This document shows positions 1 through 64,000 of a stretch of DNA of 64,000 nt, in pieces; the first letter of the stretch is position 1, and each line of letters opens with the position of its first letter. Made by a program: the position numbers and the translations under genes. The DNA is from Paenibacillus sp. 37 (lineage in GTDB: Bacteria > Bacillota > Bacilli > Paenibacillales > Paenibacillaceae). Location of the stretch: NCBI RefSeq assembly GCF_008386395.1, contig NZ_CP043761.1:2418001-2482000 (forward strand). Direction: 5' to 3'. The notes beneath the pieces are model-generated. The model was not told where the DNA came from and did not search any database. It worked only from the letters and a program-made list of their open reading frames with translations.

Positions 1-877
1 GGTCATGAGCCATGGCCGTGAAGCTTACAGGTGTTGCGAGACCGGGATAGCTGTCCCAGGAGACGATATCCATATGTTTTGCCCATTTGAAATAGTCCAA
101 TTGCTTGAAGAATCCCATCAGATTGGTCGTAACAACGGAGTCCGGAATGTGTTTTTTGATCGCATCGTATTCCAACAGATAACAATCCAGCATGCTGTCG
201 GAGTTGAAGCGAGAGTAGTCCAGCGAGATGCCCTGGAACGTTGAATTATTGTTACCCCAATGTTCGCTCAGGTTGCTTGGTAATACAATCTCGTCCCAAT
301 CGTAGAAGGTATGCCCCCAGAAATTTGTGTTCCATGCTTTGTTGACCTGTTGCAGAGTCTGATAGCGTTCTTTCAGATACACGCGGAACGCTTTCTCACA
401 GTTGTCACAGTAACACTCACCGCCATATTCATTGGAGATGTGCCATACGAGAACTGCGGGGTGATCCTTGTATCGTTCGGCCAGTTTATCCGCAATCTTT
501 TCAGCGTATTTGCGATAGGTCGGGCTGTTGGGACAGGAATTATGTCGCCCACCGAATTTGCGTTTGCGTCCATCGGCATCCACACGAAGCACGTCTGGAT
601 ATTTCTTCGCCATCCAGGCCGGATGGGCAGCCGTACTCGTTGCAAGGCATATATAGACACCATTCTCATATAGACGATTAATCAGTTGGTCGAGTTCTTC
701 AAAACGGTAAGTAACTTCATCAGGCTGAATCAGTGCCCATGAAAATACGTTGATTGTGGCAATATCAATGCCTGCCAATTGGAACATGCGCAGGTCTTCA
801 AGGTGGGTTTCGTGATCCCACTGTTCCGGGTTATAATCGCCCCCGTAGAACATTTTGGGCAGTTTGCTGCTAATCAA
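1..877 (-). CDS. Beta-galactosidase, GH42 family (C-terminal part outside window)
   Basis: The first 292 residues of a glycoside hydrolase family 42 enzyme that hydrolyses terminal beta-galactosides; the gene runs off the left window edge. I chose the TTG at 877 because AAGAGGTG lies just upstream and the family's N-terminal motif FYGGDYNPEQW follows at residues 10-20. The NEYGG motif near residue 150 supplies the expected acid/base Glu, and the adjacent CYCDNC is the Cys cluster that binds zinc in many GH42 enzymes. No signal peptide is visible, so it should act in the cytoplasm on imported oligosaccharides. It is divergent from the AraC regulator at 1006, its likely controller. Family is secure; the exact galactoside is not known. 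Confidence 0.9.
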   Translation of the reverse strand, partial: MISSKLPKMFYGGDYNPEQWDHETHLEDLRMFQLAGIDIATINVFSWALIQPDEVTYRFEELDQLINRLYENGVYICLATSTAAHPAWMAKKYPDVLRVDADGRKRKFGGRHNSCPNSPTYRKYAEKIADKLAERYKDHPAVLVWHISNEYGGECYCDNCEKAFRVYLKERYQTLQQVNKAWNTNFWGHTFYDWDEIVLPSNLSEHWGNNNSTFQGISLDYSRFNSDSMLDCYLLEYDAIKKHIPDSVVTTNLMGFFKQLDYFKWAKHMDIVSWDSYPGLATPVSFTAMAHD

Positions 878-1005
878 TGTGTTCACCTCTTGTATAAGAA
901 TAATCCTATATTATATGATACATATGACTTTTAAAATATAATAAAAGTAATGACTCATATAAGAATACGGAAGTTTATTTCAGCTTATACCCAAGGAGGC
1001 ATCCC
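878..1005. promoter_or_regulatory. Divergent control region between GH42 gene and AraC regulator
   Basis: A very AT-rich 128-base gap that must hold the start signals of both divergent genes. An imperfect inverted repeat, ATATGACT and ACTCATAT, brackets a run of A/T around 922-958 and could be a binding site for the adjacent AraC regulator. No single convincing -35/-10 pair stands out. Confidence 0.35.
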
Positions 1006-1839
1006 ATGTTTATCTCCCCCCGACATCAACGATATTTCATGACATCACGTGATCAGCCGCTGCCCCTTTATATTGAGAGCCTGGGTTATAACGGCAATCA
1101 GGAGAAGGTGTCCAGACCTGTGGGGTATCCCTGTTACCACTGGCTTCAGACCGTGAAGGGAGCCGGAGAATTCAAGTTTGCCGGGTCCACGGTCATACTG
1201 GGGGAAGCATCAGGTATTTTGCTGCCACCGAATGAACCGCATGAATATGTGCGCGCCCAAGGAGAGTGGGAGACCCTTTATATTACATTTGGCGGTTCCC
1301 AGTGTCCGGCAATCTTGGAGTCACTTAGGCTGGGTGAAGCGGCGTTCCATCAGTGGGAGCAGAGCAGTCCGTTCAACGATTACGGCCAGGAAGTGCTGAA
1401 TTCAATCAGAAGTGATCAGGATTTGTCGGGACTCGAGGCGTCAGCGGATATATACCGATTTCTGATTTTGCTCAAAAAACATGGCATGACGGGCAATCGG
1501 TCTTCGATCTCTCATGCCGTGGAGAGACTCGCTCCGCTCATTGCATTCATGGAACAGCATTATGCGAATCCTGAGATTGGTCTCGAACATATGGCTGACG
1601 TCACGGGGATCTCATCCAGACATCTGAACACCTTGTTCAAGCAGTCCTTTGGCATGACAGCCTACAGTTATTTCATTTTGCTGCGCATTCGCAAAGCCAA
1701 GGAAATCATGACCGCAGACCATAGACCCACGATTAGGGAAACTGCGGTTAGGGTAGGGTTTCGCGATGCAAGCCATTTTGTAGCAACCTTTCGCAGGATT
1801 GAGGGGGTGACTCCTGAACAGTTCCGTAATTTGTACTAA
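1006..1839 (+). CDS. AraC-family transcriptional regulator
   Basis: A 277-residue one-component regulator. Residues 1-150 look like the cupin-type sugar-sensing domain of AraC proteins (PCYHWLQT, LPPNEPHEY). Residues about 175-277 form the double helix-turn-helix DNA-binding domain, with the typical segment DVTGISSRHLNTLFKQSF and the family-like ending RIEGVTPEQFRNLY. The ATG at 1006 follows AAGGAGG. It is divergent from the GH42 beta-galactosidase and upstream of the esterase cluster, so it probably activates one or both in response to a plant-derived sugar; the ligand cannot be read from the sequence. Confidence 0.9.
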   Translation: MFISPRHQRYFMTSRDQPLPLYIESLGYNGNQEKVSRPVGYPCYHWLQTVKGAGEFKFAGSTVILGEASGILLPPNEPHEYVRAQGEWETLYITFGGSQCPAILESLRLGEAAFHQWEQSSPFNDYGQEVLNSIRSDQDLSGLEASADIYRFLILLKKHGMTGNRSSISHAVERLAPLIAFMEQHYANPEIGLEHMADVTGISSRHLNTLFKQSFGMTAYSYFILLRIRKAKEIMTADHRPTIRETAVRVGFRDASHFVATFRRIEGVTPEQFRNLY

Positions 1840-1878
1840 CATGTACCCAAATGAACAAAAAGTGATGCCAGGAAGGTA

Positions 1879-1908
1879 TTGATGCGTTAGGGTCATTACC
1901 GTTATGAT
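1879..1908 (+). promoter_or_regulatory. Probable sigma-A promoter for the esterase operon
   Basis: TTGATG (1879-1884), an 18-base spacer and TATGAT (1903-1908) resemble a sigma-A promoter. It lies about 75 bases ahead of the esterase gene and just upstream of a cre-like site. Confidence 0.45.
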
Positions 1909-1927
1909 GGTATCGATTCCTGAGATT

Positions 1928-1942
1928 CGAAAACGTTTAAAC
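1928..1942 (+). promoter_or_regulatory. cre-like operator candidate
   Basis: CGAAAACGTTTAAAC resembles the catabolite-responsive element core (AAACGTTT) but misses two consensus bases. It falls shortly after the predicted start of transcription of the esterase operon, where CcpA or another LacI-family repressor could block transcription. Confidence 0.35.
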
Positions 1943-1982
1943 GGACCCATGGTTCCGTTCTATTTGGAGAGGATGATTGAAG

Positions 1983-2771
1983 ATGACAACAACGATACCC
2001 TTATGGGATCATGCTGCACCATATGCAGCCCAGGGCCATGAAGACGAAATGCCACATTTGATTCCATTTATTCACCCTGGTTCAGAGAGCGCTGTCATTG
2101 TGTGTCCAGGTGGCGGTTATGGATTTTTGGCTGATCATGAAGGTGCTCCAATAGCTGAATTGTTGAACCGTGCAGGTATAAGTGCATTTGTCCTGAAATA
2201 TCGGGTGGCGCCTCACCAGCATCCTGCACCGATAACAGATGGTCAGCGTGCCATACGTTATGTTCGTGCGCATGCTGAGCAGTATGGTATCAACCCTGCC
2301 AAGATTGCAGTACTCGGTTTCTCCGCAGGCGGACATCTCACAGCAACATTGGGAACGCTATATGACGAGGGACAACCGGATCATGAGGACCTCATTGAAC
2401 GCCAGAGTTCACGCCCGGACCGAGTTATTCTCTGTTATCCGGTCATTACGATGGAGTCCTATGGACATGCCGGTTCCCGTGAGAATTTGCTTGGGTCTGA
2501 TGCGTCTGCCGAGCAGATCAAGGCTTTCAGTGCGGAGCAGCAGGTGAGAGCGGATGCTCCTGAAGCGTTCATCTGGCACACCAGCGCTGACCAGGCAGTG
2601 CCTGTAGAGAATAGCTTGCGTTACGCACTTGCATTGGGTGAGCATGGCATTCCCTATGATTTGCACGTTTTTGAAAAAGGTTCACATGGTCTTGGATTGG
2701 CTGAGGACAACCATGCGATTCGGGTATGGTCGGATCTGTGTCTCACATGGCTCAAGAATCAAGGCTGGTAA
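1983..2771 (+). CDS. Alpha/beta-hydrolase, probable acetyl esterase
   Basis: A single-domain alpha/beta-hydrolase of about 262 residues, similar to BD-FAE/acetyl-xylan esterase-like proteins. The oxyanion-hole segment CPGGGY is followed by the nucleophile elbow GFSAGGH, an Asp in TSADQAVP and the catalytic His in EKGSHGLG, which completes a Ser-Asp-His triad. No signal peptide is seen, so it is cytoplasmic. The ATG at 1983 is 10 bases from GGAGAGG; a TTG at 1977 is the alternative. It heads an apparent operon with an SGNH hydrolase and an SMP-30 lactonase. A role in removing acetyl groups from imported sugars is inference. Confidence 0.85.
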   Translation: MTTTIPLWDHAAPYAAQGHEDEMPHLIPFIHPGSESAVIVCPGGGYGFLADHEGAPIAELLNRAGISAFVLKYRVAPHQHPAPITDGQRAIRYVRAHAEQYGINPAKIAVLGFSAGGHLTATLGTLYDEGQPDHEDLIERQSSRPDRVILCYPVITMESYGHAGSRENLLGSDASAEQIKAFSAEQQVRADAPEAFIWHTSADQAVPVENSLRYALALGEHGIPYDLHVFEKGSHGLGLAEDNHAIRVWSDLCLTWLKNQGW

Positions 2772-2855
2772 TTTTTCTGGCCGGTATCAAGTGAACGGTC
2801 CTGACTAATCGAGTAATCCGTATATTAGCGCTTTGAAGCGAAGGAGAAAATAACG

Positions 2856-3521
2856 ATGAAATTGCAAAAAAACGACAAGCTTTTGTTTATCGGGGATTCG
2901 ATTACAGATTGTGGTCGGGAGCATCCTGTAGGTGAAGGCAGTTCAGGTCTGGGCCATGGTTACGTAGCGCAAGTGTATGCCCTCTTGCGGTCCATCTATC
3001 CGGAATTGATGTTGCGTGTCCAAAATGTGGGTAATGGTGGAAATACGATTCGTGATCTGAAACAGCGCTGGGATCGTGATGTGCTTGACCTTAAACCGGA
3101 CTGGCTGACGATCATGATTGGCATTAATGATGTATGGCGTCAGTTCGACAACCCATTGTCAACAGACTCACATGTGTTTCTTGAAGAATACGAATCCACA
3201 TTGCGTGAACTGGTGGCTTCGGTTCGTCCCAACCTGAAAGGTCTGGTACTAATGACGCCTTATTATCTTGAGGCCAATCCGGAAGATCCGATGCGGGCAA
3301 CGATGGATATCTACGGAGAAGCGGTACGCAGGGTAGCCAGTGAGTATGATGCGGTGTATGTGGACACACAGGCTGCATTTGCTCCATTTTGGGATCATTT
3401 CTATACGTCTGTGTTGACTTATGACCGGGTACATCCAGATGCAACGGGCCATATGGTACTGTCCAAAGCATTCTTGGATGCCATCGGATTCGAATGGTCA
3501 GGCGGCGTCAAATCTGAATAA
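2856..3521 (+). CDS. SGNH/GDSL-family hydrolase (esterase)
   Basis: A 221-residue SGNH hydrolase. All four family blocks are present: FIGDSITD (nucleophile Ser), the Gly segment at VGNGGNTI, GINDVW (Asn), and the Asp-His pair in RVHPDATGH. It lacks a signal peptide. Such cytoplasmic proteins are often carbohydrate acetylesterases, including rhamnogalacturonan and xylan-type relatives. It starts 84 bases after the upstream esterase and ends 12 bases before the SMP-30 gene, so the three are probably co-transcribed. The substrate is unknown. Confidence 0.88.
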   Translation: MKLQKNDKLLFIGDSITDCGREHPVGEGSSGLGHGYVAQVYALLRSIYPELMLRVQNVGNGGNTIRDLKQRWDRDVLDLKPDWLTIMIGINDVWRQFDNPLSTDSHVFLEEYESTLRELVASVRPNLKGLVLMTPYYLEANPEDPMRATMDIYGEAVRRVASEYDAVYVDTQAAFAPFWDHFYTSVLTYDRVHPDATGHMVLSKAFLDAIGFEWSGGVKSE

Positions 3522-3533
3522 GGACGTGATGGC

Positions 3534-4415
3534 ATGAGCGACGTAACTGTAGCAGTACAAACCCCGGCATTACTGGGGGAAGGACCAAGCTGGGATGCGG
3601 AGAACAATCGATTATTGTGGGTAGATATTGAAAGCTTTAAGGTGCATGTGTATGATCCGGCTACAGGGCAGGATCAGGCTTATGATGTCGGTGAACATGT
3701 CGGGGCTGTTGTTCCCTATCGTGGTGACGAAGTTTTGGTTGCTTTACGCAGTGGATTTCATACGTATCACTTGCATACGGGTGAGCTGCATGCCATTGAG
3801 GACCCCGAACAAGATAAGGATACCAATCGTTTTAATGATGGAAAATGTGATGCGAAGGGCCGCTTCTGGGCAGGCACGATGAGCATGAATAATGAAAGCA
3901 AAGCCGGATCGTTGTATTGTTTGGAGCAAGGGCAACCCGTTCGCACAATGGTACAAGGTGTGTCTACATCCAACGGCCTGGGCTGGAGTCCGGATCGGCA
4001 GACCATGTATTACATTGATACCCCGACACGTTCTATTGACCGGTTTGATTTTGATCTGACGGCAGGTACGATACAAAATCGGACAAGTGTCATTCACATA
4101 CCGGAGGAATTCGGTTTTCCGGATGGGATGACGGTTGATGGTGAGGGCATGCTGTGGGTTGCGCACTGGGGCGGAGGAAGAGTTACTCGCTGGAACCCGC
4201 ATACATCAGAACTGTTGCAACAGATCGAGGTGCCGGCAGATCAGGTAACATCCTGCTGTTTTGGTGGACCGGATCTCGAAGAGTTATACATTACAACAGC
4301 ACGTATAGGGATTAAGGAAGAACGTCTGAAAGAGACACCGGATGCGGGCTCACTTTTTGTCATCAGACCGGGAGTTAAAGGGCAAAAGACTCACGCTTAT
4401 GGTAGCCAGCAATAA
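3534..4415 (+). CDS. SMP-30/gluconolactonase-family protein
   Basis: A 293-residue six-bladed beta-propeller of the SMP-30/gluconolactonase/LRE family, which hydrolyses sugar lactones with a bound divalent metal. The N-terminal LLGEGPSWD carries the metal-ligand Glu; NRFNDGKCDAKGRFWAGTM supplies the Asn/Asp region and SNGLGWSPD and FPDGMTVD the remaining ligands. The ATG at 3534 lies 12 bases after the SGNH hydrolase stop, so it is the third gene of the operon. It points to oxidative sugar degradation via an aldonolactone. The true substrate is unknown. Confidence 0.88.
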   Translation: MSDVTVAVQTPALLGEGPSWDAENNRLLWVDIESFKVHVYDPATGQDQAYDVGEHVGAVVPYRGDEVLVALRSGFHTYHLHTGELHAIEDPEQDKDTNRFNDGKCDAKGRFWAGTMSMNNESKAGSLYCLEQGQPVRTMVQGVSTSNGLGWSPDRQTMYYIDTPTRSIDRFDFDLTAGTIQNRTSVIHIPEEFGFPDGMTVDGEGMLWVAHWGGGRVTRWNPHTSELLQQIEVPADQVTSCCFGGPDLEELYITTARIGIKEERLKETPDAGSLFVIRPGVKGQKTHAYGSQQ

Positions 4416-4508
4416 ACAGGAGCCTATGTAGTGAACCTTAGTGAACTTCTGTCTTGTTTGCCAGGTAAGATACGATTTCATTTTTTAATCTTATATAAAA
4501 TGTACAAA

Positions 4509-4535
4509 GGTGCTGCTCTAACAGCATCTTTTTTT
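4509..4535 (+). terminator. Rho-independent terminator of the esterase operon
   Basis: A 7-bp stem, GGTGCTG with CAGCATC, closes a 6-base loop and runs into seven T residues. Confidence 0.7.
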
Positions 4536-4680
4536 GATTTAGATTATCGTCTGTATAGAACAAAAATAAAACGACTTTTCATTAAAGTAACGGACCAAAT
4601 AGTTCCATTATGTGGTATTATTTGGATTGAAGATAAAACTCTACGGAGGACGTATTAAATATGTAGGAAAGGGTGTAATT

Positions 4681-5019
4681 ATGAAATTAAATCATCTGAA
4701 CCTAACAGTTACTGATGTTCCAGCTGCTCGCGAGTTTTTAGAGACTTATTTTGGTATGACATGTGAAGGTACGAGAGGAAACGCATTTGCAGTTATGTTT
4801 GATGATGAAGGTTTTATTCTCACCCTAATGAAGGGTAAAAACGTACTCTATCCAATGACTTTTCATATCGGATTTCCCCAACCGACCGAACAAGAGGTTG
4901 ACAGGATATATAGTCTTTTGAAAGACAATGGTTTTGAAGTAGACGCACCTAAGCATGCACACGGTTATACTTTTTATGTTGAAGCCCCTGGTGGATTTAC
5001 TGTTGAAGTCTTGTGTTAA
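4681..5019 (+). CDS. VOC-superfamily protein (glyoxalase/dioxygenase-like)
   Basis: A 112-residue protein with a single glyoxalase/bleomycin-resistance/dioxygenase fold, starting MKLNHLNLTVTD and ending APGGFTVEVLC, where His5 and the C-terminal Glu are the usual metal ligands. The ATG at 4681 follows AAGGGTG; the reading frame upstream has no good ribosome site. It stands alone between two terminators. VOC proteins cover many activities, and nothing here fixes one. Confidence 0.8.
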   Translation: MKLNHLNLTVTDVPAAREFLETYFGMTCEGTRGNAFAVMFDDEGFILTLMKGKNVLYPMTFHIGFPQPTEQEVDRIYSLLKDNGFEVDAPKHAHGYTFYVEAPGGFTVEVLC

Positions 5020-5035
5020 TCTATATCCCATTGAA

Positions 5036-5058
5036 GTCGCTATTTTAGCGGCTTTTTT
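5036..5058 (+). terminator. Rho-independent terminator after the VOC gene
   Basis: GTCGCT pairs with AGCGGC around ATTTT and is followed by six T residues. Confidence 0.7.
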
Positions 5059-5338
5059 GTTGTGTAAACAAGTTTAAACACTGAAAAAAATTTACAAAAA
5101 TCGGAATTTCGACAGAGGGGTTTGGAGATTGCCAGCGAATGTTATTTATTGAAAGTATTATCCAGATAACCGCGAATCAAGAACAATTATGTAAGCGCTT
5201 AACGATATGACTGGAAGGGGGTGAGGCTTCTTGTATCAAGGGATGCATTGATTCGTCTGGCACGCCATCATCAGCACGATGAGACAGCGGGGATAGACCG
5301 AAATGCAGTAACGAAGTAGAAGAGGAGGATAAGTTGAT
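5059..5338 (+). promoter_or_regulatory. Leader of the xyloglucanase gene with a cre-like site
   Basis: This gene-free stretch precedes the xyloglucanase. It contains ATGTAAGCGCTTAAC at 5189-5203, centred on the palindrome AAGCGCTT, one base short of a full catabolite-responsive element, so CcpA repression on preferred sugars is likely. I see no convincing -35/-10 pair. AGAGGAGG near 5320 is the ribosome site. Confidence 0.45.
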
Positions 5339-8300
5339 ATGAGAACGTTTATGGGGAAATTGCGAATGATGAGCCTGACGGTTGCCGTAGTAACCGCCTC
5401 GCTGGGAGGACTTGCTGGAACAACAGCGGCGGCACCAAGTGAAGCTTATGAGTGGAAAAATGTGGTGACGGGTGCAGGAGGCGGGTTTGTACCGGGCATT
5501 ATTTTCAACGAGTCGGAAAAGGATCTGATCTATGCCCGTACAGATATCGGGGGAGCCTATCGCTGGAATGCGGCTGACGAGAGGTGGATACCCTTAACGG
5601 ATTTTGTCGGCTGGGATGACTGGAACAAGAATGGTGTGGACGCACTGGCTACGGACCCAGTTGATCCTAATCGGGTGTATATGGCAGTTGGGACGTATAC
5701 GAATTCGTGGGACCAAAATAATGGCTCCATCTTGCGCTCTACGGACCGGGGAGATACATGGCAGACCACAACACTTCCGTTCAAAGTTGGCGGCAACATG
5801 CCGGGACGTTCAATGGGAGAACGTCTGACCGTGGACCCAAATGATAACAGTATTCTGTATTTCGGTGCACGAAGTGGTCATGGGTTATGGAAAAGTACCG
5901 ATTACGGTGTGACCTGGAACGAAGTCACAAGCTTCCCGAATCCGGGAAATTATGTGCAAGATCCTTCGAATGAATATACCAGTGACATCGTAGGTCTGGC
6001 ATGGATTACGTTTGACAAAACAACAGGTTCGGCAGGGCAAGCAACCCAGACCATCTATGTGGGTGTTGCGGATAAAGCTCAAAGCGTGTATCGCAGCACA
6101 AATGGCGGCCTGACCTGGTCAGCTGTTGCTGGTCAACCTACAGGTTATCTCCCGCATCATGGTGTGTTTGATTCAGACGGCAGCCTCTATATTACCTACA
6201 GCGATGGTGTTGGACCGTATGATGGGGCAAAAGGTGACGTGTGGAAACTGAATACGTCGACAGGTGTCTGGACCAACATCAGCCCTGTTCCAAGCAGCAG
6301 CACGGATAATTATTTTGGATATGGCGGATTGGCTGTTGATGCTCAGAATCCCGGTACATTGATGGTTGCGACATTAAATTCCTGGTGGCCTGATGCCACG
6401 TTGTTCCGCAGTACAGATGGCGGAGCGACGTGGACACGCATATGGGAATTTGATGGATATCCGAACCGGAAGTTACGGTATACACAGGATATTTCGGCAG
6501 CGCCATGGCTCACATTTGGTACCAATCCTGCCCCACCCGAAACAACCCCGAAACTGGGCTGGATGATCGGTGATCTGGAGATTGATCCGTTTGATTCGGA
6601 TCGCATGATGTATGGAACAGGTGCTACGATCTATGGAACGAAGAATCTGACAGACTGGGATGATGATGAAAAAATCAATATTTCAGTGATGGCGAAGGGG
6701 GTTGAGGAGATTGCCGTACTGGATCTGATCAGCCCGCCAAGTGGTGCACATTTGATAAGCGGGGTGGGGGATGTCTCCGGATTCCGTCATAACAATCTGG
6801 ACCAGGCGCCAGCTACCATATTTACGAGCCCGAACTATTCTTCCACAGAAAGTCTGGATTTTGCAGAGTTAAGTCCAAATACGATGGTTCGCGTAGGTAA
6901 AGCAGATTATGCTGCTGATCCAAATGCAAAATCCATTGGTTTGTCGAGTGATGGGGGGACTACGTGGTATAAGGCCAATGCAGAACCTGCCGGCACAACC
7001 GGAGGGGGGACTGTAGCCATCTCTGCGAATGGTAACCGACTCGTATGGAGCACGTCAGATAAAGGTGTACATTATTCGACTGGCGGCAATTCATGGACGG
7101 CAAGTACGGGCATACCTGCACAGGCGAAAGTGATTTCGGATCGTGTGAATCCAAACAAATTTTATGGATTTGCAGCGGGTAAAATCTATGTGAGTGTGAA
7201 CGGTGGTGCTACTTTCACGGCATCATCTGCGACCGGACTTCCGATGGAAGGAAATGCCGATCTGGATGCCGTTCCAGGTGTTGAAGGCGAACTCTGGTTT
7301 GCAGGTGGTAGTGAGGAAGAAGGTCCTTATGGATTATGGCATTCCACAGATTCAGGAGCGACATTCACAAAGCTTGCCAATGTAGAGGAAGCAGACAGTA
7401 TCGGATTTGGTAAAGCGGCCCCTGGGCAGAGCGTTGTTGCGTTATACACGGTTGCACAGATCGATGGAACACGTGGATTCTTCCGCTCCGATGACGGTGG
7501 TGCCAATTGGGTTCGTATCAATGATGATCAGCATCAGTATGCTCGTGTAACCACAATTACGGGTGATCCGCGTTTGTATGGAAGAGTATATCTCGGAACA
7601 AATGGCCGCGGAATTTTGTATGCTGACCGTGTTGGAGGTAACAATGGCGGGGGTACTCCAGTGACCAACTCTGCGATTACACCGGTTACAGCCGAATTTG
7701 ATCGCAAAGCAGGCAATCAGGTTAATATTCCAGTCACGTTAACACTTAACGGCAATACACTTGCATCCATCCGTAACGGGAATGCAACGCTGGTTCCAGG
7801 TACAGATTACACGTTGACAGGCAATGAGGTCGTATTAAGTAAAAACTACCTGGCTTCACTGCCAAATGGCGCAGCGACGCTAACCTTTCAATTCAGTGCA
7901 GGCGACCCTGCGACCTTGAATCTGCTCATTAAAGACACGACAGCTGCACCTGTTGGAACCATACGCATTGAGATGTTTAACAGCAACACTTCAGCGACGG
8001 GCAGCTCGATTAGTCCCAAATTTAAACTGACAAACACAGGTACTACAGCCATGAATCTGTCTGATGTGAAAATCAGATACTATTACACGATAAATGGTGA
8101 ACAGCCTCAGAACTTCTTCGCTGACTGGGCGACAGCTGGCAGTTCGAATGTAACAGGCACGTTCAGTGCACTCAATCCAGCTCGGACAGGTGCTGACCAC
8201 GTGCTTGAGATTGGATTCACAGCTTCCGCTGGAACTCTGAGTGCAGGACAAAGCACGGAAATCCATACGCGCATCTCCAAGAACAATTGGACCAACTATA

Positions 8301-8407
8301 CGCAAACGGATGATTATTCTTTTGCAGGTAGTCAGACTTCCTATACGGACTGGTCCAAAGTCACCGGTTATATCGCGGGAAGTCTCCAATGGGGAATTGA
8401 ACCATAA
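5339..8407 (+). CDS. Secreted xyloglucanase GH74 with CBM_X2 and CBM3 modules
   Basis: A 1022-residue secreted endo-glucanase. Residues 1-32 are a Sec signal peptide ending near TTAAAPSEA. Residues about 35-770 form the twin seven-bladed propeller of GH74, rich in BNR-type repeats (STDRGDTW, STDGGATW, SSDGGTTW). YARTDIGGAYRW and GDLEIDPFDSDRMMYGTG contain the two Asp expected to be catalytic. Residues about 785-870 are a CBM_X2 module and about 875-1022 a family 3 cellulose-binding module. GH74 enzymes cleave the xyloglucan backbone. The next genes, a two-component system, ABC importer and GH2 beta-galactosidase, fit uptake and processing of the released oligosaccharides. Confidence 0.95.
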   Translation: MRTFMGKLRMMSLTVAVVTASLGGLAGTTAAAPSEAYEWKNVVTGAGGGFVPGIIFNESEKDLIYARTDIGGAYRWNAADERWIPLTDFVGWDDWNKNGVDALATDPVDPNRVYMAVGTYTNSWDQNNGSILRSTDRGDTWQTTTLPFKVGGNMPGRSMGERLTVDPNDNSILYFGARSGHGLWKSTDYGVTWNEVTSFPNPGNYVQDPSNEYTSDIVGLAWITFDKTTGSAGQATQTIYVGVADKAQSVYRSTNGGLTWSAVAGQPTGYLPHHGVFDSDGSLYITYSDGVGPYDGAKGDVWKLNTSTGVWTNISPVPSSSTDNYFGYGGLAVDAQNPGTLMVATLNSWWPDATLFRSTDGGATWTRIWEFDGYPNRKLRYTQDISAAPWLTFGTNPAPPETTPKLGWMIGDLEIDPFDSDRMMYGTGATIYGTKNLTDWDDDEKINISVMAKGVEEIAVLDLISPPSGAHLISGVGDVSGFRHNNLDQAPATIFTSPNYSSTESLDFAELSPNTMVRVGKADYAADPNAKSIGLSSDGGTTWYKANAEPAGTTGGGTVAISANGNRLVWSTSDKGVHYSTGGNSWTASTGIPAQAKVISDRVNPNKFYGFAAGKIYVSVNGGATFTASSATGLPMEGNADLDAVPGVEGELWFAGGSEEEGPYGLWHSTDSGATFTKLANVEEADSIGFGKAAPGQSVVALYTVAQIDGTRGFFRSDDGGANWVRINDDQHQYARVTTITGDPRLYGRVYLGTNGRGILYADRVGGNNGGGTPVTNSAITPVTAEFDRKAGNQVNIPVTLTLNGNTLASIRNGNATLVPGTDYTLTGNEVVLSKNYLASLPNGAATLTFQFSAGDPATLNLLIKDTTAAPVGTIRIEMFNSNTSATGSSISPKFKLTNTGTTAMNLSDVKIRYYYTINGEQPQNFFADWATAGSSNVTGTFSALNPARTGADHVLEIGFTASAGTLSAGQSTEIHTRISKNNWTNYTQTDDYSFAGSQTSYTDWSKVTGYIAGSLQWGIEP

Positions 8408-8444
8408 GTGAGTGATTTAACGAAATAAAGGATTGAAATAGGGG

Positions 8445-8480
8445 TCCTGATTCGCCAGATGATCAAATGGCGAGTCGGGG
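8445..8480 (+). terminator. Rho-independent terminator after the xyloglucanase
   Basis: GATTCGCCA (8449-8457) pairs with TGGCGAGTC (8468-8476), the outer flank adds TCCT/GGGG pairs, and a T-rich tail follows. Confidence 0.65.
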
Positions 8481-8580
8481 CTTCTTATTTTGTCGAAATA
8501 TAGTGTAAACTATAGATAGTTACCATTGCTTAAAGGAACGTTTTAGGATATAAAAAGATGTACAATTAATTTAAAATTAA

Positions 8581-8594
8581 TGTAACCGCTAACA
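8581..8594 (+). promoter_or_regulatory. cre site upstream of the two-component system
   Basis: TGTAACCGCTAACA matches the catabolite-responsive element TGWAANCGNTNWCA at every defined position. It lies 24 bases upstream of a TATAAT at 8618-8623, so bound CcpA would sit at or just before the -35 region. Confidence 0.6.
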
Positions 8595-8606
8595 CTGGAA
8601 AGTGTT
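8591..8606. promoter_or_regulatory. Perfect palindrome at the two-component promoter
   Basis: AACACT-GGAA-AGTGTT is a perfect 16-base palindrome that overlaps the end of the cre site and lies 12 bases before the TATAAT at 8618-8623. It is a good candidate operator for a dimeric regulator; which one is unknown. Confidence 0.45.
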
Positions 8607-8678
8607 TATAACCGATCTATAATAGTTGGTATAGCCTGTACAGATATAGAGGAAAGATTAGACAAGGGGGTCGCGATC

Positions 8679-10226
8679 ATGAACCGGTTGTGCAAGGTGC
8701 TGATTGTTGACGATGAGTTTCTGGTAAGACAGGGCATAAAGCACCATATGAACTGGGAAGCGGAAGGATTTATCATTGTGGGTGAAGCTTCCAACGGTGA
8801 AGAAGGATTACAGCAGGTGAACCTGTTAAAACCGGATATTGTGATCACCGACATTGTCATGCCTGTCATGGATGGCGAAACGTTTGTCCGTACACTAAAA
8901 GCCAGTAATCCGCAGATTGAAGTTATTGTACTTAGCAGCTTCAGTGAATTCGAGTATGTACGTTCAACGCTTCAGCACGGGGCAGCAGATTATATACTGA
9001 AACCCAAGCTGGATACAAATGAATTATTGCAAGTCCTTCAACGCACAGCGGGTAAAATTCCCGAGCTACAGTTCGAGCCGTCGCACGATGGCTGGAGACT
9101 GGGGCAATTGATGGAGAAGATGTTGTCCGGATTTACACTGGATGAAGATAGCGAAATGCCGATCATTCGAGATACCTTTCCGTATGAATCCTTTCGCTTG
9201 CTGGTGTATAAACCCGTGGGTGCTGGAGGGAATCCGCTGAAGATGGATCAGGAACAGATTGAATCCAAGCTCCGCAGTGATCTGCCTGAAGTAGAATGTG
9301 CAATGGTTCCCGCAGAGGGTACATTACCTGTGATGCTCCTTAATGTCGATCCTGCGAGAGATGAATGGATGCTTGAACGGATCAGACAGTTGGCCAGTGA
9401 AAATGCAGCAGGAGAAGGCAGTCCTGGTTGGGTGCTTAGTGAAAGCTTTACTTCATTTGAACAGATGGGTGTTGTTTACCGGGAACGCCTGATTAAGCTG
9501 ATTGAATATCGTTTCTATTATAAGGATCGACCAATCCTGGTGTATGGTGAACTGCCTCCAATGCATCCCGCAGGTTACCAGTTTAATGTGAATATGTTTT
9601 TGCAGCATGTGAAGCGTAACCGGGTCGAAGCGGCAAGGGAGTATTTACAGGATCATGCAAAAACACTTGGACGGGATTATATTGCCGATGTGTTTGAGAT
9701 CAAATCATTTCTCGGTAACTTGATCTTCAACGTGACCATTACCCTCGCGGATATGGATGTCCAGTCTGCCGGGCTGGAAGAGAGCAAATATACGTATTTT
9801 AAAAATGTGGACGGGGCTTCGAGTCTGGACGAAGTCATGACTGTGCTTGACCAATTCATGACGGAAGTTCAGGAGTGCTCCGTTGGTGCGGGTGGAAAAC
9901 GAAGTGATCCCAACATGAAGATGCTGCTGGATTACATGCATGAGCACTTTGATCAGCCGCTCGGGCTTGCTGAAGTAGCCAAGCACTTTCATTTTAATCC
10001 CTCGTATTTATCCAGTTATTTTTCATCTCACAAAAAAGAAGGATTTAATGAATACTTGAATAAAATCCGGATTGAAAAAGCCGAGGAACTGCTTCGATCC
10101 GATGATGTAACGATTTCTGAGATTAGCAGTATGGTAGGCTATTCCGATCATAGTTACTTTTGCAAGGTGTTCAAAAAATTCACCGGATTATCACCAAGCC
10201 GATACCGGCGCAAATTCTGGGCATAA
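8679..10226 (+). CDS. Response regulator, YesN-like (receiver plus AraC-type HTH)
   Basis: A 515-residue response regulator. Residues 1-125 are the receiver domain with the phospho-acceptor Asp in DIVITDIVMPVMDG and the conserved KPK near residue 109. A long middle region (about 130-400) is typical of YesN-type regulators, and residues about 410-515 form an AraC double helix-turn-helix (FNPSYLSSYF, DHSYFCKVFKKFTG). It is followed after 18 bases by its sensor kinase. By position it should control the xyloglucanase and/or the ABC importer in response to extracellular sugars. Confidence 0.93.
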   Translation: MNRLCKVLIVDDEFLVRQGIKHHMNWEAEGFIIVGEASNGEEGLQQVNLLKPDIVITDIVMPVMDGETFVRTLKASNPQIEVIVLSSFSEFEYVRSTLQHGAADYILKPKLDTNELLQVLQRTAGKIPELQFEPSHDGWRLGQLMEKMLSGFTLDEDSEMPIIRDTFPYESFRLLVYKPVGAGGNPLKMDQEQIESKLRSDLPEVECAMVPAEGTLPVMLLNVDPARDEWMLERIRQLASENAAGEGSPGWVLSESFTSFEQMGVVYRERLIKLIEYRFYYKDRPILVYGELPPMHPAGYQFNVNMFLQHVKRNRVEAAREYLQDHAKTLGRDYIADVFEIKSFLGNLIFNVTITLADMDVQSAGLEESKYTYFKNVDGASSLDEVMTVLDQFMTEVQECSVGAGGKRSDPNMKMLLDYMHEHFDQPLGLAEVAKHFHFNPSYLSSYFSSHKKEGFNEYLNKIRIEKAEELLRSDDVTISEISSMVGYSDHSYFCKVFKKFTGLSPSRYRRKFWA

Positions 10227-10244
10227 AGTCAGAAGGATAAGATT

Positions 10245-12014
10245 ATGAAGAAATGGATGAACCAATTATCTCGTCTCGGATTGTTTCCCAAGTTGTTTCT
10301 GGTTATGGTGGTCAGTATTGTCCTTGTTTCTGTACTCATCTTATGGACGACCATTCATATGTCAACCAATCTGTTTACTGAGACGTTCAGTATCACAAAC
10401 TCCAAGGTGCTTAATCAGATCAAAACAAATTTTGAATCCTTTAATGAGGCCATTGCTGCCGTATCGAATAATGTGACGCAGAGTGGATCGATCCGAGGAT
10501 TCCTGTCCGAAGGAGATGCCGATTCCCTCACGATGGCCAAATCCTTCTATAATATGAGGGAAACGATGGATCGAATTCAATCCATCACAGAATCCTACGA
10601 AGTCGGGATAACAATTATCGGGATTAATGGACGGAGCTATTCCACGAATCGTGCTCACCTTCAGTTGTCCGTGGATGAATTGAAGCAGGAGCCAATTACG
10701 ATGGAAGCCGCTGAGACGCCGAGTCGTCTTATCTTTGATGTTTACCAAAACGAGGCAACGCTCGGGAGTCAGCAGATGATCTCTGCAACGAAGGCGTTGA
10801 CGGACCGAACACGCAGCCGAATATACGGTACGCTCTATGTCACGATGAGAGAAGACATATTCCGGCAATTTTACAGCAGCTTTACAAGTCGTGGCAATGA
10901 TGTAGTCATTATGAATGAAAAAGGTGAGATTGTATCATCGAATCGTGAAGACTGGATCGGAACAACCCAGCTGGATTTGCTATCATATGCCCGGGATATG
11001 AACAACAACTCTCCGAGAAGTATTAATGCTCGTGTGATGGATCAGGATAGCGTTGTGCTATCCGAGTATTTACCGTTCTATCGGTTTTATATTGTCAATG
11101 TAGTGGATAAGGATCTGGCGATGGGTCAACTTATCGACATGAAGACGGTTGCCCTGATCTGTGCAGCTATCGTTGTGGGGGCACTCATCCTTGTGTTTCT
11201 CATCACCAGTCAGATTACCAAGTCACTGCGCAGACTTGTGAAGCAGATGTCCAACATTACAAAAAGTGATCTGGACAACTACATTCCGGTGAGTGGAAGC
11301 TACGAGAGCAGGCAGCTTGGTCATGCTTACAATTACATGCTTGATGAACTGCATGATTATGTGGATCAGTTAGTGCAGACACAGCATGAACAACGGAACG
11401 CAGAGCTTGCGGCATTACAGAGTCAGATTAATCCTCACTTCTTGTACAATACACTTGCATCTGTCAAAGTTCTGGTGCAACAAGGCAACAAAGACAGGGC
11501 TGCGGAGACGATTAATGCATTAATTGGATTGCTGCAAAATACGATCAGTGATGTGAGTCAGACTGTTACAGTGGAACAAGAAGTCGAGAATTTGAAAAAT
11601 TATGTCTTCATTAATCACGTCAGATATGGTGGTCGGATTAAAGCAGCTTTCTACGTGGCTCCGGATTGTACACACTATCATGTACCCAAACTGGTGATTC
11701 AGCCGTTTATTGAGAATGCATTTTTCCATGGATTCATCAAGAAAGAAACGGGTACGATTCATGTCATGGTTTCCAGAGCGGGAGAATCACTCATCTGTGA
11801 GATTATGGACAACGGGGATGGAATTGAAGGACTTGTCTTGGGAGAAACGTTGCCCAATCCAAAGAACAATCGTCAATTATTTAGCGGTATCGGTATTCGC
11901 AATGTACATGACCGTATTGAGTTATTATATGGTTCACCTTATGGTGTCACCATTATGAGTACGGTTGGGGAAGGAACGAGAGTCACCGTTACACTACCTT
12001 TAATCACGAGTTGA
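10245..12014 (+). CDS. Sensor histidine kinase, YesM-like
   Basis: A 589-residue membrane kinase. A transmembrane helix at residues 12-35 and a second near 290-315 flank an extracytoplasmic Cache-like sensor domain. A HAMP linker follows, then the His_kinase domain with the phospho-His in QSQINPHFLYNT (about 398) and a HATPase with FIENAFFHGF (N box) and DNGDGI (G1). This layout is that of YesM/LytS-type kinases that sense sugars directly or through a binding protein. It partners the response regulator just upstream. Confidence 0.93.
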   Translation: MKKWMNQLSRLGLFPKLFLVMVVSIVLVSVLILWTTIHMSTNLFTETFSITNSKVLNQIKTNFESFNEAIAAVSNNVTQSGSIRGFLSEGDADSLTMAKSFYNMRETMDRIQSITESYEVGITIIGINGRSYSTNRAHLQLSVDELKQEPITMEAAETPSRLIFDVYQNEATLGSQQMISATKALTDRTRSRIYGTLYVTMREDIFRQFYSSFTSRGNDVVIMNEKGEIVSSNREDWIGTTQLDLLSYARDMNNNSPRSINARVMDQDSVVLSEYLPFYRFYIVNVVDKDLAMGQLIDMKTVALICAAIVVGALILVFLITSQITKSLRRLVKQMSNITKSDLDNYIPVSGSYESRQLGHAYNYMLDELHDYVDQLVQTQHEQRNAELAALQSQINPHFLYNTLASVKVLVQQGNKDRAAETINALIGLLQNTISDVSQTVTVEQEVENLKNYVFINHVRYGGRIKAAFYVAPDCTHYHVPKLVIQPFIENAFFHGFIKKETGTIHVMVSRAGESLICEIMDNGDGIEGLVLGETLPNPKNNRQLFSGIGIRNVHDRIELLYGSPYGVTIMSTVGEGTRVTVTLPLITS

Positions 12015-12052
12015 ATCGAAACCCGATTCGATTAAATACACTTAAAATCGAG

Positions 12053-12090
12053 ATCCCTCGCTTCTGTTTTATACAGAGTCGGGGGATTTT
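12053..12090 (+). terminator. Strong terminator after the sensor kinase gene
   Basis: A 15-base arm starting ATCCCTCG pairs with one ending CGGGGGAT (14 of 15 positions, one G-T) around a short loop, with a TTTT tail. A smaller hairpin, GAATCG/CGATTC, precedes it at the stop codon. Confidence 0.75.
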
Positions 12091-12182
12091 CACGTGTCAG
12101 AGGTAAAGCGTGAAATCATTTTTGTACTATTTCAAGATCAAGAAATTACAAAATCAAAAGAAATTACAAAAAACCAAATTTA

Positions 12183-12197
12183 ATGCAAACGGTTTCT
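12183..12197 (+). promoter_or_regulatory. cre site upstream of the ABC importer operon
   Basis: ATGCAAACGGTTTCT fits the catabolite-responsive element WTGNAANCGNWNNCW at every defined position. It lies 159 bases before the start of the binding-protein gene and after a terminator, as expected for CcpA control of a sugar importer. Confidence 0.6.
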
Positions 12198-12355
12198 GTA
12201 AAGGTTTTCATTGTGGTGATAAGATGACAAATCCGTACAAAATTATTACTAACGAATGGAGATATGGGAATGATAAGATGAATACATCGAAAGCAACCGC
12301 TTTCAGAAAACGCAAACAAATTACACACAAAGAGGTCGAAGGGGAGTTGAATGTT

Positions 12356-13648
12356 TTGAAAAAAATGTGGGTATTGATGCTCGTTACAGTACTGCTGTTG
12401 TCCGCATGTTCATCCGGAGGCGGAGGTAAATCCGCTAGTGGTGGTGACGAAAAAACAAACGAAATTACGGTCTGGGCTTGGGACAAAGCTTTTAACGTAG
12501 CTGCAATGGAAACAGCAAAAGAAGCATATCAAAAAGCAAATCCTGATGTGAAAATCAACATCATTGAATACGCTCAAGCTGATATCATTCAGAAACTGAA
12601 CACAGGTCTTAACTCCGGAACTGCCAGCGGTCTTCCAAACGTAGTTCTGATTGAAGACTATCGTTCACAAAGCTTCCTGAATGCATATCCTGATGCGTTC
12701 AAAGATCTGTCTTCCAGTATCACGGCTTCCGATTTTGCAGATTACAAACTCGGACCAACAGCGTTTGATGGCAAACAATACGGAGTACCATTTGACTCCG
12801 GCGTTGCTGGTTTGTACTACAGAACAGATCTGCTGGAGCAAGCTGGCTACAAAGCAGCTGACCTGCAAGACATCACTTGGGATGACTACATCCAAATTGG
12901 TAAAGACGTAAAAGCTAAAACAGGTAAAGAGCTTCTTTCTCTTGACCCGAATGACCTTGGTTTGATTCGTATGATGATCCAAACTGCAGGTAAATGGTAT
13001 TCCGCAGAAGATGGTAAAACACCTGACATTGCTAATAATGCTGCTCTGAAAGAAGCGTTTATTACTTACAAAGCAATGATGGATGCCAACATTGTTAAAT
13101 TGCACTCTGACTGGAGTCAATTCGTTGCGAACGCCAATAACGGTAGCGTAGCAACAATTCCTACAGGTAACTGGTTCTCACCATCTGTACGTCAAGAAGC
13201 TTCCCAATCCGGTAAATGGGCTGTAGCTCCAATGCCAAAAATGGCTGGTCAACCAAACTCTGTTCACGCATCCAACTTGGGTGGTAGCTCTTGGTATGTT
13301 ATGAACAACGTTCCTGGTGCAGATCAAGCAGCTGATTTTGTAGCAAAAACATTTGGTTCTGACAAACAATTGTATCAAGATCTGTTGAACAACATCGGCG
13401 CAATTGGTACGTACAAACCAGCAGTTGATGGTGACGCGTATGCCAAAGCAGACGAGTACTTCGGCGGACAAAAAATCTTCACAGACTTTGCGAATTGGAC
13501 GAAAGAAATTCCAAGCGTAAACTATGGTATCAACACATATGCCATTGAAGATATTCTGGTTGTAGAAATGCAAGCATTCCTGAACGGTAAATCAATCGAT
13601 GACGTTCTGGCTGATGCACAAAAACAAGCTGAAGCACAATTAAACTAA
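12356..13648 (+). CDS. Sugar ABC transporter substrate-binding lipoprotein
   Basis: A 430-residue family 1 (MalE/UgpB-like) solute-binding protein. I place the start at TTG 12356, nine bases after GGGGAG, because it yields a compact lipoprotein signal (MKKMWVLMLV, lipobox LLSAC near residue 18); the frame is open further upstream without a ribosome site. The mature protein begins ITVWAWD and has the usual two-lobe pattern. It is lipid-anchored outside the cell and hands sugar to the two permeases encoded next. Xyloglucan oligosaccharides are the likely ligand by context only. Confidence 0.92.
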   Translation: MKKMWVLMLVTVLLLSACSSGGGGKSASGGDEKTNEITVWAWDKAFNVAAMETAKEAYQKANPDVKINIIEYAQADIIQKLNTGLNSGTASGLPNVVLIEDYRSQSFLNAYPDAFKDLSSSITASDFADYKLGPTAFDGKQYGVPFDSGVAGLYYRTDLLEQAGYKAADLQDITWDDYIQIGKDVKAKTGKELLSLDPNDLGLIRMMIQTAGKWYSAEDGKTPDIANNAALKEAFITYKAMMDANIVKLHSDWSQFVANANNGSVATIPTGNWFSPSVRQEASQSGKWAVAPMPKMAGQPNSVHASNLGGSSWYVMNNVPGADQAADFVAKTFGSDKQLYQDLLNNIGAIGTYKPAVDGDAYAKADEYFGGQKIFTDFANWTKEIPSVNYGINTYAIEDILVVEMQAFLNGKSIDDVLADAQKQAEAQLN

Positions 13649-13667
13649 GATACCCAAGGTAACTTAT

Positions 13668-13747
13668 AGAACCCTAGGAAACATCGGAGCCGTCTCCCAC
13701 GTCCGGCGCAAGTCGAACCGGATATGGCGAGAGGCTCCGTGGGTTCT
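13668..13747 (+). promoter_or_regulatory. Intercistronic stem-loop after the binding-protein gene
   Basis: AGAACCC (13668) pairs with GGGTTCT (ends 13747), and inside it CGGAGCC pairs with GGCTCCG, with a further CCGG/CCGG at the tip. It has no T tract. Such stem-loops commonly protect the 3' end of a binding-protein message and lower permease expression. Confidence 0.6.
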
Positions 13748-13780
13748 ACCCATGTTCCATGGAGAGAGAGGAGCCATACT

Positions 13781-14680
13781 GTGAAAGCCATGAATACAGG
13801 AGACAGTCTCCAAAAGAAAAATAATTTGACTGGATGGGCTTTTGTTTTGCTGGCTGTTGTCGGGATTGTTGCATTTTACTTCTACCCGATGATTCAAGCG
13901 CTGCTCTTATCGTTCAAGTCTGGTGTAGGAGCCAATCTTGAATTTTCGGGCCTTTCTAACTACAAAAGATTGTTAGTTGATACAACATTCCGTACAGCAT
14001 TATCGAATACTTTTATCTACTTGATTATTCAAGTGCCTGTAATGATTATTCTTGGTTTGTTTATTTCCGTATTGCTGAATGACAGCACACTACGCTTCCG
14101 GAGTTTCTTCCGTACAGCGATTTTCTTGCCTTGTGTAACTTCATTGGTAGCGTACTCTGTTGTATTCAAATATTTGTTCGCACCAGATGGAATGGTGAAT
14201 CAATTCCTGATGGGCTTGCACATTATTGGCGATCCAATTCAATGGATCACAGACCCGTTCTGGGCTAAAATTACGATCATAATCGCCGTTACTTGGCGTT
14301 GGACCGGATATAACATGATTTTCTATCTGTCATCCCTGCAAAACATCGATCAATCAATCTATGAAGCTGCAAGAATTGACGGAGCGAATGCTTTTACACA
14401 ATTCTTCAAAATCACTGTACCTTTGCTTAAACCGATTATCCTTTTCACGTCCATCACATCAACGATTGGTACATTGCAAATCTTCGATGAGATTATGAAT
14501 ATTACCAAAGGTGGTCCAGGTAATGCGACCATGTCGATTTCACAATACATCTACAACCTTTCGTTCAAATATTCACCGGACTTCGGTTATGCAGCAACAG
14601 TGTCGTATTCCATCGTAATCTTGATTATTGTATTGTCCATCATCCAGTTTAAAGTGGCAGGTGATAATAAAAATGGCTAA
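13781..14680 (+). CDS. Sugar ABC transporter permease (MalF/UgpA type)
   Basis: A 299-residue integral membrane protein with about six helices. The inner-membrane signature EAARIDGANAFTQFFKITVPLLKP, the EAA loop that docks the ATPase, lies at about residues 195-220. I chose GTG 13781, seven bases after AGAGAGGAG; the ATG at 13790 is an alternative. It overlaps the second permease gene by 8 bases. No ATPase gene is present nearby, so a shared MsmX-type ATPase encoded elsewhere is likely. Confidence 0.92.
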   Translation: MKAMNTGDSLQKKNNLTGWAFVLLAVVGIVAFYFYPMIQALLLSFKSGVGANLEFSGLSNYKRLLVDTTFRTALSNTFIYLIIQVPVMIILGLFISVLLNDSTLRFRSFFRTAIFLPCVTSLVAYSVVFKYLFAPDGMVNQFLMGLHIIGDPIQWITDPFWAKITIIIAVTWRWTGYNMIFYLSSLQNIDQSIYEAARIDGANAFTQFFKITVPLLKPIILFTSITSTIGTLQIFDEIMNITKGGPGNATMSISQYIYNLSFKYSPDFGYAATVSYSIVILIIVLSIIQFKVAGDNKNG

Positions 14681-15503
14681 AGCTAAAGCAAAACGGATTT
14701 TCACGTATGTGTTCCTATCCATCGTCGCCTTTGTATCCATTTTCCCTTTCTTCTGGATGCTGGTCAGTTCAACGAATGCATCTGTCGATGTAACGAAAGG
14801 CAGATTGTTACCGGGTTCAGCTTTCATTGATAACTTCAACAAACTGATTGATTCGACAAATCTGGTACAGGCTCTCGGAAACTCGGCGATTATCTCTGTA
14901 GTCTCCACTCTCTTGGCACTGTTTATTGGTTCCATGGCAGGTTATGGTTTCGAGGTATATCGCACGAAGTCTCGTGACATTGTGTTTAATATCCTGTTGT
15001 TATCCATGATGATCCCGTTTGCAGCGATCATGGTACCACTGTATCGTATGTTTGCAACAATCTCGGGAGTTGCACCGGTTATCGGAATCAACACGATGGC
15101 AGCAGTGATCCTGCCAACCATCGCAACAGCGTTCCTGATCTTTTTCTTCCGTCAGAACACCAAAATGTTCCCGAAAGACTTGCTGGAAGCTGGACGTATT
15201 GATGGTTTGAGTGAACTCGGCATCTTCTTGAAGATCTATATGCCAACCATGAAAACAACATATGCAGCGGCAGCAATCATTACATTCATGAGTAGCTGGA
15301 ACAACTATCTGTGGCCACTCATTGTATTGCAAACACCTGACCAACAAACGATTCCACTGTTGATCTCAAATCTGGGTGCTGGTTATTCTCCGGATTACGG
15401 AGTAATCATGACAGCAATCGTGATTGCAACACTGCCTACAGCAATCGTTTTCTTCATCATGCAGAAACATTTTGTTGCAGGTATGGTAGGTTCCGTGAAG
15501 TAA
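14673..15503 (+). CDS. Sugar ABC transporter permease (MalG/UgpE type)
   Basis: A 276-residue membrane protein, the second permease of the importer. It has about six helices and the EAA-type loop LEAGRIDGLSELGIFLKIYMPTMKT at about residues 170-195. The ATG at 14673 overlaps the stop of the first permease gene, which indicates translational coupling; AGGTGAT upstream is the ribosome site. Confidence 0.92.
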   Translation: MAKAKAKRIFTYVFLSIVAFVSIFPFFWMLVSSTNASVDVTKGRLLPGSAFIDNFNKLIDSTNLVQALGNSAIISVVSTLLALFIGSMAGYGFEVYRTKSRDIVFNILLLSMMIPFAAIMVPLYRMFATISGVAPVIGINTMAAVILPTIATAFLIFFFRQNTKMFPKDLLEAGRIDGLSELGIFLKIYMPTMKTTYAAAAIITFMSSWNNYLWPLIVLQTPDQQTIPLLISNLGAGYSPDYGVIMTAIVIATLPTAIVFFIMQKHFVAGMVGSVK

Positions 15504-15547
15504 TGAAAACAGCATAATCCGTGCAAATGACGGATGCAGGAAAGAAG

Positions 15548-15583
15548 AGAGGGCGCTGTTATGGCGTACCTCTGTCTTTTTTG
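15548..15583 (+). terminator. Terminator between the permease and GH2 genes
   Basis: AGAGGGCGC pairs with GCGTACCTCT around a short loop and is followed by a T-rich run. Confidence 0.6.
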
Positions 15584-15645
15584 TTTATGTAAAGCAAAAG
15601 GAAATCCAGCGTAAACCTTGAATAAGTCAAACTATAACGTTTTAA

Positions 15646-18708
<3,063 letters not shown>

Positions 18709-18748
18709 GCAGCGCAATCGTTCAGAATAAAGAATATATTTAAATAAA

Positions 18749-18786
18749 GAACAGAGGTCTTCGCTCGTCGGAGACCTCTGTTTTGT
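18749..18786. terminator. Bidirectional-looking terminator after the GH2 gene
   Basis: AACAGAGGTC pairs perfectly with GACCTCTGTT around a short loop, followed by TTTG. Confidence 0.75.
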
Positions 18787-18879
18787 TATGTCTATGAATG
18801 GCTTGAGATGTGATCTATGAAACCGTTCTCTCTCCGGCCACGTAATGTAAAAGACAGGAAACATAAGAGGGGGTTCAAG

Positions 18880-19185
18880 ATGAGTAGAAAAGCAAAGACA
18901 GGTATATGGGTGACGGTGTTAGTCTTCTTGGGCATCATTGTTGGATGTTTCATATGGTATTTCAATACGGCTTCGGGTGAACGTGCACTCAAAACGATGA
19001 GATCCAATAACTCGGGCGGCCTGGAGAGAGTTGTTAAAGTGTACAGTAATAATGGTGAATTGATTCAGACCTATGATGGCAAAATTGACGTGGAAGATAC
19101 GGAATACGGCAATAAAGTATTATTCGATCTCAATGGGAAACGTGTCGTGATCTACAATGCTACGATTGTTGTTGAAGAGAAGTAA
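18880..19185 (+). CDS. Small membrane-anchored protein of unknown function
   Basis: A 101-residue protein. Residues 7-29 form one membrane helix (WVTVLVFLGIIVGCFIWYF), either an uncleaved anchor or, with the Cys inside it, a weak lipoprotein signal. The soluble part, with GERALKTMRSN and NGELIQTYDGKIDVED, resembles the DUF5052 family as I remember it, a group without known function. The ATG at 18880 follows AGAGGGGG. It is followed by another small membrane protein gene. Confidence 0.65.
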   Translation: MSRKAKTGIWVTVLVFLGIIVGCFIWYFNTASGERALKTMRSNNSGGLERVVKVYSNNGELIQTYDGKIDVEDTEYGNKVLFDLNGKRVVIYNATIVVEEK

Positions 19186-19227
19186 GGCACAATTAAGGAA
19201 ATGATATAAGGGTCGGGTGAGATTTTT

Positions 19228-19509
19228 ATGGTGGATATGTACCTCATAATCACTGTTGCAATTTTAGGAATGGTTCTGTTCTATAGCTTGATCGCTTATT
19301 TCTTGATTCGTTTCATTTCGAAAAAAGCTTTCAAGCTGACGTTAACTAAATATGAAATGATGGAAATTATAACCTGGCTCGCCGTGCTGTTTATTACCTT
19401 CATGATGATTAAGAATGGTTCGATTAATCTTCTCTTACCGGTTGTTCTACTTATCATTCCATTGATCAATTTACGACTTTCCAATCGGAAACATAGAGAG
19501 CTGAATTAG
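19228..19509 (+). CDS. Small integral membrane protein, unknown
   Basis: A 93-residue hydrophobic protein with about three predicted helices (residues 4-28, 45-62 and 66-82) and a basic C-terminus (RLSNRKHREL). The start at 19228 follows GGGTGAG. I do not recognise the family. It lies 42 bases after the preceding unknown gene and may be co-transcribed with it. Confidence 0.55.
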   Translation: MVDMYLIITVAILGMVLFYSLIAYFLIRFISKKAFKLTLTKYEMMEIITWLAVLFITFMMIKNGSINLLLPVVLLIIPLINLRLSNRKHRELN

Positions 19510-19556
19510 CATAGCTTCCTGAGTTTGTAATACACAAGAATGATAAACATTAGGAA

Positions 19557-19594
19557 AGGTTGACGGAGTTTACATCACTAGTCAGCCTTTTTTA
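19557..19594 (+). terminator. Terminator after the small membrane protein genes
   Basis: AAGGTTGAC pairs with GTCAGCCTT (one G-T pair), followed by six T residues. Confidence 0.6.
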
Positions 19595-19637
19595 GTTTCA
19601 TTACGAATGTTGAAAATGAACAAGGAGGAGTTTAGGG

Positions 19638-20072
19638 ATGATTCTGGGCCGATCAACGGACACTTCAGGTGTAACGCAAGTTGCCAATCTGTCGGATGAG
19701 CTGCAGCCTGTTTTTGATAAAGCAGAAACCAAATACCAAGTAGTTGATATTGAACTCTTCTTTATTTTCAGATGTCTTCCTGAAGAATATGATAGAAGAT
19801 CCAGCGTTAGGCATGTGAAGAAGGAGAATGTCATCTATTTTGATCTGGTGGTAAGTGAGGATGGGTATAAGACATTAAGCAAAAGCAAACAACGGTATGT
19901 GTTAAGCCATGAGTTTTATGCTTTTTTGAGTGAAAAGATTAAGAAATACAAGATTGAACATCTAGATTCAAATGAATTTATCGCAAATATGGGCATGTGG
20001 CTGAGGGAGATCGGATGGCTACAGACCGAAGAGGAAGCCGAAATAAGTGATTTTGAAGAAAAATATAACTAA
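19638..20072 (+). CDS. Hypothetical cytoplasmic protein
   Basis: A 144-residue acidic, soluble protein without signal peptide or recognised motif. It contains a hydrophobic-aromatic strand (VVDIELFFIFRC) and an acidic C-terminus (EEEAEISDFEEKYN). The ATG follows AAGGAGGAG closely. Size and composition recall immunity-type or SMI1-like small proteins, but there is no neighbouring toxin gene, so I assign no function. Confidence 0.55.
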   Translation: MILGRSTDTSGVTQVANLSDELQPVFDKAETKYQVVDIELFFIFRCLPEEYDRRSSVRHVKKENVIYFDLVVSEDGYKTLSKSKQRYVLSHEFYAFLSEKIKKYKIEHLDSNEFIANMGMWLREIGWLQTEEEAEISDFEEKYN

Positions 20073-20095
20073 CATAATATGTAAACTTAAACAAC

Positions 20096-20128
20096 AAAAA
20101 GAAACCCTCTTTCGAGAGCTTCTTTTTC
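20096..20128. terminator. Hairpin terminator
   Basis: AAAAAGAA with CCTCT pairs with AGAG and TTCTTTTT around TTCG; it reads as a terminator on either strand. Confidence 0.6.
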
Positions 20129-20372
20129 ATGGGAGAGGAGAAACCGGACGAAGAGCTTATGGGGAAACGTAAGTCTTCTCCGCGGTTGTCTACGACACTT
20201 GTGATGTCGATAATTATAGAATCGCCCGATTGTTTCCTTTTTATACATATGCGTCAACAATTCGTCAACAATTTTCCAAGGGAAATGAAGACCGCACATT
20301 TTTCAAACTGAACCCGAGTGTGGTACGATAGTCGTATCAATAAACTTACATAGAGAAAAGGTGACTCGTCAA

Positions 20373-20981
20373 GTGAGAGTGGTATCTGGGAGTGCAAAAG
20401 GCAGGCCGCTGAAGGCTGTTCCTGGCACGGGTACGCGGCCAACCACCGACAAGGTGAAGGAAGCGTTATTTAGCATGGTTGGTCCTTATTTTGAGGGCGG
20501 CACAGCATTGGATCTGTTTGCAGGCAGTGGAGGTCTCGGTATTGAGGCGCTGAGCCGCGGCATGGACAAGGCTGTTTTTGTTGATTTGGAATCAAAAAGT
20601 ATTGAAGTTATCCGCATGAATCTGAAGGCGACCAAGCTGGAAGACCAGGCGGCTGTATATCGTAATGATGCAGGTCGGGCATTGAAGGCACTCGCCAAGC
20701 GAGGCACAACGTTTGATCTGGTGTTTCTGGACCCGCCATATCGCATGAAGAACGGGCACGAGTTGATGTTAACCATGCACGAACTGGAACTTCTGGAACC
20801 CGAAGCAACCATCGTGCTTGAATATGAATCCAAACATGATTACCCTGAGCAATTCGGCCCGTTTGAACAAACGCGCAAGGCTTTGTATGGGGAGACGGCA
20901 GTATCCATCTATTATTATGCGGCAGAAGCAGTTGAAGGTGGAGAATCCATTACACTGGAAGAGGAGGCTCCTCATGACTGA
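20373..20981 (+). CDS. rsmD: 16S rRNA (guanine966-N2)-methyltransferase RsmD
   Basis: A 202-residue SAM-dependent methyltransferase that modifies G966 of 16S r[19 protein letters not shown] and [12 protein letters not shown] at the N-terminus are characteristic of Rsm[20 protein letters not shown] is the SAM-binding motif I, and LVFLDPPY is the catalytic motif IV. I chose GTG 20373, eight bases after AAAGGTGA, over the in-frame GTG at 20361 that lies inside that ribosome site. It overlaps coaD by 8 bases, the same pairing as in Bacillus. Confidence 0.95.
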
Positions 20982-21489
20982 AATGATACATCGACAGGAA
21001 CGGATCGCCGTATATCCTGGAAGTTTTGATCCCGTAACGATGGGGCATTTGGATATTATCGCCAGAGCGTCGAAGCAATTTGATCGCGTCATTGTGGCTG
21101 TGTTGAACAATATGAGCAAAAATCCGCTGTTTACGGTGGAGGAGCGCAAAGAACTGATTACGGAAGTAACCCGCCATTTACCCAATGTGGAGGTGGACAG
21201 TTTCCGCGATCTGACAGCCAATTATGTCCGGCAAAAGGAAGCTCAGGTCATCGTTCGTGGTATACGCTCGGTAACTGATTTTGAATACGAGTTGCAATTG
21301 GCATCGACCAACAGCAAGTTGAACCCGGATGCGGAAACCATATTTATGATGACAAATCCCAAATATTCCTATTTAAGTTCCAGCATCGTCAAAGAAATCG
21401 CTCATTATCATGGAGATGTTACAGATCTTGTCTCACCTGAAGTGGAAGCTGCGCTCCGTCAGAAAATCAGCGAGAAAACCGGCGGTTAA
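20974..21489 (+). CDS. coaD: Phosphopantetheine adenylyltransferase
   Basis: A 171-residue nucleotidyltransferase that makes dephospho-CoA from 4'-phosphopantetheine and ATP, the fourth step of CoA synthesis. [16 protein letters not shown] contains the TxGH active-site motif, [13 protein letters not shown] is the substrate-binding segment, and [11 protein letters not shown] the second nucleotide motif. The ATG at 20974 overlaps the rsmD stop. The last 23 bases overlap the convergent ylbJ gene. Confidence 0.96.
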
Positions 21490-22813
21490 ACCAGAAGGTA
21501 AGCCCCGATAGACTAACCATGACTGCAAGAAGTAACGCAAGTCCCATGCATGCAGCAGGGAAGATGCTCCAAATGGTGTTGATCGTGTATGTGTTACCTG
21601 GACTATGTATGAGTAGCCAACCAAATGGTGTTGAGAGGTCTTGCTCTGCATTCGTCTGTAATGTGGTCCAGACTTCTGTGCTATAACGGCTGAACGGCAT
21701 CCATAGGAATAGACTGATGAAAAAGGCGATGAATCCATGAGTCAGACGAACTCCAGCAAAGTACAACATCGATTTGCTGCCCGGACCAGTTGTTTTCAGG
21801 ACAGTAGAGACTTGCAGATGGGAGCATAAACCACCCCATCCAAGAACGGCTGCAAGTAGAGATATGAGCAGCATGGGTGTTAATGAAGTCTGGCTCAAAT
21901 GATAGGTGCCGAGGTGAAGCTCGAAGAAGGCTGGCCACAGCGCAGCAGAGGACCCGGGAGTCAGATAAAGGGAGACCAACCGGATAAATACGGCAAAACC
22001 GATCATGTATCCCCCAGTCATCATTAAGGTCTGCACAGCTTGGGATACGGTGTCACCGAGCAGTTTGCCAAATCCTCTTCCATCACGACGATGGGCTTCT
22101 CTGGCTGCAATCATCATATCGGACCATATACTGCGTCGTTTGGACGTTGCGTGGTGGGGTGTAGATGAGCGACTTATGGAACTTACAGGACTTGCAGGGC
22201 TTGCAAGCTGAGAATGAAAAGAGTTGTTATCTGCTTGCGCGGCTGTGGAGCCAACCCTGTTTGTCTGGTTACCCGGTGCTGGCAGGAGACGTGTGGCAAG
22301 AATGGCAGCAATCCAGCCGCTGATCCAGTGGACCACGAGTAAAAAATATCCGGCCGCTGGCTGGTGGAGAAAAGCAGCACCAACGACCAGTATGATCATC
22401 ATTGGATTGGCAAAATGAGATGCCGCCGCAAGGACAACCACCTGCTTGGCGGTAATTTGTCTATCCTGAAATAAACGGGATACCACATCTGCTCCTGCGG
22501 GGAATCCGCCGCACATGCCAACGGCAATCGCCAGACCTGCGTTGCCTGGGAGTCTGAACCAGCGTTGCATTAACGGTCCGAGCAAGGCGCCGATCGCGTG
22601 GGTGAAGCCAAACGCAGTGAGCATTTGGGATAACATGAGGAAAGGGAGCATGGCAGGGAAGATGATTTTCCACCATATATCCAGACCTTGAATAGAGGCG
22701 TCAAACGCTTCTTTGGGGGACGCAACTACCGCAATGACCAACATTAAAGCGCCGGTGCTTAGGATTATCGTTCGTAACGGGCCAGAATCTCTAACCTCGC
22801 TCTGTAATGTCAT
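21467..22813 (-). CDS. ylbJ: Sporulation integral membrane protein YlbJ
   Basis: A 448-residue multi-pass membrane protein with nucleoside-transporter-type Gate domains. It resembles YlbJ of Bacillus, a sporulation protein needed for proper spore cortex formation. Recognisable segments are [33 protein letters not shown] and [11 protein letters not shown] hydrophilic Ser/Thr-rich insert (about residues 180-230) separates the two halves. Unlike in Bacillus, the gene is on the opposite strand to coaD, and the two overlap tail to tail. It supports an endospore-forming host. Confidence 0.9.
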
Positions 22814-22865
22814 CGTTTCACCTCATATCAGATAACGCCGATTTGGCATCTGAATCGTAATGGAC

Positions 22866-22934
22866 GGCCGAATGACGCCCGAAGGGCGGTTCGGCCTTGA
22901 CCGGACAGGCTATTGTATACAGCGGCCTATCCGG
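22866..22934. promoter_or_regulatory. Two tandem stable hairpins in the ylbJ-ylbL gap
   Basis: The 313-base gap between the divergent ylbJ and ylbL holds two hairpins. At 22866-22896 GGCCGAA pairs with TTCGGCC, with GCCC/GGGC nested inside. At 22901-22934 CCGGACAGGC pairs with GCCTATCCGG (9 of 10). Neither has a T tract. Their function is unknown; they could be structured 5' leader or operator sites. Confidence 0.5.
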
Positions 22935-23126
22935 CCTGTACCATTGTATGCACAAGGACCAGAGTGTTAGACTTGAAAAAATGATTAAACAAGATCAGCT
23001 GAGTATCTGCATTACAAAGAGCGTGAATCCAACCGGAGAATCGAAGTATTCACAAGGTGGAATTACGATCGCTGATTAGTGTAGAATTCGGCTTGTATAG
23101 AGATACAAAGAACGGAGGCTCATGTG

Positions 23127-24167
23127 ATGAATCGGATTCGGAAATCTGGCGGATTCAGAGCTTCGATCTTTGTGATCGTGGTGGCTCTGGTCGTCTATGT
23201 TGCTGTGTACATGCCAACGCCGTATATCATATATATGCCTGGCAGTGCAGATGAAGTAAAACCAATGGTAACCGTTAAGGGTGGAGACCAGGAAGAACGC
23301 GGTGTGTTCATGATGACGACCGTGTCGGCAACATATGCCAATGTGTTTTTGCTAGGAACCTCTCTGTTCAATAAAAATGCTCAAGTGGATAAAAAGGAAG
23401 ACCGACTGCGCGGCAAAAGCGAAGCGGAATACTCTGCCGAACAGGTATGGTTCATGAGTGACTCACAATCCTCCGCAATGGAGGCTGCATATGAGCAGGC
23501 TGATGTGGCTTACTCTATTGTACCTGAACATATCTTTGTATTTGGACTGTCCGAAGACCCAAAACCGGAAGGAGACATTGCTCCGGGAGATATCATTCTG
23601 GGAGTGAACGGAACAGCTACGCCGGATAATACGGTGCTTTCTTCCCAGTTAAAAGATAAAAAGGTCGGAGATACAGTCGAAATGCAACTGGAACGTGGTG
23701 GAGAGACCATTAGCCGGGATGTGAAACTGATTCAGGTCAAAGACAATAAAACAGGTGAAACCCGCCCGGGACTCGGTGTAATGATTGGTGCGGTTCAGAA
23801 GGTGAAAGCTGAGGACCCGAATAAACAGATTTCCTTCACAGATACTCAGGTGGGGGGTCCGTCTGCGGGCTTGATGTTTACGTTGGAGATCTATAACCAG
23901 TTAACACCTGGAGATCTGACCAAAGGGCATCGAATCGCGGGTACAGGTACCATTACCAAAGAGGGTGTTGTGGGTGCCATTGGTGGTGTAGTACACAAGA
24001 TAGTAGCCGCTGATCGAAAAGAAGCGGAGATCTTCTTTGTACCTAAGGATAACTATAAGGAAGCAGCAGCCAAGGCTGAACAGATCGGCACCAAAATGAA
24101 ACTTGTGCCTGTGAGCACGGTGGATGATGCGCTGGCTTATTTGAAAACCTTGTCCGTGAAATCATAG
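23127..24167 (+). CDS. ylbL: YlbL-family membrane-anchored PDZ/Lon-like serine protease
   Basis: A 346-residue protease. One membrane helix (about residues 10-30) anchors it with the catalytic part outside. A PDZ domain (about 125-205) contains IAPGDIILGVNG, and a Lon-type S16 domain (about 235-345) contains the Ser in GGPSAGLMFTLE and the Lys in AADRKEAEIFF, which form the Ser-Lys dyad. In Bacillus YlbL acts in the DNA-damage response by degrading the YneA division inhibitor. The ATG at 23127 is eight bases from GGAGG; GTG 23124 is possible. Confidence 0.9.
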   Translation: MNRIRKSGGFRASIFVIVVALVVYVAVYMPTPYIIYMPGSADEVKPMVTVKGGDQEERGVFMMTTVSATYANVFLLGTSLFNKNAQVDKKEDRLRGKSEAEYSAEQVWFMSDSQSSAMEAAYEQADVAYSIVPEHIFVFGLSEDPKPEGDIAPGDIILGVNGTATPDNTVLSSQLKDKKVGDTVEMQLERGGETISRDVKLIQVKDNKTGETRPGLGVMIGAVQKVKAEDPNKQISFTDTQVGGPSAGLMFTLEIYNQLTPGDLTKGHRIAGTGTITKEGVVGAIGGVVHKIVAADRKEAEIFFVPKDNYKEAAAKAEQIGTKMKLVPVSTVDDALAYLKTLSVKS

Positions 24168-24519
24168 GTTATAATCGGGCCGGAAGAGATCGAGCCAACG
24201 TTGAACCGGATGGATAAAGAACGGATAAAATCGGAATAATTGATTACAGTGGAATGAAGTGTGATCAAGAGATTTGAGAAGATTAACAGACTCACTAGAC
24301 CCAAAGGGGTAGAGATACCCAAAAGATCTAAGAGAACAAGAATTAAGATAACAAGAGAAGTTAATAAGGAAATCCCCTTGTTGCGAGGTGCCTGAGCGGC
24401 GCGCAACAAGGGGATTTTTTAAGTTGTATAGTTTAGTTTTCAGTAGTCGACATCAATGACCTGTTTGATGATGGAATATAAAGCTCCTTAGGAAATGAAG
24501 CTTTGTGGTCCAAAGCGGA
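24168..24519. terminator. Convergent gap with a strong terminator (24371-24420)
   Basis: In this gap between the convergent ylbL and tmcAL genes, AATCCCCTTGTTGCG pairs with CGCAACAAGGGGATT and is followed by six T residues at 24371-24420. It can serve ylbL and probably also the opposite strand. The rest of the gap shows no gene or signal I can support. Confidence 0.75.
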
Positions 24520-25752
24520 TTACAGTCTCACAGGCGACTCATAGTAGTCACTGAACATCTTGCGTGTGTCCCTATGCTCGCAAGCGAGCCCATACGCAAC
24601 CTGAGCTTGTATATCCAGTTCAAGTTGATTGTGTGTGAACGTCGACGGTTTCAGTACAACAGGCAGCGATGCAGTCTTCTTCATTTGTTTAAGCAGGCTC
24701 TGCCCTTGAGCATTAAATCCGAGGACTCGGAGATATCCGGGTCCGGCAGCCAATTGCTCTGGTGAACACTCGGCTTTGGTGTGATTCAGGAGCAGGTGTG
24801 CGAGCATACGCTGGAGTTTGGTGCGTGTGTATCGTTTGGTCTTCATTGCATTCAGGAGTGCTTCGACTGAAGGTTCCGGGAGCTGAGCGAGTGCACGGAT
24901 CAGTCGGTGTTCCAGGCCTTCCGTGACTTCGGCGATGCGTTCCAGCTCGGAGGCACGGCGGGTGGCCGCGAGGTGCAACAGCGGCTGTGCAAAGCGCTCC
25001 CAGTGTATGGGAGCGCGCCCTTCCTGCCATTCGCGATGCAGAATGGCAAGGGTTGCCGCCGGCACGTATGGCGCGGCGGCGTTGGGTCCGTCCGCCATCA
25101 GCAGACGGCGGACGGCTGTGGCACTGGCGATCGCCCCCGGCCCGGGCATCGCCTCATGATACGCGGCACCGGTACGCGCCGCCGTAAAGGGCTGGATCGC
25201 ACTGCCAAGTCGTTGCAGCGCGATCAGGTAGTGCAGCCCAAGCGAATTGTTGGGCTGCTCCAGCAGTGCAGCGGCGTCGTGAGCATCGACGCCGCCGGGC
25301 GCCAGCGCTGCCGCCGCGCCTGCGTACGCGGCGGGGTAGCTGGCGCCTTCCCGCAGGCGGCGCGCGATGTCCTCGCGCATCCCTGCGGGCTCCACAGCCA
25401 GCACGCGCGCAATGCGCTGCAGGCTGTCCAGGTCGCCGGACTCGCTGCCAAAGCAGAGCGAGTCCACAACGCCGGTGCGGTGCAGCAGCGATACCGCGCC
25501 GAAGGCAAACCACTCGGCCGGTTGGACCGCGTACGCAACCGGCAGTTCAAGCACGAGATCCGCGCCTGCGTGCAGCGCCATCTCGGTGCGCGCCCTTTTA
25601 CCCACGATGGCGGGTTCGCCACGCTGGAGAAAAGGGCCGCTCATAACTGCGACAACTGCGTCTGCGCCGCTTAGCCGCCGAGCTTCCTGCAAATGATAGA
25701 CATGTCCATTGTGCAAGGGGTTATATTCAACAATGACGCCTACGGCTCTCAT
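24520..25752 (-). CDS. tmcAL: tRNA(Met) cytidine acetate ligase TmcAL (YlbM)
   Basis: A 410-residue nucleotidyltransferase-like enzyme that uses acetate and ATP to form N4-acetylcytidine at the wobble base of elongator tRNA(Met). GVIVEYNPLHNGHVYHL carries the HxGH-type motif, MSGPFLQRGEPA follows, and LCFGSESGDL is the second nucleotide-binding segment. The ATG at 25752 is 11 bases from AAAGGAG. The middle of the gene (about 24900-25680) is much richer in G+C and in Ala/Arg/Gly codons than its neighbours. It is inverted relative to ylbL and ylbN, which flank it in Bacillus. Confidence 0.93.
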   Translation of the reverse strand: MRAVGVIVEYNPLHNGHVYHLQEARRLSGADAVVAVMSGPFLQRGEPAIVGKRARTEMALHAGADLVLELPVAYAVQPAEWFAFGAVSLLHRTGVVDSLCFGSESGDLDSLQRIARVLAVEPAGMREDIARRLREGASYPAAYAGAAAALAPGGVDAHDAAALLEQPNNSLGLHYLIALQRLGSAIQPFTAARTGAAYHEAMPGPGAIASATAVRRLLMADGPNAAAPYVPAATLAILHREWQEGRAPIHWERFAQPLLHLAATRRASELERIAEVTEGLEHRLIRALAQLPEPSVEALLNAMKTKRYTRTKLQRMLAHLLLNHTKAECSPEQLAAGPGYLRVLGFNAQGQSLLKQMKKTASLPVVLKPSTFTHNQLELDIQAQVAYGLACEHRDTRKMFSDYYESPVRL

Positions 25753-25854
25753 GATTAGACGTACTCCTTTCAATTGGATAACTGAGTATGTATAACATCC
25801 ATTCCATCATAGGGGATGACATGTATTAGATCAAATCATGCACCTATTCAGACA

Positions 25855-25897
25855 AGAAAAAGCACAAATCCGACATCAACGGATGTCAGACTGTGCC
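25855..25897 (-). terminator. Terminator of the flavohemoglobin gene
   Basis: Read on the minus strand, GCACAG and TGACATCC pair with GGATGTC-like and TTGTGC arms around a short loop, then TTTTTCTTG follows. Confidence 0.65.
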
Positions 25898-25970
25898 TGC
25901 AAATTTATTGTATATTACAGATTTTTCGATCATCGGAGAACGGCTTCTTCATCTGAATAAATCAGCACGC

Positions 25971-27206
25971 TTAGACACTTTCCGGCGCGGGAGATAGACT
26001 TGCTTTGGGCCCGAAAAATTCATAATGAATGTTGTCCGCTGCAACACCTAGCCCCTGAAGTTCCGTATACACTGCCCGCATGAACGAAACCGGCCCACAC
26101 AGATAATAGGTGGCATCCAGTTCATCAATCACTTGACGAAGCCAGGTGGCATCCATATAACCTTCCTTATGAAAATACTCATTTTCACGATCAGCATCCT
26201 CAGGTTGAGTATAACAATAATAAGCTTTAACGCCCTGATTACGTTTGGCCAGACTGTCCACATAATCACGGAACGCGTGAGATTGACCATTGGGACTTGC
26301 ATGCAAAAATGTAATGGTGCGATTTTCATTCAAGTTAACCAGCGTATTTAACATACTGATCATGGGCGTTAAGCCAACACCACCACTCAGGAGAACAACA
26401 GGCCGTTTATCGTCTGCATTCAGCGTGAAGTCGCCAGCAGGAGCGGATAGCTCCACTAGACTGCCTTCTTCAATGTGATCGTGGAGATACGTGGATATAA
26501 CTCCGTCAGGGCGCTCTAATACACCTCGCTCACGTTTAACGGAAATGCGATAGTAGGGTTTACCCGGGGTATCTGAAAGGCTATACTGACGAATCTGGGT
26601 AAATGACTGTGCCTCTGGTTTGATTTTGATACTGATGTATTGTCCCGGTTCATAACTGGCAATGGGCTGACCATCATCTGGAACGAGGTAAAAGGACGTG
26701 ATGACTTCACTTTCCTGCACTTTCTTGGCAACCTTGAAGGTACGAAATCCTTCCCAGCCACCCGTCTGGTTTTCCGCTTCTGTATACATGTTCTGTTCGA
26801 TCCCGATAAAGGCGTCTGCAATGACATTATAGGCTTCACCCCACGCCGTGATAATTTCATCCGTTGCCGCGTCTCCAAGTACATCTTTGATGGCTTGAAG
26901 CAGATAGGTGCCAACAATCGCATATTGCTCGGGAACGATACCCAGGCTGCGATGTTTATGTGCAACTTGCCGGACGGCAGGCAGGATGGAGGACAGATTA
27001 TCGATATGCAGGGCAGCGGTGTATACCATATTGGCGAGGGCGGCTTGCTGTCGTCCTTGTTTCTGATTTGCGTGATTGAAAATATTCAGTAGTTCCGGAT
27101 GAGCTGTGAACATCGTTTCATAGAAATGGCGTGTGATCGCTTCGCCGTGGACTTCAAGTACGGGTACTGTAGATTTAATCACTCTAATGGTGTGCTCGCT
27201 TAACAT
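25971..27206 (-). CDS. hmp: Flavohemoprotein (nitric oxide dioxygenase)
   Basis: A 411-residue flavohemoglobin that converts nitric oxide and oxygen to nitrate with NAD(P)H. The globin domain (1-140) carries the proximal heme His in VAHKHRSLGI. The FAD domain (about 150-260) has RQYSLSD, and the NAD domain (about 265-400) has VLLSGGVGLTPMISML and the C-terminal FFGPKAS. The ATG at 27206 follows GGGAGGG. It stands alone between terminators, with an Fnr/Crp-type box in its promoter. It protects against nitrosative stress, in particular under low oxygen. Confidence 0.96.
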   Translation of the reverse strand: MLSEHTIRVIKSTVPVLEVHGEAITRHFYETMFTAHPELLNIFNHANQKQGRQQAALANMVYTAALHIDNLSSILPAVRQVAHKHRSLGIVPEQYAIVGTYLLQAIKDVLGDAATDEIITAWGEAYNVIADAFIGIEQNMYTEAENQTGGWEGFRTFKVAKKVQESEVITSFYLVPDDGQPIASYEPGQYISIKIKPEAQSFTQIRQYSLSDTPGKPYYRISVKRERGVLERPDGVISTYLHDHIEEGSLVELSAPAGDFTLNADDKRPVVLLSGGVGLTPMISMLNTLVNLNENRTITFLHASPNGQSHAFRDYVDSLAKRNQGVKAYYCYTQPEDADRENEYFHKEGYMDATWLRQVIDELDATYYLCGPVSFMRAVYTELQGLGVAADNIHYEFFGPKASLSPAPESV

Positions 27207-27285
27207 ACATTTTCCCTCCCGATATGATATGAAATAGTTGGATAATAAATCGGTCATGGAGCTGATCGTGTTTCGGTTTATAGCA

Positions 27286-27291
27286 AGTATA
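27286..27291 (-). promoter_or_regulatory. Probable -10 box of hmp
   Basis: TATACT on the minus strand. A start about seven bases downstream (near 27279) would put the Fnr/Crp-type palindrome at exactly -41.5, the classical class II activator position. Confidence 0.5.
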
Positions 27292-27312
27292 GATAGGGGA
27301 CAAGCGGGTCTG

Positions 27313-27328
27313 TGTGATATAGATCACA
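27313..27328. promoter_or_regulatory. Perfect Fnr/Crp-type operator upstream of hmp
   Basis: TGTGA-TATAGA-TCACA is a perfect Crp/Fnr-family palindrome, extended by G and C on its flanks. The Bacillus Fnr consensus has the same TGTGA-N6-TCACA form. It lies 107 bases upstream of the hmp start and on the minus strand is centred at -41.5 relative to the predicted start. Anaerobic activation of hmp is the likely meaning. Confidence 0.7.
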
Positions 27329-27478
27329 CTAAACGTTAACGAAATGTGACCGGTGTTTGCAAGGAACTACAACTAAAATGACGACTTGTGATTTATCTTG
27401 AAGTGAGTCTATAATAGACCAGATGGAGTAAACGTCTGTGCGGTCAGTGTTTTTAAAAAGGGTGTAAAGTTAAAAGTG

Positions 27479-27508
27479 TTGACAAACGTCTTGAAAAATC
27501 GGTATAAT
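27479..27508 (+). promoter_or_regulatory. Consensus sigma-A promoter for ylbN-rpmF
   Basis: An exact TTGACA (27479-27484), an 18-base spacer and an exact TATAAT (27503-27508). The start would be near 27515, leaving a leader of about 150 bases before ylbN. Confidence 0.8.
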
Positions 27509-27667
27509 GATTTTTGTTTGTTAAGTCAATTTCATAATACTTTTAACGAAGATTCGTCAGAATACATACAGTCAGGATTTAGCTTTACAAAAGCAGGCTT
27601 GACCTGTATAACTGTCGTGAAACGTTTGATACGAATTATGAAATTGGTTTCGTTTGGAGTGATGGAA

Positions 27668-28174
27668 ATGTTAATGCCATTTCGCAAAGTGGCTACCAGT
27701 GATGGTCCCCTGAAGTTTAACGAACAGTGGGAGATTAAGGAACTGGTTTCTAACCGACAAGATATCACAGCCGTTACCCCGCTGACTGCGGACTTATCTG
27801 CAGAATTCAGAGAAGGTGACGTTGTGGATGTTCATGGCAAGCTGACTGTAGGAGTGGACATGTTGTGCTCCCGTTGTCTTAAGCCAATCAATGAACATTT
27901 TCATATTGATTTTCATGAGCAATTCAAGCAGGGAAAACAGCCAAAGGAATTACACGAAGACGATGATACGCTCTATGTGGATGGAGATAGCGTTGATCTG
28001 AAGGGTTATGCCGAGGAAGCTTTTCTGCTGGATCTTCCGTTTATACCGCTATGTAGCGATACATGCAAAGGGTTATGCCCTAAGTGTGGCCATGAGCTGA
28101 ACGAAGGTGACTGTGGTTGTGATAACGAGGTTATCGATCCGCGGCTTGCAGGGCTCAAGGATTTTTTTAAATGA
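27668..28174 (+). CDS. ylbN: DUF177 protein YlbN (YceD family)
   Basis: A 168-residue DUF177 protein, linked in most bacteria to the rpmF gene and implicated in large ribosomal subunit/23S rRNA accumulation. It contains the conserved MLCSRCLKP and a C-terminal Cys cluster (CSDTCKGLCPKCGHELNEG), likely a zinc site. The ATG at 27668 is eight bases after GGAG; several ATGs nearby make the start uncertain by a few codons. rpmF follows after 67 bases, the usual arrangement. Confidence 0.92.
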   Translation: MLMPFRKVATSDGPLKFNEQWEIKELVSNRQDITAVTPLTADLSAEFREGDVVDVHGKLTVGVDMLCSRCLKPINEHFHIDFHEQFKQGKQPKELHEDDDTLYVDGDSVDLKGYAEEAFLLDLPFIPLCSDTCKGLCPKCGHELNEGDCGCDNEVIDPRLAGLKDFFK

Positions 28175-28241
28175 GCATGATTGAAAATCGAACATTTTAA
28201 GACTACCTGCAAAGGTTGATTTTGATAAGGAGGTGGGAATA

Positions 28242-28415
28242 ATGGCAGTACCTCAACGGAGAACGTCCAAGACGCGTCGCGACAAACGTCGCACTCACTT
28301 TAAATTGGCTGTACCGGGTATGGTGAAATGTGAACAATGTGGCGAACTTAAACTTAGTCACCACGTGTGCAAAGTGTGCGGAACGTACAAAGCAAGAGAG
28401 ATCATCTCTCAATAA
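28242..28415 (+). CDS. rpmF: 50S ribosomal protein L32
   Basis: A 57-residue ribosomal protein beginning [17 protein letters not shown]. It has a zinc-ribbon Cys set, CEQC and CKVC, so it is the zinc-containing form of L32. The ATG at 28242 follows AAGGAGGTG. It is co-transcribed with ylbN and ends at a strong terminator. Confidence 0.97.
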
Positions 28416-28427
28416 TAGTTTGACATT

Positions 28428-28464
28428 AAGTAGCACTTCATTTCGATGAGGTGCTACTTTTTTT
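28428..28464 (+). terminator. Strong terminator after rpmF
   Basis: AAGTAGCACTTCAT pairs with ATGAGGTGCTACTT around TTCG and is followed by a run of T residues. Confidence 0.85.
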
Positions 28465-28553
28465 GGATTAGAGAGTGCAGGTAGAGTGAGCTAACAAGCA
28501 TGAAATCCTTGCACCAGAAGGGTGAATTGTTTTTGTTAGGCCAGTCTTTCTTT

Positions 28554-28597
28554 TTGACACGGGATGAGATATACTATAGTTTAGTACCAGGTTCTAA
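28554..28597 (+). promoter_or_regulatory. fapR promoter with FapR operator
   Basis: TTGACA at 28554-28559 is the -35; TATAGT at 28575-28580 (15-base spacer) or TAGTTT at 28577-28582 (17) is the -10. Directly on it lies TTAGTACCAGGTTCTAA (28581-28597), the 17-base inverted repeat bound by FapR in Bacillus. FapR leaves this site when malonyl-CoA rises, so the regulator should control its own operon and the downstream lipid genes. Confidence 0.85.
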
Positions 28598-28733
28598 GAT
28601 TTGACGTTACATATAGATGAACCATAATCCGTTTGAGAACGACCCTGGTGACCAGGGATGCAACTATAGAAGCAACACGAAAGAATGGTTGAACTGGCCG
28701 GACGGGACGGTTCCGTAAACGATACAGCGGGGG

Positions 28734-29336
28734 GTGTCAGGCATCGAACGTGTACCGAAAAGACAGAGGCAACAGCAGTTAACCAAAATGATAGAAGAGA
28801 ACCCGTTTGTGACGGATCAGGAACTTACACGCCAATTGAAGGTGAGTATTCAGACGATTCGTCTTGACAGGCTGGAACTTGGAATACCCGAACTTCGGGA
28901 GCGGATGAAACTGATGGCAGAGCTCTCGTATGATCAGGTACGCTCGTTGCCCTTGCATGAGATTATCGGTGATATTGTGGATCTGCAACTGGATAAGAGC
29001 GGGATTTCCCTGTTTGAGATTAAGGAAGAACACGTGTTTTCCAGAACAGGGATTGCACGCGGACACTATGTCTTTGCACAGGCTAACTCCTTGGCTGTAG
29101 CCATTATTAATGACGAGATCGCGTTGACTGCATCAGCAGACATTCGCTTTGTCCGTTCGGTTCATTTGGGAGAGAAATGTATTGCAAAGGCTTATGTGAG
29201 ATCGATTCCGGGTCAAAAGGGCAAAGCCAAAGTGGAAGTATTCACTTATGTAGGTGAAGAAATGGTGTTTCAAGGCAACTTTGTAATCTACCATTCAGGT
29301 GGAGAAGACAGCGGAGAAGGAGGTCATTTGGAATGA
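28734..29336 (+). CDS. fapR: Transcription factor FapR, fatty acid and phospholipid synthesis repressor
   Basis: A 200-residue repressor. The N-terminal helix-turn-helix contains VTDQELTRQLKVSIQTIRLDRLELGIPELRER, matching Bacillus FapR almost throughout; the C-terminal hot-dog domain (about 75-190) binds malonyl-CoA and includes FSRTGIARGHYVFAQANSLAVA. GTG 28734 is the only reasonable start, although its ribosome site (GGGGGG) is unusually close. It overlaps plsX by four bases. A FapR operator lies in its own promoter, so autoregulation is expected. Confidence 0.95.
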   Translation: MSGIERVPKRQRQQQLTKMIEENPFVTDQELTRQLKVSIQTIRLDRLELGIPELRERMKLMAELSYDQVRSLPLHEIIGDIVDLQLDKSGISLFEIKEEHVFSRTGIARGHYVFAQANSLAVAIINDEIALTASADIRFVRSVHLGEKCIAKAYVRSIPGQKGKAKVEVFTYVGEEMVFQGNFVIYHSGGEDSGEGGHLE

Positions 29337-30328
29337 AAATCGTCATTGATGCCATGGGAGGTGACAATGCACCTGCATCAACGGTAGAAGGTGCGATTGC
29401 CGCAGCCACGGAATGGGCGGATACACAGATCGTCCTGATCGGCGATGAAGCCAAGCTGGAGCCTCTTTTGAGTCAGTCAGGTGTGAGACCTGCTAATCTT
29501 ACGGTCCGGCATGCTTCCGAAGTTATTGGTTCGGATGATGAACCCGTCAAAGCAGTGCGTCGCAAAAAGGATGCCTCCATGGTGGTCGCAGGCCGCATGC
29601 TGAAAGAGGGCGAAGCGGACGCGATGATCTCGGCGGGCAATACTGGAGCTTTGATGACAGCGGGTTTGCTTGTTGTAGGTCGCATGGAAGGCATTGAACG
29701 TCCGGCGCTTGCACCTATGATTCCAACGATTGATGATGTAGGTGTGCTTGCGCTGGATCTTGGAGCGAATATGGATGCCAAACCGGAGCACCTTGCACAA
29801 TATGGTCTGATGGGCAGTTTGTATCGGCAAAAAGTACAGGGCATTGAGTCCCCGCGAGTGGGCTTGCTTAATGTAGGAACAGAGCCAGGCAAGGGAAATG
29901 AGTTAACCAAACATGCATACCCTTTACTGGAACAACTCCCAATTCGTTTTGTCGGTAATGTTGAGGCACGTGATGTGCTGACTGGTGCTTGTGATGTGCT
30001 TGTATGTGACGGTTTTGCAGGGAATATCCTGCTGAAGTCGCTGGAAGGCACAGCAGGTGCCATTTTCGCCTTGCTTAAGGAACAATTTTCATCTTCTCTC
30101 AAAAGTAAACTGGCTGCAGCTGTACTAATGCCTGAGCTGCGTGGGTTGAAACGAAAGCTGGATTATACGGAGCATGGCGGAGCGCCACTCCTCGGTTTGA
30201 GCAGACTGGTTGTGAAAAGTCATGGATCTGCTGATGGCAATGCCATCAAAAATGCTGTGCGCCAAGCTCGGATTGCAGTGCAGAATCAGCTGGTAGAGAG
30301 CATATCTAAGGAAATTAGCGGGAAGTGA
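29333..30328 (+). CDS. plsX: Phosphate acyltransferase PlsX
   Basis: A 331-residue enzyme that converts acyl-ACP and phosphate to acyl-phosphate, the first step of phospholipid synthesis. MKIVIDAMGGDNAP is its hallmark start, and LGANMDAKPEHLAQYGLMGS and VCDGFAGNILLKSLEG are conserved. The ATG overlaps the fapR stop; GGAGAAGGAGG precedes it. It is the second gene of the FapR operon. Confidence 0.97.
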   Translation: MKIVIDAMGGDNAPASTVEGAIAAATEWADTQIVLIGDEAKLEPLLSQSGVRPANLTVRHASEVIGSDDEPVKAVRRKKDASMVVAGRMLKEGEADAMISAGNTGALMTAGLLVVGRMEGIERPALAPMIPTIDDVGVLALDLGANMDAKPEHLAQYGLMGSLYRQKVQGIESPRVGLLNVGTEPGKGNELTKHAYPLLEQLPIRFVGNVEARDVLTGACDVLVCDGFAGNILLKSLEGTAGAIFALLKEQFSSSLKSKLAAAVLMPELRGLKRKLDYTEHGGAPLLGLSRLVVKSHGSADGNAIKNAVRQARIAVQNQLVESISKEISGK

Positions 30329-30336
30329 GTGACGAT

Positions 30337-31326
30337 ATGAATAATTTGCGCCCAGTAGGGATTATTGGTACAGGGAAATATGTGCCTGAGAAAATTTTGA
30401 CAAATAGCGATCTGGAGAAAATGGTCGATACCAATGACGAGTGGATCGTCAGTCGTACAGGAATCAAAGAGCGTCACATCGCTGCACCCGAACAGGCAAC
30501 TTCTGATCTGGCATATGAGGCGGCTATTAAAGCCCTTGAATCTGCAGGCATGACAGGCAGTGATCTTGATCTGATCATTGTTGCAACGATTACTCCGGAT
30601 TCTTCGTTCCCATCGACAGCCTGCATTTTGCAGGACAAATTGGGTGCAAAAGGTGCTGCGGCATTTGATCTGTCGGCTGCTTGTTCCGGATTTGTATACG
30701 GTTTGGCTAGTGCTACGAGCTTCATCCAAAGCGGTATGTACAACAATGCACTTGTTATTGGAGCGGACTGCTTGTCTCGTATTACGGATTATACAGATCG
30801 TAACACATGTGTCCTCTTTGGGGACGGAGCAGGCGCGGTAGTCGTAGGTGAAGTTCCGGAAGGTCGCGGATTCAAAGCGTTCGATCTCGGTGCCGAAGGT
30901 GCTGGCGGTAGTCTTCTTCAGATGGAAGGCGGCGGTTCCCGACTGCCTGCTACTGCAGAGACCGTTGAAAATAAAAAGCATTACATCAACATGAACGGTC
31001 GTGAAGTGTTTAAGTTTGCGGTACGTGTCATGGGGACGGCTACCATTGAGGTATTACGCAAGGCTGGTATGGAGCGTACGGATGTGGATCTGTTTGTTCC
31101 TCACCAAGCGAATATTCGAATTATCCAATCTGCGATGCAACGCCTTGAACTTCCTGAAGAAAAGGTTGTAGTCAACGTGGATAAGTATGCAAACACATCG
31201 GCTGCTTCCATCCCGCTTGCTTTGGTAGAAGCAGCAGAAGAAGGTCGCATGAAAGCCGGAGATACCGTTCTGATGGTTGGATTCGGTGGCGGTTTGACAT
31301 GGGGTGCATCGGTACTCGTTTGGTAA
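30337..31326 (+). CDS. fabH: 3-oxoacyl-ACP synthase III
   Basis: A 329-residue condensing enzyme that joins acetyl- or branched-chain acyl-CoA to malonyl-ACP to start fatty acid synthesis. The triad is visible: Cys in FDLSAACSGFVYG, His in VPHQANIRI and Asn in VDKYANTSAASIP. GIIGTGKYVPEKILTN is the typical start. I prefer ATG 30337; GTG 30325 just before plsX ends is the alternative and would overlap plsX by 4 bases. In Bacillus subtilis fabH is not in this cluster. Confidence 0.96.
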   Translation: MNNLRPVGIIGTGKYVPEKILTNSDLEKMVDTNDEWIVSRTGIKERHIAAPEQATSDLAYEAAIKALESAGMTGSDLDLIIVATITPDSSFPSTACILQDKLGAKGAAAFDLSAACSGFVYGLASATSFIQSGMYNNALVIGADCLSRITDYTDRNTCVLFGDGAGAVVVGEVPEGRGFKAFDLGAEGAGGSLLQMEGGGSRLPATAETVENKKHYINMNGREVFKFAVRVMGTATIEVLRKAGMERTDVDLFVPHQANIRIIQSAMQRLELPEEKVVVNVDKYANTSAASIPLALVEAAEEGRMKAGDTVLMVGFGGGLTWGASVLVW

Positions 31327-31351
31327 AATAGACATCTGGGAGATGAATGAG

Positions 31352-32284
31352 ATGGGTAAAATAGCATTTGTATTTCCCGGACAGGGATCACAGGCTGTAG
31401 GCATGGCCAAGGACGCGTATGAGTCCGTGCCTGCGGCAACCGAGATTTTTCGCACAGCAGATGAAACATTGGGTTTCTCGCTGAGCACCCTTGTATTTGA
31501 AGGACCGGAGACCGAGTTGAAACAGACATCAAATACACAACCGGCTCTGTTGACAGCAAGTATTGCCTTGCTAGAAGCTTTCAAAGAAAAAGGAATTCAG
31601 CCTGACTATACGGCTGGACACAGTCTGGGAGAATACAGTGCACTGGTGGCAGCGGGCGTTCTTTCGTTTGCTGACGCAGTGAGCACTGTGCGGGCACGTG
31701 GTCAGTATATGGAACAGGCAGTACCGGGTGGACAAGGAGCGATGGCTGCTGTGTTGGGTGCAGATCGGGAAGCGCTGGGGGTGCTTTGCCGTGACGTATC
31801 TGAAAGTGGTCATGCGGTTGAACTTGCCAACATGAATTGTCCGGGACAAATCGTCATTTCTGGTGTGAAGGAGGGCGTAGCTGCTGTCGCGGAACGAGTG
31901 AAAGAAGCAGGCGGTAAACGCGCTATTGCATTGGAAGTAAGCGGTCCGTTCCACTCTTCATTGATGAGGGGTGCAGCTGATAAGCTGGCAGAGAAACTGA
32001 AAACCGTTACGTTCTCACCGGCAGCGGTCCCTGTAGTCGCTAATGTGACTGCAAGACCTGCAGAGGATGGACAGGTTCAGGATTTGTTGACAGCTCAGGT
32101 CTATTCTCCTGTATTATGGGAAGACAGTGTGACATGGCTTATTGAGCAAGGCGTGGATACGTTCATTGAGATTGGATCTGGCAGTGTATTGACCGGTTTG
32201 ATTAAAAAAACAGATAAAACCGTAAAACTGTACAATGTGAACAGTCTTGAAACGCTCGAAGCAACGGCAAGTGCGTTGAAGTGA
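31352..32284 (+). CDS. fabD: Malonyl-CoA:ACP transacylase
   Basis: A 310-residue enzyme that loads malonyl groups onto ACP. MGKIAFVFPGQGSQ is the standard start, GHSLGEYSALVAAG contains the catalytic Ser, and SGPFHSSLM the catalytic His. The ATG at 31352 is ten bases after GGGAG; earlier in-frame ATGs lack spacing. It follows fabH by 25 bases in the operon. Confidence 0.97.
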   Translation: MGKIAFVFPGQGSQAVGMAKDAYESVPAATEIFRTADETLGFSLSTLVFEGPETELKQTSNTQPALLTASIALLEAFKEKGIQPDYTAGHSLGEYSALVAAGVLSFADAVSTVRARGQYMEQAVPGGQGAMAAVLGADREALGVLCRDVSESGHAVELANMNCPGQIVISGVKEGVAAVAERVKEAGGKRAIALEVSGPFHSSLMRGAADKLAEKLKTVTFSPAAVPVVANVTARPAEDGQVQDLLTAQVYSPVLWEDSVTWLIEQGVDTFIEIGSGSVLTGLIKKTDKTVKLYNVNSLETLEATASALK

Positions 32285-32321
32285 TTAGCAGGGATTAGAT
32301 TTGGGGAAAGGAGGAATGATT

Positions 32322-33071
32322 ATGTCTAAACCATTAGAAGGTAAAAATGCACTCGTTACCGGGGCATCCCGGGGCATTGGACGCAGTATTGCACTGGCAC
32401 TTGCAGAAGCTGGAGCGAACGTAGCTGTGAATTATGCGGGTAGCCAAGCGGCAGCTGAGGAAGTGGCGGAAGCGATTCGTGCCAAAGGAGTCAAGGCGAT
32501 TACACTTCAAGCCAATGTTGGCCTGATGGATGAAGCTGAACAAATGGTCAAAGCTACACTCGAAGCATGGGGCAACGTTGATATTCTGGTGAACAATGCT
32601 GGTATTACCCGTGATAATCTGATCATGCGTATGAAAGAGGAAGAATTCGATCAGGTTATTGAAACCAATCTCAAAGGTGTGTTTAACTGCCTTAAGGCGG
32701 TTACACGTCCAATGATGAAACAACGGTCGGGAAGAATTATCAATATCTCCTCGGTTGTAGGTGTGCTCGGTAATGCTGGACAAGCGAACTATGTTGCTGC
32801 CAAAGCAGGAGTCATTGGCCTGACAAAGGCATCTGCTCGTGAACTGGCTTCTCGTGGAATCACAGTCAACTGTGTTGCACCAGGTTTCATTGAGACGGAT
32901 ATGACAAAAGAGTTGTCCCAAGAGCTGGTGGACGGTATGCTAAGTGGTATTCCGTTGTCCCGTCTGGGTCAGCCGGATGAAATCGCCGGTGTAGTCACGT
33001 TCCTGGCTTCACAGGCTTCATCTTATATGACAGGGCAGACGTTGCATGTCGATGGTGGCATGTACATGTAA
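32322..33071 (+). CDS. fabG: 3-oxoacyl-ACP reductase
   Basis: A 249-residue short-chain dehydrogenase that reduces 3-oxoacyl-ACP with [18 protein letters not shown] is the cofactor loop, [14 protein letters not shown] and [22 protein letters not shown] carry the Asn-Ser-Tyr-Lys catalytic set, and the ending [14 protein letters not shown] is typical. The ATG at 32322 is seven bases after AAAGGAGG, 37 bases after fabD. Confidence 0.97.
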
Positions 33072-33077
33072 TTCTTC

Positions 33078-33165
33078 CCGGACTTGAACAATAGTCGGGG
33101 AACAGGCGCTGGACGATCCGAAATGCCGGAAAAAGGCCGGGTTCCCCGGCCGGGAGCCGCATATG
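33078..33165 (+). promoter_or_regulatory. Structured leader between fabG and acpP
   Basis: Two hairpins fill this gap. CCCGGACT pairs with AGTCGGGG (33078-33101), and GGCCGGG pairs with CCCCGGCC with further GC-rich flanks near 33130-33155. No T tract follows, so these are more likely processing or stability elements than terminators; acpP mRNA is usually needed in large excess. Confidence 0.45.
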
Positions 33166-33223
33166 TCTTCTATGGCATTTTGCCTGCGATTCTCGTATAA
33201 TACCAAAGAAGGAGGTGAACCGG

Positions 33224-33457
33224 ATGTCCGATGTATTGGAGCGTGTAAAACGCATCGTCGTCGACCGCTTGGGCGCAGACGAAGCTGAAGTTACACTTGA
33301 AGCATCTTTCAAAGAAGATTTGGGTGCTGATTCTTTGGATGTAGTGGAATTGGTCATGGAATTGGAAGATGAATTTGATTTGGAAATCTCTGATGAAGAT
33401 GCAGAAAAAATCACGACCGTAGGTGAAGTTGTAAACTACATACAATCTCATACCTAA
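33224..33457 (+). CDS. acpP: Acyl carrier protein
   Basis: A 77-residue acidic carrier protein. The Ser in [19 protein letters not shown] receives the phosphopantetheine arm from CoA. The ATG at 33224 follows AAGGAGGTGAACC. It lies between fabG and fabF and is the shared carrier for the Fab enzymes. Confidence 0.97.
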
Positions 33458-33467
33458 AGTCATTTTT

Positions 33468-33505
33468 AGTCCCGCACATGTTTTCGAACAGGCGGGACTT
33501 CTCAT
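33468..33505 (+). terminator. Probable (partial) terminator after acpP
   Basis: AGTCCCGC pairs with GCGGGACT, with TGTT/AACA inside around TTCG; the tail is TTCTCATC, only moderately T-rich, so some readthrough into fabF is likely. Confidence 0.55.
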
Positions 33506-33634
33506 CATTCATTGGTTTTTCTCATTCCGCAAGCAGCTCTACTCAAACAGGCCTATCTTGGTTGAATAGATGTCTGTTTGCGGATATTCCCACAAAATAC
33601 TTGCGTAATGCAGTCGATATAGAGGTGACTCGGT

Positions 33635-34873
33635 TTGAAACAAAGAGTAGTAATTACCGGAATGGGCGTAATGACATCGCTCGGAAAAGATTTGGAAACG
33701 TTCTGGGGCAGTTTAATGGCAGGAAAGTCCGGAATTTCTCAGATTGAGGCGTTTGATGTTAGTGAATACACGACACAGATTGCAGCCGAGATCAAGGATT
33801 TCAACCCGGAAGAATATATGGATCGCAAGGATGCTCGCAAAATGGACCGTTTTGTACAGTTCGCTGTGGCAGCCGGCTTCAAAGCCGTTGAAGACAGTGG
33901 TCTGAAAATTAACGAGAATATTGATGCAGAGCGTTTCGGTGTATCTATCGGATCAGGTATTGGTGGATTGGGTACGTGGGAGGACCAACATAATGCATTG
34001 TTGCAAAAAGGTCCAAAACGGGTAAGCCCATTCTTTATTCCCATGATGATCTCCAACATGGCTTCAGGCCAAATGTCCATTTCCCTTGGTGCCAAAGGTC
34101 CTAACATTAATGTTGTTACCGCTTGTGCAACAGGTACACACTCCATCGGAGATTCCTTCAAGCTGATTGCCAATGGTGATGCAGATGCCATGATCTGTGG
34201 TGGTGCGGAAGCAACAATCAGACCAACGGGTCTTGCAGGGTTCTGTGCGATGCGCGCAATGTCTACACGTAATGATGATCCTGCGAAGTCAAGCCGTCCT
34301 TTTGATACAGAACGTGATGGGTTTGTTATGGGCGAAGGCGCTGGTGTTCTGATCCTGGAATCCCTGGAGCATGCTCAAAAACGTGGTGCACGCATTTATG
34401 GTGAAGTGATCGGTTACGGTCTGACAGGTGATGCACATCACATGACAGAACCAGATCCGGACGGAGCGGCACGTTGCATGAAGATGGCACTTCGTAATGC
34501 GGGCATTGAGCCTGAAGAAGTGGACTACATTAATGCACACGGAACTTCGACACCTGTAGGCGACAGATCCGAAACGCTTGCGATCAAAAAGGCGTTTGGT
34601 GATCATGCGTACAAGCTCGCCGTGAGTTCCACTAAGTCCATGACGGGCCACATGCTTGGCGCTGCTGGTGGTGTAGAAGCGGTTATCTGCGGATTGTCAC
34701 TGACACATCAGACACTGGCTCCAACGATTAACCTGGAAAATCAGGACCCGGAATGTGATCTGGATTATGTACCAAATGTTCCACGTCAAACCAAAGTTAA
34801 TATTGCCATGTCCAATTCATTTGGATTCGGCGGTCACAATGCCACCATTATTCTCAAAAAATTTGAAGCATAA
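33635..34873 (+). CDS. fabF: 3-oxoacyl-ACP synthase II
   Basis: A 412-residue elongating condensing enzyme. [19 protein letters not shown] begins it. Cys in [13 protein letters not shown], His in [11 protein letters not shown] and His in [12 protein letters not shown] form the Cys-His-His set. TTG 33635 follows AGAGGTGA at proper spacing. It is followed after 13 bases by rnc. Its place between acpP and rnc resembles the E. coli-type fab order and differs from B. subtilis. Confidence 0.97.
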
Positions 34874-34886
34874 GGGGCTAGTTCGT

Positions 34887-35591
34887 TTGAGTGAAGATCT
34901 GAAGCAGTTACAACATAAACTTCAAATCAAATTTGACAACAGGCAGCTTTTAAAACAAGCGTTTACCCATGCTTCTTATGTAAACGAACACCGGTTCAGT
35001 CAGCATCAGGACAACGAGCGCCTGGAGTTTCTGGGCGATGCCGTGCTGGAACTGACTGTATCGGAGTACTTGTATCATTTGTATCCTAACCGTCCGGAAG
35101 GTGAATTAACTAAGCTGCGGGCATCCATTGTCTGTGAGCCTTCCCTCGTCAAATTTGCTGAAGCGTTGGGTTTTGGGCAGTATGTACTTCTTGGTAAAGG
35201 TGAGGAACTAACTGGAGGACGGACACGGCCGGCTCTGCTGGCAGATGTGTTTGAATCTTTCATTGGTGCATTGTATCTGGATCAGGGGCTTGCGCCTGTT
35301 CGGACATTTCTTGATCAGCATGTCTTCCCATTAATCGTATTGGGCAGCAAGCTGCAAATGAGTGATTACAAAACGGAACTGCAGGAACTTACTCAGCATC
35401 ACAATATGGGAGCTTTGGAATACCGTATCGTTGAGGAACGGGGACCTGCCCATGAACGTGAGTTTGTCTCGGAGGTCCATATGGGTCAAGAAAGGCTTGG
35501 CAGAGGTACAGGACGTTCCAAAAAGGAAGCGGAACAACAGGCTGCATCTGCAGCACTTGATCGACTGAAGCTTCCGGAAGCCGGAGCTTAA
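34887..35591 (+). CDS. rnc: Ribonuclease III
   Basis: A 234-residue double-strand-specific RNase that matures rRNA and processes structured mRNAs. [21 protein letters not shown] is the RNase III signature with its metal-binding acids; the C-terminal part (about 160-230) is a double-stranded-RNA-binding domain ending [16 protein letters not shown] chose TTG 34887, nine bases after AAGGGG, which gives the usual family length. It is followed by a terminator, then smc. Confidence 0.96.
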
Positions 35592-35612
35592 CCGATAGCG
35601 CATAGACAAACG

Positions 35613-35685
35613 AAGAGCAAAGAGCAGCCCGCGGGTCCGCCCCGGCGGAAGTAATCGGCCGGACTGCTTTTTGCTCTTTTTTTTT
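35613..35685 (+). terminator. Large terminator after rnc
   Basis: AGAGCAAAGAGCAG pairs with CTGCTTTTTGCTCT across a GC-rich inner loop and is followed by nine T residues. Confidence 0.85.
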
Positions 35686-35810
35686 GTAAAGAGGTTCAGG
35701 AGAAGGTTACCTGATCGTTAACTAGATAAATGAACTTTATTTCAGTTCAATTTATTTAGGCGCTGGAATGCAATACTTGAAATTTGCAAGAGGAGGTGAC
35801 GAGAAACCCT

Positions 35811-38800
35811 ATGTTTTTAAAACGGATTGAATTGGGTGGATTCAAGTCATTCGCCGACAAAACGGAGATGGAGTTCGTTCGTGGCATTACGGCTGTTGTA
35901 GGTCCGAACGGAAGTGGAAAGAGTAATATATCGGACGGAATCCGCTGGGTTCTGGGGGAACAAAGTGCCAAGTCGCTGCGTGGTGGCAAGATGGAAGATA
36001 TCATCTTTGCAGGCAGTGACGCACGGAAGGCCGTTAATTTCGGTGAAGTGTCGCTAACGCTTGATAACGAGGATCACGCACTTGCATTGGATTTCGGTGA
36101 GGTGACGGTGACTCGTCGTGTACATCGCAGCGGAGATAGTGAATATTTTATTAACAAACAATCTTGTCGTTTGAAGGATATCACGGAGTTGTTTATGGAT
36201 ACCGGCATCGGTAAGGAAGCCTACTCCATTATTGGACAGGGGCGAATCGAAGAGATTCTGAGTACCCGTTCAGAGGATCGTAGAGGCATCTTTGAAGAAG
36301 CTTCAGGTATCGTTAAATATAAATCCCGCAAGCGGGATGCGACGCGCAAACTGGATGAGACCGAGCAGAATTTGCTGCGGATTCATGATCTGGTGACTGA
36401 ACTTGAAGATCAGATTGGACCGCTAAAGGAACAATCGGAGAAAGCGATCCACTATAAAGAACTTCGTTCACAGCTCAAATCGCAGGAAATTTCCATGTAT
36501 GTGTACCAGATCGAACAGATTCATGCTTCCTGGAGTAAGGCAAATGAGCGCCTGCAATCGCTAAAACAGGAAGAGGTTGGACTCGCAGCGATTGTCTCTA
36601 CCCATGATGCCAAGCTGGAAAATGATCGGAATGCGCTGCGTATCCTGGAAACAGAGACAGAGCAACTGCAAGCCGCCTTATTGCAATTCAGTGAAGCGAC
36701 AGAGAAAAGTGAAGGACTTGGAGAATTGCTCAAGGAGCGCTCTCACCATCTGCAAACAAATCAGGAGCAGCTCAAAGTAACACTTTCTGCTAGTGAAGAG
36801 AGACATCGCGAACGGGAAACCGAGCTGCTTGCACTGCGTGAGAAGTTTGGCAAACTTGATCTCGAACTGAATGATGTGAGAAATCAGTTGTCCCAGGAAG
36901 AAGCCAAACTCATCGGTGTTACAGGTGGCATTAGTCAACAGCAAGAGGAAAGCCTCAAAGGCAATTTGCTGGAACTGATGAATCAGATGGCTCAGACACG
37001 CAATGAAATTCGTTATGTGGATCAGCAGAAAGAAACGCTGGAGCGCAGAATGAATCGCGCGGCTGAAGAATCAGGCAAATGGGAAGATCAGAAGGAGACA
37101 CTGGAGAGTCGCAAAGCGGACATTGAGAAAAAAGTTGTTCGTTTGGGCAAAGAAATCAGTGATCTACGTGGTGGCTACATTACGGAAAGTGAACGACTCC
37201 AGTCGCTGCAGAAGCTGCTCGAAGAAAGTCGGGGTACGGTCCGTAAATGGGAACAGAAGCGTGAAGCTCAAGTTTCCCGCCGCGATACGATGAAAGAGAT
37301 GCAGGATGATTTTGACGGATTCATGCTGGGTGTCAAGGAGGTTCTCAAGGCTTCGCGCAAAGGCACACTTAACGGTGTTCATGGAGCTGTAGCTGAACTC
37401 GTAAAAGTTCCCGAGAAGATCGAACTTGCGGTAGAAACAGCAATGGGAGCGTCCTTGCAACATGTAGTCATGGAAAATGAATCAGTTTCCAGACAGGCAA
37501 TTGCTTTTCTGAAGCAACGCCAGTTGGGGCGTGCAACGTTCCTGCCTCTGGATGTCATTCGTCCTCGTGCCATTGGAGTGGCTGAACGTTCCATGATCGA
37601 AGGTATGGAGGGTTTTGTGGGGATCGGTGCTGATCTTGTACAATTCGAATCCAAGTACGCTTCAATCATTGGCAGTCTGTTAGGTAATGTTATTATTGCC
37701 GAAACGTTGGAGGTCGCCAATAAAATTGCGGCTCGCTGTCAGTATCGTTTCCGGGTTGTGACGCTTGAAGGTGACGTGGTCAATGCGGGTGGTTCCATGA
37801 CAGGTGGTAGCCAGCACAAGAAAAATGTGAGTCTGCTCAGCCGGAAACGGCAGCTGGACCAGCTCGACCAGGATATTCTGGATACGGAAAATCAGATCGT
37901 GAAACTGCATCGCAGTGTGGATGATGTAAAAGTTCAACTGGAGCAGTGTCAGGACAAACTGGATGAACTTCGTCAGTCCGGTGATGATACCCGAAATGCA
38001 GAACAGCAGGCTTCGATGGAAATGAAACAGGTAGAGCATGAGCTTCGCCATGTGCTTGAACAGGTTGCCGTTGCCGGGCAGGAGAAGAGCGGCTTTACCG
38101 AAGAGATCAAAGAGCTGGATACGGCTCGTATCGTCGCTGTGAAGAAGCTGGAGCAGCTTGAAGAGGAAGAAAAAGCGACTCATCGTGCCATTCATGCAGC
38201 CGAGTTTGCTCGGAAAGCCAATGAATCCGCGAAGGAAGAATTGCAGAGCCAACTCACCGAATTGAAAGTGCGCGAAGGCAAGCTTGATCAGGAGCGATTC
38301 TCCAATGGAGAACAATTGCGACGTCTGGAGCGGGAAGTAGAGTCGCTGGTGAAAGATCTTCGTCAGAATCGCACGTTGCTGGCTTCGATGGAAGCAGATC
38401 TCAAGAAAACACAGACCGAGAGTGTTAAACAGATTGAAGATCTGAACCAGTATAAGCTGAAAAAAGCGGAAGCTTCTCAGGAGCTGGACTTCAAACGTGC
38501 TGCCCGAAGTGAGTTGTCGAAAAAGCTTGAGCTTGCCGAGAGCGAAACGAAGGAACAGCGCACGCAATTAAAAGCTGTGGAAGAACAGATGCGACAGACG
38601 GAAATTTCCGTGAACCGGCTGGATGTTGAGCTGGAAAATATACTGCGAAAACTGACGGATGAATACGAACTGGGCTATGAACTGGCCAAAGAGCGTTATC
38701 CTGTGCCAGAAGACGTGGAGCATACACAGGCAGAGGTACAGAAGCTGAAGCGCAGTATATCGGCCCTGGGTGATGTGAACCTGGGAGCGATTGAGGAGTT

Positions 38801-39380
38801 CCAGCGAGTCAATGAGCGATACGAGTTCCTGAGTGAACAGAAGAATGACCTGGTTGAAGCTAAAACAACGTTGTACCAGGTTATTCGGGAAATGGAAGAC
38901 GAGATGGCGAAGCGATTCAAGATCACGTTTGATGCCATCCGCCGTGAGTTCGGTACCGTGTTTAGCAAGCTGTTTGGCGGGGGACGTGCTGACCTTGTTC
39001 TGATGGACCCGGAGCGCTTGCTTGAAACGGGAATAGATATCGTGGCTCAGCCACCAGGCAAGAAACTGCAAAACCTGCAACTGTTATCCGGTGGGGAGCG
39101 GGCTTTGACGGCGATGGCTTTATTATTTGCTATTCTGCATGTGAAACCAGTACCATTCTGCGTGTTGGATGAAGTAGAGGCAGCACTGGACGAAGCTAAC
39201 GTGGTACGTTTTGCCCAGTACTTGCGTGAATTCTCCGAACAGACACAGTTTATCGTTGTTACCCATCGTAAAGGTACGATGGAAGAGGCAGATGTGCTGT
39301 ACGGTGTTACAATGGAAGAGGGCGGAGTATCCAAGCTTGTTTCGGTTAAACTGGAAGATGAGGAAGCAGTAATTGCCTGA
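35811..39380 (+). CDS. smc: Chromosome segregation protein SMC
   Basis: An 1189-residue SMC ATPase, the core of the ScpAB-SMC condensin that compacts and resolves sister chromosomes. The N-terminal head has VVGPNGSGKSNISDGIRW (Walker A). Two long coiled coils flank the hinge (about 510-660, with GGSMTGGS at its end). The C-terminal head has LSGGERALTAMALLF (signature) and FCVLDEVEAALDEANV (Walker B). MFLKRIELGGFKSFADKT fits the family start, so ATG 35811 is preferred although AGAGGAGGTGA lies about 13 bases away. Confidence 0.97.
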   Translation: MFLKRIELGGFKSFADKTEMEFVRGITAVVGPNGSGKSNISDGIRWVLGEQSAKSLRGGKMEDIIFAGSDARKAVNFGEVSLTLDNEDHALALDFGEVTVTRRVHRSGDSEYFINKQSCRLKDITELFMDTGIGKEAYSIIGQGRIEEILSTRSEDRRGIFEEASGIVKYKSRKRDATRKLDETEQNLLRIHDLVTELEDQIGPLKEQSEKAIHYKELRSQLKSQEISMYVYQIEQIHASWSKANERLQSLKQEEVGLAAIVSTHDAKLENDRNALRILETETEQLQAALLQFSEATEKSEGLGELLKERSHHLQTNQEQLKVTLSASEERHRERETELLALREKFGKLDLELNDVRNQLSQEEAKLIGVTGGISQQQEESLKGNLLELMNQMAQTRNEIRYVDQQKETLERRMNRAAEESGKWEDQKETLESRKADIEKKVVRLGKEISDLRGGYITESERLQSLQKLLEESRGTVRKWEQKREAQVSRRDTMKEMQDDFDGFMLGVKEVLKASRKGTLNGVHGAVAELVKVPEKIELAVETAMGASLQHVVMENESVSRQAIAFLKQRQLGRATFLPLDVIRPRAIGVAERSMIEGMEGFVGIGADLVQFESKYASIIGSLLGNVIIAETLEVANKIAARCQYRFRVVTLEGDVVNAGGSMTGGSQHKKNVSLLSRKRQLDQLDQDILDTENQIVKLHRSVDDVKVQLEQCQDKLDELRQSGDDTRNAEQQASMEMKQVEHELRHVLEQVAVAGQEKSGFTEEIKELDTARIVAVKKLEQLEEEEKATHRAIHAAEFARKANESAKEELQSQLTELKVREGKLDQERFSNGEQLRRLEREVESLVKDLRQNRTLLASMEADLKKTQTESVKQIEDLNQYKLKKAEASQELDFKRAARSELSKKLELAESETKEQRTQLKAVEEQMRQTEISVNRLDVELENILRKLTDEYELGYELAKERYPVPEDVEHTQAEVQKLKRSISALGDVNLGAIEEFQRVNERYEFLSEQKNDLVEAKTTLYQVIREMEDEMAKRFKITFDAIRREFGTVFSKLFGGGRADLVLMDPERLLETGIDIVAQPPGKKLQNLQLLSGGERALTAMALLFAILHVKPVPFCVLDEVEAALDEANVVRFAQYLREFSEQTQFIVVTHRKGTMEEADVLYGVTMEEGGVSKLVSVKLEDEEAVIA

Positions 39381-39488
39381 TCTGATCCAAACCTGCGAGA
39401 CAAACGAACTCATTGTAATCATTGAAAATCATTCAGATTGAGCATTTTTGCAGAAGCGCTTAGATTATGGACACGATGGAGGGGCTTT

Positions 39489-40502
39489 ATGAGTTTTTTT
39501 AAAAAGCTGAGAGACAGCATTGCAAGCAAAACGGAGTCGGTCACCAAACAGTTCAAGGATGGATTGGAAAAGACACGTAAAGGGTTAGTGGAAAAAGTGT
39601 CGGATCTCGTAATCCGCCGCAAAAAAATCGATGAAGAGTTCTATGAAGAACTGGAAGAGATTTTGATCGGAGCAGATGTTGGCGTGAATACAGTCATGAA
39701 TCTGATCGAAGACCTGCGCGTTGAGGTGAAAAAACGCAAAATTGAGGACGCGGCTGAGCTGCAGCCTGTATTGTCCGAGAAACTGACGGGTCTTCTTCGC
39801 GGTGAACAGAATAACGAATTGAAAATGAATCCGAATGGCATTACCGTTATTTTGTTCGTTGGCGTTAACGGTGTTGGTAAAACAACAACGATTGGCAAGT
39901 TGGCACATCGATTTAAACAACAAGGTAAAAAAGTCATCATGGCAGCTGGAGATACGTTCCGTGCCGGAGCCATCGAACAGCTGGAAGTATGGGGACAACG
40001 TGCCGGTGTCGATGTGATCAAACAGCAATCTGGTTCTGATCCAGCAGCGGTTATGTATGATGCGGTACAGGCAGCGAAACAACGGGGTGCGGATGTTCTG
40101 CTCTGTGATACAGCAGGTCGTTTGCAAAACAAATCGAACCTGATGGACGAGCTTAACAAGATCTATCGTGTCATTCAGCGTGAAATTCCGGATGCTCCGC
40201 ATGAAGTACTGATGGTACTGGATGCAACAACAGGTCAAAATGCTTTAAACCAGGCTAAACTTTTCGGTGAGAAAAGCGGTGTAACTGGCCTCGTACTGAC
40301 GAAACTGGATGGAACGGCCAAAGGGGGTATCGTTGTTGCGATCCGTCAGGAGTTGGATTTGCCAGTGAAGCTCGTGGGACTGGGTGAGAAGATCGATGAT
40401 CTGCAACAATTTGATTCAGAGCAATTTGTGCATGCCTTGTTCGCCGGATTGATTCAGGAACAGCCAGCTGAAAGTGTCGAAGAAAAGGAAGCTAATTCCT
40501 AG
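39489..40502 (+). CDS. ftsY: Signal recognition particle receptor FtsY
   Basis: A 337-residue SRP receptor GTPase that docks ribosome-SRP complexes at the membrane. An N domain (about 1-115) is followed by the NG GTPase: VGVNGVGKTTTIGKLAH (G1), DTFRAGAIEQL (insertion box), DTAGRLQNKSNLMDEL (G3) and TKLDGTAKGG (G4). The ATG at 39489 follows GGAGGGGC. It sits 108 bases after smc as in Bacillus. Confidence 0.97.
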   Translation: MSFFKKLRDSIASKTESVTKQFKDGLEKTRKGLVEKVSDLVIRRKKIDEEFYEELEEILIGADVGVNTVMNLIEDLRVEVKKRKIEDAAELQPVLSEKLTGLLRGEQNNELKMNPNGITVILFVGVNGVGKTTTIGKLAHRFKQQGKKVIMAAGDTFRAGAIEQLEVWGQRAGVDVIKQQSGSDPAAVMYDAVQAAKQRGADVLLCDTAGRLQNKSNLMDELNKIYRVIQREIPDAPHEVLMVLDATTGQNALNQAKLFGEKSGVTGLVLTKLDGTAKGGIVVAIRQELDLPVKLVGLGEKIDDLQQFDSEQFVHALFAGLIQEQPAESVEEKEANS

Positions 40503-40535
40503 ACATTATTAATTGGACAAATGAATAGCGTTAAC

Positions 40536-40590
40536 CGTATTGCCAGTGATATACGTGATAAGTGTCACGTGTAAAGTCACTGGCAATACG
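40536..40590. repeat. Long inverted repeat next to the hemolysin III promoter
   Basis: CGTATTGCCAGTGA (40536-40549) is repeated perfectly inverted as TCACTGGCAATACG (40577-40590), with a second pair, ACGTGA/TCACGT, inside. A TATAAT lies three bases after it (40593-40598). It may be an operator over the promoter, a terminator-like stem after ftsY, or a small mobile remnant. Confidence 0.6.
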
Positions 40591-40646
40591 TGTATAATGG
40601 AGGAATAAAGCAGGCAATGTTAAAGGGTTAGAAAGGACGGTTGAAA

Positions 40647-41294
40647 ATGGCCAATACGTATACCTATTCTCGCCGTGAAGAAGTCGCCAATGCGGTGACA
40701 CATGGAATCGGCGCTGCACTCAGTGTAGCTGCACTGGTGATATTGATTGTATTTTCAAGTATGAAAGGCACGGCTTGGCATGTGGTCAGTTTCACGATCT
40801 ACGGAATCACCATGCTGTTGCTCTATACAAGCTCTACACTCGTTCATGCATGGAAAGATGGAAAAGTGAAAGATTTATTTGAGATTTTCGATCATTCTTC
40901 CATTTATTTGTTTATTGCGGGATCGTACACTCCGCTTTTGTTTATTGCTGTTCGCGGTACACTTGGATGGACCCTGTTTGGTATAATCTGGGGAATCGCA
41001 TTATTCGGCGTGATCTTTAAGGCGTTTTTTACGAAAAAGTTTCTATTCATGTCCACGATTTTCTATATTGCGATGGGCTGGCTCATCGTTATTGCCTGGC
41101 AACCGCTTATGGCTGCCATTCCTACAGGCGGCATTGTGCTGCTGGTTGCTGGAGGCCTGATGTATACACTGGGTACGCTCTTTTATGTATGGCGTGGATT
41201 TCCGTACCACCATGCGATTTGGCATCTCTTTGTGCTGGCAGGCAGTATTCTTCATTTCTTTATGGTACTGCTGTACCTGACACCACTTCGTTAG
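40647..41294 (+). CDS. Hemolysin III-family (PAQR/YqfA) membrane protein
   Basis: A 215-residue protein with seven predicted membrane helices of the hemolysin III/adiponectin-receptor-like family. The conserved metal-site motifs are NAVTHGIGAALS, FDHSSIYLFIAGSYTP and HAIWHLFVLAGSILHFF. Bacillus relatives influence membrane fluidity; a hydrolase role is suspected for the family. The ATG at 40647 is nine bases from AAAGGA. It interrupts the usual ftsY-ylxM order and has its own promoter and terminator. Confidence 0.9.
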   Translation: MANTYTYSRREEVANAVTHGIGAALSVAALVILIVFSSMKGTAWHVVSFTIYGITMLLLYTSSTLVHAWKDGKVKDLFEIFDHSSIYLFIAGSYTPLLFIAVRGTLGWTLFGIIWGIALFGVIFKAFFTKKFLFMSTIFYIAMGWLIVIAWQPLMAAIPTGGIVLLVAGGLMYTLGTLFYVWRGFPYHHAIWHLFVLAGSILHFFMVLLYLTPLR

Positions 41295-41304
41295 AACACC
41301 ATAA

Positions 41305-41345
41305 ACGGATGCATCTCCACGGACTGAGATGCATTCGTTTTTTCT
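41305..41345 (+). terminator. Terminator after the hemolysin III gene
   Basis: ACGGATGCATCTC pairs with GAGATGCATTCGT around CACGGACT and is followed by T residues. Confidence 0.8.
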
Positions 41346-41472
41346 TCTACAACGAGGTGGATCGCAGGGATACAGATAGAATTTGCTTGTAGTGAAAAAG
41401 GGTATAAACCGCCCGTTAAACATCGAAATAACATATCATCAGAGCTGTTTTTATTGTGACAAGTATTTTTGC

Positions 41473-41501
41473 TTGACAACCTGATTTGTTTTAGGTATTA
41501 T
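41473..41501 (+). promoter_or_regulatory. Sigma-A promoter for ylxM-ffh-rpsP
   Basis: TTGACA (41473-41478), a 17-base spacer and TATTAT (41496-41501), about 56 bases ahead of ylxM. Confidence 0.75.
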
Positions 41502-41556
41502 TAGGAACGTTGCAAGAGTGTAAAGTGTTTTTCCTTGACGAAGGGAGTGCCCCGAT

Positions 41557-41907
41557 GTGAGTCAAGAAAATCGGCTTGAGAAGACAAACCGGATTAACTT
41601 GCTGTTTGCTTTTTATGAATTATTACTTACCGAGAAACAGCAGACTTTTCTAAAGTATTACTTTCATGACGATTTCTCACTTGGTGAAATTGCAGCCGAG
41701 TTTGAGATCAGCCGCCAGGCGGTATACGAGCATATCAAGCGTGCCGAACAAGTGCTGGAAAATTACGAAAGCAAGCTGGGCTTGCTGGAAAAGCATGAAC
41801 GGCGTAATCGCAATCTTGAAGATTTGCAAAATGCATTGGAACGCGCAGGCGTCTCCATTGATAACAACAAACAAATACACGATATCGTTGCTCAGCTTAG
41901 TGAATGA
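41557..41907 (+). CDS. ylxM: YlxM family SRP-associated helix-turn-helix protein
   Basis: A 116-residue DNA-binding-like protein always found upstream of ffh in Firmicutes. The sigma70 region 4-like HTH is at FSLGEIAAEFEISRQAVYEHIKRAEQVL. Streptococcal YlxM modulates SRP GTPase assembly. GTG 41557 follows AAGGGAG. The gene ends 63 bases before ffh. Confidence 0.93.
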   Translation: MSQENRLEKTNRINLLFAFYELLLTEKQQTFLKYYFHDDFSLGEIAAEFEISRQAVYEHIKRAEQVLENYESKLGLLEKHERRNRNLEDLQNALERAGVSIDNNKQIHDIVAQLSE

Positions 41908-41970
41908 AAAATTGGCTGAGCGGAACGGATCGGTCTTGAAAACAGTATTAAAGCTTAAGGAGGTGGGATC

Positions 41971-43347
41971 ATGGCATTTGAAGGATTAACGACCCGATTA
42001 CAGAATGTGTTCAGCAAGCTGCGCGGCAAAGGCAAGGTGTCTGATGAAGATGTAGCCGAGGCTATGCGCGAGGTACGTCTGGCATTGCTCGAAGCGGATG
42101 TAAACTTCAAAGTGGTCAAGGAATTCATCGCCAAGGTGAAAGAGAAGGCTGTTGGCAAAGAAGTGATGGAGAGCTTCACGCCAGGAATGGTCATCATCGA
42201 CATCGTTAACAAGGAACTAACGGATTTGATGGGTGGAAGCCAAGCAAAACTGGCTAAAGCGAACAAACCGCCTACGGTGCTGATGATGGTTGGTTTGCAG
42301 GGTGCTGGTAAAACAACCACATCGGGTAAACTGGCTAAAATGCTGCAAAAGCAAAACAGCAGACCATTGCTTGTTGCAGGAGATATTTATCGTCCGGCAG
42401 CGATCAAACAGTTGCAAGTACTTGGCGAGCAGATCAAAGCGCCGGTATTCACACTGGGAGATCAGACAAGCCCTGTTGAGATCGCACGTCAAGGTCTTCA
42501 ACATGCCAAAGATAACGGTAATGACTATGTCATTATCGATACAGCTGGACGTCTGCATGTTGATGAAGAACTGATGGAAGAACTTCGCCAGATTCACAGC
42601 GTAGTGAATCCGGATGAAGTACTGCTTGTCGTAGACAGCATGACAGGTCAGGATGCGGTTAACGTAGCAGAACACTTTAACCAGCAGCTTAATCTGACCG
42701 GGGTTGTCCTGACAAAGCTGGATGGAGATACTCGTGGTGGTGCTGCGCTTTCTGTCAAAGCAGTTACGGGTTGTCCAATCAAGTTTGCTTCCCTTGGAGA
42801 GAAACTTGACGCTTTGGAGCCGTTCCACCCGGAACGTATGGCTTCACGGATCCTCGGTATGGGTGATATGTTATCTCTGATTGAGAAAGCACAATTAAAC
42901 ATTGATACCGATAAAGCCAAGGAAATGGAACGGAAGATGCGTAATGCAGAATTCACGTTTGAAGATTTCCTGGAGCAGATGGATCAGGTGAAAAAGCTGG
43001 GACCAATCGACCAGATCATGGATATGATTCCCGGCATGGGCAAGATGAAACAAGCCAAGGATCTGAAAGTTGATGATAAACAGATGGGCCGGATCGAAGC
43101 GATCGTTTACTCAATGACGACCGAGGAGAAACGTAATCCGGATATGATCAACCATAGCCGCCGGAAGCGTATTGCTACCGGAAGCGGAACATCTCTGGCT
43201 GAAGTAAATCGTCTGATCAAACAGTTTGATGAGATGCGCCGCATGATGAAACAGTTCTCGGATATGATGGGACCTAAAGGCGGTAAAAATAAAGCGATGA
43301 AGCAGCTTAAAGGTATGGGTAAAGGAATGAAGTTTCCTTTCCGTTGA
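41971..43347 (+). CDS. ffh: Signal recognition particle protein Ffh
   Basis: A 458-residue SRP54 GTPase that binds signal sequences on nascent chains. The N and G domains carry GLQGAGKTTTSGKLAK (G1), DIYRPAAIKQL, DTAGRLHVDEELMEEL (G3) and TKLDGDTRGG (G4). The Met-rich M domain (about 300-458) ends MKQFSDMMGPKGGKNKAM and binds 4.5S/6S-type SRP RNA. The ATG follows TAAGGAGGTGGG. Confidence 0.97.
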   Translation: MAFEGLTTRLQNVFSKLRGKGKVSDEDVAEAMREVRLALLEADVNFKVVKEFIAKVKEKAVGKEVMESFTPGMVIIDIVNKELTDLMGGSQAKLAKANKPPTVLMMVGLQGAGKTTTSGKLAKMLQKQNSRPLLVAGDIYRPAAIKQLQVLGEQIKAPVFTLGDQTSPVEIARQGLQHAKDNGNDYVIIDTAGRLHVDEELMEELRQIHSVVNPDEVLLVVDSMTGQDAVNVAEHFNQQLNLTGVVLTKLDGDTRGGAALSVKAVTGCPIKFASLGEKLDALEPFHPERMASRILGMGDMLSLIEKAQLNIDTDKAKEMERKMRNAEFTFEDFLEQMDQVKKLGPIDQIMDMIPGMGKMKQAKDLKVDDKQMGRIEAIVYSMTTEEKRNPDMINHSRRKRIATGSGTSLAEVNRLIKQFDEMRRMMKQFSDMMGPKGGKNKAMKQLKGMGKGMKFPFR

Positions 43348-43400
43348 TTTAAGCAAAGCTGGATCATATACAGATTTCATTGAAGGAGGTGAATTTTCAA

Positions 43401-43673
43401 ATGGCAGTTCGTATTCGTCTGAAACGTATGGGTGCTCACAAAGCTCCTTTCTACCGCGTAGTGGTATCGGATTCCCGTTCCCCACGTGACGGTCGTTTTA
43501 TCGAGGAGATCGGTTACTACAACCCGGTTGAACAACCGGCTGTTGTTAAGATCGATGAAGATAAAGCATTGGCATGGCTTCAAAACGGTGCACAAGCATC
43601 TGACACTGTCCGCAACTTGCTTAGCAAAGCGGGCGTGATGAAGAAGTTCCACGAGTCTAAATTATCTAAATAA
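43401..43673 (+). CDS. rpsP: 30S ribosomal protein S16
   Basis: A 90-residue ribosomal protein starting [19 protein letters not shown], the family signature. The ATG at 43401 follows AAGGAGGTGAA. It is co-transcribed with ffh and khpA. Confidence 0.98.
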
Positions 43674-43696
43674 AGTGCTGATTCGGAGGGTCATCT

Positions 43697-43927
43697 ATGG
43701 AAGAATTAGTAAGCATAATTGCTAAGGCTTTAGTCGATCATCCGGAAGATGTGGCGGTTCGGACGGTTGAGAAAGACCGGCTTGTCGTTTATGAGTTAAC
43801 CGTTCATCCTGACGATGTCGGGAAGGTAATTGGTAAACAGGGACGAATCGCGAAATCACTTCGTACGGTCGTCACATCAGCAGCAGTTAAGATGGATAAA
43901 CGGGTTACCGTTGATATCATATCTTAA
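43697..43927 (+). CDS. khpA: KH-domain RNA-binding protein KhpA (YlqC)
   Basis: A 76-residue single KH-domain protein. The GxxG loop is in GKVIGKQGRIAKSLRTVV. KhpA pairs with KhpB and binds many RNAs, affecting cell elongation and division in Gram-positives. The gene follows rpsP by 23 bases and ends at a strong terminator. Confidence 0.95.
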   Translation: MEELVSIIAKALVDHPEDVAVRTVEKDRLVVYELTVHPDDVGKVIGKQGRIAKSLRTVVTSAAVKMDKRVTVDIIS

Positions 43928-43936
43928 AGATATACG

Positions 43937-43972
43937 AAAGGGGGTTAGGATGCATGTCCTAGCCCCTTTTCG
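43937..43972 (+). terminator. Strong terminator after khpA
   Basis: AAAGGGGGTTAGGA pairs with TCCTAGCCCCTTTT around TGCATG. Confidence 0.8.
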
Positions 43973-44039
43973 TGCATGCTGAAACTAATATGTCAGACTA
44001 GATATTATAATGTATTAAATTTTGGGGTATGAGTGACTT

Positions 44040-44230
44040 CGGAGCAGTACAGGGGACGGAATCGATTCTGGAGAAGCGTTAGCGCTCGCCTTAAAGCTTT
44101 CTGAAAGAAAGCTACATCGGAAGCATACGCTATCACCTCATTTTCACCTTTTAAAGCAATTTTCAAAATGAGGGGGTAACAGCGATCGAAAGAACGAACC
44201 GTCGCCGGAACGGCTGTACCGAGTCGAGGT
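44040..44230. repeat. Structured non-coding stretch between khpA and rimM
   Basis: This stretch fills the gap where Bacillus has ylqD. It holds several hairpins: GCTTTC/GAAAGC (44095-44111), CCTCATTTT/AAAATGAGG (about 44135-44173) with outer CGCT/AGCG pairs, and GCCG/CGGC. No ribosome site or plausible gene is present. It may be a dispersed Paenibacillus intergenic repeat or a structured RNA; I recall similar text from other Paenibacillus intergenic regions but cannot verify this. Confidence 0.45.
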
Positions 44231-44266
44231 ACCTGTTTAATTTGATTTAATTTTATAGGAGGATTT

Positions 44267-44779
44267 ATGGCAGAGTTTATGAATGTAGGTAAAATCGTTA
44301 ATACGCATGGAATTCGCGGTGAGGTGAGAATCATGCCTATAACCGATTTCCCAGAAGTGCGTTTCGCGAAAAATGCAGAGTTGTTTTTCTTTACACCAGA
44401 TAATCATCCCGTCATAGTTAACGTGGAATCTGCACGTTTGCATAAGAATATGTATATTCTTCGTCTGAAAGAGTATGGCAATATTAATGAAGTAGAGAAG
44501 TTTAAGGGCGGCATGGCCAAAGTGTTGAAAGAGAATCTGGCTGAATTGGAGGAAGGTGAATACTACTTCCATCAAATCGTTGGGTGTTCGGTTATCACCG
44601 AAGAGGGTGAAACGCTTGGAACCATCTCTGAAATTTTGACTCCGGGTGCCAATGATGTATGGGTTGTCAAAATGCCTGCAGGTAAAGAAGTGCTGATTCC
44701 CGTTATTGATGATGTAGTACTTGATGTGGACATCGAACAGAAGCAAGTGAAGATTCACCTGATGGAAGGGCTGCTGTAA
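44267..44779 (+). CDS. rimM: Ribosome maturation factor RimM
   Basis: A 170-residue 30S assembly factor that binds S19. The N-terminal RimM domain begins [19 protein letters not shown], and the C-terminal PRC-barrel contains [26 protein letters not shown]. The ATG follows TAGGAGG. It is separated from trmD by one base, so the two are translationally coupled. Confidence 0.97.
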
Positions 44780-44780
44780 C

Positions 44781-45548
44781 ATGAAAGTGGATGTATTAAC
44801 GCTATTTCCGGAGATGTTTGACGGTGTGTTCGGAGCAAGCATTCTGGGTAAAGCTCAAACGAAGGGGCTCGTATCCCTTGGTGCAACCAACTTCCGTAAT
44901 TATGCGACCAATAAACATAATACAGTAGATGATGCTCCTTACGGTGGGGGTGGGGGCATGGTGCTGAAACCAGATCCGATCTTTGCTGCTGTAGAAGATG
45001 TTCTGGAGCAACGCGGAGAAGCTGCGGCATCGATGAAATCTCCACGTATCATTCTAATGTGTCCGCAAGGTGAGACGTTTACACAGAAAAAAGCAGAAGA
45101 ACTTGTGCAAGAAGATCATCTGATTTTTATATGTGGACATTATGAAGGTTACGATGAGCGTATCCGCGAATTTCTCGTGACGGATGAACTATCCATTGGT
45201 GATTACGTACTCACGGGTGGGGAGTTACCTGCTATGGTTGCGATCGACAGTATCGTACGTCTTATACCCGGTGTGCTTGGCAATGAGACAAGTGCTGTGA
45301 CGGATTCATTCAGTACTGGACTCCTCGAATATCCACACTACACACGTCCACCCGAGTTTAGGGGCATGAAAGTACCGGATATGCTGTTGTCGGGACATCA
45401 TCTGAACATTGAGGCATGGCGCAGAGAACAGTCGTTGCTTCGTACGCTGGAGCGCAGACCGGAGATGTTGGAAAAGGCCGATTTGACGGATAAAGAACGT
45501 ATTTGGTTGAAAAAGATACGCCCGAACCGTAAAGATAGCACAGAGTAA
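44781..45548 (+). CDS. trmD: tRNA (guanine37-N1)-methyltransferase
   Basis: A 255-residue SPOUT methyltransferase that makes m1G37 and prevents frameshifting. [15 protein letters not shown] is its standard start. [15 protein letters not shown] and the trefoil-knot segment [11 protein letters not shown] plus [15 protein letters not shown] form the SAM site. It follows rimM directly. Confidence 0.98.
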
Positions 45549-45593
45549 GTATATGTATCGTATAAACACGTAAATATTATTTTCCAGAGTTCG

Positions 45594-45632
45594 AAAAGGC
45601 CGACCTTGATACCAAAGGTTGGCTTTTTTTTG
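45594..45632 (+). terminator. Terminator after trmD
   Basis: AAGGCCGACCTT pairs with AAGGTTGGCTT around GATACC and is followed by eight T residues. Confidence 0.8.
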
Positions 45633-45685
45633 TGTACATTGAAAAGAATACTGGATTTTCATTAGTATATTTTATAAAATGTAAG

Positions 45686-45719
45686 TATAATAATGAAACT
45701 TAGTTTCATTAAGTGAAAC
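45686..45719 (+). promoter_or_regulatory. Promoter and palindromic operator of the VOC gene
   Basis: A TATAAT (45686-45691) is followed at once by the perfect palindrome ATGAAAC-TTA-GTTTCAT (45693-45709), then another TGAAAC half site (45714-45719), giving three half sites in alternating direction over the likely start of transcription. Such a layout suits a TetR-type repressor; no regulator gene is adjacent. Confidence 0.5.
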
Positions 45720-45735
45720 GAAAGGCGGTGTATGA

Positions 45736-46110
45736 ATGGCTTACAATATTATTGGTCTTGATCATATTCAGCTCGCGGCACCTGAAGGTTGTGAAGCGGA
45801 GGCATGTCATTTTTTCAATAACCTGTTAGGCTGGACGGAGATTCCCAAACCTGAAATTCTGAGAAAACGGGGTGGTGTATGGTTCGAGTGTGGCAGACAC
45901 CAAGTGCATATTGGAGTACAAAAAGATTTTATTCCCGCCACAAAAGCTCATCCGGCATTTCATGTACAACATTTGGATCAGTTGCGTGATCATCTCATTC
46001 ATAACCAAATTCATATTGTCGATGACGAAGCAAGAGCAGATGAAGGTGTAAGACGTTTCTATATAAATGATCCTTTTGGCAATCGCCTTGAGTTTTTAGA
46101 GTGGGTTTAA
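45736..46110 (+). CDS. VOC-superfamily protein (glyoxalase family)
   Basis: A 124-residue single-chain VOC protein. LDHIQLAAPEGCEAEACHFFNNLLGW begins the fold with the metal His; HAHP-like residues in KAHPAFHVQHLDQLRD and the final FGNRLEFLEW provide the other His and Glu ligands. The ATG follows AAAGGCGG. It is a lone gene under a palindromic operator. The substrate is unknown. Confidence 0.8.
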   Translation: MAYNIIGLDHIQLAAPEGCEAEACHFFNNLLGWTEIPKPEILRKRGGVWFECGRHQVHIGVQKDFIPATKAHPAFHVQHLDQLRDHLIHNQIHIVDDEARADEGVRRFYINDPFGNRLEFLEWV

Positions 46111-46262
46111 AATCATTCATTTAAATCGTTTAATTACGTAGGCACTTTTTTGCAGCTTTGAACTTTTTTGCATGATTCTAAATAGGGTTGTAAAAGAAAG
46201 GGATTTTCTTTATGGTGAACTCAGCTGGATTTGAATAATAAAGATAGCTGAGGAGGAAGGTT

Positions 46263-47510
46263 ATGAATCATCAGCCTTATGAAATCGCCAGAGTAGATAT
46301 TAGCCAAGCTGGAGAACGCTGCAAAATGCTTTTGGGGGATCTAAACGGGGATGGCAGACTTGAAATGTTGCTGGTACAGGCAGATGGGGGTATAGACGAT
46401 CGGTATGTCCCACATCAGGTATGTTGTTTGACTGCGTTTGATCTGGAAGGAACATTACTATGGCAGGTTGGAACTCCTGATCCCGATGCAGGTGGTCCGG
46501 GTTCAGACTATCCCGCTCAGATCGCAGATTGGGATGGAGATGGAAATAATGAAGTATTGTGTGTTATGGACAAACAATTTCTCGTGTTGGATGGCCGGAC
46601 CGGAGAGATCAAAGAAACACGTGATCTGCCAGGGGATGAAGCACATGACTGCATTATTCTCGCCAACCTGACGGGTAACCAGCAGAAAATGGACATTATA
46701 CTGAAAGACCGCTATAGGACGTTATGGGCACTCGACCATGATTTTAATTTGTTATGGAAGTATGAAGGGAATCCGGGACATTTTCCATGGGTATATGACA
46801 TCGATGGAGATGGGAAAGATGAAGTGATGGCCGGATATGACATGCTGGATCATGATGGGACGTTGTTATGGTCTTGTCATAATCTCGAGGATCATGCTGA
46901 CTGTATATGGTTTGGAGACGTTGACGGTGATGGGGAAGTTGAGGTTGTTATCGGTGGCAGTGTCACGGTCATGATGGACCGCTATGGTAATGAGAAGTGG
47001 CGTTATGAAGATTCGATTGAATCACAGCATATTGCATTGGGTCATTTTTGTACTGGAATGGAAGGTTTACAGATTGCAGGCCTGGACCGGATTGTCCGAG
47101 GGGATGAGCATGGTAAGGATGGAATGTTCATGCTGGATAGCGCAGGGCAAGAAATTTGGAAAGAAAATCGCACGACTCGGGGCTGGTTAACCATTATAGA
47201 GCCTGTGTGTAACTGGGATGAGGGTGGACTCGATTATATATTGGCGTATCGCAGAGGTGGAGATGTGTTGCCTTCTTTGGTAGATGGAGATATGAAAACG
47301 GTTACTGAATTCCCGAAAGAGGGATATGCGGTGCATGCAGACCTGGTTCAGACGGGGAAAGAACAGATCATTATCTATGACGCAGAGGAAGCGGTGATGT
47401 ATTCCAGCTCTCCGATGACATTATCACTTACCGATGCAAAAAGAGCCAAGCCACAGCTTAAAATGCTGTATAGCTCGACTCTGTATCCGGGCGGTGAAGT
47501 TAAAATCTAG
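46263..47510 (+). CDS. FG-GAP/VCBS-type calcium-binding beta-propeller protein
   Basis: A 415-residue propeller protein without signal peptide. Repeats carry DxDGDG-type calcium loops: DLNGDGRLE, DWDGDGNNE, DIDGDGKDE and DVDGDGEVE, spaced about 65-80 residues apart. The pattern recalls the catalytic propeller of family 11 rhamnogalacturonan lyases, but it is shorter than YesW/YesX, so lyase activity is only a possibility. The ATG at 46263 follows GAGGAGG. It stands alone between the VOC and deacetylase genes. Confidence 0.7.
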   Translation: MNHQPYEIARVDISQAGERCKMLLGDLNGDGRLEMLLVQADGGIDDRYVPHQVCCLTAFDLEGTLLWQVGTPDPDAGGPGSDYPAQIADWDGDGNNEVLCVMDKQFLVLDGRTGEIKETRDLPGDEAHDCIILANLTGNQQKMDIILKDRYRTLWALDHDFNLLWKYEGNPGHFPWVYDIDGDGKDEVMAGYDMLDHDGTLLWSCHNLEDHADCIWFGDVDGDGEVEVVIGGSVTVMMDRYGNEKWRYEDSIESQHIALGHFCTGMEGLQIAGLDRIVRGDEHGKDGMFMLDSAGQEIWKENRTTRGWLTIIEPVCNWDEGGLDYILAYRRGGDVLPSLVDGDMKTVTEFPKEGYAVHADLVQTGKEQIIIYDAEEAVMYSSSPMTLSLTDAKRAKPQLKMLYSSTLYPGGEVKI

Positions 47511-47558
47511 ATTTTACTGGTCATTCTCCGATGCAGATAATTCGTTCTGCGGACTGGA

Positions 47559-48479
47559 TTAGGGTTGAAGCAAGGTCGCCAAATCAGTACCTGTCGTGAC
47601 CGTCAAGCGAGGCAGCTTCATGGGATGATCTCCTGGATGCACAAATCCAGACTTTACGGTAAAGGCCATGCGATATCCATGTTGCTGTAACTTGTAGATC
47701 ATCTGTGTACTGGTATAACCAAAAGGATAGGCCAGATAAGGTGTGTCTATACCGGTTTCCTTCATATGCTGGATATCATCATCCAGAAGACTGGTGTCCA
47801 GACCGACAGGAACACTGTTACCACAGCGCATAAATCCCTTGTGATGCAGGTTATAGGTATGGCTGTTAAATTCAAATACATCAGTTGCTGCCTGCATCTC
47901 TGGTTTGGAGATGAAACTGTTAATTGCGGGCTCAAATTCCGAAGGTTGATCTTGAATTTTACTGCCTATGACAAACAGCGAGGCATGAAAATTATATTTT
48001 TGAAGCACAGGGTAAGCTAATGTATAATTGTTCTGGTATCCATCATCAAAGGTAATCACAATGGATTTCTGTGGCAGGGAAATCTTCCCGCTAACATATT
48101 GCTCAAGCTGATCCAGTGTAATCGTGCGGTAGCCTTCATCATGCAGGTATTTCATATTTTGCTCAAAATCCTCCAGATTAATGATGGATTTATTATCTGT
48201 CTCGTGATTATTCAATTTAGGCTCTATGTAATGATACATCAGTACAGGTACTTCTGTAGCAGTACCTTGTTCAATCCTGAAGGTAGAACGATCCAGCGCA
48301 GATTGGTTAGAGAAGTCAGTGTGTGACAGCTCGAATGCTTTGCGTTTGACTATGTCCCAGGATGTGCAGGCTTTGTGTGACAGTGCATTCGTTGGGTGAG
48401 TTACGGCATATGAATATAGTGTAATGGAGCATGTGAGCATGGCGAGTAGGACAAGTGTGATCTTTTTCCAATATTTCAT
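47559..48479 (-). CDS. Secreted or anchored polysaccharide deacetylase
   Basis: A 306-residue NodB-type deacetylase. Residues 1-27 are a signal or anchor (KITLVLLAMLTCSITLYSYAV). The catalytic domain has VLMYHYIEP, ITFDDGYQNN (the base and metal Asp) and the zinc motif HTYNLHH. Such enzymes deacetylate cell-wall or exopolysaccharide GlcNAc. It converges on the propeller gene at 46263 (49 bases between their ends). The start at 48479 is 13 bases from AAAGGAG. Confidence 0.88.
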   Translation of the reverse strand: MKYWKKITLVLLAMLTCSITLYSYAVTHPTNALSHKACTSWDIVKRKAFELSHTDFSNQSALDRSTFRIEQGTATEVPVLMYHYIEPKLNNHETDNKSIINLEDFEQNMKYLHDEGYRTITLDQLEQYVSGKISLPQKSIVITFDDGYQNNYTLAYPVLQKYNFHASLFVIGSKIQDQPSEFEPAINSFISKPEMQAATDVFEFNSHTYNLHHKGFMRCGNSVPVGLDTSLLDDDIQHMKETGIDTPYLAYPFGYTSTQMIYKLQQHGYRMAFTVKSGFVHPGDHPMKLPRLTVTTGTDLATLLQP

Positions 48480-48697
48480 AAGTCTGGGTATTCTCCTTTT
48501 AAAGTGGTCAATAAGTTATATCATAGACGATATTACTACACTGGAAGTTACAGTTTTTTTTCCTGTATCAGGTTGACTTGCAGATGAGAGCGTTGATTCA
48601 CTATCCATATGGGAGAATGTATTTTAGAATGAAGTTAACATGTGATGGATGAGTTTCAGAGTGGCAGATTGAACAATAGGCATTTGTTTAAATTCTC

Positions 48698-48726
48698 TTG
48701 TGTTTTGATATGCTGCGTGATACAAT
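48698..48726 (+). promoter_or_regulatory. Promoter of rplS
   Basis: TTGTGT (48698-48703), a 17-base spacer and TACAAT (48721-48726). The start near 48733 gives a leader of about 95 bases. Upstream of it (48480-48697) I see no gene. Confidence 0.6.
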
Positions 48727-48742
48727 AAGTCTGTTATGTGGA

Positions 48743-48811
48743 ATACGGCGGTCCTCTATGGATGATGAAGGAGACAAGGTGATCTCTGGAAGAAGTATGA
48801 ACGCCTGTATG
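48743..48811 (+). ncRNA. Possible L19 (rplS) leader RNA
   Basis: ATAC-GGCG near 48743 can pair with CGCC-T-GTAT near 48802-48811, enclosing an inner GAGA/TCTC stem. Its place right ahead of rplS, between promoter and ribosome site, fits the ribosomal-protein L19 leader known in Bacilli that represses rplS when L19 is in excess. This is a structural guess, not a covariance match. Confidence 0.4.
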
Positions 48812-48828
48812 GAAGGAGGGAGTCATAG

Positions 48829-49170
48829 ATGAATATCGTTCAAGCGATTACACAAGAACAACTTCGCAAGGATCTTCCGAGTTTTCGTCCTGGTGACACT
48901 TTGAAAGTGCACGTTAAGGTAATCGAGGGAACTCGCGAACGTATCCAATTGTTCGAAGGTGTTGTGATTAAACGCCGTGGTGGTGGAATCAGTGAGACTT
49001 TTACAGTTCGTAAAATTTCTTACGGTGTAGGTGTGGAAAGAGCTTTCCCGCTTCATTCCCCTAAAATCGATAGAATCGAAGTGGCTCGCCGTGGTAAAGT
49101 TCGTCGTGCGAAGCTTTATTATCTTCGTGAACTACGCGGTAAAGCAGCGAGAATTAAAGAAATTCGTTAA
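48829..49170 (+). CDS. rplS: 50S ribosomal protein L19
   Basis: A 113-residue ribosomal protein at the 30S-50S interface. [29 protein letters not shown] and the C-terminal [23 protein letters not shown] are family signatures. The ATG follows AAGGAGGG. It has its own promoter and terminator. Confidence 0.98.
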
Positions 49171-49186
49171 TATAACGGATACCGGG

Positions 49187-49219
49187 AAGGGCTTGGAGAC
49201 AAGCCCTTTTCGTTTTTGT
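49187..49219 (+). terminator. Terminator after rplS
   Basis: AAGGGCTTG pairs with CAAGCCCTT around GAGA, followed by TTCGTTTTTG. Confidence 0.8.
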
Positions 49220-49321
49220 CCGGGAAAAGTTGAACCGGAGGTACACTTCCGAGTAAAATGGTATGGCAACACATGCGGTGAATAGTCCGGGAGGCTTGTA
49301 AAGTCAGTTATTGAAGTGCGT

Positions 49322-49357
49322 GTTCAAAAGACCGGTTTCAGTACCGACTTTTTGAAC
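49322..49357. repeat. GTTCAAAA inverted-repeat hairpin (dispersed repeat candidate)
   Basis: GTTCAAAAGACCGGT is repeated inverted as ACCGACTTTTTGAAC, 13 of 15 positions pairing. The outer TTTTTGAACAACCTC text is, from memory, a very common dispersed intergenic motif in Paenibacillus genomes. It lies in the 357-base gap between rplS and lepB, where I see no gene; it is too far from rplS to be its terminator. Confidence 0.5.
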
Positions 49358-49527
49358 AACCTCTTGAAGGCATTTGAATTGTGGATTAAATGTACTGTAA
49401 TGCTTGGTGAAAGATTACATAACTGATGTGAATGTTTTGTATCCATCCATTGAGTTATTGGAACGATACAGAATGCTGGATGTGTGTACTGCTATAAACA
49501 TGTACTGTGAAGAGAGGAAGATCTTGA

Positions 49528-50148
49528 ATGGAACAAGAAGTTCAACATGACCAGGGCAATCCTGCCGAAGAGAAAAATAGTCGATCCAAAAAAGCCAAAA
49601 ATGAAATTGTTGAATGGCTTAAAGCTATTGTTATCGCATTAGTTCTTGTCATTCTCATTCGGTGGTTGCTCTTCAAACCGTTTGTTGTGGACGGTCCGTC
49701 CATGCAGCCGAACTTTGAAACGGGTGAACGTGTGATTGTCAACGAAATCTTATATGATATCAGAGAACCGAAGCGCGGTGAAGTTATCGTCTTCCACGTA
49801 CCATCCGAAGGTCGAGATTTCATTAAACGTGTTATTGCTGTAGAAGGTGATACCGTTGAGGTTCAAGACGATACCGTGATGGTTAACGGTAAAAAGGTTG
49901 ATGAAACGTATATTCAAGGAGCCATTGATGCAGCTGAAGCAAATGGTGGAACCTATAACGTGAAGGATTTCCCGAATGAACAGTTCCCTGATGGCAAAGT
50001 GCCGGCAGGTCATGTGTTTGTCATGGGAGATAACCGTCCAAATAGTACAGACAGCCGTATGATCGGTTATGTTTCGTTAAAAGATATTATTGGTCGTGCA
50101 GATGTGATTTTCTGGCCGATCGGTGAGATCAAGTGGATCAACCACTGA
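49528..50148 (+). CDS. lepB: Signal peptidase I
   Basis: A 206-residue type I signal peptidase. An N-terminal cytoplasmic stretch is followed by one membrane helix (about 33-52). The Ser nucleophile lies in VDGPSMQPNF, the general-base Lys in RDFIKRVIAVEGD, and VFVMGDNRPNSTDSR is the third signature. It cleaves signal peptides of secreted proteins such as the xyloglucanase in this window. The ATG follows GAGAGGAAG. Confidence 0.96.
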   Translation: MEQEVQHDQGNPAEEKNSRSKKAKNEIVEWLKAIVIALVLVILIRWLLFKPFVVDGPSMQPNFETGERVIVNEILYDIREPKRGEVIVFHVPSEGRDFIKRVIAVEGDTVEVQDDTVMVNGKKVDETYIQGAIDAAEANGGTYNVKDFPNEQFPDGKVPAGHVFVMGDNRPNSTDSRMIGYVSLKDIIGRADVIFWPIGEIKWINH

Positions 50149-50178
50149 AATTGAAGTAAATAATGAGGTGAAGACAAG

Positions 50179-51042
50179 TTGACGATACAATGGTTTCCAG
50201 GTCATATGACTCGAGCCAGACGCCAGATTCAGGATAAGTTAAAGCTCATCGACGTGGTCATCGAACTATTGGATGCCCGTCTGCCTGTCTCCAGCCGTAA
50301 TCCAATGATTGACGAAATATTGCTGGATAAACCCCGGATGATTTTGTTGAACAAATCGGATTTGGCAGATGCAAAAGTGACGCAAGAATGGATTGAATAT
50401 TTCAAAAAAGAAGGAATTACCGCTTTTCCTGTAGATGCTTCGACGGGAACCAATGTTAAAGATATTCCCGTGCAGGCCAAGCTTCTTCTTAAAGAAAAAA
50501 TTGATCGTCAAATTGCCAAAGGGATTAATCCTCGTGCGGTTCGCGGGTTGATCGTAGGGATTCCCAATGTAGGTAAATCAACACTGATTAACCGACTGGC
50601 TGGACGGAGTATTGCGTTAACAGGAGATCGTCCTGGTGTGACGAAGGGGCAACAGTGGATCAAAGTAGGCAAAGAAATGGAGTTATTGGATACTCCGGGT
50701 ATTCTTTGGCCTAAGTTCGAAGATCAAAATGTAGGTTATCGTCTTGCCGTAACAGGTGCAATCAAAGAGGAAATTTTGAATGCAGAGGATATCGCCTTTT
50801 TTGGGATCAGTTACCTGATGCGTTATTACTGGGACGCTCTTGAAGAGAGATACGGACTTCAGGAGTTCTCCAAGGATGCAGATGATTCAGACAGTGTTAT
50901 TGCGATTATGGAACAAGTCGGCCGTATCCGTGGATGTGTTGTAAGCGGTGGACGCATTGATCTGGAAAAGGCATCACGAGCATTTCTGCGTGAACTGCGA
51001 GCGGGTAAAATGGGACGTTTTTCTATGGAAGCTCCCTATTAA
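50179..51042 (+). CDS. rbgA: Ribosome biogenesis GTPase RbgA
   Basis: A 287-residue circularly permuted GTPase required for late 50S assembly. [13 protein letters not shown] begins it. The G4 motif (LLNKSDLAD) precedes G1 ([17 protein letters not shown]) and G3 (DTPGI), the order typical of the YlqF class. TTG 50179 follows AGGTGA. It lies 30 bases after lepB. Confidence 0.97.
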
Positions 51043-51060
51043 AAAAATGGACTCTACACG

Positions 51061-51151
51061 ATGAAGATCATTATCTTCATTTGTTCATTTTATATATACA
51101 AGTGCCGAAAGAAGCGGCCGTTACCGGATTACCGGGAGCGGTCGTTTTTTT
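51061..51151 (+). terminator. Double hairpin terminator after rbgA
   Basis: ATGAAGAT/ATCTTCAT forms a perfect first hairpin (51061-51080). CGGCCGTTACCGG (51115) pairs with CCGGGAGCGGTCG (12 of 13, including G-T) and is followed by seven T residues. The rest of the gap to rnhB (51152-51508) is AT-rich and shows no gene I can support. Confidence 0.75.
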
Positions 51152-51508
51152 ATGTATATAAACGCGGAAGAAGAGCTGGAACATACATCGAAAACGATAA
51201 AATGGAAGAGGATTGAAGAACAGTACGCTTTATGGAATTGGCTGACCTATATATCAGGTGCATCTAAATCGTGCTATGATGAATGGTGGTGCAATTTAAA
51301 TTAGACGAGGTCTGATATATTCAATTTAAACCATCAAATACCGATAAATGAAGACATAACTATCTTTATTATTGTAAACCTCAAGGAAAAGTTTGCTGAG
51401 AGAGACAGGTTGTACAGAACAAAAGACAGAGGATCTACGTCTATATTATAAAAAAAAGTTGTAAGTGATACGCATGCTGAAAAAGCGTGGGTAGAGGAGA
51501 TGAGTATT

Positions 51509-52210
51509 ATGTTTGAAAAGAATGAAGAGATCGGGTTGAATCTACTGGATACCCCGATTGGACCAAAGAAGAAAAAAGAAGCCAGTGAACCTCGAGACCT
51601 GTTGCTCTACGAGCGGGAGTATTGGGACAGTGGATTTGAACGTATTGCTGGCATTGATGAGGTAGGACGGGGCTGTTTGTTTGGGGATGTTGTTGCAGCG
51701 GCGGTTATTTTACCGAAGGATCTTATCCTGGAAGGTGTGAATGACTCCAAGAAATTAACGGAGAAAAAACGAGATGCATTATATGACATCATTATGGAAA
51801 AAGCGCTGGCGGTAGGTATCGGGTACGCGGATGCAGAGACAATTGATCGGCTTAACATCAAGCAGGCTGCGAGACTTGCGATGAAACGAGCTGTTGAAGC
51901 ATTGGGAGAAACTCCTGATTATATGCTGGTGGATGCCGAGAAGGTGGATGTAAATGTACCTCAACTATCCATCATTAAAGGTGACGCTAATAGTCAATCG
52001 ATCGCAGCGGCATCTATTATTGCCAAGGTAACGCGAGATCGGCTGTGTAAGGAAGAATGGGATACGTTATATCCGGAATATGGTTTGTCGATACATAAAG
52101 GATATGCAACAAAAGTTCATCGGGAGCAAATTATGGCATTGGGGGCAACCCCGATGCATCGGCGCAGTTTTTTGGGCAACCTGCTTGGAGAGCAACAATC
52201 GTTGTTTTAA
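51509..52210 (+). CDS. rnhB: Ribonuclease HII
   Basis: A 233-residue RNase H2 that removes ribonucleotides and RNA primers from RNA-DNA hybrids. IAGIDEVGRG supplies the first Asp-Glu; MLVDAEKVDV supplies the third acid and SIAAASIIAKVTRDR the last segment. The usual PLAGPVV after DEVGRG reads CLFGDVV here, an unusual substitution near the active site. ATG 51509 is nine bases after GAGGAG; ATG 51500 inside that site is less likely. Confidence 0.95.
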   Translation: MFEKNEEIGLNLLDTPIGPKKKKEASEPRDLLLYEREYWDSGFERIAGIDEVGRGCLFGDVVAAAVILPKDLILEGVNDSKKLTEKKRDALYDIIMEKALAVGIGYADAETIDRLNIKQAARLAMKRAVEALGETPDYMLVDAEKVDVNVPQLSIIKGDANSQSIAAASIIAKVTRDRLCKEEWDTLYPEYGLSIHKGYATKVHREQIMALGATPMHRRSFLGNLLGEQQSLF

Positions 52211-52240
52211 CACAGGTTTGAAGAAAGGAGGGGGAGAGAT

Positions 52241-54262
52241 TTGAATATCGGTTCCATGATAAAGGGATTAATGGGAGATAGTAAGCCCGGCAATGCCAAA
52301 CCGCTTGAATTAAAGGAAGGTCAGGTGGTTCGTGGCTCCGTCGTTAGTGTATCCGATGATGGAGGAGAAGCAGTTCTGCAGATTCAAGGTGTGCAAGTGC
52401 GCGCCAAGTTGGAGACTCCACTCCGTCCGGGTGAGACCACGTTGCTTCAAGTGCAGCCTCCAGGTGAAAATGGCATAACGGTAATGAAACCTATGACGGG
52501 TACACTTGCTGAGCTGCCACAAGCTTCGCTGAACAACCTGCTTAAGGATGTCGGACTGCCGGATACAAAAGGGAACCGGGAACTGTTACTTGCCATGCAG
52601 CGTAGCGGATTGCCGCTAACGAAGGATAATGTGGCTATGGTCCAGAATATGATGACTGCCAAACCCGCACAGGTTCCTGTGGAAGAATGGGTGCAGGCGA
52701 CGGGGATTGCTTTTCAGCGTGGTCTTCCGGTTACGGCGGAAACGGTAAAAGGACTACACCAGACGGTGTTTGGCCCCCCTCTGCACCAGTTGTTAAGTGG
52801 GTTGGCTGACCAGTTGGAAACGATGCTTACTCAAACAACAGGTAAACCGGTATTGCTTGGAGAACAATCTGCTGCGATGAAACCAGCAGTCATGGCTGGT
52901 ACACCTGTTGTGTCGAATGCATCACAAACGGAAGAAGGATTGGTTGCATCAAGCAATGGTCGTCAGGTGACTGGAACCGGAACGCCTGCTTTGTCGACGC
53001 AACAAGGACAAGCGGCATTGGCAGGATCTATATCCATGACGGATGGCGGGGCAGAGGATGCAGGTACTGCGGTGAAAGGAAACCTGCAGACTGGCGCAGG
53101 GGCAGGAAATGCTGAAGCCGGGGCAAAGGCAGTTGCCAGCAGCGTTGAAACGGCTGGCAAAGGGGGCGCAGGTATTCCGTCTGGAACCGGAATACCTGGG
53201 GAGAGCCCGCGCGGAGCTGACGCGGGCCAAGTCGGGAGCCGCCCAGGTACACCGGGGGCGGCAGCTGAATCTGTGGCTGGCCGTGTAATTACAGGCCAGC
53301 CTGAAACGCCTGCTGCTGCGGGGACGCCGTCCGCAGCAGGCCAGGCGGCGCCAGCAGCGCCTACGGCAGCGCAGCTGGCGCCCAAGCTGCTGGCGCTCCT
53401 GGACGCCTTGCGCAGCGCGTCCACTGCCGCACCGGCACAGCCTGGTGCGGCAGCACAGGCCGCCCCTGCATCGCAGGGCGGCCAGGCGGCTGCGGCTGCC
53501 GGAGGCGTGCCGCAGCCGTTGCCAGCCGGCGCTGATGCGCCGCCGGCTGGCGGTAATGCCGCAGCACCTGCGGGAGCTGCGGCAGTGCACGCGCCTGTCA
53601 CCCACGAGGGGGACCCGTGGGTGGGGCGCGTGCTGAAGCTGCTCGGTGCGGAGCACGAGCAGCAGGCCGTTCACGGCGCGGCAGCGCAGCCGCGCGTGGG
53701 GGATGCGGCGAGTCCGGCGAATGCGGACACGCTGAAGGGCTTGCTGCTGCAGCTTGCCAGCAGCGAAGGTGCACCGGCGGCGCTTAAGGATGCCGCCGGA
53801 CAGGCCGTGCAGTATCTGACAGGTCAGCAGTTATTGCTGACGACAGATCGCAGTGCTACCTTTGCACAGATGCACTGGTTTATTCCGATCACTGGACCGG
53901 ACGGGGAAGAAACGGCGTCTGTTCAGATTCAATCACGTCGTGGACCTCGTGGAGAGCTGGATGCGTCCAACTGCCGTCTATGGTTTGATCTGGACATGAA
54001 AAGTCTTGGGCCTACTCTGGTAGATGTCCATGTGGTTAATAACATTGTCAGTCTGCGTGTATTGAATGATCGCGAAGGAATGGGACCGCTCCTGGAGAGC
54101 GGACGAGAGGTCATCCATCAGGCATTGGACAAGCTGGGCTATCAACTGCTGACCTTCAAGGCGGAACCGTGGCCTGCGGGCCAGGAGCCGGGCGCGGAGA
54201 GGAAAATGACGGCCTCGGATTATAGTCCTGAACGTTACAAAGGGGTGGACTTGAAGGTATGA
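52241..54262 (+). CDS. ylqG: YlqG-like protein with FliK-type C-terminal domain
   Basis: A 673-residue protein in the position of Bacillus ylqG. Residues 1-210 are structured (EGQVVRGSVVSVSDDG, LKDVGLPDTKGNRELL). Residues about 220-500 are a low-complexity Ala/Gly/Pro linker encoded by very G+C-rich DNA (about 53050-53800). Residues about 535-640 resemble the flagellar hook-length control (FliK) C-terminal domain, with WFDLDMKSLGPTLVDVHV. The function is unknown. TTG 52241 follows AAAGGAGG. It overlaps the FlhB-like ylqH by four bases. Confidence 0.85.
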   Translation: MNIGSMIKGLMGDSKPGNAKPLELKEGQVVRGSVVSVSDDGGEAVLQIQGVQVRAKLETPLRPGETTLLQVQPPGENGITVMKPMTGTLAELPQASLNNLLKDVGLPDTKGNRELLLAMQRSGLPLTKDNVAMVQNMMTAKPAQVPVEEWVQATGIAFQRGLPVTAETVKGLHQTVFGPPLHQLLSGLADQLETMLTQTTGKPVLLGEQSAAMKPAVMAGTPVVSNASQTEEGLVASSNGRQVTGTGTPALSTQQGQAALAGSISMTDGGAEDAGTAVKGNLQTGAGAGNAEAGAKAVASSVETAGKGGAGIPSGTGIPGESPRGADAGQVGSRPGTPGAAAESVAGRVITGQPETPAAAGTPSAAGQAAPAAPTAAQLAPKLLALLDALRSASTAAPAQPGAAAQAAPASQGGQAAAAAGGVPQPLPAGADAPPAGGNAAAPAGAAAVHAPVTHEGDPWVGRVLKLLGAEHEQQAVHGAAAQPRVGDAASPANADTLKGLLLQLASSEGAPAALKDAAGQAVQYLTGQQLLLTTDRSATFAQMHWFIPITGPDGEETASVQIQSRRGPRGELDASNCRLWFDLDMKSLGPTLVDVHVVNNIVSLRVLNDREGMGPLLESGREVIHQALDKLGYQLLTFKAEPWPAGQEPGAERKMTASDYSPERYKGVDLKV

Positions 54263-54570
54263 AAGACGAGTCGTCACAACCGGACCTGCTCTCCAAAAAG
54301 GCGGTTGCCCTAAAATATGTTCCTGGAGAGAGTGAAGCACCTGTTGTTATAGCTAAGGGGCGCGGTAAAGTGGCAGAAGCCATTCTGGATAAAGCCAGAG
54401 AAAACGGCGTGGCAGTTCAGGAGGATGCAGCACTTGTGGAGGTACTCTCCAAGTTGGATCTGGATGAACAGATTCCGGCAGAACTGTATCAACTGGTCGC
54501 AGAGGTGCTAACGTACGTCTATCGTGCAGATCGAATGGCCTCAGGACGTGAGGAAAATGAGTCATGGTAG
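54259..54570 (+). CDS. ylqH: FlhB C-terminal-like protein (YlqH)
   Basis: A 103-residue protein equivalent to the cytoplasmic C-terminal fragment of the flagellar export gate FlhB. AVALKYVPGESEAPVVIAKGRGKVAE and IPAELYQLVAEVLTYVYR are recognisable, but the NPTH autocleavage site and membrane part are missing. In Bacillus FlhB-like YlqH can partly replace the FlhB C-domain. It overlaps ylqG at the start and yraN at the end. Confidence 0.88.
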   Translation: MKDESSQPDLLSKKAVALKYVPGESEAPVVIAKGRGKVAEAILDKARENGVAVQEDAALVEVLSKLDLDEQIPAELYQLVAEVLTYVYRADRMASGREENESW

Positions 54571-54962
54571 ACCGTAGATTGGGTCAGGAGCCAGGATTAA
54601 AGCTCACACGACAGCAGAAAGGCCGATTAGGTGAAGAGGCTGCCTGTCAATGGTTGCGAGAGAACGATTATCGGATCATTAGACAGAACTGGCGTTGCCG
54701 TAGCGGTGAGATTGACATCATTGCTTCCTGCGAGGGTCTGATTGTCTTTGTAGAAGTAAGAAGCAGAAGTGGAGCCGCTCAGTACGGTACACCTCAGGAA
54801 TCGGTTGATATGCGTAAAATGCAGCAGGTGCGTTCAACCGCATCCGTTTATTTGCAAATGACGGGAGAGACGGAACTTCAGATCCGTTTTGATGTAATTG
54901 CCGTAATGCTTGATCAAGCAGGAAAACCTGTCTCTGTGAATCATATTGTTAATGCTTTTTAA
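54564..54962 (+). CDS. yraN: YraN family protein (UPF0102, nuclease-like)
   Basis: A 132-residue protein of the YraN family with a Holliday-junction-resolvase-like fold. QQKGRLGEEAACQWL, RSGEIDIIA and VFVEVRSRSG carry the Glu/Asp/Glu-x-Lys-type metal motif, with Arg instead of Lys. The molecular function is not established. The ATG overlaps the ylqH stop by seven bases. Confidence 0.9.
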   Translation: MVDRRLGQEPGLKLTRQQKGRLGEEAACQWLRENDYRIIRQNWRCRSGEIDIIASCEGLIVFVEVRSRSGAAQYGTPQESVDMRKMQQVRSTASVYLQMTGETELQIRFDVIAVMLDQAGKPVSVNHIVNAF

Positions 54963-54997
54963 GAATTACACTCCAAGTTGTTATTGTTGTATTAATT

Positions 54998-55017
54998 GAT
55001 ACGAAATGTATCTTTTT
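54998..55017 (+). terminator. Short hairpin after yraN; first GATAC palindrome
   Basis: GATACGAAATGTATC followed by TTTTT works as a small terminator. The same palindrome with one base changed returns at 55220-55234, so it may also be an operator half of a pair. Confidence 0.5.
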
Positions 55018-55105
55018 AATGTGTGTTGGTCAGTGATTTCGAAGTACAAGTTTAATTATGTCTTATCTTTGCATTCGTTTTAGTTTTAAAATTAGTTAAT
55101 ATACT

Positions 55106-55148
55106 AAAGCCGTAGTTCCTGTTTATACAGGAGCTGCGGCTTTTTTTG
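55106..55148 (+). terminator. Strong terminator ahead of the peptide gene
   Basis: AAAGCCGTAGTTCCTGT pairs with ACAGGAGCTGCGGCTTT around TTAT and is followed by T residues. Confidence 0.85.
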
Positions 55149-55219
55149 ATTTAACTATGAAATCATTAAACAGAGGATAGGGCATTGATAATAAAATCAT
55201 TGTATTTCAGAAATTTATG

Positions 55220-55234
55220 GATACAAAATGTATC
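55220..55234. promoter_or_regulatory. Second GATAC palindrome upstream of the peptide gene
   Basis: GATACAAAATGTATC, a perfect 5-bp palindrome with a 5-base centre, one base different from 54998-55012. It ends 51 bases before the peptide start and is not followed by a T run, so it looks like an operator. Confidence 0.4.
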
Positions 55235-55285
55235 ATTTGTAATAAACTAAGAAAGTTGAAATTTAAAGAGAGGTTGGTGGGATGT

Positions 55286-55447
55286 ATGAAAGAGCTTCAG
55301 AATACTTCGAACAACACAGTAAAACAAGTATGGGAGTGCCCTCGGATGGAAGTGCTGGATATCAGCGAGACCATGAACGGTGGACAGGGGATTTGGCAAT
55401 ATGTTTGGGACGGAGAATTCTGGAAGCTTGAACTTATGGTCAGTTAA
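55286..55447 (+). CDS. Orphan paeninodin-like (lasso-type) RiPP precursor peptide
   Basis: A 53-residue peptide. The segment WECPRMEVLDISETMNGG (16-33) matches the leader of Bacillota lasso precursors such as paeninodin (aromatic, Pro, Leu/Met, EVLD, Thr-Met, Gly), including the Thr two before the cleavage point. Cleavage after TM would leave a 23-residue core, the same length as paeninodin. That core (NGGQGIWQYV, then WDGEFWKLELMVS) has no Asp/Glu at position 8 or 9, the ring acceptor; the first acid is at 12. No cyclase, protease or leader-binding genes lie in the window. ATG 55286 follows GGTGGG. A genuine small gene is likely; lasso formation is doubtful. Confidence 0.65.
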   Translation: MKELQNTSNNTVKQVWECPRMEVLDISETMNGGQGIWQYVWDGEFWKLELMVS

Positions 55448-55507
55448 TTTAAGAGGTTAAAGAGGAATGTTTGATCAATAAAATAAATGGTGAGGTGTAG
55501 TGAGAAG

Positions 55508-56710
55508 ATGCAGACAAGTATCAAATGGATCATTCGACTAAGTACACTATCTTTATGTTTCATTTTGTTTGGAATCATGTATTCCGGAGTTTCTTATGCA
55601 GCGGATCCGTCTAGCCAGGCAAAAATATCAGGTAAAGTTACTGATCTCGAAGGGTTTCCTATCCAAGATGCAACAATCAAGTATTCCCTTAGATATCAAG
55701 GGGAAGAAACTGAAAAAAGCGTAAAGACAGATGGCACTGGAAATTATTCCATACTTGAGTCTGTCCAGGATTATACGGAAATTAGTTTTATAATTGAAGC
55801 AGAGGGCTATGTGACAGACAGGCACCGTAATACCTACTATTTGTCAGAAGGAGAACAGATTCTGGTTAATTTCGAGCTATATGAACCTTCTACGATTGTA
55901 GGGTCTGTAACCGATCAAACAGGCAAACCGATTCCAGATGCCTTGGTCAAAGTAACAGGAGCCTTGGATCGCCCGGTTAAAACAGATCAGCAAGGCCGTT
56001 ATGCCGTTACTGGGCTTGATTTTGACTACAATCCGAACATTGCGATCTGGGTAGATTCTGCGGATTATATGCTTTATGAACAGGATCGATTGAATGTTCA
56101 GGCTGGAAAAACCTTAATCGTAGATGTTGTTTTGACAGAAGCCGCACATGTACGGGGGAAAGTAGTAGATGAGGCGGGTAATCCAGTAAGTGGAGCTAAA
56201 GTGAATGCCGGAGGCTCGGCAACAACAACAACGGATGCTCAAGGAAATTATTTCATAAAGCGCGTGCCAACAGGCACCAGAACAATAACGGGGGAAGCAG
56301 CAGGATACTTAAAATCTACTCAGAACGTTACCTTCGTACAAGGAGATCATAATACGTTTAATATCGTACTTAAGAAAGATGCAGATATTACACCTCCAGT
56401 AACCAAGTACAGATTAGTTCCTATTACAGATACTGTGAACGGGAAAATATACATCAAAGGATTTACATTCAGACTTCAGGCAACGGACGAAGTCAAAGGT
56501 TCGGGTGTAAAAACAACGCAATATCGAATCAATGGGGGAGCATGGGAGACTTATGAAGGACCCGTCAAGTTTTATGCCCCTGATGTCAAGGTGGTAGAGT
56601 ACTACAGTACAGATGTTGCAGGTAACCAGGAGAAGTATAACAAAATGGATTTTGTTAATGGCACATTTGAAGGGAATGGCACGTTTGAAGGGGAGAGTTA
56701 CGACGATTGA
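55508..56710 (+). CDS. Secreted protein with CarboxypepD-regulatory-like and OmpL47-like domains
   Basis: A 400-residue exported protein. Residues 1-31 are a Sec signal peptide (cleavage near VSYAADP). Three carboxypeptidase-regulatory-like Ig domains follow at about 35-120, 125-210 and 215-300 (KISGKVTDLEGFPIQDA, STIVGSVTDQTGKPIPDA, HVRGKVVDEAGNPVSGA). An OmpL47-type module at about 305-385 contains YRINGGAWETYEGPV. All are binding or spacer folds with no enzyme motif. It starts 60 bases after the orphan peptide gene with no terminator between, so co-expression is plausible. Confidence 0.85.
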   Translation: MQTSIKWIIRLSTLSLCFILFGIMYSGVSYAADPSSQAKISGKVTDLEGFPIQDATIKYSLRYQGEETEKSVKTDGTGNYSILESVQDYTEISFIIEAEGYVTDRHRNTYYLSEGEQILVNFELYEPSTIVGSVTDQTGKPIPDALVKVTGALDRPVKTDQQGRYAVTGLDFDYNPNIAIWVDSADYMLYEQDRLNVQAGKTLIVDVVLTEAAHVRGKVVDEAGNPVSGAKVNAGGSATTTTDAQGNYFIKRVPTGTRTITGEAAGYLKSTQNVTFVQGDHNTFNIVLKKDADITPPVTKYRLVPITDTVNGKIYIKGFTFRLQATDEVKGSGVKTTQYRINGGAWETYEGPVKFYAPDVKVVEYYSTDVAGNQEKYNKMDFVNGTFEGNGTFEGESYDD

Positions 56711-56749
56711 TTACTCGTTGATATGATATGTGAATGAATAACATGAGAA

Positions 56750-56810
56750 TAAAAGACGGTTCTGACTTGATGATCCCTCTTGGTGAATCAAAATTCAGAG
56801 TCGTCTTTTC
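56750..56810 (+). terminator. Terminator after the secreted protein gene
   Basis: AAAAGACGGTTCTGA pairs imperfectly with TCAGAGTCGTCTTTT across a long loop with an inner TTGA/TCAA pair; a T-rich tail follows. Confidence 0.65.
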
Positions 56811-56992
56811 TATTCGTAATGACCTTAACGGTAATGATCTCTGCCGCCCCTTTGAATCTCGCGATCAGATGGGTGTATAATCAAGAAGGTAAACAGGTAA
56901 TCTTTTATGTCATAATGAAATTATATTGAATGTACAAAGCCGCGAATCACTATTGCGGTTGCAAACGATTTTATAAACAGGAGGTACGGCCG

Positions 56993-57544
56993 ATGAGTAA
57001 AGCTACGAAAACAATAAATGAAGTCAGAAATGCGATTCAAAACCGTCGTACGGTGAAAAAATTCAAAAAAGAAGCTGTTCCTACACAGCAGATTATAGAA
57101 TTACTGGACACCGCAGTCTGGGCTCCTAACCATAAACTGCGTGAACCTTGGAGATTTTTGTTGTTTACCGGAAATGGACGGAAGAAACTGGCCGAAGCTA
57201 TTGATGCAGAAATGGGAGAAGACAACAAATTCTCAGCCAATATTATGCAAGTTCCATCCGTTATGCTTGTCGTGCTGGAAGAAGATCCAAGACAGAATAT
57301 CTGGGACGAAGACTTTGCTGCGGTCAGTGCTTTGGTTCAGAACTTTATGCTTGCAGCCTGGAGTGAAGACATTGGAACGTTCTGGGTGACCAAGCCATTT
57401 TTGTACGCTCCCAAATTCCGCAAACCGCTTGGAATAGAGGCGGGAGAGAAGATTGTAGGCATGATTTATATGGGATACCCTGATGTTATTCCTTCTGCCA
57501 AAGAACGCACACCAGCTAAGGACAAACTCACTCTTTTTGAATAA
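56993..57544 (+). CDS. Nitroreductase-family flavoprotein
   Basis: A 183-residue FMN-dependent oxidoreductase. AIQNRRTVKKFKKEAVP at the N-terminus binds FMN, AVWAPNHKLREPWRFLLFTG is the conserved dimer/FMN segment, and KIVGMIYMGYPD the C-terminal signature. The ATG at 56993 follows CAGGAGG. It is an isolated gene with its own terminator; the physiological substrate is unknown. Confidence 0.9.
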   Translation: MSKATKTINEVRNAIQNRRTVKKFKKEAVPTQQIIELLDTAVWAPNHKLREPWRFLLFTGNGRKKLAEAIDAEMGEDNKFSANIMQVPSVMLVVLEEDPRQNIWDEDFAAVSALVQNFMLAAWSEDIGTFWVTKPFLYAPKFRKPLGIEAGEKIVGMIYMGYPDVIPSAKERTPAKDKLTLFE

Positions 57545-57606
57545 TATATTATTAAATTATTGTAGACCTTAGCTATATACGATCCCCTTATGTTACAGGG
57601 AAATTT

Positions 57607-57654
57607 ACGTACAAGTACCTTTCTTCACAGAAGAGAAGGGCTTGTACGTTTTTT
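57607..57654 (+). terminator. Terminator after the nitroreductase gene
   Basis: ACGTACAAG pairs with CTTGTACGT, enclosing a CTTTCTT/AAGAGAAG pair, then six T residues. Confidence 0.8.
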
Positions 57655-57794
57655 GTCATGTTGGCGTATCCGCATTGTAGAATCTGCATAAGGCACCTTT
57701 CTCGATTTTCCTCTGCTGTCTACAGTTGCATGCCCATTTCACTGCCTTTGGGTAAATCGACCCGTTCTTCTTCCATATGCTTCTTAAAATAGCT

Positions 57795-59405
57795 TCAAAA
57801 TAAATTAAGATCCAGTTGACGATACTGGATGGCTTCAGCCACATGAGCTGTCACAATTTCACCTTCATGGTCCAGATCGGCAATGGTCTGTGCCATCTTG
57901 ATAATCCGATCATGTGCACGCATGCTCAGGTTTAATGTTTGCAGCGTTTGCTCTAACAGTTGCTCTGCCTCTTGGGGGAGATGGATTGTTCGTCGCAAAA
58001 GCGTGCCGGATAGCTGGCTATTCCAACGAACCGAACTTTTGGCATAACGTGTAGCCTGAATTTGATGAGCGTGGATCACTTTTGCCTGCATTTCTTCAGA
58101 GGAAGGGGAAGCAGCAGACTTGCGCCACTCGCCTGGTGGAGGAACCTCAACCTGAAGATCAATACGGTCCAGCAGTGGTCCTGAAATCTTGGCTCGGTAT
58201 GCGGCAACACGGGCTGGACTACATATGCAGCGTTGCTCCTCCGAATGAGCGGACAAATATCCGCAGGGACAGGGATTCATGGAACATGCAAGCATGAACT
58301 GGGCCGGAAAGGTGAATGCAGCGCGAGCCCGACTAATTGTCACTGTGCGATCCTCTAACGGCTGCCTTAATACCTCCAGCACTTGGCGCTGGAATTCAGG
58401 TAATTCATCCAGAAACAATATGCCCCGGTGGGCAAGGCTCACTTCACCCGGTTTCGGGATACCACCGCCTCCAATCAGACCAGAAGTGGATATTGTATGA
58501 TGAGGCGAGCGAAAAGGTCTGTCTGCAATCAGGCCTTGAGGCGCTTCTTTCAATTTGCCTGCGGCACTTAATACTTTGGTGACTTCCAATGCTTCATCTT
58601 CTGACAAAGGAGGAAGGATGGAAGGCAGACGTTTGATTAACATCGTTTTGCCCGTGCCTGGCGGTCCAACGAGCAATATGTTATGCATGCCTGCTGCTGC
58701 AATCATAAGCGCGCGTTTTACATGATGCTGCCCCAGAACATCGCTATAGTCATCTGCAAATAATGGTGTTTGTCTTGGCTTCCTATCCGCCATCTTATGA
58801 GTCATATCCGTTATAGGAGCAGCGAGGTGTACATAATTTTTCAACACGACTGGTCCTGCATTCGAATTATTTGGTATCCTCACTGAACTAGCGGGTTGAT
58901 CTGGGTTTTCTGGAGCAATATCTTGTAAATGACGAATGCCAAACACCTGGATACCTCGAATCAGTGACGCTTCCTCCACGTTATCCAAAGGCAGGAGCAC
59001 GGACGTAAAGCCTTGTCGTTTGGCCAGATCCACCATGGATAAAATGCCGGGCACGGACCTGATCGAACCGTCCAACGCCAGTTCGCCAACCACTAGTGTC
59101 CGTTCCTTGGGAGGGAGTACAAGCTGGCCGCTTGTCATGAGTAAACCAATAGCAATAGCTAGGTCAAAGGAGGATCCCTCCTTGCGCAGATCAGCGGGGG
59201 CCAGATTGATTGTGATCCGCTGTAAAGGATACTGATATCCGCAGTTTTTAATCGCTGCACGGACACGTTCAACGGCCTCACGAATGGCTGAATCCGGTAA
59301 TCCGATGATGGACGTCTGTGGCAGACCATTGGATAAATCGGTTTCCACCTCGATCAGAACGCCATCGATTCCGTACAAACACGCACTGTGCAATTTTCCG
59401 TACAT
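57795..59405 (-). CDS. comM: ComM/YifB family Mg-chelatase-like AAA+ ATPase
   Basis: A 536-residue AAA+ protein. An N-terminal Lon-like ChlI domain (1-165) begins MYGKLHSACLYGIDG. The ATPase core has LLVGPPGTGKTMLIKRLP (Walker A), GILFLDELPEF (Walker B) and the Cys cluster NPCPCGY with CICSP. In Gram-negatives ComM is a branch-migration helicase for integrating transforming DNA, and it often neighbours dprA. I chose ATG 59405, 11 bases after GAGGTG. It is inverted relative to the flanking core genes. Confidence 0.93.
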   Translation of the reverse strand: MYGKLHSACLYGIDGVLIEVETDLSNGLPQTSIIGLPDSAIREAVERVRAAIKNCGYQYPLQRITINLAPADLRKEGSSFDLAIAIGLLMTSGQLVLPPKERTLVVGELALDGSIRSVPGILSMVDLAKRQGFTSVLLPLDNVEEASLIRGIQVFGIRHLQDIAPENPDQPASSVRIPNNSNAGPVVLKNYVHLAAPITDMTHKMADRKPRQTPLFADDYSDVLGQHHVKRALMIAAAGMHNILLVGPPGTGKTMLIKRLPSILPPLSEDEALEVTKVLSAAGKLKEAPQGLIADRPFRSPHHTISTSGLIGGGGIPKPGEVSLAHRGILFLDELPEFQRQVLEVLRQPLEDRTVTISRARAAFTFPAQFMLACSMNPCPCGYLSAHSEEQRCICSPARVAAYRAKISGPLLDRIDLQVEVPPPGEWRKSAASPSSEEMQAKVIHAHQIQATRYAKSSVRWNSQLSGTLLRRTIHLPQEAEQLLEQTLQTLNLSMRAHDRIIKMAQTIADLDHEGEIVTAHVAEAIQYRQLDLNLF

Positions 59406-59884
59406 AACAAAGAAACACCTCACTCGATTCTTGACTCCGCATAATACGGGTCAGTCTACGAATTAAGGTGCTTCCTCAGCTTCTACTAAGCATTTTATAT
59501 AAAAGGAATCATGGAGTCAACCTGTCATTGTCATTGCCGCAGTCATCTTTCCTGATCCCTGAATTTTATTTCTGGAAGGAAATCATTAAATTACTTTGGC
59601 GAAAATGGTTACGTATAAACTTTCATTATGTTTATTAGATTTGACTCGAGAAAGCGTGGATCTGTTCGATGGACTTATCTATTATTGTTGTTAAATCATG
59701 GGGATGAACTGCTGATTATCTAATCATATTTATGTTTTACACAATCTAATTTATCATAATTAAATTGATTAGTAAAATCATTTGTGCTCAATTATTCTGT
59801 TTTTTTTCTATTTTGTGATAGTATAGAACTATAGTTCCTGTGTTATAAGGAATAGAATGCACAATAGGCAGGTGAGAAAGACAT
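59406..59884 (+). promoter_or_regulatory. Gene-free AT-rich gap with ohrR-like operator
   Basis: No gene is seen in this gap. Near its right end GAACTATAGTTC (59826-59837) is a perfect 12-base palindrome, with a partly related AGTTCC...GGAATAG pair just after it, 48 bases before the MarR-type gene. It is the likely autoregulatory operator of that gene. Confidence 0.45.
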
Positions 59885-60340
59885 ATGCAGACTGACAGTT
59901 TGAAGCTGGATAACCAATTATGCTTTGCCATATATGCTTGTTCACGTGAGATTACGAAGATGTACCAGCCTTATCTGGAGGTGCTCGGCGTAACGTATTC
60001 CCAGTATTTGGTGTTGATGGTTTTGTGGGAACGTGAAGAATGTACGGTTAAAGAGATCGGGGAGGCTCTCTATCTCGATTCGGGAACGTTGACACCCCTT
60101 CTCAAACGTTTGCAGTCAGCAGGACTTATTAATCGCGAACGCTCGGCTCAGGATGAACGAAAAGTATTAATTACACTAACCGACTCGGGCCGTGAGTTGC
60201 GGAACAAGGCATTATCCATACCTGAATCCATTCAGGGAGATGCGTGTTTGAACAGTACAGAGTTTGAAACATTGCTGGGTCAGTTCAAAGGATTGCTGGA
60301 GAAAGTTCACGAAACCAACACGAACGCAGCCAAAAAATAA
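59885..60340 (+). CDS. OhrR-like MarR-family peroxide-sensing regulator
   Basis: A 151-residue winged-helix regulator. LDNQLCFAIYACSREITKMYQPYLE matches OhrR closely, including the reactive Cys (residue 13) that senses organic hydroperoxides. TYSQYLVLMVLWE, the recognition helix LYLDSGTLTPLLKRLQ and the wing RSAQDERKVLITLT follow. The usual target gene ohr is not adjacent. The ATG follows AGGTGAGA. Confidence 0.88.
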   Translation: MQTDSLKLDNQLCFAIYACSREITKMYQPYLEVLGVTYSQYLVLMVLWEREECTVKEIGEALYLDSGTLTPLLKRLQSAGLINRERSAQDERKVLITLTDSGRELRNKALSIPESIQGDACLNSTEFETLLGQFKGLLEKVHETNTNAAKK

Positions 60341-60360
60341 AATGTAGTTTTACATCAAGG

Positions 60361-60388
60361 AAACCTCAGTTTTTAGCTGAGGTTTTTT
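60361..60388 (+). terminator. Terminator after the ohrR-like gene
   Basis: AAACCTCAG pairs with CTGAGGTTT around TTTTTAG, followed by T residues. Confidence 0.8.
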
Positions 60389-60583
60389 CCATATATACCC
60401 AAGCATTCACAATATGGGATCATACTCATATCAAAATACTGTCTATTAAACATTAATTTTTTAAGGAAAGCGTTTTAAAAACGTGTTACAATGAATTGGG
60501 TTTAAGTGAAAATAGTCAACATTTGTCTTTTGTTAGTCTACCAACCCGCCTTGTTGCAGTCATGTTGATAGGAGGATTCGAGA

Positions 60584-61744
60584 ATGAATATCCATGAATA
60601 TCAAGGAAAAGAAGTACTGAAACAGTATGGAGTTACCGTTCCAAACGGAAAGGTTGCTTATACAGTCGATGAAGCGGTTGCGGCCGCAGAGGCATTGGGC
60701 AGTCCGGTGACTGTTGTTAAAGCACAAATTCACGCAGGTGGCCGGGGTAAAGCCGGCGGCGTAAAAGTGGCAAAGAGTACGGATGAAGTTCGTGCCTATG
60801 CTTCCGAAATTCTGGGCAAAGTATTGGTAACACACCAGACTGGACCAGAAGGCAAAGAAGTGAAACGTCTTCTGATTGAAGAAGGATGCGATATCCGCAA
60901 AGAGTATTATGTGGGTGTTGTTGTGGACCGTGCCACAGGCCGTGTAGTTATGATGGCTTCCGAAGAAGGCGGTACTGAGATTGAAGAAGTAGCTGAAGCT
61001 ACACCTGAGAAAATTTTCAAAGAAATCATTGACCCTGCCATTGGATTGCAAGTGTTCCAGGCCCGTAAACTGGCTTACAGCATTAAGATTCCGAATGAAC
61101 TGGTGAACAAAGCTGTTAAGTTCATGCTCGCGCTGTACACTGCATTTGTCGAAAAAGATTGCTCTATTGCCGAGATCAATCCTCTCGTTGTTACCGGAGA
61201 TGGAAACGTTATCGCGCTAGATGCAAAATTGAACTTTGACTCCAACGCCCTGTTCCGTCATAAAGACATTTTGGAACTGCGTGACCTGGATGAAGAGGAT
61301 GAAAAAGAAATCGAAGCTTCCAAATACGACCTCAGCTACATAGCACTTGATGGCAACATCGGCTGTATGGTCAATGGTGCGGGACTTGCGATGGCAACGA
61401 TGGACATTATCAAATACTACGGTGGAGACCCGGCCAACTTCCTTGACGTTGGGGGCGGTGCGACAACGGAGAAGGTGACTGAAGCATTTAAGATCATCTT
61501 GTCCGATGCCAAAGTAGCTGGGATCTTCGTTAACATCTTCGGTGGCATCATGCGCTGTGATGTTATCGCCAATGGTGTTGTTGAAGCCGCGAAGCAGCTT
61601 GGCCTGACCAAACCGCTGGTTGTTCGTCTTGAAGGAACTAACGTGGAGCTTGGCAAACGTATTCTGGGTGAATCTGGCCTGAATATCGTTCCTGCTGATT
61701 CCATGGCCGATGGTGCACAGAAAATTGTTGCCCTCGTAAAATAA
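60584..61744 (+). CDS. sucC: Succinyl-CoA synthetase beta subunit
   Basis: A 386-residue ATP-grasp subunit that, with SucD, makes ATP or GTP from succinyl-CoA in the TCA cycle. [17 protein letters not shown] starts it, [18 protein letters not shown] binds nucleotide, and [25 protein letters not shown] plus the flavodoxin-like C-domain follow. ATG 60584 follows ATAGGAGG. Upstream AAAGCGTTTTAAAAACG resembles a weak cre site next to a TACAAT at 60487. Confidence 0.97.
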
Positions 61745-61807
61745 GTTCATTCCTTAGTACCGGAGCTGTCCGGGAATTGAAAAATAACCGTAAGGATGTG
61801 AAGCAAC

Positions 61808-62737
61808 GTGAGTATTTTGATCGATAAAAATACAAAAGTCATTACGCAAGGCATTACGGGTTCAACGGGAATGTTCCACACGAAGGGCGCATTGGACTAC
61901 GGAACCCAGATGGTAGGCGGAGTTACACCGGGTAAAGGCGGAACTAATGTGGATATCACGTTGGAAGACGGCACAGTAGCTAGTCTGCCGGTGTTCAACA
62001 CTGTGCAGGAAGCGAAGGAAGCTACAGGCGCAACAGCGAGCGTCATTTACGTTCCTCCTGCATTTGCAGCAGATTCCATTATGGAAGCTGTTGATGCTGA
62101 GCTGGACCTCGTAATCTGTATTACAGAAGGTATTCCGGTTCTTGACATGATCAAGGTTGACCGCTTCATGGAAGGTAAAAATACCGTCCTGATCGGACCA
62201 AACTGTCCAGGTGTCATTACACCAGGCGAATGTAAAATCGGTATCATGCCTGGTTATATCCATATGGCAGGGCACGTAGGCGTTGTTTCCCGTAGTGGAA
62301 CACTTACCTATGAAGCCGTTCATCAACTGACGACACGTGGCATTGGACAATCTTCTGCTGTAGGAATCGGGGGAGACCCTGTAAAAGGCTCCGAGTTCAT
62401 TGATATCCTCAAACGGTTCAATGAAGATCCACAGACTCATGCGGTCATCATGATTGGTGAGATTGGTGGTACAGCTGAAGAGGATGCTGCAGATTGGGTA
62501 CGTGAAAATATGACCAAACCGGTTGTTGGCTTTATCGGTGGCGTAACAGCGCCTCCAGGCAAACGGATGGGCCATGCTGGCGCTATTATCTCTGGTGGTA
62601 AAGGTACAGCCAAAGAGAAAATTGCGAAGCTGGAATCATGTGGAATCAAAGTAGCACCAACTCCTGCTGAGATGGGTTCGACTTTGGTGAGTGTACTTGA
62701 GGAACGCGGTATTTTGAATTTGTGCACGACACATTAA
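61808..62737 (+). CDS. sucD: Succinyl-CoA synthetase alpha subunit
   Basis: A 309-residue CoA-binding subunit. The Rossmann CoA-binding domain begins [28 protein letters not shown], and the phospho-His lies in [19 protein letters not shown] 61808 follows AAGGATGTG, 63 bases after sucC, so the two form one operon. Confidence 0.97.
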
Positions 62738-62817
62738 TTCTTTTTCGTTATAATAGAAGAAACGGATCGGAAATGATTTATTTCTGGTAGTCCGACTATT
62801 ATGGTTACGGAAAAGGT

Positions 62818-62861
62818 AAGCAACCTTTTGTCCTTGAACAGGGCGAAGGGTTGCTTTTTTG
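62818..62861 (+). terminator. Terminator after sucD
   Basis: AAGCAACC pairs with GGTTGCTT, with a TTTTGTCC/GGGCGAAG inner pair, followed by six T residues. Confidence 0.8.
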
Positions 62862-62981
62862 CGTTTTTTTTACGGGAAAAGGGGGAGGAATTGTCTCTCA
62901 TCTGCGTAAACGCTTGCATTCCGTGGTCACTTAACACACAATATGAGGGAAGATCTCTTCCCACTTTGGGAGGTTTATGGT

Positions 62982-64000
62982 ATGGAAGAACGATGGATCT
63001 TGTTTGGGTTGCATGAGATGGAGGGTATTGGCAAGAAAACAATCTCGAAACTGATTTTGGGACAACATGAATTAACCGAACTATTGAATTATGGGGAAAG
63101 CGACTGGGTCGCAGCAGGCTTGCGCAAAGATCAGGCTGCCCGTTTGGCTAGCCAATTTACTATCGACTGGATTGAGAGTAAAAGAGAACACGTTTACAAT
63201 CAGGGGATAGAGGTTATTACTTATCTGGATCAGAATTATCCCATTTTAATGAAGGAAACCGTTCAGCCTCCCTGGGTAATGTATGCTCGAGGGGATGTTA
63301 GTTTGCTACACGATTCGTCTATTGCCATGGTGGGAACTCGTATGCCAACCGTGTATGGACGCAAAGTTGGGGAAAAGCTTGCAGAGCAATTATGCAATGC
63401 AGGACTGACGATTGTAAGCGGGCTTGCTCGCGGTATTGATAGCGTATGTCATGAGGCAGTACTACGTGCAAAGGGAAAAACGATCGCAGTATTCGGAACA
63501 GGGATTGATAATATATACCCTTCCGAAAATACAAGTCTCGCTGAGCGAATCGCAGAGACGGGGCTGCTTTTGTCGGAGTATCCACCAGGTACGAGAGCGC
63601 GCCAGGGATTATTTCCGGAACGGAATCGAATCATTGCCGGTCTGACACTGGGAACATTGGTTGTTGAGGCTGACATTCGCAGTGGTTCACTCATTACAGC
63701 AGATGCTGCGCTTGAAGCAGGCAGGGATGTATTTGCAGTCCCTGGACCTATTACATCGCCGAAAAGTCGGGGAGCACACAATCTTATCCGTCAAGGGGCC
63801 AAATTGGTCACTTGTGCAGCAGATGTATTGGAAGAGTATCGATTGGGCTTGCCAAATGAAGAACAACTTCCTTACAATAGAGGACGTTCGACCGAAACAA
63901 CCGAGCCTTCCGGGCGAGGGATATTCGCTGAGGTTAAGCTCTCTCCAGATGAACAACGCGTGATTTATCTGTTGGAACAGGGAGAACAATCATTGGATCA
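62982..64000 (+). CDS. dprA: DNA-processing protein DprA (3' end outside window)
   Basis: At least 339 residues of the single-strand DNA-binding protein that loads RecA during transformation. An N-terminal helix-hairpin/SAM-like region is followed by the Rossmann domain: VGTRMPTVYGR, IVSGLARGIDSVCHEA, FPERNRIIAGL and RSGSLITADAALEAGRDVFAVPG. ATG 62982 is eight bases after GGGAGG. The frame is still open at the window edge, where the C-terminal winged helix should follow. It closes the rnhB...sucD-dprA core order known from Bacillus. Confidence 0.96.
   Translation, partial: MEERWILFGLHEMEGIGKKTISKLILGQHELTELLNYGESDWVAAGLRKDQAARLASQFTIDWIESKREHVYNQGIEVITYLDQNYPILMKETVQPPWVMYARGDVSLLHDSSIAMVGTRMPTVYGRKVGEKLAEQLCNAGLTIVSGLARGIDSVCHEAVLRAKGKTIAVFGTGIDNIYPSENTSLAERIAETGLLLSEYPPGTRARQGLFPERNRIIAGLTLGTLVVEADIRSGSLITADAALEAGRDVFAVPGPITSPKSRGAHNLIRQGAKLVTCAADVLEEYRLGLPNEEQLPYNRGRSTETTEPSGRGIFAEVKLSPDEQRVIYLLEQGEQSLD

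Follow-up and report, generated by a model that had tools for sequence, protein, structure and literature searches.

Paeninodins (NF033524; PadeA and PbaA) are the described lasso peptides that stand closest to the gene considered here, and their precursors combine a leader of WxxPxLEVL spacing and a threonine at position -2 with a C-terminal serine, the residue that the accessible part of PMC9266682 gives as the site of the paeninodin kinase PadeK. The nearest published idea, as far as the available part of PMC13381572 (2026) extends, is that of the linear polyphosphorylated peptides (LPP), whose leader, YxxPxVLxHQxIxFETxxS, is cleaved by a SipW-like peptidase that their own cluster encodes; the same part of that source describes 9x90 as an RRE crystallised with a WxxP leader and supplies the PbaA leader numbering that is followed below. 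A third described element is the operator of Xre, the PBSX repressor, with the consensus GATACATTTTGTATC in the portion of PMC4243335 at hand.

The peptide gene lies on the plus strand of a 64-kb window, the whole stretch of DNA that was analysed, and belongs to a family that shares with the paeninodins the leader spacing, the Thr at -2, the terminal Ser, a core of 21-25 residues (in all distinct cores but one) and the same type of operator upstream. Unlike paeninodins, the family has no acid at core positions 7-9 in 25 of 29 distinct cores (the other four have one), its core is more conserved than its leader, it is paired with a secreted protein, and it is encoded without a C-A-K-B1-B2-D cluster of its own, adjacency to such a cluster being seen in genome G184 only. 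It resembles LPP in its predicted linearity, HprK-type kinase, discrete RRE and related leader logic, and in its presence in genomes that also make paeninodins, but the leader here, WECPRMEVLDISETM, is of the WxxP type without HQ...FET, and the peptide locus has no SipW-like peptidase cluster. Membership of LPP was rejected on both counts, since the leader motif fails and the locus is without an LPP cluster.

A paeninodin-type leader on a core without a ring acceptor

The features of the locus, in window coordinates, are as follows.

54998..55012, no strand assigned: dyad copy 1, GATACGAAATGTATC, Xre-operator-like (pattern scan)
55106..55143, plus strand: terminator-like stem-loop after yraN, between the two dyads (consensus scan only)
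55220..55234, no strand assigned: dyad copy 2, GATACAAAATGTATC, 66 nt upstream of the peptide start (pattern scan)
55238..55243, plus strand: -10-like hexamer TGTAAT right after dyad copy 2 (sequence; absent from the promoter-scan list)
55268..55273, plus strand: GAGAGG, a possible ribosome binding site (inferred from sequence)
55286..55447, plus strand: 53-residue precursor peptide with paeninodin-type leader, ring-less Trp core and C-terminal Ser (translation, profile match, homologues)
55286..55375, plus strand: leader, residues 1-30 (PbaA numbering)
55376..55444, plus strand: core, NGGQGIWQYVWDGEFWKLELMVS, 23 residues, predicted beta-hairpin (position counting from W16 and T29; AF2)
55508..56710, plus strand: partner protein with CarboxypepD_reg repeats and a signal-like N-terminus, 400 residues from an internal Met (ORF, Pfam)

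Translation of 55286-55447 gives MKELQNTSNNTVKQVWECPRMEVLDISETMNGGQGIWQYVWDGEFWKLELMVS, residues 13-34 of which match the NCBIfam paeninodin model NF033524 at 30.1 bits against a cut-off of 27, bearing out the paeninodin-like leader that a preliminary description of this DNA had read from the sequence. In PbaA numbering K13 stands at -18, W16 at -15, P19 at -12, M21 at -10, E22-V23-L24 at -9 to -7 and T29 at -2, so that the WxxP motif and the Thr at -2 are both present, and the leader positions contacted in PbaA, as given in the accessible part of PMC13381572, are retained. Counting from W16 and T29 also yields the 23-residue core of the preliminary description, with Gln8 and Tyr9 and no Asp or Glu at positions 7-9, that is, with the usual ring acceptor missing, and with Ser53 as its last residue. 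The AF2 model of the peptide is a hairpin with strands at residues 37-41 and 46-50 (mean pLDDT 91 over residues 41-50 and 70 overall; pTM 0.29), for which Foldseek found no PDB match at E <= 0.001.

Translation from the Met at 55286 is favoured because in-frame stops lie upstream of it in the sister clade and at locus L020, and for the same reason a longer start at 55217 (76 residues) is disfavoured; database versions of the peptide run to 95-96 residues. The overlapping frame that begins MYERAS at 55282 is not the conserved one, because it is broken by internal stops at five related loci (L031, L032, L034, L040 and L044), and it was rejected. A double-glycine leader was likewise rejected, GG being absent from P0011, L064 and L066.

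A profile built from a diverse alignment (A2) and searched against 394 family-level genomes returned 49 loci in 47 genomes at 44.9 bits or more, the next matches scoring at most 38.2 bits; the genus accounts for 31 of these loci, and the remaining 18 are spread over 16 genomes from four further genera, where the family core is found at other loci. Five sub-threshold matches were inspected, of which four (L085, L087, L088 and L089) have canonical paeninodin-like cores and the fifth, L086 (33.5 bits), is a weak relative outside the 49; it lies at G309:C3:81000-98000, 8726-8857 (+), directly after a 1624-residue protein with PKD and laminin-G domains. Named database matches to the family come from Paenibacillus and Cohnella, and two of them in Paenibacillus sp. 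TRM 82003, P0038 and P0039 (locus tags 43855 and 43840), are both family members located on contigs of equal length (364250), which suggests a duplicated module. Among 15 diverse members of alignment A2, K13, W16, P19, L24, T29 and W37 are invariant, and the usual core pattern is W-x-[FY]-...-[DEG]-F-[WY]-[KRQ]-[RL]; locus L083, a strong member, has WIPL in place of WxxP. Serine is the last residue of all 29 distinct cores and of 34 of the 36 proteins from the database search, the exceptions being P0019, which is truncated, and P0020, which is apparently frameshifted.

The product is predicted to be linear because there is no acid at core positions 7-9. The lasso cyclase might nonetheless join the N-terminus to a later acid (E14 here, in many members the D or E that precedes F), and the outcome would be an enlarged ring or a lactam without threading. 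The acid before F is indeed retained in many cores, a cyclase gene is present in the resident operon described below, and Asn has been proposed as the first ring residue of metanodin (in the accessible part of PMC12670498). However, the acid sits anywhere from position 12 to position 16 depending on the member, so that the rings would differ in size, core residue 1 is itself variable (N, S, A, D, H, G or E), and G replaces the acid altogether at L080, L081, L082 and L084, all of which leaves a non-canonical macrocycle distinctly improbable.

Selection on the peptide gene distinguishes leader from core. Within the genus the gene occurs in 31 of 75 genomes (E <= 1e-4), and when L033, L039 and L075 are left out, the other 28 loci, with 25 distinct DNA sequences among them, have a dN/dS of 0.53 at residues 2-15, of 0.22 at residues 16-30 and of 0.07 in the core. 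Strong core conservation alone is not unusual, because paeninodin precursors used as a control (20 carrier genomes together with the two precursors of the genome under study; 19 distinct DNA sequences, one 37-residue precursor left out) have core values of 0.08 in the 38-residue class (n = 11) and 0.14 in the 39-residue class (n = 7). The corresponding leader values are 0 and 0.10, and a leader that is freer than its core (0.22 against 0.07) is thus the reverse of the situation in true lasso precursors. NF033524 scores below its cut-off in four other genus members (G033, G034, G037 and G064).

The preliminary description had entertained the idea of a relic, a lasso precursor left behind after loss of its cluster and its ring. 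Lasso genes are absent from the vicinity of the peptide gene at the six related loci inspected, the peptide genes of G032 and G057 have lost their N-terminal part, and the truncated P0019 and apparently frameshifted P0020 would fit the same picture. As a general account, though, the relic is refuted by the core dN/dS of 0.07 over 25 distinct sequences, and the same core recurs at other loci of other genera; we give it almost no credence. The substitution pattern indicates instead that the peptide gene is conserved under strong selection and is no relic in its own genome. The truncated members themselves (L033/L052 in G032 and L039/L056 in G057) are likely decaying copies.

The secreted partner protein

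The genes nearest the peptide gene encode the CarboxypepD_reg protein, the longest ORF of which begins at 55487, and a nitroreductase, with yraN and comM recognised by reading of the ORFs; the earlier placement of the gene in an accessory insertion between yraN and comM proved right in outline when the six related loci were inspected. At nearly all loci the peptide gene has a co-oriented neighbour no more than 85 nt away, some apparent overlaps reflecting long ORF calls, and the product of this neighbour mostly has a hydrophobic, signal-like N-terminal stretch by a simple heuristic. As called, the partners of L046/L074, L066 and L080 have no signal-like start, and L033/L052 has no intact partner.

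Within the genus a homologue of the CarboxypepD_reg partner (E <= 1e-30) is found in 30 of 31 carriers of the peptide gene and in none of 44 non-carriers (Fisher 4e-20, relatedness ignored). The exception is G032, in which the partner is reduced to a remnant beside the N-terminally deleted peptide gene; G057 has a similar deletion in the peptide, yet its partner is intact. The partner is split or interrupted in G037 and G040, and one in-frame stop was flagged in G004, G048 and G052, yet ORFs of 397-398 residues are found there. Outside the genus a comparable neighbour is present at 18 of 18 loci, assigned by Pfam to CarboxypepD_reg at L062, L063 and L066, to Hcp at L064, L065, L067-L070, L081 and L084, to SLH at L082 and to laminin-G at L083; the partners at L076-L079 resemble Hcp by the look of their sequences alone, and at L080 just the final part of a protein resembling the partner at L082 is present. 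The partner proteins that were run against the Hcp-like (PF05638) and CarboxypepD_reg (PF13620) models pass the Pfam cut-offs. Hcp proteins in these Gram-positive relatives have signal-like N-termini and mostly flank the peptide gene on both sides.

The best explanation of this arrangement is that the peptide gene, which encodes a ring-less relative of the paeninodin precursors, and the gene for a secreted, beta-rich surface protein together form a two-gene module. A purely structural version of the partnership would have the hairpin work with the secreted protein as chaperone, strand donor or inhibitor, the leader serving only for export or retention through the lasso transporter and the peptide undergoing no covalent change. 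The tight pairing in the genus, the four Pfam kinds of partner, most of them with signal-like N-termini, and the predicted hairpin are all consistent with such a role, but the terminal Ser of all 29 distinct cores points to the kinase and the retained Thr at -2 points to B2, and we consider an unmodified structural partner unlikely.

A shared dyad and enzymes encoded elsewhere

A second line of evidence ties the module to the paeninodin operons. The dyad GATAC-N5-GTATC occurs exactly, 61-68 nt before the peptide start, at all 29 genus loci at which it was sought within 150 nt of the start; L033 and L039 stand outside these 29, though both have the exact dyad. At 18 other modules, scanned from 400 nt before to 60 nt after the first gene with some starts set by hand to the signal-peptide Met, the dyad is exact in 13 and present in 15 when one mismatch is allowed; this set includes the weak member L086 and leaves out L080, where the contig starts inside the neighbour. 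The module scan took in 421 kb and had 27 exact dyads (0.03 per 460 bp, true sites included), as against none for the reversed control. Twenty paeninodin operons, scanned from 300 nt before to 90 nt after the first gene, have it exactly in 12 and with one mismatch allowed in 16, often doubled at a spacing of 31 nt and in carriers and non-carriers alike; L139 and L144 were omitted (first gene not called; L144 and the counted L085 are one operon). No dyad was found at modules L067, L082 and L083 or at four of the 20 lasso operons scanned, and in G184 it is present at neither the ring-less module nor the adjoining lasso operon.

The 7.6-Mb genome under study has 17 dyad sites, against one for the reversed control, of which three are at the peptide module and the resident paeninodin operon, at least seven lie inside ORFs, and others precede a hexapeptide acyltransferase and an epimerase. 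One of the 17 is at L117 (G000:C1:1495706), where a pair of dyad-like sites with a spacing of 33 nt has a divergent XRE-family gene on one side and, on the other, a 144-residue ORF followed by a CpsB/CapC capsule gene, and this XRE-family gene is a candidate for the regulator of the dyad set. Both arms of the dyads at 54998 and 55220 match GATACATTTTGTATC exactly, and the Xre consensus, as given in the accessible part of PMC4243335, is identical to the dyad before seven of the 20 paeninodin operons; we infer that an Xre-type regulator may act on the peptide module here. At 55238..55243, where this locus reads TGTAAT, the sister clade has TATAAT.

The operator common to the lasso operon, together with a leader retained on a core that can no longer be cyclised, could also be expected of a decoy, an unprocessed peptide that is no RiPP and that titrates B1 or another RRE-like protein and so tunes lasso output. 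The core, however, is the most conserved part of the peptide, and the secreted partner and terminal Ser would be left unexplained, so that a regulatory decoy seems to us an improbable account.

In the window itself there is no B2 gene, as the preliminary description had held, the three places in the genome at which PF13471 exceeds its cut-off all lying outside it. The accompanying label of an orphan precursor holds for the window and fails for the genome, because the search for lasso B and C genes elsewhere that had been recommended turns up a complete paeninodin operon at C1:2.047-2.056 Mb, 0.42 Mb from the peptide gene. Its genes run in the order sulfotransferase, C, A1, A2, kinase, B1, B2, NTP transferase and ABC; its two precursors have D9 and a C-terminal Ser, its kinase is HprK-like, and its cyclase and kinase score below the NCBI curated cut-offs. 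The best PDB match of the resident B1 is 9x90 (PbaB1; E 9.3e-25), and by reading of the alignment nine of the 12 pocket residues named in the accessible part of PMC13381572 are identical. Two further lasso-type loci are present in the same genome: L016 (G000:C1:6678001-6695000), where B2 is accompanied by ORFs resembling B1 and a cyclase and by a putative precursor of 74 residues that is rich in Cys and has a YxxP leader (ORF 9351-9575, minus strand), and L017 (G000:C1:6516001-6533000), with B2, two ABC transporter ORFs and a short Lys/Gly-rich putative precursor (ORF 9412-9540, minus strand).

B2 is matched in 47 of 47 carriers and 249 of 394 genomes overall, and the kinase in 47 of 47 carriers and 250 of 394 overall, though partially or in pieces in G004, G037 and G054. 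This co-occurrence is uninformative inside the genus, because 72 of its 75 genomes have both, but outside the genus B2 is found in 16 of 16 carriers as against 177 of 319 genomes (hypergeometric 5.9e-5, relatedness uncorrected). In G184 the two systems adjoin: C, A, kinase, B1, B2, NTP transferase and ABC genes lie on one strand, and on that same strand genes for an SLH surface protein and then the ring-less peptide start 138 nt past the lasso operon.

The predicted product and what it would mean

The marks for B1, B2 and the kinase (leader, T-2 and terminal Ser) are kept and that for the cyclase is lost, and a linear, leader-cleaved, phosphorylated peptide is therefore to be expected. Since the gene is conserved, lies beside a secreted-protein gene and carries a lasso-type switch, it probably specifies a different linear peptide made with borrowed enzymes. 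The reading we favour, with the balance tilting only modestly towards it, is that the precursor is a substrate of the paeninodin B1, B2 and kinase acting in trans, giving a linear, C-terminally phosphorylated Trp-hairpin peptide that is made together with the surface protein. Relief of an Xre-type repressor would lead to co-expression of the module and the lasso operon; B1 would bind the ring-less leader in trans, the kinase, perhaps with the NTP transferase, would modify the terminal Ser, and B2 would cleave after Met30. The product would stay linear, probably folding as a Trp-rich beta-hairpin, and would act at the cell surface alongside the partner protein. An enzyme acting in trans, one of the options raised in the preliminary description, is thus favoured by the resident operon, by B2 and the kinase in all 47 carriers and by the shared operator, while the modification itself is a prediction.

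Another of those options, a new class of RiPP with a lasso leader, holds in part: the ring-less core family appears new to us, but the machinery predicted for the ring-less peptide is already known. No RiPP precursor paired with Hcp-like or CarboxypepD_reg proteins has, to our knowledge, been reported, and among the papers listed by literature searches, with subscription papers and preprints mostly outside them, there was no description of a lasso precursor that is ring-less, acts in trans or is paired with an Hcp or CarboxypepD protein. Beyond the reach of the preliminary description were the family's wider spread, its secreted partner, the serine at its C-terminus, the operator and, in G184, its position next to a lasso operon.

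A family of ring-less peptides that has kept its recognition and phosphorylation marks, with a common type of operator and, in one genus, a near-obligate partner, offers a testable handle on the role of paeninodins. It suggests that substrates whose genes lie far from a lasso cluster may be served by the machinery of that cluster, and genome mining that demands a cluster or a ring acceptor would overlook such peptides. More tentatively, and with doubt outweighing conviction, lasso enzymes may have a second job, in which stand-alone ring-less precursors would become linear Trp-hairpin peptides phosphorylated or glycosylated at the C-terminus, each dedicated to a co-encoded surface protein, to which it would be bound or even attached, within a surface or extracellular-matrix regulon. 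If that were true, the role of paeninodins themselves would likewise be one at the cell surface and not one in killing.
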